48,712 nucleotides of DNA, taken from NCBI GenBank assembly GCA_913030915.1, contig CAJWEW010000009.1:1-48712 (forward strand), written 5' to 3'. Of the stretch, positions 1 through 48,712 are shown piece after piece (the first letter of the stretch is position 1; each line of letters begins with the position of its first letter). The notes below the pieces were generated by a model that was given only the letters and a program-made list of their open reading frames with translations, was not told the DNA's origin and did not search any database. The position numbers were made by a program, and so were the translations under genes. The stretch is from an uncultured Rhodobiaceae bacterium. Its GTDB lineage: Bacteria > Pseudomonadota > Alphaproteobacteria > Rhizobiales > TMED25.

Positions 1-1183
1 CATGAAGATAGCGCAATTATTGTCAACCATTCCCGGTGCGGTACCTGCTGAATATGCAAATGAGCTATCTCAGTTACAAAGCATGGCACCACCTATGGGT
101 AAGGGATTTGTAAGAAGAAGAATGATAAGTGAGCTTGGGGTAAATTGGAGTGATTGCTTCAAAGATTTTGATTATATCCCTTTTGCTGCAGCTTCACTCG
201 GCCAAGTTCACAAGGCCGTTACAAATGAAAGCCGTGAAATTGTGTGTAAGTTACAGTATCCAGATATGAATTCAGCAGTAGAGGCGGATTTAAAGCAATT
301 AGATGTGATATTCAAGATCAACAAAAATTTAAGTCCTGCAATAGGAACTGATCAAATACGCAAAGAAATTGCCGAAAGATTACGTGAAGAGCTGGATTAT
401 AAGCGCGAAGGAACTCACATGAAATTATTCACTGAGATACTCAAGGACTATAATGACATCAAAATACCAGAATTAGTGGATGATCTATGCACAGAAAAAC
501 TTCTTGTGATGACATATTTGCCCGGCGAACCGTTAATGAATTTCAAGAATTCTGAACAATCTATGAGAAATAAAATTGCTGAGTGTCTATTCAGGGCATG
601 GTGGGTACCATTTGGACAGTATGGTGTCATTCACGGGGACCCGCATCTTGGTAATTATTCCATAATTAAAAGAAAAAACGAGATATTAGGCATTAACCTT
701 CTAGACTTTGGTTGCGTAAGAAGGTTTCACCCAGCCTTTGTTGAAGGGGTAATCAATTTATATGATGGACTTAAATACAATAATCAGGAACTTGTCGTCA
801 ACTCATATGAAAAGTGGGGATTTAAGAATTTAAGCAAAGAACTAATTGATATATTAAATATTTGGGCAAATTTTATATATGGACCACTGCTGGATAATAG
901 AAAAAGAACTGTTGCAGACGGAATAGAACCTGAGCTCTATGGAAGAAAGGAGGCTTTCAACGTTTACCAAGCACTTAAAGATATTGGCCCTGTTGAAATA
1001 CCAAGGGAGTTTGTGTTTATGGATAGAGCTGCAATCGGTCTTGGGTCAGTTTTTCTTCATCTAAACGCAAACTTAAATTTGCACGATTTATTTGAAGAAG
1101 CGATTGATAATTTTAGTTCGAAGAAGCTATCAGAAAGACAGTCAAAAATTTTTAAGAAAACAGGTGTTGATTATGGAAGTTGA
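1..1183 (+). CDS. ABC1/AarF/UbiB-family atypical kinase, 5'-truncated by the window edge
   Basis: Starts inside the N-terminal family motif (MKIAQLLSTIPG..PAEYANELSQLQSMAPPMG); A-rich loop AAASLGQVHKA; catalytic HGDPHLGN and LDFGCVR. Confidence 0.88.
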   Translation, partial: MKIAQLLSTIPGAVPAEYANELSQLQSMAPPMGKGFVRRRMISELGVNWSDCFKDFDYIPFAAASLGQVHKAVTNESREIVCKLQYPDMNSAVEADLKQLDVIFKINKNLSPAIGTDQIRKEIAERLREELDYKREGTHMKLFTEILKDYNDIKIPELVDDLCTEKLLVMTYLPGEPLMNFKNSEQSMRNKIAECLFRAWWVPFGQYGVIHGDPHLGNYSIIKRKNEILGINLLDFGCVRRFHPAFVEGVINLYDGLKYNNQELVVNSYEKWGFKNLSKELIDILNIWANFIYGPLLDNRKRTVADGIEPELYGRKEAFNVYQALKDIGPVEIPREFVFMDRAAIGLGSVFLHLNANLNLHDLFEEAIDNFSSKKLSERQSKIFKKTGVDYGS

Positions 1184-1265
1184 TCAACATTTTACTCTTG
1201 TAAATTGAGTGTATCTTGTATAGATTTATTACTTACCAAACTTAATTTTTACTTGGAAAACACAA

Positions 1266-1376
1266 ATGGATTATGAAGAACATAATAAAACTTATAATGG
1301 TTTTATAAAGTTCACAAAATACACAACAATTTTGGTTATACTAATTCTAGTTTTTCTTGTAGCTTTCGTATATTAA
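1266..1376 (+). CDS. Small aa3-type cytochrome c oxidase subunit IV-like membrane protein (36 aa)
   Basis: Hand-translated ORF missing from the supplied track (<60 aa): MDYEEHNKTYNGFIKFTKYTTILVILILVFLVAFVY. It has a short polar N-terminus, a YNGFIKF-like motif and one TM helix, as in the alphaproteobacterial aa3 subunit IV family, and sits just upstream of pntA. Confidence 0.72.
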   Translation: MDYEEHNKTYNGFIKFTKYTTILVILILVFLVAFVY

Positions 1377-1389
1377 TTCGTTGAATATA

Positions 1390-2526
1390 ATGCAAATTTC
1401 TGTTTTAACCGAGCACGATCAATTAGAAACAAGAGTCGCTTTATCGCCAGATACAGTAAAAAAACTTGTCTCAAATGGACTTAGTGTCATTATACAATCC
1501 GGCTGTGGAGCGCAATCCAATTATTCAGATCAGCAATACGAAGAGGTGGGTGCAAAAGTAACAAGAACAATAAGTGATAAAGTTCTCAGTTCGGACATTT
1601 TGGTAACGGTCAAGAGACCCGATGATAAAATTTTAGCCAAATTAAATAAAAGTGCGATTGTAATAGGCCAAATGGATCCTTACGTAAGTCCTACTGAAAT
1701 GGATGAATATACTAAATATGGACATCAGTTTTTTTCGATGGAACTAATGCCACGTATAACTAGAGCTCAGTCAATGGACGTACTATCATCTCAATCAAAT
1801 CTTGCTGGATACAAAGCGGTAATTGACAGCACAGCAGAATATAAGAAAGCTATTCCAATGATGATGACTGCAGCTGGGACAATAGCGCCTGCAAAAATTT
1901 TTATAATGGGTGTGGGTGTCGCTGGACTTCAGGCGATCGCGACAGCAAGAAGATTGGGTGGTATCGTGACCGCTACTGATGTAAGACCTGCAACAAAAGA
2001 GCAAGTAGAGTCACTTGGAGCTAAGTTTATTGCCGTCGAAGACGAAGAGTTTAAGGCCGCAGAAACCGCAGCCGGTTATGCCAAGGAAATGTCAAAAGAG
2101 TATCAAGAGAAACAAAGTCAGCTTGTCTCAGAGCATATTAAAAACCAAGATATTGTTATAACTACAGCCCTAATACCTGGAAGAAAAGCACCAATACTTA
2201 TTTCCAAGAAAATGGTTGAAACTATGAAAGAAGGTTCTGTCATAGCAGACCTCGCGACCGAAAGAGGTGGTAATGTTGAAATTGCACAGCCTGGGAAAAA
2301 TATCATTCACAACGGAGTTGCAATACTGGGCTCCGAAAACTTCGCAAGGCTTTTACCAACAGATGCATCAAATTTATATGCACAGAATGTATTGAAGTTT
2401 TTGGATGAAATAATTGACTATGAAAATAAACAATTATCAATAAATTATGATGATGAAATCATCAAAGGAATTCTAATTTCAAGGGGTGGTAAATTAGTTC
2501 ACCCAATGTACCAGAAAGGAGAGTAA
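1390..2526 (+). CDS. pntAA: NAD(P) transhydrogenase subunit alpha part 1
   Basis: AlaDH/PNT N- and C-terminal domain sequence (MMTAAGTIAPAKIFIMGVGVAGLQAIATARRLG). The ATG at 1390 is preferred over the in-frame TTG at 1381. Confidence 0.95.
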   Translation: MQISVLTEHDQLETRVALSPDTVKKLVSNGLSVIIQSGCGAQSNYSDQQYEEVGAKVTRTISDKVLSSDILVTVKRPDDKILAKLNKSAIVIGQMDPYVSPTEMDEYTKYGHQFFSMELMPRITRAQSMDVLSSQSNLAGYKAVIDSTAEYKKAIPMMMTAAGTIAPAKIFIMGVGVAGLQAIATARRLGGIVTATDVRPATKEQVESLGAKFIAVEDEEFKAAETAAGYAKEMSKEYQEKQSQLVSEHIKNQDIVITTALIPGRKAPILISKKMVETMKEGSVIADLATERGGNVEIAQPGKNIIHNGVAILGSENFARLLPTDASNLYAQNVLKFLDEIIDYENKQLSINYDDEIIKGILISRGGKLVHPMYQKGE

Positions 2527-2528
2527 TT

Positions 2529-2906
2529 ATGGCTATGGAAAAGACAATGACTGATATTGTTGATATGGCGCATAATGTTGGATTAATGGGAGCAGTAGAT
2601 CCATTAATGTATAAGTTTGCAATATTTATTCTTGCTATTTTTATTGGTTACTATGTAATATGGAGTGTTACTCCCGCCTTACATACACCACTTATGTCGG
2701 TAACTAATGCTATCTCATCTGTTATTATTGTAGGTGCACTTTTGTCTCTTGGGGCAGAATTTATTGAAGGCCAAACAAGCCTTACAAATTTCTATATTGC
2801 AAAGGGTTTTGGTTTTGTTGCGCTTATACTTGCATCTATTAATATTTTTGGTGGCTTTTTTGTTACATATCGAATGCTATCAATGTATAAAAAGAAGGTA
2901 AAGTAA
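2529..2906 (+). CDS. pntAB: NAD(P) transhydrogenase subunit alpha part 2
   Basis: Small multi-TM protein between pntAA and pntB (TPALHTPLMSVTNAISSVIIVGAL). Confidence 0.95.
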   Translation: MAMEKTMTDIVDMAHNVGLMGAVDPLMYKFAIFILAIFIGYYVIWSVTPALHTPLMSVTNAISSVIIVGALLSLGAEFIEGQTSLTNFYIAKGFGFVALILASINIFGGFFVTYRMLSMYKKKVK

Positions 2907-2907
2907 C

Positions 2908-4302
2908 GTGTCCGCTAATCTAATTTCATTCTTATATTTAATTTCGGGGATATTTTTCATTCTAGCTCTGAGAGGATTATCAAATCCTGAGTCTGCAAGA
3001 ATGGGGAATTATTTTGGTATAACTGGTATGGTCATAGCGGCCTTTACAACACTATTCATATCACCACCAGCTGGTATGGATTTATTATTGCTATTAGGGG
3101 GCTTATTAATTGGGGGCACAATTGGCTTAGTTATTGCAAAAAATATAGCCATGACGGCTATGCCACAACTTGTTGCAGCATTCCATTCACTTGTTGGCCT
3201 GGCCGCTGTGCTGGTTGCATCCGCAGCATTATATGTCCCTTCATCAATGGGCATAGGCACAGTTGGCGATATACATCTAGCAAGCTTAATTGAGATGGGC
3301 CTTGGTGTAATAATTGGAGCAATAACTTTTTCAGGTTCTGTAATTGCATTTCTTAAATTACAAGGCTTGATGTCAGGGTCTCCAATAGTATTTCCAAAGC
3401 AGCATCTGCTAAATCTTATTATAGCCATTGGTATTGTGTCACTTCTTGTTGTGTTTACCATGACTGAGTCTCATTCAATCTATTGGACAATCGTTTTATT
3501 ATCATTCCTGATTGGGTTTTTGATCATTATACCGATCGGAGGTGCCGATATGCCTGTTGTAGTATCAATGCTCAACTCTTATTCAGGTTGGGCTGCAGCA
3601 GGTATTGGTTTCACACTCGGAAACATAGCCCTTATCATTACAGGCGCACTAGTTGGGTCCTCAGGTGCAATATTATCTTACATCATGTGCAAGGGAATGA
3701 ATAGATCATTTTTCAATGTTATACTCGGGGGCTTTGGTGGCGAAACTTCATCAGAAAGCACTGGTAGTACAGAAAATAGACCAGTAAAGCAAGGATCTGC
3801 TGATGATGCCGCTTTTATAATGAAAAATGCAGGCTCTGTAATAATTGTTCCTGGTTACGGAATGGCAGTGGCGCAGGCACAGCATGCTCTTCGTGAGATG
3901 GTTGATATATTAAAAGGATCAGGCGTAAACGTCTCATATGCTATTCACCCGGTAGCAGGTAGAATGCCGGGGCACATGAATGTCTTATTAGCTGAGGCTC
4001 AAGTTCCGTATGATGAAGTATTCGAATTAGAAGATATAAATTCTCAGTTCAGTCAAACTGATGTTACTTTCGTAATTGGTGCAAACGACGTCACAAACCC
4101 AGCGGCAAAAACTGATTCAAGTAGTCCTATTTATGGGATGCCAATATTAGATGTTGAAAGATCAGGTACAATTTTATTCCTAAAAAGGTCCCTCGCCTCA
4201 GGCTACGCTGGTGTTGAAAATGAATTGTTTTTTAGAGATAACACAATGATGTTATTCGGTGATGCGAAGAAAATGGTGGAGGATATTGTTAAGGCCTTCT
4301 AG
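2908..4302 (+). CDS. pntB: NAD(P) transhydrogenase subunit beta (GTG start)
   Basis: GGADMPVVVSMLNSYSGWAAAGIGF and GYGMAVAQAQHALREM, PntB signatures. Confidence 0.97.
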   Translation: MSANLISFLYLISGIFFILALRGLSNPESARMGNYFGITGMVIAAFTTLFISPPAGMDLLLLLGGLLIGGTIGLVIAKNIAMTAMPQLVAAFHSLVGLAAVLVASAALYVPSSMGIGTVGDIHLASLIEMGLGVIIGAITFSGSVIAFLKLQGLMSGSPIVFPKQHLLNLIIAIGIVSLLVVFTMTESHSIYWTIVLLSFLIGFLIIIPIGGADMPVVVSMLNSYSGWAAAGIGFTLGNIALIITGALVGSSGAILSYIMCKGMNRSFFNVILGGFGGETSSESTGSTENRPVKQGSADDAAFIMKNAGSVIIVPGYGMAVAQAQHALREMVDILKGSGVNVSYAIHPVAGRMPGHMNVLLAEAQVPYDEVFELEDINSQFSQTDVTFVIGANDVTNPAAKTDSSSPIYGMPILDVERSGTILFLKRSLASGYAGVENELFFRDNTMMLFGDAKKMVEDIVKAF

Positions 4303-5125
4303 CCCTTTTTATTTTTATTAATTCCTTCTTCGCTCTAGCATTGTTACGTTCTTCAGATAAGATTTTTTCATAATCATTTATAGCATCTTCAATTTTATTC
4401 AGGCTCTTGAGAACGTCAGCTCTGATAAAAAGTGCTGGCACTAAACTTGGATCATAGTTTAGAACCTGGTTTAAATCATCTAACGCATTATGCAGTCTTC
4501 CCAGTTCATGGTAGGATATGGACCTATAGTATAAAGCTGTTAAATTATTTGGTTTTTGACTTATGGAATAATCAAAATCCTGTACTGCATCAGCGTGTAA
4601 TTTGTATCTTTGTTTAATTCTTCCTCGCATTTGATAGGCTAAGAAATTCTTATCACTATATTTTATTGCACTATCTAAGTCGCCTAATGCTAATTTTGAG
4701 TTATTAACTCCGTCATAATATTTTGCCCTATTATAATAGGCGTCAGAATAAAATGGGTTTATACTTAATGAAACATCAAAATCATATAAAGCCTGCTCAA
4801 AGTTGCCTAATAAATATTGAGCTTCTCCTCTATAGTTATAAGCTTCGAATGACTTTGAGTCCTGATTTAGGACAATATTAAAGCTATCAATTGCTTCGGT
4901 GAAATTATTATGCCGCATATACTCTTTGCCCAATAAGATATAAAGATCTAAATTTTTCTCATCATTATGAAGGGCTGATTTTATTGATAGAATACTTTTC
5001 TCTTTGTTGTCACTTTGATAATAAATTGGGTTTGCTTGGCTCTGCAGAGCGACTTTGTCAGAGGTCGTACAACCGTTCAGAGGTATTAAAATGCAAATAA
5101 GTAAGATAAATTTCTTTCCAGTCAT
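4289..5125 (-). CDS. TPR-repeat lipoprotein
   Basis: Signal peptide with lipobox (LLICILIPLNGC); multiple TPR units (AYNYRGEAQYLLGNFEQALYDFDVSLSINP). Confidence 0.8.
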   Translation of the reverse strand: MTGKKFILLICILIPLNGCTTSDKVALQSQANPIYYQSDNKEKSILSIKSALHNDEKNLDLYILLGKEYMRHNNFTEAIDSFNIVLNQDSKSFEAYNYRGEAQYLLGNFEQALYDFDVSLSINPFYSDAYYNRAKYYDGVNNSKLALGDLDSAIKYSDKNFLAYQMRGRIKQRYKLHADAVQDFDYSISQKPNNLTALYYRSISYHELGRLHNALDDLNQVLNYDPSLVPALFIRADVLKSLNKIEDAINDYEKILSEERNNARAKKELIKIKRARRP

Positions 5126-5206
5126 GTAATAGTGGCTAACCTAGATTAATAGGTTCCTATCATTAAATACACTGTCAAATTATAATGTGTGGGTGTTAAT
5201 ATCTAT

Positions 5207-5431
5207 TTAAAAAATACTTGAACCATCGCGGAGCAATTTTTTTCTTGCTAGCTTTCTGCCGCGCCTAATTGCTTCAGCTTTCTCTCTCGCACGCTTTACA
5301 GATGGTTTTTCATAATGATTTCTGAGTTTCATTTCCCTGAAAATACCCTCTCTTTGCATTTTCTTTTTTAATGCTTTTAGAGCCTGATCAACGTTATTAT
5401 CTCTTACAGTTACGTGCAACTTTATCTCCAA
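5207..5431 (-). CDS. rpsU: 30S ribosomal protein S21
   Basis: [48 protein letters not shown]. Confidence 0.96.
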
Positions 5432-5521
5432 TTTAGATATTTATATACGGATAATTCTTTACTTATAACTTATTATATTTTTTTGTAAACACAAATAGGA
5501 CTTCTTGTTCAAAATTTATTA

Positions 5522-6583
5522 TTATTTAAATTCTTCAAGAAAATTTACATGCCCCATTTTTCGTCCCTTTTTTGTTTCAGTCTTTCCATAAATATATATT
5601 TTTTCATTTTTTGAGTTATTCTTATCTTTCCAAATGTTGACGTCATCACCAATTAGATTGAGCATTTTTGTCTTAAAAATTAATTTTGGGTTTAGTATCT
5701 CCAATTGTGATATGGCTCTAATATGCTGTTCAAATTGTGATATATCCGCGCCATCTAGTGTCCAATGTCCTGAATTATGAACTCTCGGCGCTATCTCATT
5801 TACTAAAATTGAATTATCTTTTAATATAAAGAACTCGATTGCCAAGACGCCAACATAATTTAAATTTGTGATCATTTTTGTTGATATTTCATTAAGAATA
5901 TTCCCAGTTTTCTGATCAATTGACGCAGGAACGTGTGAGGTATTTAGAATATGGTTTTTATGAATATTTTCAGAAGGAGGGTATGTAAAAGTATTACCAT
6001 GTGTATCACGCGCAGAAATTGTTGATACTTCGATGACAAAATCAACGAATCCTTCTAGGATACATGGTCTTTTACCAAATTCATTAAATGCTTCTTCAGC
6101 CTCACTTATTGTATTTATTACTCTCTGTCCTTTACCATCGTATCCAAGCTGACGCGTCTTAATTACACTTTTTTTATCATAATTCCAATGGGAAAGATCT
6201 GAGATATTTAGGACATTTGTATACTCATTTGTAGCAATTTGGTTTTCAACACAGAAATCTTTTTCCATTAAACGATCTTGGCTAATTTTAATGGCATCAG
6301 AAGATGGGAATAACTTACCCGATTTTGCGATAAAATTGATTGTATTCTGAGGGATATTTTCAAATTCAATTGTTATGTAATCGACACGCTCTGTGAATTC
6401 AACAAGTTTTTTTATATCGCTATACTCGGCTATTATTTGATTAGTTGCAAATTTAAAGGCAGGACTTTCATGATCTGGGCAATAAATATTCGTTTCAAAG
6501 CCAAGATTTTTTGCAGCCTCGGCGAGCATCATACCTAGTTGACCGCCACCCAATATACCGATAGTTTTCTTTTTATTGGTCAT
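5522..6583 (-). CDS. purK: 5-(carboxyamino)imidazole ribonucleotide synthase
   Basis: [18 protein letters not shown]-terminus and ATP-grasp sequence; start overlaps the purE stop (4 nt). Confidence 0.95.
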
Positions 6584-7053
6584 TTAGGGGTTTTATCTAT
6601 CGACTCTGTTTGTTTATTTCTATATGACTTAAGCAACGAAGACAATTTTTCATCGTTAATTGATAATATCGATATTGCTAATAGTGCCGCATTGGTAGCG
6701 CCAGATGTTCCAATTGCAAGAGTTCCAACCGGTATGCCTTTTGGCATCTGGATAATAGATAAAAGACTATCAACACCATTTAATAAGCTTGACTCGATAG
6801 GGACACCTAAAACGGGTAAGGTTGTAATAGATGCAACCATACCAGGGAGGTGAGCGGACCCACCCGCTCCAGCAATAATTATGGAATAATTTTTTTCTGC
6901 ATCTTTTGCAAAACTATATAATCTCTCAGGGGTTCTGTGAGCGGAAATAATTAACTCATCGTAATCTTGTTTAAATTCATCAAGAATATTTGCTGCAAAC
7001 TTCATTGTTTCCCAATCCGACTGTGACCCCATTATTATTGCTATCTTATTCAT
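6580..7053 (-). CDS. purE: 5-(carboxyamino)imidazole ribonucleotide mutase
   Basis: [38 protein letters not shown]. Confidence 0.96.
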
Positions 7054-7069
7054 TTACCAAACTCCAATA

Positions 7070-7822
7070 TTAAACCAATATATTAGTGAAGCCGTCATAT
7101 ATCAGTTTTATACTCACTAAAAATAACAGAATATAAATTATTTCATAGAATATTTTTGTTGGTAGTTTCCTTACAATCCAGATTCCTATAAATGTAAAGA
7201 TCAGTGATATGGGAAATAATATTACTGATGTCGTAATTGTCGTATTATTCATCTCACCCAACATCATAAATGGAATTATTTTGAGTAAATTATTCATCCA
7301 GAAAAATATCATAAAAGTTCCAGCGTAGGTTCTCTGATTGAGTCTGAGAGGCAAAAGATACATTTGGTAAGGAGGTGCGCCCGTCAATGTAACAAAGCTT
7401 GTAAAGCCTGTAATACTCCCCCAAACTGTTCCTCTTACTAAGCTATGATCTCGTGGCTTGTTCTCCTTTGTATTTCTCCAGTGGGATATGGTGAAAGATA
7501 TTGCAATGAAACCTATGATTATTCTAATCCAGTTAGGATTCACTTGTGACACTAAAATTGCACCGACGATGATGCCAATAATTGATGCTGGGATTGTTAT
7601 TAACAGAGTAATTTTATCAAATGATTTTCTGTATGTCCAAACTGCGACTAGATCTAATATCAATAATATTGGCATTAGTACGGCAGCGGCTTGCATCGGA
7701 GATGCAACGATTGCCATTAACGGCACCGCTAGCACGCCAAGACCTGTCAGCCCTCCCTTAGATAATCCAATTAGGATTACAGAAGGTATAGCCATAGCAT
7801 AAAATAATGGGTCAATTATCAT
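7070..7822 (-). CDS. TauE/SafE-family membrane transporter
   Basis: Multi-TM protein with GLSKGGLTGLGVLAVPLMA and FVTLTGAPPYQMYLLPLRL. Confidence 0.8.
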   Translation of the reverse strand: MIIDPLFYAMAIPSVILIGLSKGGLTGLGVLAVPLMAIVASPMQAAAVLMPILLILDLVAVWTYRKSFDKITLLITIPASIIGIIVGAILVSQVNPNWIRIIIGFIAISFTISHWRNTKENKPRDHSLVRGTVWGSITGFTSFVTLTGAPPYQMYLLPLRLNQRTYAGTFMIFFWMNNLLKIIPFMMLGEMNNTTITTSVILFPISLIFTFIGIWIVRKLPTKIFYEIIYILLFLVSIKLIYDGFTNILV

Positions 7823-7867
7823 CGAGAGACATATATAAAGTTTTATTAAAAAGACTTATGCTTTTAA

Positions 7868-8455
7868 TTAATCAGGCGTATCTGCAGTTGATTGTAGTGT
7901 TTTATTTTCTTTTTGAGCTTCTCGTTCAGCTCTTTTTGAAGCTCTTAGAACAAACTTATCAAGTTCTATTTGAGAGCAAAGACCGAGGGCAACTGGGTCC
8001 TGTGGTTGTATATTTCCTATATTCCAATGTGTTCTATTTCTGATAGACTCTATTGTTGATTTTGTTGTACCAACAAGTCGAATTACCTCGCTATCTTTCA
8101 ATTCAGGATGATTTCTCACAAGCCATGAAATTGCAGCAGGTCTATCTTGTCTCCTTGATAGAGGCGTGTATTTTTTTTGTTTCTTTGTTGTGGTCTCAGG
8201 CAATTCAACAATCGTTTGGTTTAGTTTCAGCATGTGCTCGCTGTTTTGTTCAGCAGCCTCGAGTTCTATCCTTGTCAGTTCACCAGACATTATAGGATCC
8301 ATTCCCCTTATCCCTTGGGCGACATCTCCATCTGCAATTCCCTTAACTTCGAGTGGGTGTAAACTGCAGAATTCAGCTATCTGATCAAATGTTAAAGCTG
8401 TATTTTCAACTAACCAAACAGCAGTTGCTTTGGGCATTAGAGGTGTTTGTGCCAT
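7868..8455 (-). CDS. trcR: DUF1013 family, TrcR-type cell-cycle transcriptional regulator
   Basis: MPKATAVWLVENTALTFDQIAEFCSLHPLEVKGIADGDVAQGI. Confidence 0.85.
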   Translation of the reverse strand: MAQTPLMPKATAVWLVENTALTFDQIAEFCSLHPLEVKGIADGDVAQGIRGMDPIMSGELTRIELEAAEQNSEHMLKLNQTIVELPETTTKKQKKYTPLSRRQDRPAAISWLVRNHPELKDSEVIRLVGTTKSTIESIRNRTHWNIGNIQPQDPVALGLCSQIELDKFVLRASKRAEREAQKENKTLQSTADTPD

Positions 8456-8533
8456 AATTTACTCCAAAAAGTCTGTATATAGAATATTAATATACCAATA
8501 TTGATTTTGTTTCTATAGATATTCGAAATTATT

Positions 8534-9511
8534 TTATTTTCTGGTTAGAATAATTTTTCCAAAATGCTCACCACTTTTCATCAAATCGTGTGCTCGTTCT
8601 GCGTCATCAAGAAAATAACTTTTGAAGATGATTGGTTTTATTTTACCAACATTAAGTAAGGGTAAGATTTTTAATTCTATATCATTTGCTATTTTAGCTT
8701 TGTACTCTAAATTTTTAGGACGTAGAACCGATCCTGTGTGAGATAAACTCTTTCTCATAATTTGGGACAGGTCAATATTGCAAAGATGACCTTTTAAATA
8801 CGCAATCTGGATAATTCGAGCATTCATAGCTGATAAGGCATAATTTTTATTTGTGTATTCACCGCCAACGATATCTAAAGTTACATCTATTTCTTTATAA
8901 CTTGAGTTCTTAATTTCTTCATAGAAATCTTGATTGCTATAATTTACAACCAAATCGGCACCAATTTCATAGCATCTATTACGTTTATCTTCATTGCTAG
9001 TAGTTGTTATAACATTTGCACCAAATTCCTTTGATATCTGTATAGCTGTTGTCCCGATACCACTCGAACCACCGTGGATCAGAACATTCTCATTTGGCTT
9101 AAGTTTGCCAATCCGAAATAAATTATTCCATACTGTAAAATAAGTTTCAGGTATTGCAGCAGCTTCCACGAAGGAAAGATTTTCTGGCATTGGTAAGGTG
9201 AGTTCTTGATTTGCCAGACAATACTCGGCGTAGCCACCACCACCCAGGAGCGCGATTACTTTATCCCCTTTTTTAAATTTGTTAACTCCCGATCCGACTT
9301 CACTGATAGTGCCCGAAACCTCTAACCCAGGGTGATCTGGGGATCCTTCGGGGGGTGGGTGTAGTCCATATCTTTGCAATATATCAGGCCTGTTGACGCC
9401 ACTAGCTTGCACTTCAATTAATACCTCACCTGCTTTTGGATCCGGAATAGTTTTCTTGGTCAGAATAAGTTTACTATTCTTACCGTGATCGACTATGTCT
9501 ATTACTTTCAT
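8534..9511 (-). CDS. NAD(P)H-quinone oxidoreductase (zinc-independent MDR family)
   Basis: VQASGVNRPDILQRYGLHPPPEGSPDHPGLEVSG; HGGSSGIGTTAIQ. Confidence 0.88.
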   Translation of the reverse strand: MKVIDIVDHGKNSKLILTKKTIPDPKAGEVLIEVQASGVNRPDILQRYGLHPPPEGSPDHPGLEVSGTISEVGSGVNKFKKGDKVIALLGGGGYAEYCLANQELTLPMPENLSFVEAAAIPETYFTVWNNLFRIGKLKPNENVLIHGGSSGIGTTAIQISKEFGANVITTTSNEDKRNRCYEIGADLVVNYSNQDFYEEIKNSSYKEIDVTLDIVGGEYTNKNYALSAMNARIIQIAYLKGHLCNIDLSQIMRKSLSHTGSVLRPKNLEYKAKIANDIELKILPLLNVGKIKPIIFKSYFLDDAERAHDLMKSGEHFGKIILTRK

Positions 9512-9555
9512 TAGAAATGTTATCTATGGTATAAGTTGGATTCTTTATTTCAAGA

Positions 9556-9780
9556 TTATTTACTTATAAGGCCTTCAAATTTTTTATTAAATTTACTGAC
9601 CCTTCCGCCTCTATCAAGTATTTGCTGGGAACCACCAGTCCAAGCAGGATGGCTAGTCGGATCGATATCTAATGTTAGACTATCACCCTCAGTCCCATAC
9701 GTTGAGTAAGTTTCATATTTAGTTCCGTCTGTCATTACAACTTGTATCTTATGGTAATCTGGATGGCACTGTTTTTTCAT
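9556..9780 (-). CDS. rpmE: 50S ribosomal protein L31
   Basis: [41 protein letters not shown]. Only one Cys, so apparently the non-zinc-ribbon form. Confidence 0.95.
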
Positions 9781-9851
9781 TTTGTTATCTCTTTAATTTA
9801 TATCTTGATTATATACAATAATATCCTGATCATCACAAGTCCAAAATTGGT

Positions 9852-11336
9852 CTAACTCTCTGTAAGTTTTATTTCAATACGTCTATTTTTCTTGTAGGAA
9901 ATCTCGTCATCTCCTGTTTCCAGTGGCATAAACTCACCCCTGCCTGTCGCAGCGAGCCTATTGGGTGGAATTCCCGTTTTTATCAGGAAGTCTACAACTG
10001 AAATCGCCCTTGCGGCTGATAATTCCCAATTTGACTCATATCTAGAATTTTTGATTGGGACTCTGTCCGTGTGCCCGTCGACCCTAAGTATCCAATTTAT
10101 TTCTTGTGGTATATCATTAATAAGCTCTTGGATCGCAACCGATAATTTCGCGAGCTGTCTCTGTCCTTCAATTCCAATATTTGCTTCCCCACTATCGAAA
10201 AGTACTTCAGACTGAAATACGAATCTGTCACCTATGATCTTAATATCATCCCTGTTACCGATTATTTCTTTGAGCTTACCAAAGAATTCAGATCTATATT
10301 CAGATAATTCTTTTACTCTTTGTGCCAGTGCAACATTTAATCTTTTACCTAAGTCTGCAATTCGTGCTTGCTGATCAATATCCCTTTTTTCAGATGCATC
10401 AAGAAGATCTTGCAATGCTTGTATCTGCTTTTTTAGCTCAGAAATTTGAATATTTAGAATTTGTACATCATTACCCGATGCCTTTGCTTTTTGACTTGTA
10501 GATAATAAAATCGATTTTAATTTTTCTAGTTTTTCGCTATTTTCAACTTCTTTTTTTCTCAGATCTATAATTATTTGTTCACTATCTTGGATCGCTTTTT
10601 CCTGGTCAATTGAGGCTATATCCATATTTAATTTATCTGTTTTTAGTTCAGTCAAAAGATTATTTTGAGTTTCGTTTTTTTCCCTCAAATCAATAATCAT
10701 CTTTTCTTTATTTTTCAGATCCAAACCTAGATTACTTATATTAGACTGCAGATCAGTTATTTGAGCCTCAAAATTAAGAATCTTATCTGAATTATTTTCG
10801 AGTTGTAGGTCTTTTATTTTAAGTAATGATGCAAGCTGATTTCTTTCAGATACTAATTTAATTATTTGTTGACCTCTGAGTGCAGACTCACCTCTTTTTT
10901 CTTCAAAAAGTACAATTTTCTTATCTAACTCATCCTGTAGGATAATTAGTCTGTTATTATAATCATCATTAAGAGCAGTAATTTCGTCTTGTAAAATTAT
11001 TATATCTTCATTCGCTTTTTCAAGCTGGATATTCAAACCTTCGTTATCTAAGCTGAGATTTGCAATATCTTCTTCTAGAACCTGAATTCGATTCATGAAT
11101 TCATCATTTTGAGTTTGTTCAAGGGACAATAGAAGTGACAGCTCATTAAGTTGATCCTGTAGATCGGATAAGGCATCGTCCTTTGATGATATTTCCGTTG
11201 ATAGGAAAAATTGAGATAAAATAAATACCGTCAGTAAAAATATTATAACCAATAAAATAGTTGCCATTGCATCGACAAATCCAGGCCAATAATTCGCTGT
11301 ATTGCTGTTATTTGGTCGTCTACTATTTCTGGGCAT
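9852..11336 (-). CDS. OmpA/MotB-like peptidoglycan-binding protein with long coiled coil
   Basis: N-terminal TM (WPGFVDAMATILLVIIFLLTVFILSQFF), about 300 residues of coiled-coil-like sequence, C-terminal OmpA-like domain (VDGHTDRVPI..SNWELSAARAISVVDFLI..RNRRIEIKL type). Confidence 0.88.
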   Translation of the reverse strand: MPRNSRRPNNSNTANYWPGFVDAMATILLVIIFLLTVFILSQFFLSTEISSKDDALSDLQDQLNELSLLLSLEQTQNDEFMNRIQVLEEDIANLSLDNEGLNIQLEKANEDIIILQDEITALNDDYNNRLIILQDELDKKIVLFEEKRGESALRGQQIIKLVSERNQLASLLKIKDLQLENNSDKILNFEAQITDLQSNISNLGLDLKNKEKMIIDLREKNETQNNLLTELKTDKLNMDIASIDQEKAIQDSEQIIIDLRKKEVENSEKLEKLKSILLSTSQKAKASGNDVQILNIQISELKKQIQALQDLLDASEKRDIDQQARIADLGKRLNVALAQRVKELSEYRSEFFGKLKEIIGNRDDIKIIGDRFVFQSEVLFDSGEANIGIEGQRQLAKLSVAIQELINDIPQEINWILRVDGHTDRVPIKNSRYESNWELSAARAISVVDFLIKTGIPPNRLAATGRGEFMPLETGDDEISYKKNRRIEIKLTES

Positions 11337-11372
11337 AGGTAATACTGGTTTTTTTTCTGGTTAAAAAGATTG

Positions 11373-12320
11373 CTATTTCTTTTTAACTTCGTCAATTATT
11401 TTTTTTTGTAACTTATTCTGTTCACTTAATAATTTACTTATATCTTTGTTTTGCTGTTCAATTGCATTTAATACAGTTTTGAGTCCGCTATTTTTATCTG
11501 TGCTTTCACTATGTAACACCTTTTCTAATTCAATTAGGATTGCGTTCATATCTTTTAAATTTCTATTAAGATAGAAGTTCATTTTACTGTCAGATCTTTC
11601 ATCATTAATTTCAGTTACAGTAGATAGCCACTCCTCGAGTTCATTATAAAACCTATTTTGGGCTTGATTATACAAAAGATCAAAGAAGCCAAGAATTAGA
11701 GATCCAGAAAGACCAAATAATGAAGATGAAAAAGCAACTCCCATTCCAGACAGTGGTTTTTCAAGACCTAGTTTCAATTCTTCAAACATTACCGAAGATT
11801 CGCCTGTTCCAACTTTAAGTGTGCCAATTGTTTGCCCAATCGAGTCAACAGTAAGTAGGAGACCCCAAAAAGTTCCAAGCAAACCCAGAAAGATCAATAA
11901 ACCAATCATATATCTTGAGTATTCTCGGGACTCATCAAGTCTAAAAGAGATTGAGTCCAGTATAGATCTCATTGATGTTGCAGAGAGAGTAATCTCGTAT
12001 TTATGGTCCAGCATCATGGTCGCCATTGGAGCGAGTAAAGACGGCGGTGAGCCAATATCGGCGTGATGGTCACCATTTTGAAAATTATTAACCCATCTTA
12101 CTTCACGAAACAACTTTATTGTCAGCCACAAAATATATATTATCCCAAAGCCAAGAACTGAGCTTATAACTGTATTAATGATAGGATTAGTTTGGAATGC
12201 TTTTGTTAGATCCTCTTGTATTAATAATATGAAAAATGAGATTAAGAATACGAAGATTAGCATCCTAAATAAGTAAATTCTTGGATGCGTGAAGTTTCTA
12301 GAAACAGGAATATCAGTCAT
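11373..12320 (-). CDS. MotA/TolQ/ExbB-type proton channel family protein
   Basis: TM segments with GLLGTFWGLLLTV and LSGMGVAFSSSLFGLSGSLILGF typical of MotA/TolQ/ExbB; paired with the OmpA/MotB-like protein. Confidence 0.83.
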   Translation of the reverse strand: MTDIPVSRNFTHPRIYLFRMLIFVFLISFFILLIQEDLTKAFQTNPIINTVISSVLGFGIIYILWLTIKLFREVRWVNNFQNGDHHADIGSPPSLLAPMATMMLDHKYEITLSATSMRSILDSISFRLDESREYSRYMIGLLIFLGLLGTFWGLLLTVDSIGQTIGTLKVGTGESSVMFEELKLGLEKPLSGMGVAFSSSLFGLSGSLILGFFDLLYNQAQNRFYNELEEWLSTVTEINDERSDSKMNFYLNRNLKDMNAILIELEKVLHSESTDKNSGLKTVLNAIEQQNKDISKLLSEQNKLQKKIIDEVKKK

Positions 12321-12350
12321 CGCTACAAATTCCCCAATACTATTCTTGAG

Positions 12351-13136
12351 TTACCCTTTGATTAAATTGTCGTATATTTTTTGGTTGGATACAATAAAAT
12401 AATTTCCCCCCATCTTTCCTTTTAAGCTAAGCGCATTAATATCTCCTCCAGACTCCTCTAGAATTAGGAGTGCTGCAATCACCGAGCGCCTGTTGTCATT
12501 ATGACCAATAAAGCAGTTTAAGGCCCCATTGGATACCATGCATACCTCAAGCGATATTGATCCCATTTGACGTATTGAATTGACTGAGTTCAAATATTTC
12601 AAAAAAAAATCATCTATATCATTATTAAAAAGACCCAGACGTTCATCGATTGCAATCATTGCATTATCAGGGCTTATCTCATTAGATACACTCATTCGTA
12701 TATTGTTGTACCTTGCAGAAATTCCCCTTTCACCAATAAAAACTTCATCCGAGATTGGATTGTATACGATGCTATTTTGTACAATACTGTCCTTTATGTG
12801 GGCGATGGTTATACAAAATAATGGGATTCCTCGCTTGAAATTCATTTCTCCCTCAAGTGCATTAATTATGAAGGAGTTTTTTGGAAAAGCGGATATCTCA
12901 AAATCATTTTTTGAGATATCAGGTATTGTGATCAATTCATAACCATTTTTTGAATATTTTGACTCAAGTTCCTCTCTTATGAAAGACTCTACCTTGCTTT
13001 TACTTTTTTGAACAAATTCGTTTATCGACTTTTTAGAATTTTGCAGATTTTGGAGCTCACCAAAATCACGTCGATATATTTTTGCAACATTTCTGACAAT
13101 TGAATAGAGAACATTTGTATTTGGTAGATAGCTCAT
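12351..13136 (-). CDS. SuhB/inositol monophosphatase-like protein with degenerate catalytic motifs
   Basis: Family fold retained (IVRNVAKIYRRDFGELQNLQNSK.., SIRQMGSISLEVCMVSNGALNCFIG, ILEESGGDINAL), but metal-ligand motifs are replaced (INALEGEMNF; RRSVIAALLILEESGG). Confidence 0.75.
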   Translation of the reverse strand: MSYLPNTNVLYSIVRNVAKIYRRDFGELQNLQNSKKSINEFVQKSKSKVESFIREELESKYSKNGYELITIPDISKNDFEISAFPKNSFIINALEGEMNFKRGIPLFCITIAHIKDSIVQNSIVYNPISDEVFIGERGISARYNNIRMSVSNEISPDNAMIAIDERLGLFNNDIDDFFLKYLNSVNSIRQMGSISLEVCMVSNGALNCFIGHNDNRRSVIAALLILEESGGDINALSLKGKMGGNYFIVSNQKIYDNLIKG

Positions 13137-13140
13137 AAAA

Positions 13141-13716
13141 TTAGTCAGCCCTTTTTATGTAGGTCATTTCATTTGTATCAACTATGATTATGTCATCATT
13201 ATTAATGAAAGGCGGCACCGTAACTCGAATATTATTTTCCAAAATAGCTGGCTTTGATGATGAGGCTGCCGTCTGACCTTTGATTGAGGGCTCTGTATCT
13301 ACTACTTTTAGTGAGACTGTTTCGGGCAAGACAACGCTTACTGGACTTCCCTCGTACAGCTCTATCTCTACAATCATACCTTCTTTTAGGAATGATTTTT
13401 TTTCATCTAAAATGCTTTGATTTACTGATATTTGCTCGTATGTATTACTATTCATAAATATTAGCTCACTATCATCTGGATATAAATATTGATAGCTTTC
13501 GGACTCTATTCTTACTCTCTCAACTATTTCATCTGAGCGGAATCTCTCATTTAATTTTGTATTATCAATTATGGATTTCATCTCAACTTGATTAAATGCA
13601 CCGCCTTTACCCGGTTTAACAGCTTGTGTTTTAGTGACAACAAATAACGATCCCTTATGTTCAAGTACGTTACCTATCTTAATTTGATTCCCATTTATTT
13701 TCATATCATCCTCCAT
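13141..13716 (-). CDS. efp: Elongation factor P
   Basis: NQIKIGNVLEHKGSLFVVTKTQAVKPGKGGAFNQVEMKSI; OB domains. ORF start could be MKINGNQ, a few codons in. Confidence 0.95.
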   Translation of the reverse strand: MEDDMKINGNQIKIGNVLEHKGSLFVVTKTQAVKPGKGGAFNQVEMKSIIDNTKLNERFRSDEIVERVRIESESYQYLYPDDSELIFMNSNTYEQISVNQSILDEKKSFLKEGMIVEIELYEGSPVSVVLPETVSLKVVDTEPSIKGQTAASSSKPAILENNIRVTVPPFINNDDIIIVDTNEMTYIKRAD

Positions 13717-13763
13717 TCCTTAATGAAAGTGTTCGTCATTAATTTATATCTATGACTTGTTAC

Positions 13764-14723
13764 TTATTTCATAAACTTTGGCATACGTAAATAAGTAATG
13801 CTATAATCATTCATACGTGGTCTAAAATTTTCAAATTTTTCAACTGCAGCGCTTCTATCAAGAGAAGATAAAGTACTCATATTCATGTCCAATTCAACAT
13901 CTGATACGCCAAGTTGCTTTGCTAATAAATAATATTCATATGCCTTAGTGTCATTTTTTATTGTTCCAATACCATAATAATACATGGTCGCTAACTGTTG
14001 TAATGCTGGTGGATATGCCTTTTGTGCTGATCTTTCAAGCCATACAATAGCAATTTTTTCATCTTTCTTAATTCCCATCTCATTTAAAATCATCATTGCA
14101 TAATCATACTCGGCCTCTGTATAACCCTGGTCTGCAAATTCAAACATCATTAGCGCTGCATTTTTTTTATCAATTTTTGTTCCAATACCGTTAAGCTTAT
14201 ATTCAATGAGAGAATACTTTGCTAATTCAATTTCTTCACTCGCCTCATTCATATACTCGTAAGCCATTGACTCATTAAGGGGTACATTTATTCCATACCT
14301 ATGATAAATTGAGAGATAATATTTCGCATAAGATGATAAAAATTTATCATTACTATTTTTCAATTCGTAAAAATAATTATATGATCTAGAGTAGTCAATT
14401 TTATTATGAAAAAGCACTTCTGCTATTTCAAATTTTGAGTTTTGATCACCTGCTTTCATAGACTCTTCATACCACTCAGTCGCAGACTCAATGTCACCAT
14501 TGCTAATAAATTTTTTTGCTATCCAATAAGCCCACTCTTGATTACCGTTAGTATGGTATGACTCTATTGCTTCATCAATATCATTGTTAATCAATAAGGT
14601 TTTGAATTTATCATTTGTAATATTAGCAGAAACTCTACTGAAGCATAGAAGAAGGAAGCCAAGTATCAGCAAGATCTTTACTGAAGAGAATAAATTGTTT
14701 ACTTTTCTAAATTTTCTGACCAT
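13764..14723 (-). CDS. Sel1-like repeat protein with signal peptide
   Basis: Sel1 units (AIVWLERSAQKAYPPALQQLATMYYYGIGTIKNDTKAYEYYLLAKQLG). Confidence 0.8.
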   Translation of the reverse strand: MVRKFRKVNNLFSSVKILLILGFLLLCFSRVSANITNDKFKTLLINNDIDEAIESYHTNGNQEWAYWIAKKFISNGDIESATEWYEESMKAGDQNSKFEIAEVLFHNKIDYSRSYNYFYELKNSNDKFLSSYAKYYLSIYHRYGINVPLNESMAYEYMNEASEEIELAKYSLIEYKLNGIGTKIDKKNAALMMFEFADQGYTEAEYDYAMMILNEMGIKKDEKIAIVWLERSAQKAYPPALQQLATMYYYGIGTIKNDTKAYEYYLLAKQLGVSDVELDMNMSTLSSLDRSAAVEKFENFRPRMNDYSITYLRMPKFMK

Positions 14724-15721
14724 TCGCCTTTTGTGGCCAAGCTATTCATATGAGCTCGGTGTCTGAAAGCTTGTTGAGCCTTGATGATATTTGCATCTTT
14801 TCCACCCCAAGCCATTAAAGCGCTTTGCTGTAGAGCTCTTCCGTAAGAAAAACTTAATTTGATATCAAAATCTTTCATCTTATTCATAATTGATAAATGC
14901 TTTGTGGCATCGATATCATTTTGTCCGCCTGAGAGGAAACATACACCAGGAACGGTATCTGGCATGTGATTTTTGAGGCACTTAAGTGTTTGCTCTGCAA
15001 TCTCAATTTCTGATGCTTGGTTTGGTGAATGAATACCAGCTATAACCATATTGGGTTTTAGTATGATGCCGTTCAGGTCAACACCCGCTTTTATTAATTT
15101 ATCAAATACTATGTCTAACGTTTTTGATGTGACCTCGTAACAACTATCAATTGTGTGTACTGATTTATCGCTATCCATTAAGATTTCAGGTTCAACTATG
15201 GGTACGAGTCCATTTTCTTGACATAATGCAGCGTACCTTGCAAGCGCGTGAGCATTTGTTTGGATTGCATAGTCTGTCGGTGTTTTATCAGTAATACTTA
15301 TGACCGCTCTCCATTTTGCGAATGACGCTCCAAGTTGAGAATACTCAATAAGACGCTCTCTTAGCCCATCCAATCCTTCAGTAATAGTTTCGTCTTCAAA
15401 GAGTGCTAGAGATTTTGCTCCAGTATCAACTTTAATACCAATCAAAGTATCTGTGGAGATGAGTAAATCAATCAGCTTCCCTCCATCTTGACAATCCTGC
15501 CGTATTGTTTCATCAAACAAAATGACGCCAGATATATAGCTCTCCATTGCGTCTTTTGTGCTAAATAGCATCTCCCTGTAATTTCTTCTACTTTCAGGCG
15601 TGCTCTGCAAATTAATTTGACTAAATCTCTTTGTAATAGTCGCAGTACTTTCGTCAGCAGCTAGAATGCCTTTTCCATTTTCAACTAGTTTTTTAGCAAT
15701 CTGCTGTAAAATGTTTTTCAT
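14699..15721 (-). CDS. Class I fructose-bisphosphate aldolase
   Basis: GKGILAADESTATITKRF; GIKVDTG; LPN-type LKPNMVIAG; VCFLSGGQ. Confidence 0.94.
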   Translation of the reverse strand: MKNILQQIAKKLVENGKGILAADESTATITKRFSQINLQSTPESRRNYREMLFSTKDAMESYISGVILFDETIRQDCQDGGKLIDLLISTDTLIGIKVDTGAKSLALFEDETITEGLDGLRERLIEYSQLGASFAKWRAVISITDKTPTDYAIQTNAHALARYAALCQENGLVPIVEPEILMDSDKSVHTIDSCYEVTSKTLDIVFDKLIKAGVDLNGIILKPNMVIAGIHSPNQASEIEIAEQTLKCLKNHMPDTVPGVCFLSGGQNDIDATKHLSIMNKMKDFDIKLSFSYGRALQQSALMAWGGKDANIIKAQQAFRHRAHMNSLATKGEWSENLEK

Positions 15722-15746
15722 AGTTAATTACCCATACCGATTGGCA

Positions 15747-16925
15747 TTAATGCTTATTTAAAATTGCCTCTACAGCTGGCAAATCCTTTCCTTCAAGCCA
15801 CTGTAAGAATGCACCTCCGCCTGTTGAAACATGTGTATAGTCGTCATATGTTCCAGCAATGTTAATTCCATATATAGTATCTCCACCACCCACAATTACT
15901 GTAGAATTTTTATCTTTGCATCTGAGAGCTAATTCTTTTGCAACAGAAACCGTTGATTGGTCAAAAGGCTTATATTCGATAGCCCCAAGCGGACCGTTCC
16001 ATATTACAGTTTTAGCATCAGAGATTTCATCCAAAATAATTCTAGAGGATTCAATTCCAAGGTCAAGAATCATGTCATCGATTTCAATTTCATCCAAAAT
16101 TTTATTTTTTGCGGTTGGAAAATCACCCAATTTTTTCGATACCTTTGCATCAACAGGAAGGACTAATTTAACATTTTTACTCTTGGCTAAATTCACAATA
16201 CCACTGGCAATATCTATGCAACTCGTCTCATACAGGGATGCGCCAATATTATTAGCGGTAGCCTTGAGAAATGTATTCGCCATAGCTCCACCGATTATAA
16301 CTTTATCCACGCTTCTAATTAAGCTCTCAAGGAGTTGGATTTTAGTTGAAATTTTAGATCCACCGATAATTGCGACAACAGGACTTACTGGACGCGAAAA
16401 TACATTATCGAGAGCTAAAATTTCTTTTTCCATACAAAGTCCAAAAAAGCTTGGTAGAAATTTAGGAAGTCCACTCAATGATGCATGCTCTCTGTGTGAA
16501 GCTGAGAATGCATCGTTTACATACACCTCACCCATTCTACTAAGTTCTTCTGCAAACCTATTATCATTTAGCTCCTCTTGTGGAAAGAATCTTATATTTT
16601 CGAACAAAAATACTTCTTCTTGATGCTTCGCTATATCTTCATCTATTTTGTTAATGAATCTGACATTCCTCTTTAACTTTTTTTCTAATTCACGAGCAAT
16701 GGGTTCCATTGATAACGAAATATCTATCTTACCTTTTGGGCGCCCCCTATGTGTAATGATTATTATTTTAGCCCCCATTTTAAGTAGGGCATCGATAGTT
16801 GGGATAGACTCATCAATTCTGGTCGTATCGACAACGACTTTATCATTTGTTGGGACATTATAGTCTGTACGCAATAAGACTATTTTATTCTGAAGATCTT
16901 CATCTCGAAAGCTCTTTATCCGCAT
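15747..16925 (-). CDS. pgk: Phosphoglycerate kinase
   Basis: LLRTDYNVP, THRGRPKG, VNDAFSASHREHASLSGLP, STGGGAFLQWLEGKDLPA. Confidence 0.97.
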   Translation of the reverse strand: MRIKSFRDEDLQNKIVLLRTDYNVPTNDKVVVDTTRIDESIPTIDALLKMGAKIIIITHRGRPKGKIDISLSMEPIARELEKKLKRNVRFINKIDEDIAKHQEEVFLFENIRFFPQEELNDNRFAEELSRMGEVYVNDAFSASHREHASLSGLPKFLPSFFGLCMEKEILALDNVFSRPVSPVVAIIGGSKISTKIQLLESLIRSVDKVIIGGAMANTFLKATANNIGASLYETSCIDIASGIVNLAKSKNVKLVLPVDAKVSKKLGDFPTAKNKILDEIEIDDMILDLGIESSRIILDEISDAKTVIWNGPLGAIEYKPFDQSTVSVAKELALRCKDKNSTVIVGGGDTIYGINIAGTYDDYTHVSTGGGAFLQWLEGKDLPAVEAILNKH

Positions 16926-16940
16926 AAAATTAATCCATCC

Positions 16941-17951
16941 TCAGGGCAGGTTGCTGATATGTTTGGACATATCACACATTCTCTGGGAAAATCCCCATTC
17001 ATTATCGTACCATGCCATAACCCTTACTAATTTTTTATTGGTAACCCTGGTTTGATCTAGCGCAACAACTGCTGAATGACTATCATGATTTATATCGATA
17101 GATACAAGTTTCTCATTTGTTGTATTTAAAATATTTCGGAACTGATTATTTGAAGCTTGGATAAGAATCTCGTTGATCTCGTTTATATTTGTATCTTTAT
17201 TTGCAGTAAATTTTAGGTCTATCGCGGACACATTTGGTATGGGAACACGCATTGCCATTCCATCTATTTTTCCTTTCAACTGAGGAATTACCTCACCAAC
17301 AGAAATTGCAGCTCCAGTTGTTGTTGGAATAATTGATTGCGCCGCCGATCTTGCCCTGTATAAATCTTTGTGATTTCTATCAAGTGTTGGTTGATCTCCA
17401 GTATAGGAGTGTATAGTTGTCATAAAGGCCGTATCGATACCCACGGAGTCATTTAGTGCCATTGCCAGAGGAGCGAGAGCGTTAGTTGTACAAGAAGCAT
17501 TTGATATGACTCTATGATCGGGCTTGATTTTAAGATGATTTACGCCAAAAACTGCTGTTATATCCACATCTTTTGCGGGAGCTGATACCAATACTTTTTT
17601 TGCACCAGCATTGATATGTTTTATAGATAGTTTTTTATCATTAAACTTACCTGTGCACTCAAGTACCAAATCAATATTAAGATCACCCCATGGTATGTCA
17701 TTTGGATCCTTAGATGAAAATTTTTTTATTTGTTTTTTATTTATTTTAAATAAATCTGAGTCTATTTTTTCTATTTCATCCGCTAATGTCCCGTGTATTG
17801 AGTCATATTTCAGGAGATGCAAATTTGTTTCAACCGAAGCTGAGTCATTGATTGCTAATAAATCAATTTCATCACAATGATCACTAATTATTGCGCGTGC
17901 TACATTTCTTCCGATACGACCAAAACCGTTTATTGCTACTTTTATTGTCAT
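16941..17951 (-). CDS. gap: Glyceraldehyde-3-phosphate dehydrogenase
   Basis: INGFGRIGRNVARAI; SNASCTTNALAPLA; AWYDNEWGFSQRM. Confidence 0.97.
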   Translation of the reverse strand: MTIKVAINGFGRIGRNVARAIISDHCDEIDLLAINDSASVETNLHLLKYDSIHGTLADEIEKIDSDLFKINKKQIKKFSSKDPNDIPWGDLNIDLVLECTGKFNDKKLSIKHINAGAKKVLVSAPAKDVDITAVFGVNHLKIKPDHRVISNASCTTNALAPLAMALNDSVGIDTAFMTTIHSYTGDQPTLDRNHKDLYRARSAAQSIIPTTTGAAISVGEVIPQLKGKIDGMAMRVPIPNVSAIDLKFTANKDTNINEINEILIQASNNQFRNILNTTNEKLVSIDINHDSHSAVVALDQTRVTNKKLVRVMAWYDNEWGFSQRMCDMSKHISNLP

Positions 17952-17967
17952 TTATTATACCAATTAT

Positions 17968-19956
17968 TTATTTCTTATTTAAGATTACATCCATTATGTA
18001 TTCTTTGGTAATATTAAAATTTTTATACAAGTCTTTATATGGTCCGCTTGCTCCAAATGATGACATTCCAACAAATATTCCGTTGTCTCTTAATATTTTA
18101 TCCCAACCCTGAGACACTCCTGCCTCTACCACCACATTGCATGTTGCATTGTTTATTACGTGTTCTCTAAAGTCGTTATCTTGCGAATTGAAATAATCCA
18201 AACATGGCACTGAGTAAATGCTTACTGCTTTATCTAGCTTTATCAATTCTTGATAGGCTTCAATCGCAATATTCACTTCAGAGCCAGATGCAAATATAGC
18301 AAATTCTGGTGTTTTTGAATTTGAGGCCACACAGTACGCACCATTTTTACATAGGTTATGTTTTAAGCCTATCTCCAGACTCTGCCTAAATTCATCTAGA
18401 TTTTGCCTAGATAGAGCTATCAAACTTGGTCCATTCTTATTTTCTAATGCTAATTCCCAACACTCAACTGTCTCGATAGCGGACCCAGGCCGAAATACAT
18501 TTACATTAGGTATTGCCCGAAGGCTTGCTAGCTGCTCAATTGGCTGATGCGTTGGCCCATCTTCACCTAGACCTATGGAGTCATGTGTTAGCACATAAAT
18601 CACTTGTTGTTGCATCAAGGCAGCTAATCTTATAGCAGGTCGACAATAATCAGAGAAAATTAGAAAAGTCCCTCCATATGGGATAAATCCACCATGAAGG
18701 GATATCCCATTCATTATCGCCCCCATTGCATGCTCTCTAATTCCATAATGAATATATCTACCGTATGATTCGGCTGTCATAGGATTAATATTATCTGTTT
18801 TTGTATTATTTGAACCTGTCAAATCTGCTGAACCACCCAGAGTTATTTCTGTGATCTCGTTTATATATTTTAGACAAACCTCAGATGCTTTTCTTGTAGC
18901 TATGCTCTGGGGTTTTTCTATGAGATCTGCCTTAACTTCATTTAATTTTACAAATAAATTGGGGTGAATTATTTTTTCAATTTGATCTCTAAACTCTTTT
19001 TTTACGCTTGCTGGTAATTTTTGGAACTTATCGTTCCAAATTTTTTTCTGTTTCTGTCCTTTGATGCCAACACTTCTCCACATTTTTTGAATTTCTGATG
19101 GTATCTGGAATTTTTCATACTCAATACCAAGCTCTTTTCTAGTTAGATTGTACTCATCTTGACCCAGGGGTGATCCATGTACACTGGCGGTCCCCTGTTT
19201 ATTAGGCGATCCATATCCAATTATTGTTCTGCACGAAATCATTGTGGGTTTGTCTGATGTGTTAGAGCTTTTTATTGCTTGAAAAATTTCTTTTTCATCG
19301 TGACCGTTAATTTCTATGACATTCCAGCCAGATGCCTCAAATCTACTTATTTGATTTGTTGAGTCAGTTTTTGTAATGGGTCCGTCTATTGAAATGTTGT
19401 TACTATCAAATAGTAGAGTCAACTTATTTAATTTCAGATGACCGGCAAGACTGATTGCCTCATGAGAGATACCTTCCATTAAATCACCGTCACCGGCCAT
19501 AACAAATGTCTTATGATTTACCACATCACTTCCAAATTTTTTAGATAATAATTTTTCAGATAACGCCATTCCGACAGCATTCGCTAAACCTTGGCCCAAC
19601 GGCCCAGTCGTCGTTTCTATACCTTTTGCATGACCATATTCTGGATGCCCTGCTGTTTTAGATCCCAGCTGCCTGAAGTTCTTAATTTCATCAATTGACA
19701 TATCCTCATACCCAAGCAAATACAACAAGGAATAAAGGAGCATAGATCCGTGTCCTCCTGATAAAATAAACCGGTCACGATCGATCCAGTCAGGATCTTT
19801 TGCATCAAACTTTAGGAATTCACTAAATAATACTGTTGCCACATCAGCCATTCCAAGCGGCAGCCCAGGATGCCCACTATTTGCACTTTCAATTGCGTCC
19901 ATTGATAGCGCTCTAATAGCATTAGCCATTTCATGGTGATTAATTTGATTTGACAT
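17968..19956 (-). CDS. tkt: Transketolase
   Basis: SANSGHPGLPLGMADVATVLF; GDGDLMEGISHEA; THDSIGLGEDGPTHQPIEQLASLR. Confidence 0.97.
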   Translation of the reverse strand: MSNQINHHEMANAIRALSMDAIESANSGHPGLPLGMADVATVLFSEFLKFDAKDPDWIDRDRFILSGGHGSMLLYSLLYLLGYEDMSIDEIKNFRQLGSKTAGHPEYGHAKGIETTTGPLGQGLANAVGMALSEKLLSKKFGSDVVNHKTFVMAGDGDLMEGISHEAISLAGHLKLNKLTLLFDSNNISIDGPITKTDSTNQISRFEASGWNVIEINGHDEKEIFQAIKSSNTSDKPTMISCRTIIGYGSPNKQGTASVHGSPLGQDEYNLTRKELGIEYEKFQIPSEIQKMWRSVGIKGQKQKKIWNDKFQKLPASVKKEFRDQIEKIIHPNLFVKLNEVKADLIEKPQSIATRKASEVCLKYINEITEITLGGSADLTGSNNTKTDNINPMTAESYGRYIHYGIREHAMGAIMNGISLHGGFIPYGGTFLIFSDYCRPAIRLAALMQQQVIYVLTHDSIGLGEDGPTHQPIEQLASLRAIPNVNVFRPGSAIETVECWELALENKNGPSLIALSRQNLDEFRQSLEIGLKHNLCKNGAYCVASNSKTPEFAIFASGSEVNIAIEAYQELIKLDKAVSIYSVPCLDYFNSQDNDFREHVINNATCNVVVEAGVSQGWDKILRDNGIFVGMSSFGASGPYKDLYKNFNITKEYIMDVILNKK

Positions 19957-20195
19957 ATTTGTCTGCTTTTTTTAGAAAACCTGCCTTTTTTTTATAATTC
20001 AATAAAAAACTTTATCAAACAATATTTGTATCTTAGTGGGCATTTCCTGTTTAAAATTTCCATGAAAAGCATTGATTTAGTTAGAAATCTTATTTTTTTT
20101 TTATTGCTTTTTACTCTTCATTAATATTATATTTCTATGGGGACAGTGTTTTCATCGAAAGTGCATTAGTAATTATTAATTGTCTGGGATTATAA

Positions 20196-20516
20196 ATGAG
20201 CCAATATAATTTGAAAAATGAAGTTGACCTAAATAATCAAAATCTTGACGGTATAAGCCCACGCCTTGCAACTGCACTAGAAAAATTACACACAGCAATC
20301 GATGAATTAAAAAAAAATAGAGAGGTATCAAACTCTATCACAACAGACACTGCTGAGATGAAAGAGGAAATAGAGAAACTTAATAATGAAAATATAGGTC
20401 TACTTCATAAAGTAGAAGAATTAAAACAAAAAAATAGTAAATTGACGGGCGCAAATCAGGAAGTTGAAAAAAGAATTTCTAATATGATTGAAATGTATCG
20501 AAATTTCATGAAGTAG
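20196..20516 (+). CDS. DUF4164-like coiled-coil protein upstream of zapA
   Basis: Short coiled-coil ORF (RLATALEKLHTAIDELKKN..) in the conserved position immediately upstream of zapA. Confidence 0.65.
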   Translation: MSQYNLKNEVDLNNQNLDGISPRLATALEKLHTAIDELKKNREVSNSITTDTAEMKEEIEKLNNENIGLLHKVEELKQKNSKLTGANQEVEKRISNMIEMYRNFMK

Positions 20517-20553
20517 TTAATCTTCATCAGGTCTAATATTTGCGTAATTTATA

Positions 20554-20910
20554 ATGGGTAAAGTCACAGTAAATATTAATAATAGAACCTTTCAGATTGC
20601 CTGTGAAGACGGAGAAGAGGCTAGGTTAAAAGAGCTTGCCTCTTTTTTTTCTAGGCACGTTGATCAGTTGCAGGGAAGATTTGGACACATAGGTGATGCC
20701 AGAATATATGTAATGGCAGGTTTATTGATTGCTGATAAGTTATCCGATGCATTATCGCAAATAGAAGAAATCCAAAATGATGTCCAACAGCTGCAAAAAA
20801 AGAATGATATGTTTAAAGAGGATAGCCATTCTTTGGAAGAATTACTCCTAACGGATATCGAGTTGCTTACAAATAAATTAAACGAAATAAGTAAATCATT
20901 ATCGACTTAA
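20554..20910 (+). CDS. zapA: Cell division protein ZapA
   Basis: VTVNINNRTFQIACEDGEEARLKELASFFSRHVDQL..GDARIYVMAGLLIADKL. Confidence 0.9.
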   Translation: MGKVTVNINNRTFQIACEDGEEARLKELASFFSRHVDQLQGRFGHIGDARIYVMAGLLIADKLSDALSQIEEIQNDVQQLQKKNDMFKEDSHSLEELLLTDIELLTNKLNEISKSLST

Positions 20911-20954
20911 AATAGATTAAAATTTTATTTTTCAAATTAAATGATATAATTCAA

Positions 20955-21105
20955 GTGGCTATGCGACTCGTGAGATAACTATTCCTGGCGCCATAGCAAT
21001 TCAATTGGGAACTAACACTGATTTAGATCGTGGTCTATTTCATTTGGTGCCCACCTATATAATAGGAGCCAAGGATTGCCAAATCCACGGTCGTGTGGCT
21101 TTAAA
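20955..21105 (+). ncRNA. ssrS: 6S RNA (approximate ends)
   Basis: Located between zapA and 5-FCL (the conserved ssrS locus). GGCTATGCGAC near the 5' end pairs with GTCGTGTGGCT near the 3' end (G-U pairs allowed), closing a long stem. The interior contains GGTGCCCACC. No ORF explains the region. Confidence 0.82.
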
Positions 21106-21120
21106 TCGTGGATATATAAT

Positions 21121-21681
21121 TTGATCATAGAGAATATTAAATACGAGAAATCACAACTTAGAGCTAACGCTCTAAAAAATATGAGACTAATCAAACCCCT
21201 TGAAAAATCATTTTATGAGAAGAAGCTCAAAGAAATGAACTTAAGTTTTTTGGGCTCGAGTCAGACAATTGGTGGGTATTATCCAATCAATAATGAGTTA
21301 AATATATTGCCATTACTTCAGTTTCTATCTTCAATCGGTCATAAAATCGCTCTTCCATGTATTACTGAAAGGAAAATACTGGATTTTAGAATATGGAATA
21401 TGAAAGACTCACTTGTGATGAACAGATATAAAATCTATGAGCCAGTGGATGGTTTATTATCTATTCCAGAAATTGTATTGGTGCCCGGTCTTCTTTTCGA
21501 TAAGAGTCTCTATCGATTGGGGTATGGAGGTGGTTTTTACGATAGGACCATACAGCATCATAGAAAAAAAGATAATACTAAATTTATTGGGATTTGCTAC
21601 CCAGCTCAAATCATATCTAAATTACCTCGTGCAGAACATGATCAAAGGCTTGATTTTCTAGTTAATTTAGATGAAATATAA
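21121..21681 (+). CDS. 5-formyltetrahydrofolate cyclo-ligase (TTG start proposed)
   Basis: LIIENIKYEKSQLRANALKNMR..; VPGLLFDKSLYRLGYGGGFYDRTI. The listed ATG at 21076 lies inside the 6S RNA and its first 15 codons do not look like the family; TTG at 21121 is the likely start. Confidence 0.88.
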   Translation: MIIENIKYEKSQLRANALKNMRLIKPLEKSFYEKKLKEMNLSFLGSSQTIGGYYPINNELNILPLLQFLSSIGHKIALPCITERKILDFRIWNMKDSLVMNRYKIYEPVDGLLSIPEIVLVPGLLFDKSLYRLGYGGGFYDRTIQHHRKKDNTKFIGICYPAQIISKLPRAEHDQRLDFLVNLDEI

Positions 21682-21716
21682 CTTAGTAAATGTTTAATTT
21701 TAAACTGGGAATATAA

Positions 21717-22529
21717 ATGCGGGCATTGTTTATCGGTGATATTGTCGGAGAGTCCGGAAGAAAAGTTGTTACTCAAAATCTCACAATGATTCGGGATAGA
21801 TATAATCTTGATTTTGTAATAGCTAATGCCGAAAACTCAGCATCAGGTTTCGGAATTACAGAAAAGATTCTGCACGGGTTAATTGACTCCGGAGTCGATG
21901 TAATTACATCTGGGAATCATATTTGGGACCAAAAAGATACCTTGATTTACATTGACAGAGAGACTCGATTATTACGACCTGCCAATTATCCAGAAGGGAC
22001 ACCTGGAAAAGGCTCGTTCCTATACAAAGCCCCAAATGGTGAGCATATAATGGTTATTAATATAATGGGTAGAGTTTTTATGAATCCTCTGGATGATCCG
22101 TTCAGAATAATTGATGATATCATTGATAACAATAGCTTAAATAATGTTGCAGATGTAATCTTTGTTGATTTTCATGCTGAAGCAACATCAGAAAAGTTAG
22201 CTATGGGATATTATTTAGACGGCAGGGTTAGTATGGTAGCTGGCACACATACCCATATTCCAACATCCGATGCAAGAATATTAAGTAACGGAACAGGTTA
22301 TATCTCTGATGTTGGCATGAGTGGGGATTATGACTCGATCTTGGGTTTTGATAAACAAAACCCGCTTGAAAAATTTATTTCGGGGATTCCAAGTGGCCGA
22401 TTTATTCCAGCAAAGGGTGAAGGTACATTGTCTGGTATATTATTTGAAACAAAGAGCAGCGGTCTTGTTTCAAATATTTCTCCAATTAAATTTGGAGGAA
22501 TTTTTGACGATGAATTACCAGATTTTTGA
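21717..22529 (+). CDS. YmdB-family metallophosphoesterase (TIGR00282)
   Basis: MRALFIGDIVGESGRKVV; ANAENSASGFGIT; SGNHIWD; VDFHAEATSEK; GTHTHIPTSDARIL. Confidence 0.92.
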   Translation: MRALFIGDIVGESGRKVVTQNLTMIRDRYNLDFVIANAENSASGFGITEKILHGLIDSGVDVITSGNHIWDQKDTLIYIDRETRLLRPANYPEGTPGKGSFLYKAPNGEHIMVINIMGRVFMNPLDDPFRIIDDIIDNNSLNNVADVIFVDFHAEATSEKLAMGYYLDGRVSMVAGTHTHIPTSDARILSNGTGYISDVGMSGDYDSILGFDKQNPLEKFISGIPSGRFIPAKGEGTLSGILFETKSSGLVSNISPIKFGGIFDDELPDF

Positions 22530-22576
22530 ACATTAAATTAACTTATCGAAGGTAGGGTTAGAAAAAGGATATTTTA

Positions 22577-23311
22577 ATGGCAGGACACTCTAAATTTAAA
22601 AATATACAATATCGTAAGGGAGCTCAAGATAAGAAAAGAGCAAAAATGTTTTCAAAGCTAGCTAAAGAGATAACAGTTGCAGCTAAGCTGGGTCTGCCTG
22701 ATCCAGGAATGAATCCAAGGTTAAGATCAGCTATTCAAGCTGCAAGAGCGCAAAATATGCCAAAAGATAATATTGAACGTGCTGTAAAGAAAAGCCAAGA
22801 TGCTGGTGGGGCAAACTTTGATGAGGTTCGGTACGAGGGTTTTGGTCCAGGTGGAACCGGTTTTATAATAGAAACACTAACTGATAATAAGAATAGAACT
22901 GCAGGTGATATCAGATCAATATTCACAAAGTGTGGGGGAAATCTTGCTGAGACGGGCTCCGTATCCTTTCTTTTTAGTAAGGTAGGCCTCATTGAATTTG
23001 ACCTATCTAAGTCAAGCGAAGATGAAATTATTGAGTCATCGATTGATCAAGGAGCTGAAGATTGTGATATTTCTGATGATTGTTATGAAATTTATTGTCA
23101 ACCATCAGATTTACACTCATTAGGTGAGAAGCTTGAAAAGAAATTTGGTGATGCGAATTTAATGAAAATAATTTGGAAGCCTGAAAATAATGTTGTTATT
23201 GATAAGGATACTTTTACAAAAATTGATCGCTTGATAGAATTACTTGATGATAATGACGATGTTCAAGACATTTATTTTAATTTCGATATACCGGACGACT
23301 TTATCACATGA
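22577..23311 (+). CDS. YebC/PmpR family transcriptional regulator
   Basis: MAGHSKFKNIQYRKGAQDKKRAKMFSKLAKEI. Confidence 0.96.
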   Translation: MAGHSKFKNIQYRKGAQDKKRAKMFSKLAKEITVAAKLGLPDPGMNPRLRSAIQAARAQNMPKDNIERAVKKSQDAGGANFDEVRYEGFGPGGTGFIIETLTDNKNRTAGDIRSIFTKCGGNLAETGSVSFLFSKVGLIEFDLSKSSEDEIIESSIDQGAEDCDISDDCYEIYCQPSDLHSLGEKLEKKFGDANLMKIIWKPENNVVIDKDTFTKIDRLIELLDDNDDVQDIYFNFDIPDDFIT

Positions 23312-23329
23312 ATAAAGAAGATAAACATA

Positions 23330-23827
23330 ATGCTGAAGAAAATTATTGGAATTGATCCGGGCCTAATACATACAGGTTGGGGGCTTATAGCTGTTGAAGG
23401 AAATTTAATCAAGCATATTGACCATGGTTTAATAAAAGTTAAAACAGGCCAAGACCTGGCAGATAGGCTCCTTGATATACACAGAGATTTGTCATTGGTT
23501 TTGGGTAATTTTTTACCTGATGAGGCCGCCTTGGAGCAAACATTTGTCAATAAAAATGCCCTTTCAAGTCTCAAGCTTGGGCATGCAAGAGGCGCAATAA
23601 TGTTATCACTATCAATTATGAACATAAAATGTTTCGAATATGCTCCAAATCAGATTAAAAAAAGTATCGTTGGAAAAGGTCATGCAGATAAAAATCAAAT
23701 TGCTCATATGGTTAATATCCTTCTCTCAACAAAAATTACCGGGACCTCTGATGTTTCGGATGCGTTAGCAATTGCAATCACACATGCAAATCAGCGACAC
23801 AACAAAATAGCAAAGGCAATTGCATGA
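23330..23827 (+). CDS. ruvC: Holliday junction resolvase RuvC
   Basis: IIGIDPGLIHTGWG; ALEQTFVNKN; YAPNQIKKSIVGKGHADKNQI; DALAIAITHAN. Confidence 0.96.
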   Translation: MLKKIIGIDPGLIHTGWGLIAVEGNLIKHIDHGLIKVKTGQDLADRLLDIHRDLSLVLGNFLPDEAALEQTFVNKNALSSLKLGHARGAIMLSLSIMNIKCFEYAPNQIKKSIVGKGHADKNQIAHMVNILLSTKITGTSDVSDALAIAITHANQRHNKIAKAIA

Positions 23828-24402
23828 TTGCAAAAATTAAGGGTAATGTTGAAGCGATTAATGGTAATTTAGTTATTATCGATGTGAATGGGTTAGGATA
23901 TGAGGTGCTGTGTCCTGAGAGATCAATTAATGGGATCGAAGAGAATAATGATATTTCTTTATACATTCAAACAATTTTGAGGGACGATACAATCAATCTT
24001 TATGGTTTTTTATCTCTTGAAGAGAAGAAGGCATTCTCAACATTGCAGACTGTTCAGGGGGTTGGTGCAAAATTAGCTATGACAATCATAGGCTTTTTTT
24101 CAGTTAAAGAACTTGGAAATCATATCGGAACAGGGGATGAAAAGTCAATTTGTTTGGTTCCTGGAGTAGGCGCAAAAGTTGCAAAAAGGATAATTACTGA
24201 GTTAAAAGATGCTTACTCAGATCAATCAAATAATTATGACGGTGATGTTCTCACAAAACGCAATAGTATTAATTCAGCCCTGATAAATCTCGGTTATAGT
24301 CGAACGCAAGCATCAAGCCTTATCGAAAAAATAAAGGGTGATATTAGTGATGGGGCAAGCATCGAGGACCTCATAAAGGAAGCGCTCAGGAGATCCGATT
24401 AA
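23824..24402 (+). CDS. ruvA: Holliday junction helicase subunit RuvA
   Basis: [28 protein letters not shown]; helix-hairpin-helix repeats ([21 protein letters not shown]). Confidence 0.96.
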
Positions 24403-25370
24403 TGGATAATGATGTCAGAATTTATCGACCCAGGTTACTGGATCAATTTATAGGTCAAAACTTAGTTAGAAAAAATTTAGAAGTTTTCATCCAATCCGCA
24501 AAAGAACGCGAAAGTAGCCTCGATCATGTACTCTTAGCTGGACCGCCAGGACTCGGAAAGACAACCTTAGCAAATATTATTGCGAATGAGCTAAACGTAA
24601 ATATCAGAGTTACATCGGGACCGCTCATAACAAAGGCTGGAGATCTTGCAGCGATACTTAGTAATATGGAACAGAATGACGTACTCTTTATAGATGAAAT
24701 ACATAGGCTAAGTAATAGTGTTGAAGAAGTACTTTATGCGGCAATGGAGGACTATGTCCTTGATATACTTATTGGTGAAGGACCTGCAGCGAAATCAGTT
24801 AGGATTGAACTTTCTCCTTTCACGCTGATTGGCGCAACAACAAGGCTTGGTTTGATTTCCAATCCGTTAAGGGAAAGATTTGGGATCCCAATAACACTCG
24901 ATTTTTATAAAACTGAAGATCTTACATTGGTGGTAAAAAAAGCTGCCCATGAGTTATCAATAATAATTGATGACGACTCAGCGAAAGAAATTGCTACAAG
25001 ATCGCGGGGAACACCAAGAATTGCAAACAGATTACTACGCAGAGTTCATGATTATTCTGTATATAATAAACTTGATAGTATTAATGTCGATCTTACAAGG
25101 CTGTCTTTGCAGGAGCTTGAAGTAGATGATATTGGGCTAAACTCGCTTGATTATAGATACTTAGAGTGCATTATAGAGAATTATGATGGTGGACCAGCTG
25201 GGGTTGACTCAATTGCTGCATCAATGGGAGAAGCCCGTGACGTCTTAGAAGATGTAGTTGAGCCCTATTTAATACAAAAAGGACTTATTAACAGGACACC
25301 TCGGGGTCGTTTGTTATCAAAAAAATCCGCAGAAGACATAAAAAATAGACTAAATCAAATACGCAAATGA
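24402..25370 (+). CDS. ruvB: Holliday junction helicase subunit RuvB
   Basis: [52 protein letters not shown]. Confidence 0.98.
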
Positions 25371-25468
25371 CAAAATCTGGTCATATTTTTAGTCTATCTT
25401 TGATTTTAATTTATATTTAATATTATTATTAGAACATTAGATAAAAATATAAGTAAAATAGTTAATTT

Positions 25469-26206
25469 ATGGATGAAACACTAGTCACAACGGACCTCAG
25501 TTTGATAGGTCTATTTTCCGAGGCAGACTTGGTTGTAAAATTAGTTATGCTCGGACTCATGATCGCCTCAATAATCTCATGGGCAATTATATTTGAGAAA
25601 TTAATTTTGATTAAATTAGTAAACCGTAATGCTATAAAATTTTATCGCGATTTTTGGAGTAGTGACATCAATGATATCGATGCGGCTTACAGGAATTCAA
25701 GAAATAACCCGATGGCTAAAATATTTAATGCGGGGATAAAAGAATGGAATACCACTTTTAAAATACACAAGAATATGTCGATTGATGGGGTAAAGGGTAG
25801 AATAGAGAAAGCCATGAATGTGCAGATGAACATAGAATTAGATAAACTAGAAAAGAAATTATTATTTTTAGCTTCTGTAGGTTCAACAGCGCCGTTCATT
25901 GGTCTTTTTGGAACAGTATATGGAATAATGAATAGTTTCTCTGCTATTGCTACGTCAAAAAGTACGAACCTTACCGTGGTAGCTCCTGGAATTGCGGAGG
26001 CATTATTTGCAACAGCAATAGGATTATTTGCGGCCATACCAGCCGTTATGTTTTATAATAAAATATCGAGTGATATTGCGCGTGTGACTTCGAATCTTGA
26101 AAATTTTAGTGATGAATTTATTAACTATTTCAGTCGTCAAATTGATGCTCAAATGGTAGCTGAGGATGTTGATGACAATTACCAAATTGATGAAGAAGAG
26201 TATTAA
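25469..26206 (+). CDS. tolQ: Tol-Pal system protein TolQ
   Basis: FLASVGSTAPFIGLFGTVYGIMNSF; APGIAEALFATAIGLFAAIPAVMFYN. Confidence 0.95.
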   Translation: MDETLVTTDLSLIGLFSEADLVVKLVMLGLMIASIISWAIIFEKLILIKLVNRNAIKFYRDFWSSDINDIDAAYRNSRNNPMAKIFNAGIKEWNTTFKIHKNMSIDGVKGRIEKAMNVQMNIELDKLEKKLLFLASVGSTAPFIGLFGTVYGIMNSFSAIATSKSTNLTVVAPGIAEALFATAIGLFAAIPAVMFYNKISSDIARVTSNLENFSDEFINYFSRQIDAQMVAEDVDDNYQIDEEEY

Positions 26207-26220
26207 GATCCTGCAAAATA

Positions 26221-26655
26221 ATGGCAACAAACATCAAAACATTACCAAACAATCGTAGAAGAAGTAGAAAGAATAGCCCAATTTCTGATATCAATGTAAC
26301 ACCTCTAGTTGATGTGATGCTCGTGCTACTAATTGTTTTTATGGTTACTGCACCGTTATTAACAGTTGGTGTGCCAATTGAGCTTCCAAAAACGGCTGCA
26401 AAGCAAATGACAGATGATAATGAGCCGTTAACTATCACAATTGACAAGAATAGTAAAATTTACATTGAAGAAATGGAGATAGATTTTGATAGCTTAGCCG
26501 AAAAACTTGAGGCGATAGGGCAGAGTAATTATGACCAAAAAATTTATATTAATGGCGATAAAGATATTAGTTATGAGGTCTTAATGAAAGTAATGGCTAA
26601 GATTAGTTCTTCAGGCTATACATCAATTGGATTAGTTACAGATATAGAGTCTTAA
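26221..26655 (+). CDS. tolR: Tol-Pal system protein TolR
   Basis: ISDINVTPLVDVMLVLLIVFMVTAPLL. Confidence 0.95.
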   Translation: MATNIKTLPNNRRRSRKNSPISDINVTPLVDVMLVLLIVFMVTAPLLTVGVPIELPKTAAKQMTDDNEPLTITIDKNSKIYIEEMEIDFDSLAEKLEAIGQSNYDQKIYINGDKDISYEVLMKVMAKISSSGYTSIGLVTDIES

Positions 26656-26656
26656 T

Positions 26657-27487
26657 ATGCTAGCCAAACCAATATCTATTTCAGTCATATTACATCTTTT
26701 GTTTGTGGCTATTGTAATAACAGGTCTGCCATCATTTGATAGGTTTGAAGAAGCTCCAATGTCCATTGTTGAAATCGAACTTATAAATAATCTTCCAGCA
26801 ATTACACAAGAAATTATAGAAGATGACAGTAAAGAGGAATCCGCATCCAATAAAAAAAAATATAGTGCGACACCTAACGTCAAACCATCCATGAGAAGCG
26901 AAGAGTCGAAAAATATGAATATACTTGAAAATGAGGAGATAATTGAAAAAACTACTGACTCTGAACAGCAAGAAGACGAAAATATCATGGAGTTTTTTTC
27001 TACACCAGAAATTAAGCCAGAATTGAACAAAATTAATGATAAATTATTAACCAATTTGGATTACGATGAGAATAAGAAGGAAACAGATAAAATCACGGCG
27101 CTACTCGATAAATTTCCTGATGAGAGAGATGTTGGGGAAATGATTGAAAACAAACCACAAGAAAAAAATTTAACGTCAGATGCTATTATTACTGCGGGTG
27201 AAATATCAAACATGCGGAAACAAATAGAGAGGTGCTGGAACCCGCCTGTGGGGATACGTGGGGCTGCAAGCCAGAAGGTACAAGTGATGATTGCGCTCAA
27301 TAAAGATGGTACAATATCGAATGTGGAGCCAGTCACAAGAGACTCAAATGGAAGCAGAGAGGTTGCAATTAATGCTGCTATGAGAGCTGTTTTAAGATGT
27401 GCGCCATATGAGCTTCCTATTGAAAAATATGAATCATGGAAGGAAATAAAGTTTACCTTTAATCCAATGAATATGTTAGGTGGGTGA
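26657..27487 (+). CDS. tolA: TolA-like energy transducer
   Basis: N-terminal TM, charged middle, C-terminal TonB/TolA-like domain ([34 protein letters not shown]); between tolR and tolB. Confidence 0.85.
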
Positions 27488-28802
27488 TATGATAAAACGA
27501 ATGAACAGGCTCCTCTTATTATCGTTTATATTATTATTTTATTCAAACATCTCTCAAGCTGCCTTAGAAATAGATGTCTCGGAGGGGAACCTTAGACCTA
27601 TGCCGATTGCAATAACCACGGTTATTGACAAACAAAATGAGCAGCTTGGTCTCGGTCTTGATATAACAAAAGTCATAGCCAGTGATCTTGCCGGTTCAGG
27701 CTTATTCTATCCTATAAATCCAAAAGCATTTCTTGATGAAATTAATACTTTAGATCAAAATCCAAATTTTAATTCATGGCGGGTTGTAAATGCTGAGGCT
27801 TTATTCACAGCTGAGCTTGCCTATGAAAATGAAAGATACAGAATAAATTATAAGCTTTGGGATACTTTTAGTGAAAAGTCCCTCGAAGCTAATTATTTAG
27901 TTTTTTCGAGGAATAAATGGAGAAACGTTGCGCACATGATTGCTGATACAATTTATACCCGCCTGACGGGTGAGAAGGGTTATTTTGACACACAAATTGC
28001 CTTCATAGCGGAGAGTGGACCTAAGACCGATAGAATAAAAAGACTGGCAATCATGGATCAGGATGGTCAAAATCCCGTGTTATTGACTTCAGGAAAAGAC
28101 CTTGTATTAACACCTAGATTTAGTCCAAACGGAAAAGAGCTTGTCTACTTGTCTTACAGAAATGGTCAACCCCAGGTATATATTTATGATATTCAATCAA
28201 AACAAACCTACGTTGTTGGAACATTTCCCGGCATAACATTTGCTCCAAGATTCTCCCCTGATGGAAGAAAAATTATCATGAGCTTACAAGAGGGAGTAGG
28301 ATCGAATTTATTTGAGATGGATTTGGGTAATTTTGATAGAAAGAGGTTAACTAACACATCGGATATCAATACAGCTCCAAGCTATTCTCCTGACTCAAGT
28401 AATATTGTGTTTGAATCGGATAAGTCAGGTACGCAGCAATTATATGTAATGGATGCTGATGGAGCTAATGTCAGAAGGATTAGCTTTGGAACCGGAAGTT
28501 ACTCAACACCTGTTTGGTCTCCAAGAGGGGATTACATTGCTTTCACAAAGATTTCTAAGGGTCGATTTATGATTGGTGTAATGTTTGCAGATGGAAGTGG
28601 TGAGAGGATTATTACAGATGGCTTCCACAATGAGGGCCCAACATGGGCTCCAAATGGAAGAGTTCTAATGTTTTTTCGTGAGTCGCCAGGAGAAGATGGC
28701 GGGGCAATGATATATTCCGTTGATATTACGGGTTATAATGAGAGAAAGATTGAGACACCTGGCTATGCCTCTGACCCATCATGGTCTGCATTAATGAATT
28801 AA
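27480..28802 (+). CDS. tolB: Tol-Pal beta-propeller protein TolB
   Basis: Repeated [33 protein letters not shown] blades. Confidence 0.96.
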
Positions 28803-28900
28803 CTTATCTGATTTTACATTTTTTTTAAACATTACATCATTTGTTAACATTTACATGATAACTTTAAGGATCATTACTATTTTTAAAGAGGAAACTAACA

Positions 28901-29410
28901 ATGGTATATAAAAAAGCACTCAATCTTTCCGTGACTTTTTTATTAATCTTCATCCTTACAGGCTGTTCATCAACCAGAAAGAATGTTGAACAAATCTTAT
29001 TCGGAGGAGGAAATAATAATGAAGCTGAAATAGTCTCAAATGCTATTCCTGGATCTTCCCAAGACTTCACAGTAAATGTTGGAGACCGTGTATTTTTTGC
29101 AACAAATTCAACAAGTTTAGATGATGATGCAAAAGCAATACTTGAAAGGCAAGCTTCTTGGTTGGAATTATATCCAGAAATTAGTATCATTGTTGAAGGA
29201 CACGCTGATGAGAGGGGTACAAGAGAATACAATATTGCACTCAGCGCAAAAAGAGCTGACATTGCAGTAGCATACCTCGAGAGTCTTGGTATAGCTGGGA
29301 ATAGGGTCGAAACTGTTCCTTACGGTAAAGAAAGACCAGTAGCTGCCTGTTCATCTGAAGCCTGTTGGTCACAAAATAGACGAGCTGTGTCTGTTGTAAT
29401 TATTGAGTAA
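28901..29410 (+). CDS. pal: Peptidoglycan-associated lipoprotein
   Basis: Lipobox LTGC; OmpA-like VEGHADERGTREYNIALSAKRADIAVAYLESLGI. Confidence 0.96.
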   Translation: MVYKKALNLSVTFLLIFILTGCSSTRKNVEQILFGGGNNNEAEIVSNAIPGSSQDFTVNVGDRVFFATNSTSLDDDAKAILERQASWLELYPEISIIVEGHADERGTREYNIALSAKRADIAVAYLESLGIAGNRVETVPYGKERPVAACSSEACWSQNRRAVSVVIIE

Positions 29411-29517
29411 TTTGGAAATATCAGCTAGATATTTTAGTTACGATAATATATCATTCAAGATTAAATTAATTTAAGATTGATCCCTTATTTAGAGATCTAA
29501 TGATATATTAGTTAATA

Positions 29518-30807
29518 ATGGTAAACGATATAAAATTTCCTCTCACTGATTCCAGGGTTTGTGACTTATTTTCACGGTATGTAAATCATGATAGGATTGC
29601 GTTAGCGGTCTCAGGTGGCCGGGACAGCATGGCTCTAATGTATCTGGTATACCGATGGAAAGCCCACCTAGCATTAAATATTGATATTGAAGTTCTCACG
29701 GTTAACCATAATCTAAGGAAGGCTGCAGAAGATGAATGTCGCTTTGTTCATAAAATTACTGAAAATTATGGATTTAGACACACAGTGCTGACATGGGAAC
29801 ACGGACACATTGATACTTCTATTCAAGAGAAGGCACGAAAAGCAAGATACAAGCTTATGCTGGATTATGTTAGAGGAGAGAACATTTATACAATTCTGAC
29901 TGCTCACACCTCTGATGATAACATAGAAACATTTATTATGCGTCTTGCAAAAGGGAGCGGGATCGATGGACTTAAATCAATTAATGAAATTCGATATGAG
30001 GATGGAATTCAGATACAACGGCCATTGCTATCATTATCACGTTCTTTGACAACTAAAATCCTGAGATCGACAGGTAATGAATGGGTAGATGATCCAACAA
30101 ACGACGATGAGAGCTTCGAAAGAGTTAAAATAAGAAATAATATTAGTTCCCTATCTACTTTTAATATATCATCCAATAATTTAACAAAAACAATTCAACG
30201 TCTAGCTAGGACGCATGAGTCAATTAGTTACTTTACCAACTCTGTATCAGAGGAGTTAGTTGAATTAAGTGAGCTCGGACATGCAGACATTGATTTTGAT
30301 AAGTTAAGTAACTACCCAGAAGAAATTATTTTAAGAGTAATTGCAAAAGCCTTGACAGATATTAATGGGGGAACAGTATCCCTATCTTCATTGGAGGCAG
30401 TAATTGCGGACTTAATTAAAACAGGGAGAAGCAAGACCTTAAATGGCTGTCAAATAATTCCACAGAAGAATAAATATGTTATAGTCAGAGAAAATAGGGG
30501 GATACGTCCAGTTGAAATTAAAATAAATGAACGTATCTCCTGGGATGGAAGATTTGATGTGCATCTTAAGTCGTGTGACAAAGCAAATATTGTCATTGAT
30601 CAGATTGGAAACGCAGATGATCTCGGAGAAATGATAGATGGGACATCTTTTCAAAATATGCCAAAATATTTATTGAGAGCACTGCCCGGTGGATTTATCG
30701 AAGATAAGCTTGTATTACTGCCAAACACACACAATATATATAATAGAGGTTATTTAGATGTTAAATTTAGAGTTAGCAACGGAAAAAAATTTTCACAAAA
30801 TAGGTAG
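29518..30807 (+). CDS. tilS: tRNA(Ile)-lysidine synthetase
   Basis: PP-loop ALAVSGGRDSMALMYL; TAHTSDDNIETFIMRLAKGSGIDGL. Confidence 0.93.
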   Translation: MVNDIKFPLTDSRVCDLFSRYVNHDRIALAVSGGRDSMALMYLVYRWKAHLALNIDIEVLTVNHNLRKAAEDECRFVHKITENYGFRHTVLTWEHGHIDTSIQEKARKARYKLMLDYVRGENIYTILTAHTSDDNIETFIMRLAKGSGIDGLKSINEIRYEDGIQIQRPLLSLSRSLTTKILRSTGNEWVDDPTNDDESFERVKIRNNISSLSTFNISSNNLTKTIQRLARTHESISYFTNSVSEELVELSELGHADIDFDKLSNYPEEIILRVIAKALTDINGGTVSLSSLEAVIADLIKTGRSKTLNGCQIIPQKNKYVIVRENRGIRPVEIKINERISWDGRFDVHLKSCDKANIVIDQIGNADDLGEMIDGTSFQNMPKYLLRALPGGFIEDKLVLLPNTHNIYNRGYLDVKFRVSNGKKFSQNR

Positions 30808-30816
30808 GAGTTAAAA

Positions 30817-32745
30817 TTGGGTGGTTTTAGAAATATAGTAATATGGCTCGTCATTGGACTGTTAATGATGGCGTTATACAATGTATTCCAGACTTCTAGT
30901 GAAACAAGAGGCGTGAGCGAGGTCAGCTACACCACACTCATTTCAGAAGTCTCAGGTGGTAATGTTAGGGATGTTGTAATATCGGGTGATGAAATAACGG
31001 GGACTTTCAATGATGGTTCAAGATTTCATTCTTACTCACCTGAAGACCCACAATTTATAGAAAGATTAAATGAACAAGGCGTGATAATAAATGTCCAACC
31101 GGTAAGACAGAGCGCACTATTCTCAATTTTTGTATCATGGTTCCCGATGCTGTTATTAATTGCAGTTTGGATATTTTTTCTTAAGCAAATGCAAGGTGGT
31201 GGACGGGGTGCTATGGGTTTCGGAAAATCTAAGGCAAAACTCCTGAATGAGAAGAAAGGCAAAGTCACATTTAGTGATGTTGCGGGGATCGACGAGGCGA
31301 AAGAAGACCTTGAAGAAATTGTTGAATTTTTAAAAGACCCACGTAAATTCCAATATTTGGGCGGAAAAATACCGAAAGGTGCTTTACTTGTAGGACCTCC
31401 AGGTACCGGTAAAACGCTATTAGCAAGGGCTATAGCTGGGGAAGCCGGTGTTCCTTTTTTTACAATCTCTGGTTCAGATTTTGTTGAAATGTTCGTTGGG
31501 GTAGGCGCCAGTAGAGTGCGTGACATGTTTGAGCAAGCCAAAAGAAGTGCGCCTTGCATTATATTTATAGATGAAATAGATGCAGTTGGAAGACATAGAG
31601 GCGCTGGACTAGGTGGGGGTAATGATGAAAGAGAACAAACATTAAATCAGCTACTAGTAGAAATGGATGGGTTTGAAGAGAATGAAGGTATTATATTGAT
31701 TGCAGCAACTAACAGACCTGACGTATTAGATCCTGCTCTCTTAAGGCCTGGTAGATTTGATAGACAAGTAGTTGTTCCAAATCCCGATATAATCGGACGA
31801 GAAAAAATACTAAAAGTACACGTTAGAAAAGTTAAATTATCTGATGAAATCAACTTAAAAGTTATTGCCAGAGGAACACCAGGATTCTCTGGTGCTGATC
31901 TTGCAAACCTTGTTAACGAGGCTGCATTACTGGCAGCTCGTCGAGGCAAAAGAGTAATCACTCAAGACGAATTTGAAGATGCGAAAGATAAGGTAATGAT
32001 GGGTTCTGAGCGTCGTACTCTTGTGATGTCTGATGATGAAAAAAAATTGACTGCATATCACGAGGCAGGGCATGCGCTTGTGGCTGTAAAGCAAAAAGCA
32101 TCAGATCCAATACACAAAGCCACGATAATCCCAAGAGGTAGAGCGCTTGGTATGGTGATGCGTTTGCCTGAAAGAGATCAATTATCAATGACTAGGGAGA
32201 AGCTAAAAGCCGATCTAGCCGTTGCTATGGGTGGTAGAGCAGCTGAGGAATTGATTTTTGGCGACGAAAAAGTAACATCCGGAGCTCAATCCGATATCAA
32301 GATGGCAACAAACATGGCAAGGGCGATGGTAACACAGTTTGGTATGAGTGATATTTTGGGGCCTCTTTCATATGGTAATAATGAAGATGAAGTCTTCCTT
32401 GGTTATTCAGTGGCAAAAACACAAAATTTATCAGAAGAAACGCAAAAAATTGTTGACTCTGAGATTCATAAACTTGTAGATGGTGGACATAAAGCTGCCA
32501 CAGAAATTGTCATTGAGTACAAAAAGGAACTCGAAATAATTGCTGAAGGTCTGCTTGAGTATGAGACATTATCCGGGGATGAGATACTAGATCTGTTGAA
32601 GGGTAAGACTCCTGATAGATCAGATGCGGATGGATCAGAAGAGCCCCCAAGTGATCCAACAGCTATACCAACCGAGAGCGCCGAAAAGAAAGCTGCGAGT
32701 AAGACAAAAAAAACTCAGAAGATGAAACCGCAAACACAGCCGTAA
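30817..32745 (+). CDS. ftsH: ATP-dependent zinc metalloprotease FtsH (TTG start)
   Basis: [38 protein letters not shown]. Confidence 0.98.
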
Positions 32746-32783
32746 ATCATTCATTATTTTTTAAACTTTAGGGATAGTTTTAT

Positions 32784-34130
32784 ATGAATGCTAAAAAATA
32801 CTTTGGTACGGATGGAATTAGAGGTCTAGCAAATCAGTTCCCTATGACTGCTGAAGTTGCCCTACGCATTGGAATTGCGACGGGATTATTCATAGCAAAA
32901 GATAAGACGGCTAAACGGGTAATAATCGCCAAAGATACGAGGTTATCAGGTTATATGTTAGAGTCGTCGCTCACTTCTGGTTTAACGTCAGTTGGGTTAG
33001 ATGTTTTTTTACTTGGGCCAATGCCTACTCCTGCGGTGTCGATGCTAATAAAGTCAATGAGAGCAGATCTTGGTATTATGATTTCAGCATCACACAATAC
33101 ATATGAATATAATGGTATTAAGATATTTGGCCCGGATGGGTACAAGCTTGACGATAGCGACGAGTTGGAAATCGAGGGTATATTAGGGAATATCGATAGT
33201 TATGACCTGAGCTCTCAAATAGTTGGGAAGGCAAAAAGGATCGACGATGCTCAAGCTCGCTATATAGAATATGTCAAGGGCACTTTGGATAGAGACATCA
33301 ATTTTGATGGAATTAAAGTTGTCATCGATAGTGCTCATGGGGCGGCATACAAAGTTGCACCATTGGCTTTGTGGGAGCTCGGGGCAAAGGTAATTTCAAT
33401 TGGCGATTGTCCCAATGGGAAGAATATCAATCACGAGTACGGATCAACTTCGCTGAATAATTTAAAAAAAGCAGTAAGTAATCATAATGCGGACATTGGG
33501 ATTGCACTAGATGGCGATGCCGACAGAATAATTGTGATTGATGAGACTGGGCATATTGTTGATGGTGACGCGCTTTTGGCAATTATTGCAACTGAGTGGA
33601 AAAAATTAGGTAAACTAAATAAAGACTCGGTCGTTGCTACAATATTATCAAACGTCGGTTTGGATAACTACTTTTCACGAGAAAAGATGAAACTATATAG
33701 AACAAATGTTGGTGATAGATATGTCTCCCAGTTTATGAGAGAAAACGGTTATAATATTGGCGGTGAGCAGTCTGGACATATTATCATTGGCGACTATTCA
33801 ACAACAGGGGACGGATTATTAGCTGCTATCCAGATATTATCTATTATGAAAAAAAGTAACAAGAAGATTAGTGCGCTTGCGCGCCTTATCAAAATTGTTC
33901 CCCAAATTCAAAGGAATTACAAAATTAGAGACTATGAGAAGATTAACACTGACGACATCGATGAAATTCATAAAATAGGACAAGAGAGAATTAAAGAAAA
34001 AGGCAGGATATTGGTTCGTCTATCTGGAACAGAGCCACTCATTAGAGTTATGGGTGAGTCACAAGATGAAAAATATTTAAATCAAACATTGGATTATTTA
34101 ATGAATTTAATCGAAAAACGATTTAATTAG
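32784..34130 (+). CDS. glmM: Phosphoglucosamine mutase
   Basis: KKYFGTDGIRGLAN; MISASHNTYEYNGIKIFGPDGYKL; ALDGDADR; RLSGTEPLIRVM. Confidence 0.97.
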   Translation: MNAKKYFGTDGIRGLANQFPMTAEVALRIGIATGLFIAKDKTAKRVIIAKDTRLSGYMLESSLTSGLTSVGLDVFLLGPMPTPAVSMLIKSMRADLGIMISASHNTYEYNGIKIFGPDGYKLDDSDELEIEGILGNIDSYDLSSQIVGKAKRIDDAQARYIEYVKGTLDRDINFDGIKVVIDSAHGAAYKVAPLALWELGAKVISIGDCPNGKNINHEYGSTSLNNLKKAVSNHNADIGIALDGDADRIIVIDETGHIVDGDALLAIIATEWKKLGKLNKDSVVATILSNVGLDNYFSREKMKLYRTNVGDRYVSQFMRENGYNIGGEQSGHIIIGDYSTTGDGLLAAIQILSIMKKSNKKISALARLIKIVPQIQRNYKIRDYEKINTDDIDEIHKIGQERIKEKGRILVRLSGTEPLIRVMGESQDEKYLNQTLDYLMNLIEKRFN

Positions 34131-35019
34131 CAAGCTTATTTGAGCCTATCCTCGTGAGAACAATTCCTGCAAGAATAACAAACATTCCAAGTATCTGGTA
34201 AAGATCAATATCCTCTTTTAGCAAGAAACTCCCAAGAACAACAACATAAACCGGCAAAATGTAGTGTGTAAGTGACACGAATGTTGGGCCTGCAACCTTT
34301 GTAAGGTTAAACATAACCATGCTTGCCATTGCAGTTGAGAAAACACCCATTAATAAAACTGATATGAATGAAATATCAAAAATTTCAATAACTGGTGGAC
34401 CTTCTAATAACATTGCAGTAATTAACGCGAAACTAGATGCAAACAAGAAGCTACCTGATGTTTTTTGCATTAATGTAATATTTGGCATGACGTTTACAGC
34501 TATGTTTTGAATTGAATAACCAATCGCTGCAAGCAATATTGCAATTTGCGAGAGCATCTTAAAGTCATTAGATGTTATTATAGTATCTGGTTTTTCAAAT
34601 AGTAGAATATACAAGCCCAGAAAGCCAACAATTACCCCAAACAGCTTTAGGCTATTTAATTTTTCATCAGGAACAAGAAAATGAGCAGCAAGAACTGTAA
34701 ACAAGGGACCGATTCCAAATAAAATACCTCCAATATTCGTATCTAAATATTGAGTTCCCCAACAGATAAGAAAGAAAGGGAAAAATGCTGTCATGCCTAT
34801 CAAAGCAAGCCATGCCCAATTCACAATACCAGTCGGCAAAGTCTCACCTCTTAATTTTAAAATAGAATATATTATCACAAACCCAATAGAGAGTCTGAGT
34901 GAGACAATCCATAAAGGACTGAAATCATTGAGAGCATACTTTGTTAATGCAAATGTAGAACCCCAGAATACAACTAAAAGGGATAAATAAAACCAGTTCA
35001 TGAGAGATGAATTTTTCAT
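34123..35019 (-). CDS. EamA/DMT-family transporter
   Basis: Ten-TM protein with two EamA-like repeats. Confidence 0.85.
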   Translation of the reverse strand: MKNSSLMNWFYLSLLVVFWGSTFALTKYALNDFSPLWIVSLRLSIGFVIIYSILKLRGETLPTGIVNWAWLALIGMTAFFPFFLICWGTQYLDTNIGGILFGIGPLFTVLAAHFLVPDEKLNSLKLFGVIVGFLGLYILLFEKPDTIITSNDFKMLSQIAILLAAIGYSIQNIAVNVMPNITLMQKTSGSFLFASSFALITAMLLEGPPVIEIFDISFISVLLMGVFSTAMASMVMFNLTKVAGPTFVSLTHYILPVYVVVLGSFLLKEDIDLYQILGMFVILAGIVLTRIGSNKLAN

Positions 35020-35130
35020 GAGATAAAAAAAATAATAAATCTGAACTTACTGATTATGCCTAAATTTATTACATGTCAAATTAATTAACTTTATAATTGA
35101 TAAATGTAAAGTTTTGCAGTATTAAAGAAA

Positions 35131-35178
35131 TGGGACAGCTCTCCCCAACGAGAGTCAACTATCTGGAAGGGTAGATAA
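35131..35178 (+). promoter_or_regulatory. serC leader: two hairpins with the Shine-Dalgarno in the second loop (candidate serC-motif RNA)
   Basis: Hairpin 1 CTCTC(35139-35143)-CCCAAC-GAGAG(35150-35154); hairpin 2 TATCT(35160-35164)-GGAAGGGT-AGATA(35173-35177), immediately 5' of the serC ATG at 35180. Confidence 0.65.
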
Positions 35179-35179
35179 A

Positions 35180-36334
35180 ATGATAAAGAAACCGATAAAA
35201 AAAACAAATAGACCACTATTTTCCTCGGGTCCATGTGCAAAGTTTCCAAATTGGCATATCAATAAAATAGAAACATCTATTTTAGGTAGATCGCATAGGG
35301 CTAAGAAGCCAAAAGATTTCATAAATTACTCAGTTGAGCTAACCTCGGAGTTGCTTGAGATACCAAAAGACTACAAAGTAGCAATTGTACCCGCTTCTGA
35401 TACTGGGGCGTTTGAGATGGCAATGTGGAACTTTTTGGGACATATACCTGTTGATGTTTTTGCTTGGGAGTCTTTCGGTAAGGGATGGGTAACCGACATA
35501 ATCAAACAGTTAGGCCTTGAAGATGCGAATGTTATAGAAGCAGATTACGGAATATTACCAGATCTGTATTCAGTAAATTCTGACAGTGATATTGTTTTTA
35601 CTTTAAACGGAACAACCTCAGGAGTTAGAGTTCCCAACCTGAATTGGATAAAAGATAGTAGGAGAGGCATAACATTATGCGACGCTACATCTGGTTTATT
35701 TGCCCAAAAAGTTGATTGGAGTAAGTTGGACGTAACAACATTTTCCTGGCAGAAGGTTCTAGGAGGAGAAGCGCAGCATGGCATGATAATTCTCTCACCG
35801 AAAGCAATTGATAGATTAAATGAATACAGTCCCAGTTGGCCATTGCCAAAAATATTTAGAATAAAAAAATCTGGTACAATTGACCAAAGTATCTTTTCTG
35901 GTTCAACTATCAACACGCCTTCACTTTTATGTGTTGCTGATTATGTTGCGGCCCTTGAGTGGGCACGTGAAGTAGGTGGATTAAATAAGTTAATTGAAAT
36001 CGCTGACAATAATCTTCAAATTATAAAAAATTGGGTCGCTGATACAGATTGGATAGAATTTTTAGCAAAAGAAGAGTCAACTATATCAAACACATCTGTT
36101 TGCCTTGAGTTTTCATCGAAAAGCCCAAATGGTGATGAAATCGATACATCAAAATTATCAAAGACAATCCAAAATATGCTTGAAGAGGAGGGGGTCGCTT
36201 TTGATATTGGAGCTTACAGAGATGCGCCACCCGGGTTAAGAATATGGACGGGAGCAACAATTGAACCATCAGATATTTCAATATTGCTGGAATGGATCAA
36301 TTGGGCGTATTTTGTAGCAATAGAAAAGGTTTAA
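35180..36334 (+). CDS. serC: Phosphoserine aminotransferase (alphaproteobacterial type)
   Basis: FSSGPCAKFPNW; TFSWQKVLGGEAQHGMIILSPKA; GLRIWTGATIEPSDI. Confidence 0.95.
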   Translation: MIKKPIKKTNRPLFSSGPCAKFPNWHINKIETSILGRSHRAKKPKDFINYSVELTSELLEIPKDYKVAIVPASDTGAFEMAMWNFLGHIPVDVFAWESFGKGWVTDIIKQLGLEDANVIEADYGILPDLYSVNSDSDIVFTLNGTTSGVRVPNLNWIKDSRRGITLCDATSGLFAQKVDWSKLDVTTFSWQKVLGGEAQHGMIILSPKAIDRLNEYSPSWPLPKIFRIKKSGTIDQSIFSGSTINTPSLLCVADYVAALEWAREVGGLNKLIEIADNNLQIIKNWVADTDWIEFLAKEESTISNTSVCLEFSSKSPNGDEIDTSKLSKTIQNMLEEEGVAFDIGAYRDAPPGLRIWTGATIEPSDISILLEWINWAYFVAIEKV

Positions 36335-36356
36335 AATAAATAGGGAAAACATAAAA

Positions 36357-37940
36357 ATGCCTAAAGTACTTGTATCAGATAAGCTCAGCGAAGAGTCTGT
36401 GAAAATATTCAAAGATAAGAATATTGACGTGGACTATTTACCTGATATCGGAAAAGACAAAGAAAAATTAGCAGAAATCATCAAAAGCTATGATGGTTTA
36501 GCAATTAGATCAGCGACAAAAGTAACGGATAAAGTTCTAAGTAATGCAAAAAACTTGAAAGTAATTGGCAGAGCTGGAATTGGTGTTGATAATGTTGATA
36601 TTGAAACTGCAACCACTAATGGTGTTATTGTTATGAATACACCATTTGGTAACTCAGTAACAACTGCAGAGCACGCAATTACCTTGATGATGTCACTTGC
36701 AAGACAAATACCGCAAGCCGATACATCAACAAAGAGTAGCCTCTGGGAAAAGTCAAAATTTATGGGCGTTGAGATTACCGGGAAGACTCTTGGTGTCATT
36801 GGTTGTGGAAATATCGGTACCATCGTAATAGATCGTGCCAAGGGTTTAAAAATGAAAGTGATTGGCTATGATCCCTATCTGACAGAAGACAGGGCTGAGT
36901 CAATGGCAATTGAAAAAGTTGAATTAAAAGAGTTATTTGCAAGGTCAGACTTTATAACAATTCACACACCACTTACAGAGCAAACAAAAAATATCATTAA
37001 TGCCGAAAGTATAAAACAAATGAAATCATCAGTACGGATAATAAATTGTGCGCGCGGTGGTCTTGTGGATGAAGATGCACTCCTGGAAGCACTGAATACT
37101 GGTAAGATAGCCGGTGCTGCTATTGATGTATATCAGGAGGAGCCAGCAAAAGATAACCCATTATTCGGAAATGAAAAAATAATATGTACCCCGCACCTAG
37201 GCGCATCCACCGCTGAAGCACAGGAGAAGGTGGCTGTGCAGATTGCCGAACAGATGAGTGACTTTCTTCTAACAGGCGCAATTACTAATGCCATAAATTT
37301 CCCATCTGTCTCGGCTGAAGAAGCAACCTCCATGGAACCATATTTGACTCTGGCAAAGAATCTCGGATCTTTTGCGGGGCAAATAACAGAAAGTGCACTA
37401 AAAAGTGCAAAGATTGAGTACGTTGGTAGTATTGCTGATATGAATGTTGAGTCCCTAACATCAACAATTATTTCAGGTTTATTAAAGCCCTTATTAGAGG
37501 ATATAAATATGGTGAACTCTCTATCCATCGCCAAGCAAAGAGGTATTAAGATCGAACAAATAAAAAAAGAGAGCAGCGGTATCTATGGCTCATATATAAG
37601 GCTTATTGTAGAGTCTGAGAGACAAGAGAGATCTGTAGCGGGTGCCGTTTTTTCCGATGGTTCGGCAAGAATCATTCAAATAAAAGGCATTGATATGGAA
37701 GCTAAATTCGCAAAACATATGATATATATAACAAATAATGATACGCCAGGTTTAGTGGGTAAAATTGGACACAGCCTCGGATCACAAGGTGTGAATATAG
37801 CAAATTTTAATTTAGGAAGAGATAAAATTGGTGGTAACGTTATTGAGTTGATCGAAGTTGACTCTCCAGTAGACGACTCTGTACTAGATAAATTGATTCA
37901 AATAGAAGATATTGTGCAAGTTAAAAAATTAAACTTTTAA
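36357..37940 (+). CDS. serA: D-3-phosphoglycerate dehydrogenase
   Basis: GRAGIGVDNVDIETAT; GCGNIGTIVIDRAKGL; CARGGLVDEDAL; C-terminal ACT domain. Confidence 0.97.
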   Translation: MPKVLVSDKLSEESVKIFKDKNIDVDYLPDIGKDKEKLAEIIKSYDGLAIRSATKVTDKVLSNAKNLKVIGRAGIGVDNVDIETATTNGVIVMNTPFGNSVTTAEHAITLMMSLARQIPQADTSTKSSLWEKSKFMGVEITGKTLGVIGCGNIGTIVIDRAKGLKMKVIGYDPYLTEDRAESMAIEKVELKELFARSDFITIHTPLTEQTKNIINAESIKQMKSSVRIINCARGGLVDEDALLEALNTGKIAGAAIDVYQEEPAKDNPLFGNEKIICTPHLGASTAEAQEKVAVQIAEQMSDFLLTGAITNAINFPSVSAEEATSMEPYLTLAKNLGSFAGQITESALKSAKIEYVGSIADMNVESLTSTIISGLLKPLLEDINMVNSLSIAKQRGIKIEQIKKESSGIYGSYIRLIVESERQERSVAGAVFSDGSARIIQIKGIDMEAKFAKHMIYITNNDTPGLVGKIGHSLGSQGVNIANFNLGRDKIGGNVIELIEVDSPVDDSVLDKLIQIEDIVQVKKLNF

Positions 37941-39234
<1,294 letters not shown>

Positions 39235-39236
<2 letters not shown>

Positions 39237-39276
39237 AGTATCATAAAAAGTATACTAAAAAGTATAAAAAAAGTAT
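39235..39276. repeat. Four phased AT-rich direct repeats (A3-5)AGTAT
   Basis: AGTAT cores at 39237, 39249, 39261 and 39272 (steps 12, 12, 11), each preceded by an A-tract, between purA and the next ORF. Confidence 0.8.
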
Positions 39277-39334
39277 TTTTTTATTGTCCATAGGTATAAA
39301 ATCATATAGCGTTCATTTTGAAAGGGGCATGTAA

Positions 39335-39772
39335 ATGTTACTTGAAGAATTGCTTGGGCCAAGAGTAAAAACGAAATCAAGTCAAGAAAAGCAAGATTTG
39401 ACACCAAAAGAAGTTTTGGTTTTAGATATAGATAACCAACTTCTTCTGCTGAATGGCAATAAACCCCCCGTGAAGTATTTAAAAAAGAATGGTAAAATTT
39501 GTAAAAATAAGGAAGGTAGACCAAAAAAAAGACGAATTAAAAGTTGGTTTTCTTCCGATAATCAATTTAAACCTACGCCAAATGGTATCACTTTCTTTCA
39601 AGGAGATAAAAATTGTTTCAATATTGGTTCTCACTCAAAGGTTGATGTACTGACGAACTTCAAAGATGAAATCATAAAAGGTTCTTATGATTCTGAAATT
39701 GAGTTGTGGTATAAATTATGTGAAGCTAGAAATAGTAGAATAAAGAAGTCCAAAATGAATTGTTCAAGATAA
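39335..39772 (+). CDS. Hypothetical small basic protein with AT-hook-like motif
   Basis: SD-like AAGGGG before ATG; KEGRPKKRRIKSW motif; no family recognised. Confidence 0.7.
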   Translation: MLLEELLGPRVKTKSSQEKQDLTPKEVLVLDIDNQLLLLNGNKPPVKYLKKNGKICKNKEGRPKKRRIKSWFSSDNQFKPTPNGITFFQGDKNCFNIGSHSKVDVLTNFKDEIIKGSYDSEIELWYKLCEARNSRIKKSKMNCSR

Positions 39773-39789
39773 AGTTATATTAAAAGAAG

Positions 39790-40290
39790 ATGGAAAATAA
39801 ATTAAACAATAGGAATTATAGCTATATTGCAAAGTTTTTTCACTGGGGATTTGTTATATTATTTATATACGGACTTATCAAACAAGTTCAGGATATCGAA
39901 CAACTAGACAATCCATCCCTCCTTAGGTTCGAAGTTCTATTTGCATCTGTGTTCGTCGTATTGCTAATTATGAGATTTATTTATATGAAAAGTACCCAAA
40001 AGACCTCACTGCCTGAAAATACTCCAAAATTACAAAAAATTGCAGCGAAAACAGTGCATTATGGAATGTATTTTACGCTGGCTGCCATACCCTTGTCTGG
40101 TATGCTAATTGGTTTGTTATTCTGGATTGGTCTTCAAGATGGGCTTATAATTGAGTCAGTTGTAACACTTCATGAAATATCTATAGATCTGATCTATATT
40201 TTAATTGGTATTCATATTTCTGCCGCAATATTCCATAGAATTAAACGAGACGGAGTTTGGTCTTCAATGGTACCATTCTTTAAAGAATAG
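39790..40290 (+). CDS. Cytochrome b561 family protein
   Basis: YIAKFFHWGFVILF; KTVHYGMYFTLAAIPLSGML; HEISIDLIYILIGIHISAAIFH. Confidence 0.85.
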   Translation: MENKLNNRNYSYIAKFFHWGFVILFIYGLIKQVQDIEQLDNPSLLRFEVLFASVFVVLLIMRFIYMKSTQKTSLPENTPKLQKIAAKTVHYGMYFTLAAIPLSGMLIGLLFWIGLQDGLIIESVVTLHEISIDLIYILIGIHISAAIFHRIKRDGVWSSMVPFFKE

Positions 40291-40296
40291 AAAATT

Positions 40297-41499
40297 ATGA
40301 TTGAATTTTTTAGGAAAAATCATAATTATTTACAGGCAGGTTTTTTTCTCACATTTGCCGCAAGCATAGGGCAGACATTTTATTTTGCGCTATATGCAGG
40401 AAATATTAGAGAAGAGCTAATATTATCACATGGATTGTATGGTGGATTGTATACTATCGCAACCTTGATGAGTGCTATTACGATGCTCTATACAGGTAAA
40501 ATGGTAGATTATATAAAGGTACGATATTTATCGTTCGCAGTACTTATCTTTTTAGGCCTTTCATCAATCGCATTTTCATTTATTAATTCTGCTATTTTTT
40601 TGTTAGTAGTATTTTATCTTCTCAGGATAACGGGGCAGGGAATGTCAACGCACACTTCGTCAACTTTTATTGCAAAGACTTTTACAGCTATGAGAGGCAA
40701 GGCTGTTGCCGTGACGGTACTAGGAAGGGCTTTTGGGGAGATGGTAATGCCAATAACAGCATTATTACTAATTACTTTTTACGGTTGGAGGCAAGCGTGG
40801 ATTATTACCGGGGTCTTTATATTATTTATTCTTGCCCCATACGTTTTCTATCTTTTAAAAGACAGAGAAGTTTATGAGCCCAACACTGAAAATACATCTG
40901 ATAAACATAAAAACTCGGAGGTTCAATATCGTAGGAAGGATGTGCTAAAGAGTCGCTACTTTTATTTAATCTTGGCTGCTGTACTAGCGCCACCATTCGT
41001 ATTAACTGGTATATTTTTTCATTCTTATCATTTGATGACTGTTAAGGAGTGGTCAATCGAAATATATGCCCTAACAATGCCCGTATTTTCTATATTACTA
41101 ATGATTTTTGTACTTATATCTGGATGGGCTGTAGATAAATGGAGCGCTAAAGACTTAACAAAATTTTTCCTATTACCACTTGTTATAGGTTGCATAATTC
41201 TAGCATATGGGAAAAGTGAGGCAACAATGGTAATATTCATGATGTTTGCAGGTATTACTTCTGGTTTTGCAACATCTATTGCAGGCTCCCTTTGGGCCGA
41301 ACTTTATGGCACAAAATATTTAGGCGAGATAAAATCTGTTGTGACCTCTGGCGTTATAGCGTCCACAGCATTATCACCTGGGTTAATGGGTTACCTTATT
41401 GATCGAGATATCAGCATTGAAAGCCAAGTAGTTGCAGTTGCAGTATATATGATATTATTGACAGGTCTTATGACGCTCAGTAATTCGAAATCAGTTTAA
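40297..41499 (+). CDS. MFS transporter
   Basis: 12-TM-like pattern; LRITGQGMSTHTSSTFIAKTFTAMRGKAVAV. Confidence 0.85.
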   Translation: MIEFFRKNHNYLQAGFFLTFAASIGQTFYFALYAGNIREELILSHGLYGGLYTIATLMSAITMLYTGKMVDYIKVRYLSFAVLIFLGLSSIAFSFINSAIFLLVVFYLLRITGQGMSTHTSSTFIAKTFTAMRGKAVAVTVLGRAFGEMVMPITALLLITFYGWRQAWIITGVFILFILAPYVFYLLKDREVYEPNTENTSDKHKNSEVQYRRKDVLKSRYFYLILAAVLAPPFVLTGIFFHSYHLMTVKEWSIEIYALTMPVFSILLMIFVLISGWAVDKWSAKDLTKFFLLPLVIGCIILAYGKSEATMVIFMMFAGITSGFATSIAGSLWAELYGTKYLGEIKSVVTSGVIASTALSPGLMGYLIDRDISIESQVVAVAVYMILLTGLMTLSNSKSV

Positions 41500-42350
41500 T
41501 TAGTACGGCCTATGAAACTTTTGACTTTGTCAAAAGCCTTGCTTTCGATCTGGCGTACTCTTTCACGACTGATACCAAACCTTTGGCTGAGTTCTTCTAA
41601 TGTTTTTGAGTCTTCATCAATTCTTCTAGAGATGAAAATTGATTTTTCTCTTTCGTTCAGACAGCTAAGTGAATCGTATAATAGTTTTCTTCTTTTATCC
41701 ATCTCATCACTGACTACCAGAGAAGTCTCTTGGTTCTGACTTTCATCAACGAGAAAATCCTGCCACTGTCCCTCTCCTTCGTCTGATATTTGTGTATTCA
41801 AAGATGAGTCACCGCCTAACCTTCTGTTCATATCGACAACATCAGTTTCAGTCACCCCAAGGTTCTCCGCGATATGCGCGATTTGTTCAGGTTTTAAATC
41901 CCCTTCCTCTAGGGCTTGTATATTATTCTTGATTTTTCTTAAGTTGAAAAATAGTTTCTTTTGGTTTGCAGTCGTACCCATTTTTACAAGACTCCATGAA
42001 CGTAGCACATATTCTTGGATAGCAGCTTTAATCCACCAAATTGCGTATGTAGCAAGCCTGAAACCTTTATCCGGATCGAATCTTTTTACTGCCTGCATCA
42101 AGCCAATATTCCCCTCAGCAATAACGTCGCTTAGCGGTAAACCGTAACCTTTATATCCCATTGAGATTTTTGCAACAAGTCTTAGATGGCTTGTTACTAG
42201 TCGATGCGCAGCATCAGTATCACCCTCAGCGTTAAGGCTTTTAGATAGGCTTTTCTCTTCCTCGAGTGTAAGTAGAGGAAATTTTTTAATTTCTTTTAGG
42301 TACAGTCCTAGACTGTCTTCACTAGCAATAATTGGTATTGAACCATACAT
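41496..42350 (-). CDS. rpoH: RNA polymerase sigma-32 factor
   Basis: SHLRLVAKISMGYKGYGLPLSDVIAEGNIGLMQAVKRFDPDKGFRLATYAIWWIKAAIQEYVLRSWSLVKMGTTANQKKLFFNLR (RpoH box). Confidence 0.95.
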   Translation of the reverse strand: MYGSIPIIASEDSLGLYLKEIKKFPLLTLEEEKSLSKSLNAEGDTDAAHRLVTSHLRLVAKISMGYKGYGLPLSDVIAEGNIGLMQAVKRFDPDKGFRLATYAIWWIKAAIQEYVLRSWSLVKMGTTANQKKLFFNLRKIKNNIQALEEGDLKPEQIAHIAENLGVTETDVVDMNRRLGGDSSLNTQISDEGEGQWQDFLVDESQNQETSLVVSDEMDKRRKLLYDSLSCLNEREKSIFISRRIDEDSKTLEELSQRFGISRERVRQIESKAFDKVKSFIGRTN

Positions 42351-42409
42351 TTAATATGTATCCTTGTTATTAATCAAAATTTCAGTGAACACAATAAAAT
42401 ACAACTAAT

Positions 42410-43411
42410 TTATATACCTGACAATACATTTTTTAATAAATTTAAATCATCAGGTAATCTTGACTCAAATTTCATAAGTTCATGACTTATGGGATGTCTA
42501 AAGGATAATTTTGATGAATGTAATGCGTATCTATCAATTTTAAGTTGCTCTCGATATTCACTACTGAGTAACATCAACTTGGTATTATATCCTTTACCAT
42601 ATTTTTGGTCACAAATAACTGGGTGTCCAATATATTCCAGGTGCACTCGTATTTGATGTGTTCTACCAGTATATAATTTACAACGTATTTGTGAGATTAA
42701 AGGTTCATTTTTGTGATTATATACTTTCTCTACTACCCTGTAGGTCGTTATTGCTAGTTTCCCATTTTTAGTATTTTTAGCTACCATCATTTTTGTCTTA
42801 TCACGATCATTTCTTGTGATTTTAGTTTCGATTTTGCCAGAGCTCATTTTAGGTATACCCCAAACTAAGGCATCGTAAATCCTCTCAAGATCACCATTTT
42901 TCCCATGATCCATAAATTGTTTTGATAAATTATTATGCGCTAAATCATTTTTTGCTACAATCATCAGCCCACTGGTATTTTTATCTAACCGATGAACGAT
43001 TCCCGGTCTTTTTTGTCCACCGATTCCAGATAGCGAACTACCACAATGATGTAATATCGCATTGACAAGTGTACCAGTACTGTTTCCTGCACCAGGATGC
43101 ACAACAAGATCTGATTGCTTATCAATAACTAATATATGATCGTCTTCATATATTACATTTAATGGGATATTCTCCGGTTCAAGGATCTCTTCAATAGGCT
43201 CAGGAAGTGTAATTTTAATTTGTTCGTTATCTCCGGTAAGTTTAATTTTCTTTAAAATTACAACTTCATCATTTAATAAAATATGCCCGTCTGTGATCAG
43301 AGTTGAAATTCTTTGTCGACTTAATTCTGAATTCTGGCTTATGAATTGATCTATTCTTTTGCCGGCATCAGTTTTATTTGTTATAAGATTAATTAATTTA
43401 TTATTTAGCAT
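42410..43411 (-). CDS. RluA/RluD-family 23S rRNA pseudouridine synthase
   Basis: S4 domain; GIVHRLDKNTSGLMIVAKN; start set at MLNNKLINL (43411) because the track start at 43465 overlaps the divergent gene. Confidence 0.9.
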   Translation of the reverse strand: MLNNKLINLITNKTDAGKRIDQFISQNSELSRQRISTLITDGHILLNDEVVILKKIKLTGDNEQIKITLPEPIEEILEPENIPLNVIYEDDHILVIDKQSDLVVHPGAGNSTGTLVNAILHHCGSSLSGIGGQKRPGIVHRLDKNTSGLMIVAKNDLAHNNLSKQFMDHGKNGDLERIYDALVWGIPKMSSGKIETKITRNDRDKTKMMVAKNTKNGKLAITTYRVVEKVYNHKNEPLISQIRCKLYTGRTHQIRVHLEYIGHPVICDQKYGKGYNTKLMLLSSEYREQLKIDRYALHSSKLSFRHPISHELMKFESRLPDDLNLLKNVLSGI

Positions 43412-43422
43412 TAACTTTAGCC

Positions 43423-43752
43423 ATGGATGATATTGAAAACATTGATCAAAATATAAAATCCACAAGGGTTCTCAAGATTGCCATATTCATTATGACATTA
43501 TTACTCATTATTGGTTTTTGTGTTGTTTTTATAACCATTGGCCATCGATTATCAAATGACACATTAAACAATGAGGAGGTTGCACCATTAAATAATAAGA
43601 TTGCTATCGAATCAAGTCAAGATATCATATCTGTTACGAGTGACGGTAAAAGTCTAATAATAACAACGACTGATGTAACTGGTAGCTATATTATTTATAA
43701 TATTGATAAAAAAACAAATAAAATTATCTCAACAATAAAATTTGATAAATAA
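43423..43752 (+). CDS. DUF6476-like single-TM protein
   Basis: Short protein with one N-terminal TM divergent from the rluD homolog, resembling the alphaproteobacterial DUF6476 family in layout. Confidence 0.5.
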   Translation: MDDIENIDQNIKSTRVLKIAIFIMTLLLIIGFCVVFITIGHRLSNDTLNNEEVAPLNNKIAIESSQDIISVTSDGKSLIITTTDVTGSYIIYNIDKKTNKIISTIKFDK

Positions 43753-43753
43753 T

Positions 43754-44503
43754 CTAGATTAAACCTAGACCCCTCGCAATTAACAATAGTGAAGAAAAAG
43801 AGCATATTGATAAAATATATGTCTTCAAAATTTTGCTTGCATAAGTTAGTAAAAATTTTGATGTGTAAGATGCAAAAAAGAGGGGTGGTAGCATTAAAAA
43901 ACCATAAATAATATGATAATCTTCTATCACACCTGCCGAGATCAGTACTATGAAAGAAACTAAACTTCCTATTGTAAAAAATAAATTATTATTTGCCCTA
44001 ACAATTGATGGATTTTCGTTTTGGTATATTATCCCCATTGGCGCACCCCCAACACCGACTATCGTACCAAGAATTCCGGAAGCTGTTCCTGCAAAGAAGT
44101 GATTATATGAGTTTTGAGCAATTCTTTTTACTGTCAGGGCACTGATTAAAATTGATATTAGTAATACTATCCCAACAATTATTTCAATTTTTCCAGATGC
44201 CACAACATATGCTGCTATCCATCCAGCTAAAATGGAGCCAAATATTCGTCCACTAATTGATGGCCTAAACGTTTCCCAGTGTATATCCTTAAAATATCTA
44301 ATGCCTGGAAAGAGTGCGGCAAAAAAACCTAGAAAAACAATTGTAGCAGGAATTAGAGATGGATCAAGTAAAGCCAGAAAGGGCGCCGCAATCATCCCCC
44401 ATCCCATACCAAAAAGACTTTGCGCGCTTGATGCAATATATACAATAACAAAGGCTATTAAAACCTCTGAAAAGGCTACTTGTGAAAGAAACGCATCTAT
44501 CAT
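43754..44503 (-). CDS. TauE/SafE-family membrane transporter
   Basis: SLFGMGWGMIAAPFLALLDPSLIPATIVFLGF; GTASGILGTIVGVGGAPMGIIYQ. Confidence 0.85.
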   Translation of the reverse strand: MIDAFLSQVAFSEVLIAFVIVYIASSAQSLFGMGWGMIAAPFLALLDPSLIPATIVFLGFFAALFPGIRYFKDIHWETFRPSISGRIFGSILAGWIAAYVVASGKIEIIVGIVLLISILISALTVKRIAQNSYNHFFAGTASGILGTIVGVGGAPMGIIYQNENPSIVRANNNLFFTIGSLVSFIVLISAGVIEDYHIIYGFLMLPPLFFASYTSKFLLTYASKILKTYILSICSFSSLLLIARGLGLI

Positions 44504-44518
44504 TTGTTTGAAATGTGT

Positions 44519-45118
44519 CTAAAAAGGAAGCCACTTTGGATTTTCAGAGAATTTGATGTATCCAACATTTGCGCCCATTCTGAGACCCGCTCCTGTTTTA
44601 ATAGTTGCAATCGTGACGCCACCCCTATTATAGACACTGCCTCCAAGACCACCAACTACATAAGCTGTTCCATTTGTTCCAACGAACCTCCTATGTACAT
44701 CACCTATGTTATCCATGTTATAGATAAGAAACATAACACGAGACCCATCGCCACCGTAATCCATTCCTATGCTTGGCCCCTGCCAATATATTTTCTCTTC
44801 CCCAAAACTCTTTGTGGTTATAGTGCCCTCACCATATGTGAGACCAGCTATAATAGCCCCACTTGCTTCTTCGCCAATTATATAACCGTCCGGTCTACCG
44901 AAGGCAGAAAATAATGTTTCAACTGCTGTGCCAAGCCCCTCTGTCGCCGTACCGAAAAAATCATGTCCCGCCAGAACCAGTTCACCGACTTTGAAACCTT
45001 CAGTATTATCTGTTGAATTTGGCTCATCATACCATTCGGCATTTGTATTATTTGAGGCGAATGTAACAAAAATAATACCAAACAGTAACACTAATATATT
45101 TTTTCTAATATTTCTCAT
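44519..45118 (-). CDS. eipA: DUF1134 / EipA-family periplasmic protein
   Basis: Signal peptide; GYIIGEEASGAIIAGLTYGEG; GMDYGGDGSRVMFLIYN; GGLGGSVYNRGGVTIATIKTGAGLRMGANVGYIKFS. Confidence 0.85.
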   Translation of the reverse strand: MRNIRKNILVLLFGIIFVTFASNNTNAEWYDEPNSTDNTEGFKVGELVLAGHDFFGTATEGLGTAVETLFSAFGRPDGYIIGEEASGAIIAGLTYGEGTITTKSFGEEKIYWQGPSIGMDYGGDGSRVMFLIYNMDNIGDVHRRFVGTNGTAYVVGGLGGSVYNRGGVTIATIKTGAGLRMGANVGYIKFSENPKWLPF

Positions 45119-45192
45119 CTAATCACCTATGAATTTAGATCTCGTAATATTTTACAATAATCCGCGATAAGTAAAAGAAAAAAATTACAAAA

Positions 45193-46011
45193 TTATTTCA
45201 ATAAGTATTCTTTTTGACTTAAATTTGCTAAAGAAACAAATCCATCACTATTTAAGAAATTAGGCTTGTTATATTCAAATTCGTTAAAATTTATATCAAA
45301 GAATGCCCCACCAGCACCTTCTAAAATTACCTGACCTGCCGCCGTATCCCATTCATAACATGGCTCAAGCCTAATATATAGGTCCGCTAAACCTTCTGCC
45401 AACAAACCAAATTTAAGAGCTGAACCACAGCGCCTAATTTGATTAATTCCGTATTGGTCCATAACACCCTGCATTTCTCTGGATGGAATTGATCTACTGT
45501 GTAGCATGACTTTGGTTTTTGTATGTTGCCTTGTTCTTATTTCAATGGCATCATCTTTGTTTGATATTTTGTAGGATTTTAAATTATTGTAAGCAAAATA
45601 TATATCATTACGTGCTGGTGCGTTTATGATACCAAGAACAGGTTTATTTTTCTCAACTAATGCAATATTAATTGTAAATTCACCATTTTTTTTTATGAAC
45701 TCACGTGTTCCATCGATTGGATCAATCAAAAAAAAACAATCTGAATTGATTTTACTTTCCTCATCAAAGTATTTTTCTTCAGAAATTACATCTACACCGG
45801 GTTCAATTTTTGAAATTTCGTGCAAAATTATCTCTTCAGAAATCCTATCTGCCAAAGTTACAGGGGATTTATCCTTTTTATAGTTTATTTCAAAATTAGT
45901 CTCATAAATCTTCATAATTTCCAGTGCGGATTTTTGTGATATATTTATGAGCTCGATGGCCAGTTTTTTATGTGAGCTTTGATTATTATTTTTCATAACG
46001 TTGGGTAACAT
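45193..46011 (-). CDS. cysQ: 3'(2'),5'-bisphosphate nucleotidase (CysQ); start may be 45996
   Basis: Intact IMPase-superfamily motifs ISEEKYFDE, FLIDPIDGTREFI, EWDTAAGQVILEGAGG. Confidence 0.92.
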   Translation of the reverse strand: MLPNVMKNNNQSSHKKLAIELINISQKSALEIMKIYETNFEINYKKDKSPVTLADRISEEIILHEISKIEPGVDVISEEKYFDEESKINSDCFFLIDPIDGTREFIKKNGEFTINIALVEKNKPVLGIINAPARNDIYFAYNNLKSYKISNKDDAIEIRTRQHTKTKVMLHSRSIPSREMQGVMDQYGINQIRRCGSALKFGLLAEGLADLYIRLEPCYEWDTAAGQVILEGAGGAFFDINFNEFEYNKPNFLNSDGFVSLANLSQKEYLLK

Positions 46012-46098
46012 TTAATTTTTATACTAATATTGAAATAGACTATGTATAATTTCAATATTAAACAATTGTGTATATCTGAATATAGATTCAATTTAAAA

Positions 46099-46728
46099 AT
46101 GTCAAATTTAGACTTATTTTCTCGGCTTAGTAGAAAGATCTTCCATGACCTTATAAATCCTGCATCGGCAGCTTTAAATGGAATGGAATTGCTCAAATAC
46201 AATTTAGCCAACACGGATGCTCAAGTGCTAAAAGATGAGACCTTTCAACTTCTTGACATGAGTATTAAGAAAATAACAGCTCAAATTACCTTTTTTCGTT
46301 TTTGTTATTCTGATCCTATAAATGAAAAAGATGAGAATCTATCAATTAACTTCATTAACAATATAATTCACGATTATATTGGTTTTACAAGGCTCAAAAT
46401 TATCAATCAATTCGATCATGAAAATATGCACAAGAAGCATGCATTATTGCTTGCTAATACTATAATAGTTCTTCAGAGTCTGTTTCCTCAGGGGGCCGAA
46501 ATAAATTATGAATTAATTGATAGAGATGCTCTCACAATACGGATTAAAAATCCGACTGGGAAGATAAATGCAGAGATATTGCAGGATTTTCATATTCGAG
46601 AGTCGGATGATATAAAAAATATTCAAGTTAGATATCTAAATGAATTAATAAACATTTACGAGATGAAGCAAGAATTGATTTCTCAGGACGACAAAAAGAT
46701 TTCAATTAATTTATGGAATGCAAATTAG
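46099..46728 (+). CDS. chpT: ChpT-family histidine phosphotransferase
   Basis: [28 protein letters not shown] (ChpT-type H-D motif); degenerate HATPase-like C-terminus; start set at ATG 46099. Confidence 0.85.
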
Positions 46729-47420
46729 GCTGACTCAAGTAGCTCAGTTGGATCACGCAAAACATAACCTCGGCCCCACACTGTCTCTATGTAGTTTTCA
46801 TCGTCGGATGCTTGCATAAGTTTTTTTCTGAGTTTACATATGAACACATCAATTATTTTTAATTCTGGTTCATCCATTCCCCCATAGAGGTGATTCAAAA
46901 ACATTTCTTTTGTTAGGGTGGTTCCTTTTCGAAGGGATAGAAGTTCAAGCATCTGATATTCTTTTCCTGTAAGGTGAACTCTTTTTCCGCTAACTTCAAC
47001 TGTCTTTGAGTCGAGGTTTACATCTAGTCGGCCAGTTGAAATTATTGATTGAGCATGACCTCGAGAGCGTCGAATAATTGCACTAATTCTTGCAACTAAC
47101 TCCTCTTTTTGGAATGGCTTTGTAAGGTAGTCGTCAGCACCAAAACCAAAGCCTTTAACTTTATTTTCCATAGCACTGTGTCCGGTTAAGATAAGAACAG
47201 GAGTCTCTATCTTATGCGTTCTTAAGTTTTTTAACACGTCATAGCCACTCATATCAGGAAGATCTATATCCAACAAGATTAAATCATAATCATATAACTT
47301 ACCAAGATCTATGCCTTCTTCCCCAAGATCAGTTACATCAACTTTAAAGCTTTCTGATTTAAGCATTAGTTCAATACTATGTGATGTAGTTTGATCATCC
47401 TCTATTAGAAGTATTCTCAT
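46725..47420 (-). CDS. ctrA: Cell-cycle response regulator CtrA
   Basis: [47 protein letters not shown]-terminal winged helix; GRGYVLRDP. Confidence 0.95.
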
Positions 47421-47434
47421 TTCAATCTCACTAG

Positions 47435-47450
47435 TTTATTTGCAAATAAA
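47435..47450. promoter_or_regulatory. Perfect 16-bp palindrome upstream of ctrA
   Basis: TTTATTTGCAAATAAA is its own reverse complement; lies 14 nt upstream of the ctrA start codon. Confidence 0.6.
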
Positions 47451-47638
47451 AAACGAATCACTTTAGTAATTCATACTATAAGGTTATCTTTTATAGGAAT
47501 GCTATCAAGAATTTTGTGCAATTTTTCCTTAAAACACTCAGATATAAACAAAAAAATTATATATATTCACTCTTAAGTGGTTGAAAAAACTAGAAATTAG
47601 AACTCATTTTAATAGTTATTGTCATTATCAATAATAAA

Positions 47639-47660
47639 TACTATATACATAAATATAGTA
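47639..47660. promoter_or_regulatory. Inverted repeat upstream of yajQ
   Basis: TACTATAT-ACATAA-ATATAGTA, perfect 8-bp arms, 16 nt before the yajQ ATG. Confidence 0.5.
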
Positions 47661-47676
47661 AATACTGAGTGTGAAA

Positions 47677-48162
47677 ATGCCAACCTTTGATATAGTCTCT
47701 AAATTTGATCCTTCTGAAGTTGATAACGCAATACAAAATCTAAAGCGTGAGATCAGCCAACGCTACGATTTCAAGAATTCAAATTCACAAATTGATTTTG
47801 AGAAAGATCTGATAACCATAATAACTGACGATGATTATAAGCTTACCCAATTACAGGAGATACTGAAAGTTCAAATTACAAAAAGAGGGATTGATGCAAA
47901 AGCATTAGACATGGGAAAAGTTGAGATCTCTGCGGGTCAGTCTGTTCGGCAATCTATAACAATGATGCAGGGAATAAATAGAGATATTTCAAAAGACATA
48001 ATTAAAATTATTAAAGACTCAAAAATTAAAGTCCAGGTCTCAATACAAGGCGATGAATTGAGGGTAAGTGGAAAAAAGAGAGATGATCTTCAACAAACAA
48101 TAGCCTTGCTAAAAACACAGAACTTTGATTTGCCCCTGCAATTTATTAATTTCCGTGATTAA
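47677..48162 (+). CDS. YajQ family nucleotide-binding protein
   Basis: MPTFDIVSKFDPSEVDNAIQNLKREISQRYDFKNS; ATG at 47677 preferred over GTG at 47671. Confidence 0.95.
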   Translation: MPTFDIVSKFDPSEVDNAIQNLKREISQRYDFKNSNSQIDFEKDLITIITDDDYKLTQLQEILKVQITKRGIDAKALDMGKVEISAGQSVRQSITMMQGINRDISKDIIKIIKDSKIKVQVSIQGDELRVSGKKRDDLQQTIALLKTQNFDLPLQFINFRD

Positions 48163-48183
48163 TCAAATAGAAATGGTAACACC

Positions 48184-48712
48184 TTGGATAATAAAGATAT
48201 AAAATTATTTAATATTAAAAAAACAAAGAGAGTTGTTGTAGCAATGTCAGGTGGTGTTGACTCCTCAGTTGCCGCTGCAGTTTGTGCAAGACAAGGTTAT
48301 GATGTTGTTGGAGTAACTTTACAATTATACACTACTGATAACGTATCTCGAAAAAAAGGTTCGTGTTGTGCTGGGCAAGATATTTACGATGCAAAAAAAG
48401 TAGCAGAAAAAGTTGGCATCAAACACTATGTCCTCGATTATGAGGAACAATTTAAGTCTGAGGTAATAAATGATTTTGCTGAGTCCTATGCGAATGGGCA
48501 AACCCCGATACCTTGTGTTCGTTGCAATGAAAAAATTAAATTTGGCGATTTATATGAAACAGCAAGGCAATTAGGAGCCTCAAGTTTAATTACTGGGCAC
48601 TATGTATCCAATAAATTAATTAATGGCGAAAGAGGTTTATTTAGAGCAAGAGATGTTAGTAAAGATCAAAGTTATTTCATGTTCACATTAAAAAAGCAGC
48701 AGCTTGAATACA
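48184..48712 (+). CDS. mnmA: tRNA 2-thiouridylase MnmA, 3'-truncated by the window edge (TTG start proposed)
   Basis: Hand-translated, missing from the track: [33 protein letters not shown]...[37 protein letters not shown]...[17 protein letters not shown]...SLITGHY. Confidence 0.93.

Follow-up and report, generated by a model that had tools for sequence, protein, structure and literature searches.

Repeated loss of catalytic residues from efp-linked SuhB in Alphaproteobacteria and a probable SuhB pseudoenzyme kept under selection in the OCS116 lineage

The efp-suhB locus and its altered catalytic motifs

The stretch of DNA analysed, 48,712 nucleotides at its full length (hereafter, the window), carries an uninterrupted open reading frame of 261 aa that lies 4 nt from efp, as described in the initial annotation; the frame is on the minus strand, downstream of efp. 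A profile search assigned the product to the inositol monophosphatase (IMPase) family (PF00459, 68.4 bits against a gathering cut-off of 27), and the closest solved structure by sequence is SuhB from Bartonella (3luz). The window, its relatives and order-level outgroups with intact SuhB all show the gene order fba-sel1-efp-suhB-motA-ompA, with occasional gaps at contig ends in the outgroups. This order and the best match to SuhB mark the window gene as the alphaproteobacterial SuhB ortholog by position. The MotA/TolQ/ExbB-like and OmpA-domain genes (window positions 9852-12320) trail efp-suhB as a conserved pair throughout the order. The features are collected in Table 1.

Table 1. Genes and motif sites of the window (residue numbers of the motif sites are those of the window protein)
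Feature	Position	Strand	Basis or remark
OmpA-domain protein, kept downstream neighbour	9852..11336	-	PF00691; synteny
MotA/TolQ/ExbB-like protein, kept downstream neighbour	11373..12320	-	PF01618; synteny
SuhB without catalytic residues, 261 aa, efp-linked	12351..13136	-	ortholog of alphaproteobacterial SuhB
WDxAAG site, RRSVIAA, residues 216-222	12471..12491	-	W211-D212 replaced by R217-S218
DPxDGT site, FIINALEGEMNF, residues 89-100	12837..12872	-	alignment
Expected E67-E68 region (EES/EEG), YELITIPDISK, residues 66-76	12909..12941	-	motif absent
TxADxxxE site, FVQKSKSK, residues 41-48	12993..13016	-	D44 replaced by K46
efp, elongation factor P, directly upstream of suhB	13141..13716	-	TIGR00038, 228 bits against cut-off 185.8; synteny
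Sel1-repeat protein, kept upstream neighbour	13764..14723	-	PF08238; synteny
cysQ paralog, all catalytic motifs intact	45193..46011	-	TIGR01331, 233 bits against equivalog cut-off 228.8

The conserved catalytic residues were judged at D44, E67/E68, D84, D87, T89 and D212 (E. coli numbering). At the DPxDGT site, both aspartates and the threonine are gone, with D84, D87 and T89 corresponding to N92, E95 and E97 of the window protein. The stretch xWDxAAG is replaced by RRSVIAALL, so that the last aspartate ligand is now serine; among orthologs this position varies between S, A, L, V, E and T. The EE(S/G) motif is absent from its expected region. An aspartate of the window copy, D73, does lie near the E67 column, but orthologs carry Asn or Gly there and it is thus not a conserved ligand. 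These three losses had been read from the window sequence in the initial annotation, and they hold in alignments to SuhB and IMPase proteins and to efp-linked orthologs alike. The TxADxxxE site, which reads QKSKSKVE, is lost as well. Over the five key positions (E67, D84, D87, T89 and D212), E. coli SuhB retains every catalytic residue (EDDTD), whereas the window protein has none of them (DNEES).

The cysQ paralog shows ISEE, DPIDGT and WDTAAG and serves well as the internal control for which it had been proposed. The window genome (G000; 1.31 Mb, 93% complete) contains three PF00459 genes, namely cysQ, the dead suhB and a HisN-like gene on contig 24, which scores 268.8 bits with TIGR02067 against a cut-off of 275 and has the RTGGDCFFY motif typical of HisN. 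The CysQ and HisN proteins have PF00459 in common with the window protein but belong to different subfamilies, and they retain the EE pair, DPIDGT and the last aspartate. A second, intact SuhB, for which the initial annotation had suggested searching, was not found in this 93% complete genome, and two more complete genomes of the same genus (G003, 98%; G008, 95%) likewise contain exactly three PF00459 genes. Replacement by a paralog was considered and rejected, as it is the copy beside efp that is dead and the remaining PF00459 genes of the window genome are CysQ-like and HisN-like.

Selection and predicted fold in the OCS116 cluster

The loss is common to all 12 genomes of the genus that were examined and to two genomes of a sister genus, all from the marine OCS116 cluster of the Rhizobiales. 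As identical losses occur in 11 further genomes of the same genus and two of the same family, a sequencing accident can be discounted. E67 and D212 are lost in all 14 members, D84 has become Asn and T89 Glu throughout, and at D87 ten members carry Glu and four retain Asp; each member keeps at most one of the five key residues. Five residues of the window protein (K44, K46, N92, E97 and R102) are invariant in this 14-member family. Elsewhere in the order, the catalytic residues are intact at 16 outgroup loci (L018-L033); these efp-linked Rhizobiales genes share locus and gene order with the window. One genome, G009, contains two near-identical efp-suhB loci on separate contigs (C21 and C22; L038 and L039), and this 7% contaminated metagenome-assembled genome is probably a strain mixture.

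Ratios of dN/dS for suhB, calculated by the Nei-Gojobori method for 15 ortholog pairs in the clade, range from 0.07 to 0.22; dS is high or saturated in some pairs, and the close pairs (dS 0.1-0.5) agree. The values are comparable to those of fba (0.08-0.16) and sel1 and higher than those of efp and motA. A single pair from another lineage with dead SuhB gave 0.065. With ratios well below 1 and the frame open in each of the 14 genomes, the earlier view that the gene is maintained rather than decaying is borne out.

An AlphaFold2 model of the window protein calculated with 102 aligned orthologs has a pLDDT of 88.6 and a pTM of 0.89, and was used in place of a poor model obtained with 21 sequences (pLDDT 63). 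The alpha-beta-alpha-beta-alpha IMPase fold is present in this confident prediction. The best Foldseek matches are SuhB structures with TM scores of about 0.8, among them chains from 6tqn, the rrn antitermination complex. The predicted fold is that of E. coli SuhB (6ib7, 6ib8 and 6tqn; Foldseek probability 1.00 to 6tqn_T), and SuhB from Bartonella henselae (3luz, 3lv0) is the best match in both sequence and fold, although the window protein has only about 25-30% identity to the intact SuhB of Bartonella and other Rhizobiales. The window SuhB is accordingly a probable pseudoenzyme under selection, in which the catalytic residues have been lost and the gene, its predicted fold and purifying selection have been kept.

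Recurrence across the class and the positions that survive

Intact SuhB was used as a query against 289 genomes of Alphaproteobacteria, and the sequences from about 80 of these were read, with weak scorers favoured. At least 29 genomes besides the OCS116 cluster, of 0.6-2.6 Mb and spanning about 22 GTDB-style families, have a SuhB short of most catalytic residues; these counts are lower bounds because the sequences of most strong scorers were left unread. Ten surveyed paralogs (L098, L099, L103, L105-L109, L139 and L140) were left out of the counts. The replacements at the DPLDGTTNF site differ by lineage and include NPLEGAENF, SAMDGLTNF, NIIGGEDNF, LSLSGAANF and APLVSQRNA. Decay is uneven among the 43 dead sequences, two of which (L121 and L125) retain three of the five key residues. 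The initial annotation was thus correct that the loss is real in this lineage, but it understated the extent of the loss, which recurs across the class.

A tree (INDEPENDENCE) was calculated from concatenated ribosomal proteins and SecY (72 rows, 2935 columns) under LG+G4. It requires 11 changes of state, 9 of them forced by supported branches; a site-heterogeneous tree with the worst rows removed requires 12, again with 9 forced, and in these trees the deep placement of fast-evolving rows is uncertain. The full catalytic set is unlikely to be regained, so most of the changes should be losses. Dead and intact copies stand side by side in several parts of the tree: G161 is dead next to intact G267, the dead OCS116 cluster is next to intact G109, G317 is dead and G089 and G219 intact within one family, dead G107 and G231 neighbour G098 and G149, and dead G188 lies amid G215, G268 and G162. 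A single ancestral loss, with all dead-SuhB genomes constrained together, was rejected (p-AU 4e-6). SuhB has therefore been turned into a putative pseudoenzyme many times within the class, with multiple origins. A link between loss and small genomes was not shown, with four of nine independent pairs in agreement, none in disagreement and five tied (p = 0.125).

An efp-linked SuhB with DSLNGQ and without an EE or WD motif occurs in Rhizobiaceae bacterium NORP284 (L050, positions 2666-3298), on a contig with ambiguous bases; it is possibly another separate loss, and was left out of the counts. In five genomes (G151, G208, G307, G131 and G092) no SuhB passed the survey threshold. One of these, G208, belongs to the same genus as G077, which has a dead SuhB, and outright loss of the gene would thus occur too.

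The decay was compared between two sets of positions, with one vote for each dead lineage. The catalytic set comprises eight positions with an invariance of at least 97% among intact SuhB proteins (D44, E67, E68, D84, D87, T89, W211 and D212), and the comparison set 26 other positions that are equally invariant. The grouping follows known catalytic roles of IMPase positions (PMC5516325) and was made before the result was seen, with W211 and E68 being our own second-shell choices. Mean retention in the dead lineages is 14% for the catalytic positions versus 80% for the others (Mann-Whitney p = 4e-5). Confinement of the decay to the active site matches the prediction of selection on a non-catalytic function. 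The retained positions (E. coli numbering) include D22, F23, E25, F39, L55, G88, N91, G132, R139, V142, R183, G198, E222 and G224-G225. Surfaces that matter are predicted by these survivors to be the RDFxE helix, the RxRV segment, R183, G198 and E222-G-G.

The proposed role of SuhB without catalysis

SuhB has two known activities, as an inositol monophosphatase and as a Nus factor, and in E. coli it binds NusA and the nut-like RNA of rRNA transcripts as a member of the rRNA transcription complex. Which activity is under selection has so far been debated mainly from E. coli mutants. The initial annotation noted that catalysis is reported to be dispensable in E. coli, and published data concur, in that effects of a suhB mutant were alleviated without a need for IMPase activity (PMC6614801, PMC2834668).

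We consider it probable that the SuhB ortholog of the OCS116 lineage was made a pseudoenzyme and that selection keeps a non-catalytic role, most likely as a transcription scaffold. The metal-binding acidic residues and the threonine of DPxDGT are gone from the protein, whose predicted fold is still that of IMPase/SuhB. Without these residues, hydrolysis of phosphate esters by the IMPase mechanism is not expected, and judging from its sequence the window protein should be inactive as an IMPase phosphatase. It may instead be kept as a scaffold with NusA and RNA polymerase during the synthesis and maturation of rRNA. Catalysis at the efp-linked suhB would have been lost repeatedly in other Alphaproteobacteria, which suggests that in these lineages catalysis is what SuhB can do without. 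The earlier proposal that only a non-enzymatic role was kept is well supported by the losses, dN/dS and fold as regards a non-catalytic role; the identification of that role with rRNA antitermination is inferred, and is supported only moderately.

Two readings that dispense with a purely non-catalytic role appear much less plausible. Enzymatic activity could persist, based on a rebuilt metal site or a different chemistry that uses K44, K46, N92 and E97; the invariance of these residues and of R102 among the 14 members does imply that the former pocket is not drifting freely. However, E67 and D212 have no conserved acidic substitute across orthologs, two catalytic aspartate positions are now Asn, Glu or Lys, and the unrelated replacements in other lineages are unlike a shared new active site, so that we regard this as very unlikely. 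More improbable still is that the gene is decaying, with selection relaxed or absent, and was caught before its disruption. The catalytic residues have indeed disappeared, and efp and motA evolve more slowly than this protein, but decay is contradicted by the low dN/dS; the open frame in every member, the 80% retention at invariant positions outside the catalytic set and the confident fold also speak against it.

The preferred reading, a non-catalytic scaffold in transcription, can be compared with the Nus factors of these genomes. The window genome has both the NusA C-terminal repeat and NusB (TIGR01954 and TIGR01951 over cut-off). NusB was undetected by its family model in five dead-SuhB genomes (G128, G153, G247, G263 and G341; loci L089, L092, L088, L091 and L100), three of which are at least 99% complete; from the profile searches it is probably lost or extremely diverged in all five. 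The contigs of the window genome carry no 16S gene. A boxA-like AGCTCTTTGAAATTGTAAAAAGAAA lies about 168 nt before 16S in the related OCS116 genome G010, with two mismatches to the consensus searched, and a boxA-like TGCTGTTTGACATTGTAAAAAGAAA occurs at a similar place in the distant G161. The consensus at up to one mismatch was absent from the one OCS116 16S leader searched, and no boxA-like element was seen in two rRNA leaders of G263. The NusA repeat and NusB in the window genome, together with the boxA-like elements in relatives, fit with a Nus-factor role. The main E. coli residues that contact NusA-AR2, K251 and L254, are replaced by D and I in the window protein, and these positions also vary in intact SuhB of the class. 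Transfer of the E. coli contacts to alphaproteobacteria, which bears on the interface check proposed in the initial annotation, gave no signal for dead or intact SuhB. In its simplest form the Nus-factor role is opposed by the variation at these contacts, by the five dead-SuhB genomes in which NusB was undetected and by the G263 leaders.

A pseudoenzyme may also have a non-catalytic role other than NusB- and boxA-dependent rRNA antitermination, such as 16S rRNA maturation, general binding of RNA polymerase or NusA, or a translation-linked task suggested by efp as a constant neighbour. The persistence of dead SuhB where NusB is undetected and no boxA-like element was seen speaks for such a role, as do the emphasis on rRNA maturation over antitermination in E. 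coli work (PMC4807359) and the position of efp directly beside 22 of the 29 dead loci outside the OCS116 cluster. Adjacency is nevertheless weak evidence of common function, given that efp also lies beside intact SuhB; NusB may have diverged beyond detection, and most of the genomes in question keep the NusA C-terminal repeats. We therefore hold this role to be rather unlikely. Likewise less likely than not is a class-wide view in which the catalytic site is disposable, with at least nine independent losses, and some dead SuhB proteins fulfil a core role without NusB or boxA; the primary ancestral function would then be that of a scaffold of the transcription machinery, in place of phosphatase activity or an antitermination that strictly requires NusB.

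No earlier report of a SuhB pseudoenzyme was found in the open-access literature, where the catalytically dead SuhB proteins described are laboratory point mutants, whereas the window protein is a natural ortholog. Lineages that discard the enzyme and keep the protein are natural separation-of-function experiments, and their dead SuhB proteins are ready-made orthologs for probing the role of SuhB in rRNA synthesis. For these genes the annotation 'inositol monophosphatase' is probably functionally wrong.

In two distant alphaproteobacterial rRNA leaders (L262 and L264), a boxA-like core is followed by a shared ATTGTAAAAAGAAA, some 170-190 nt ahead of 16S.
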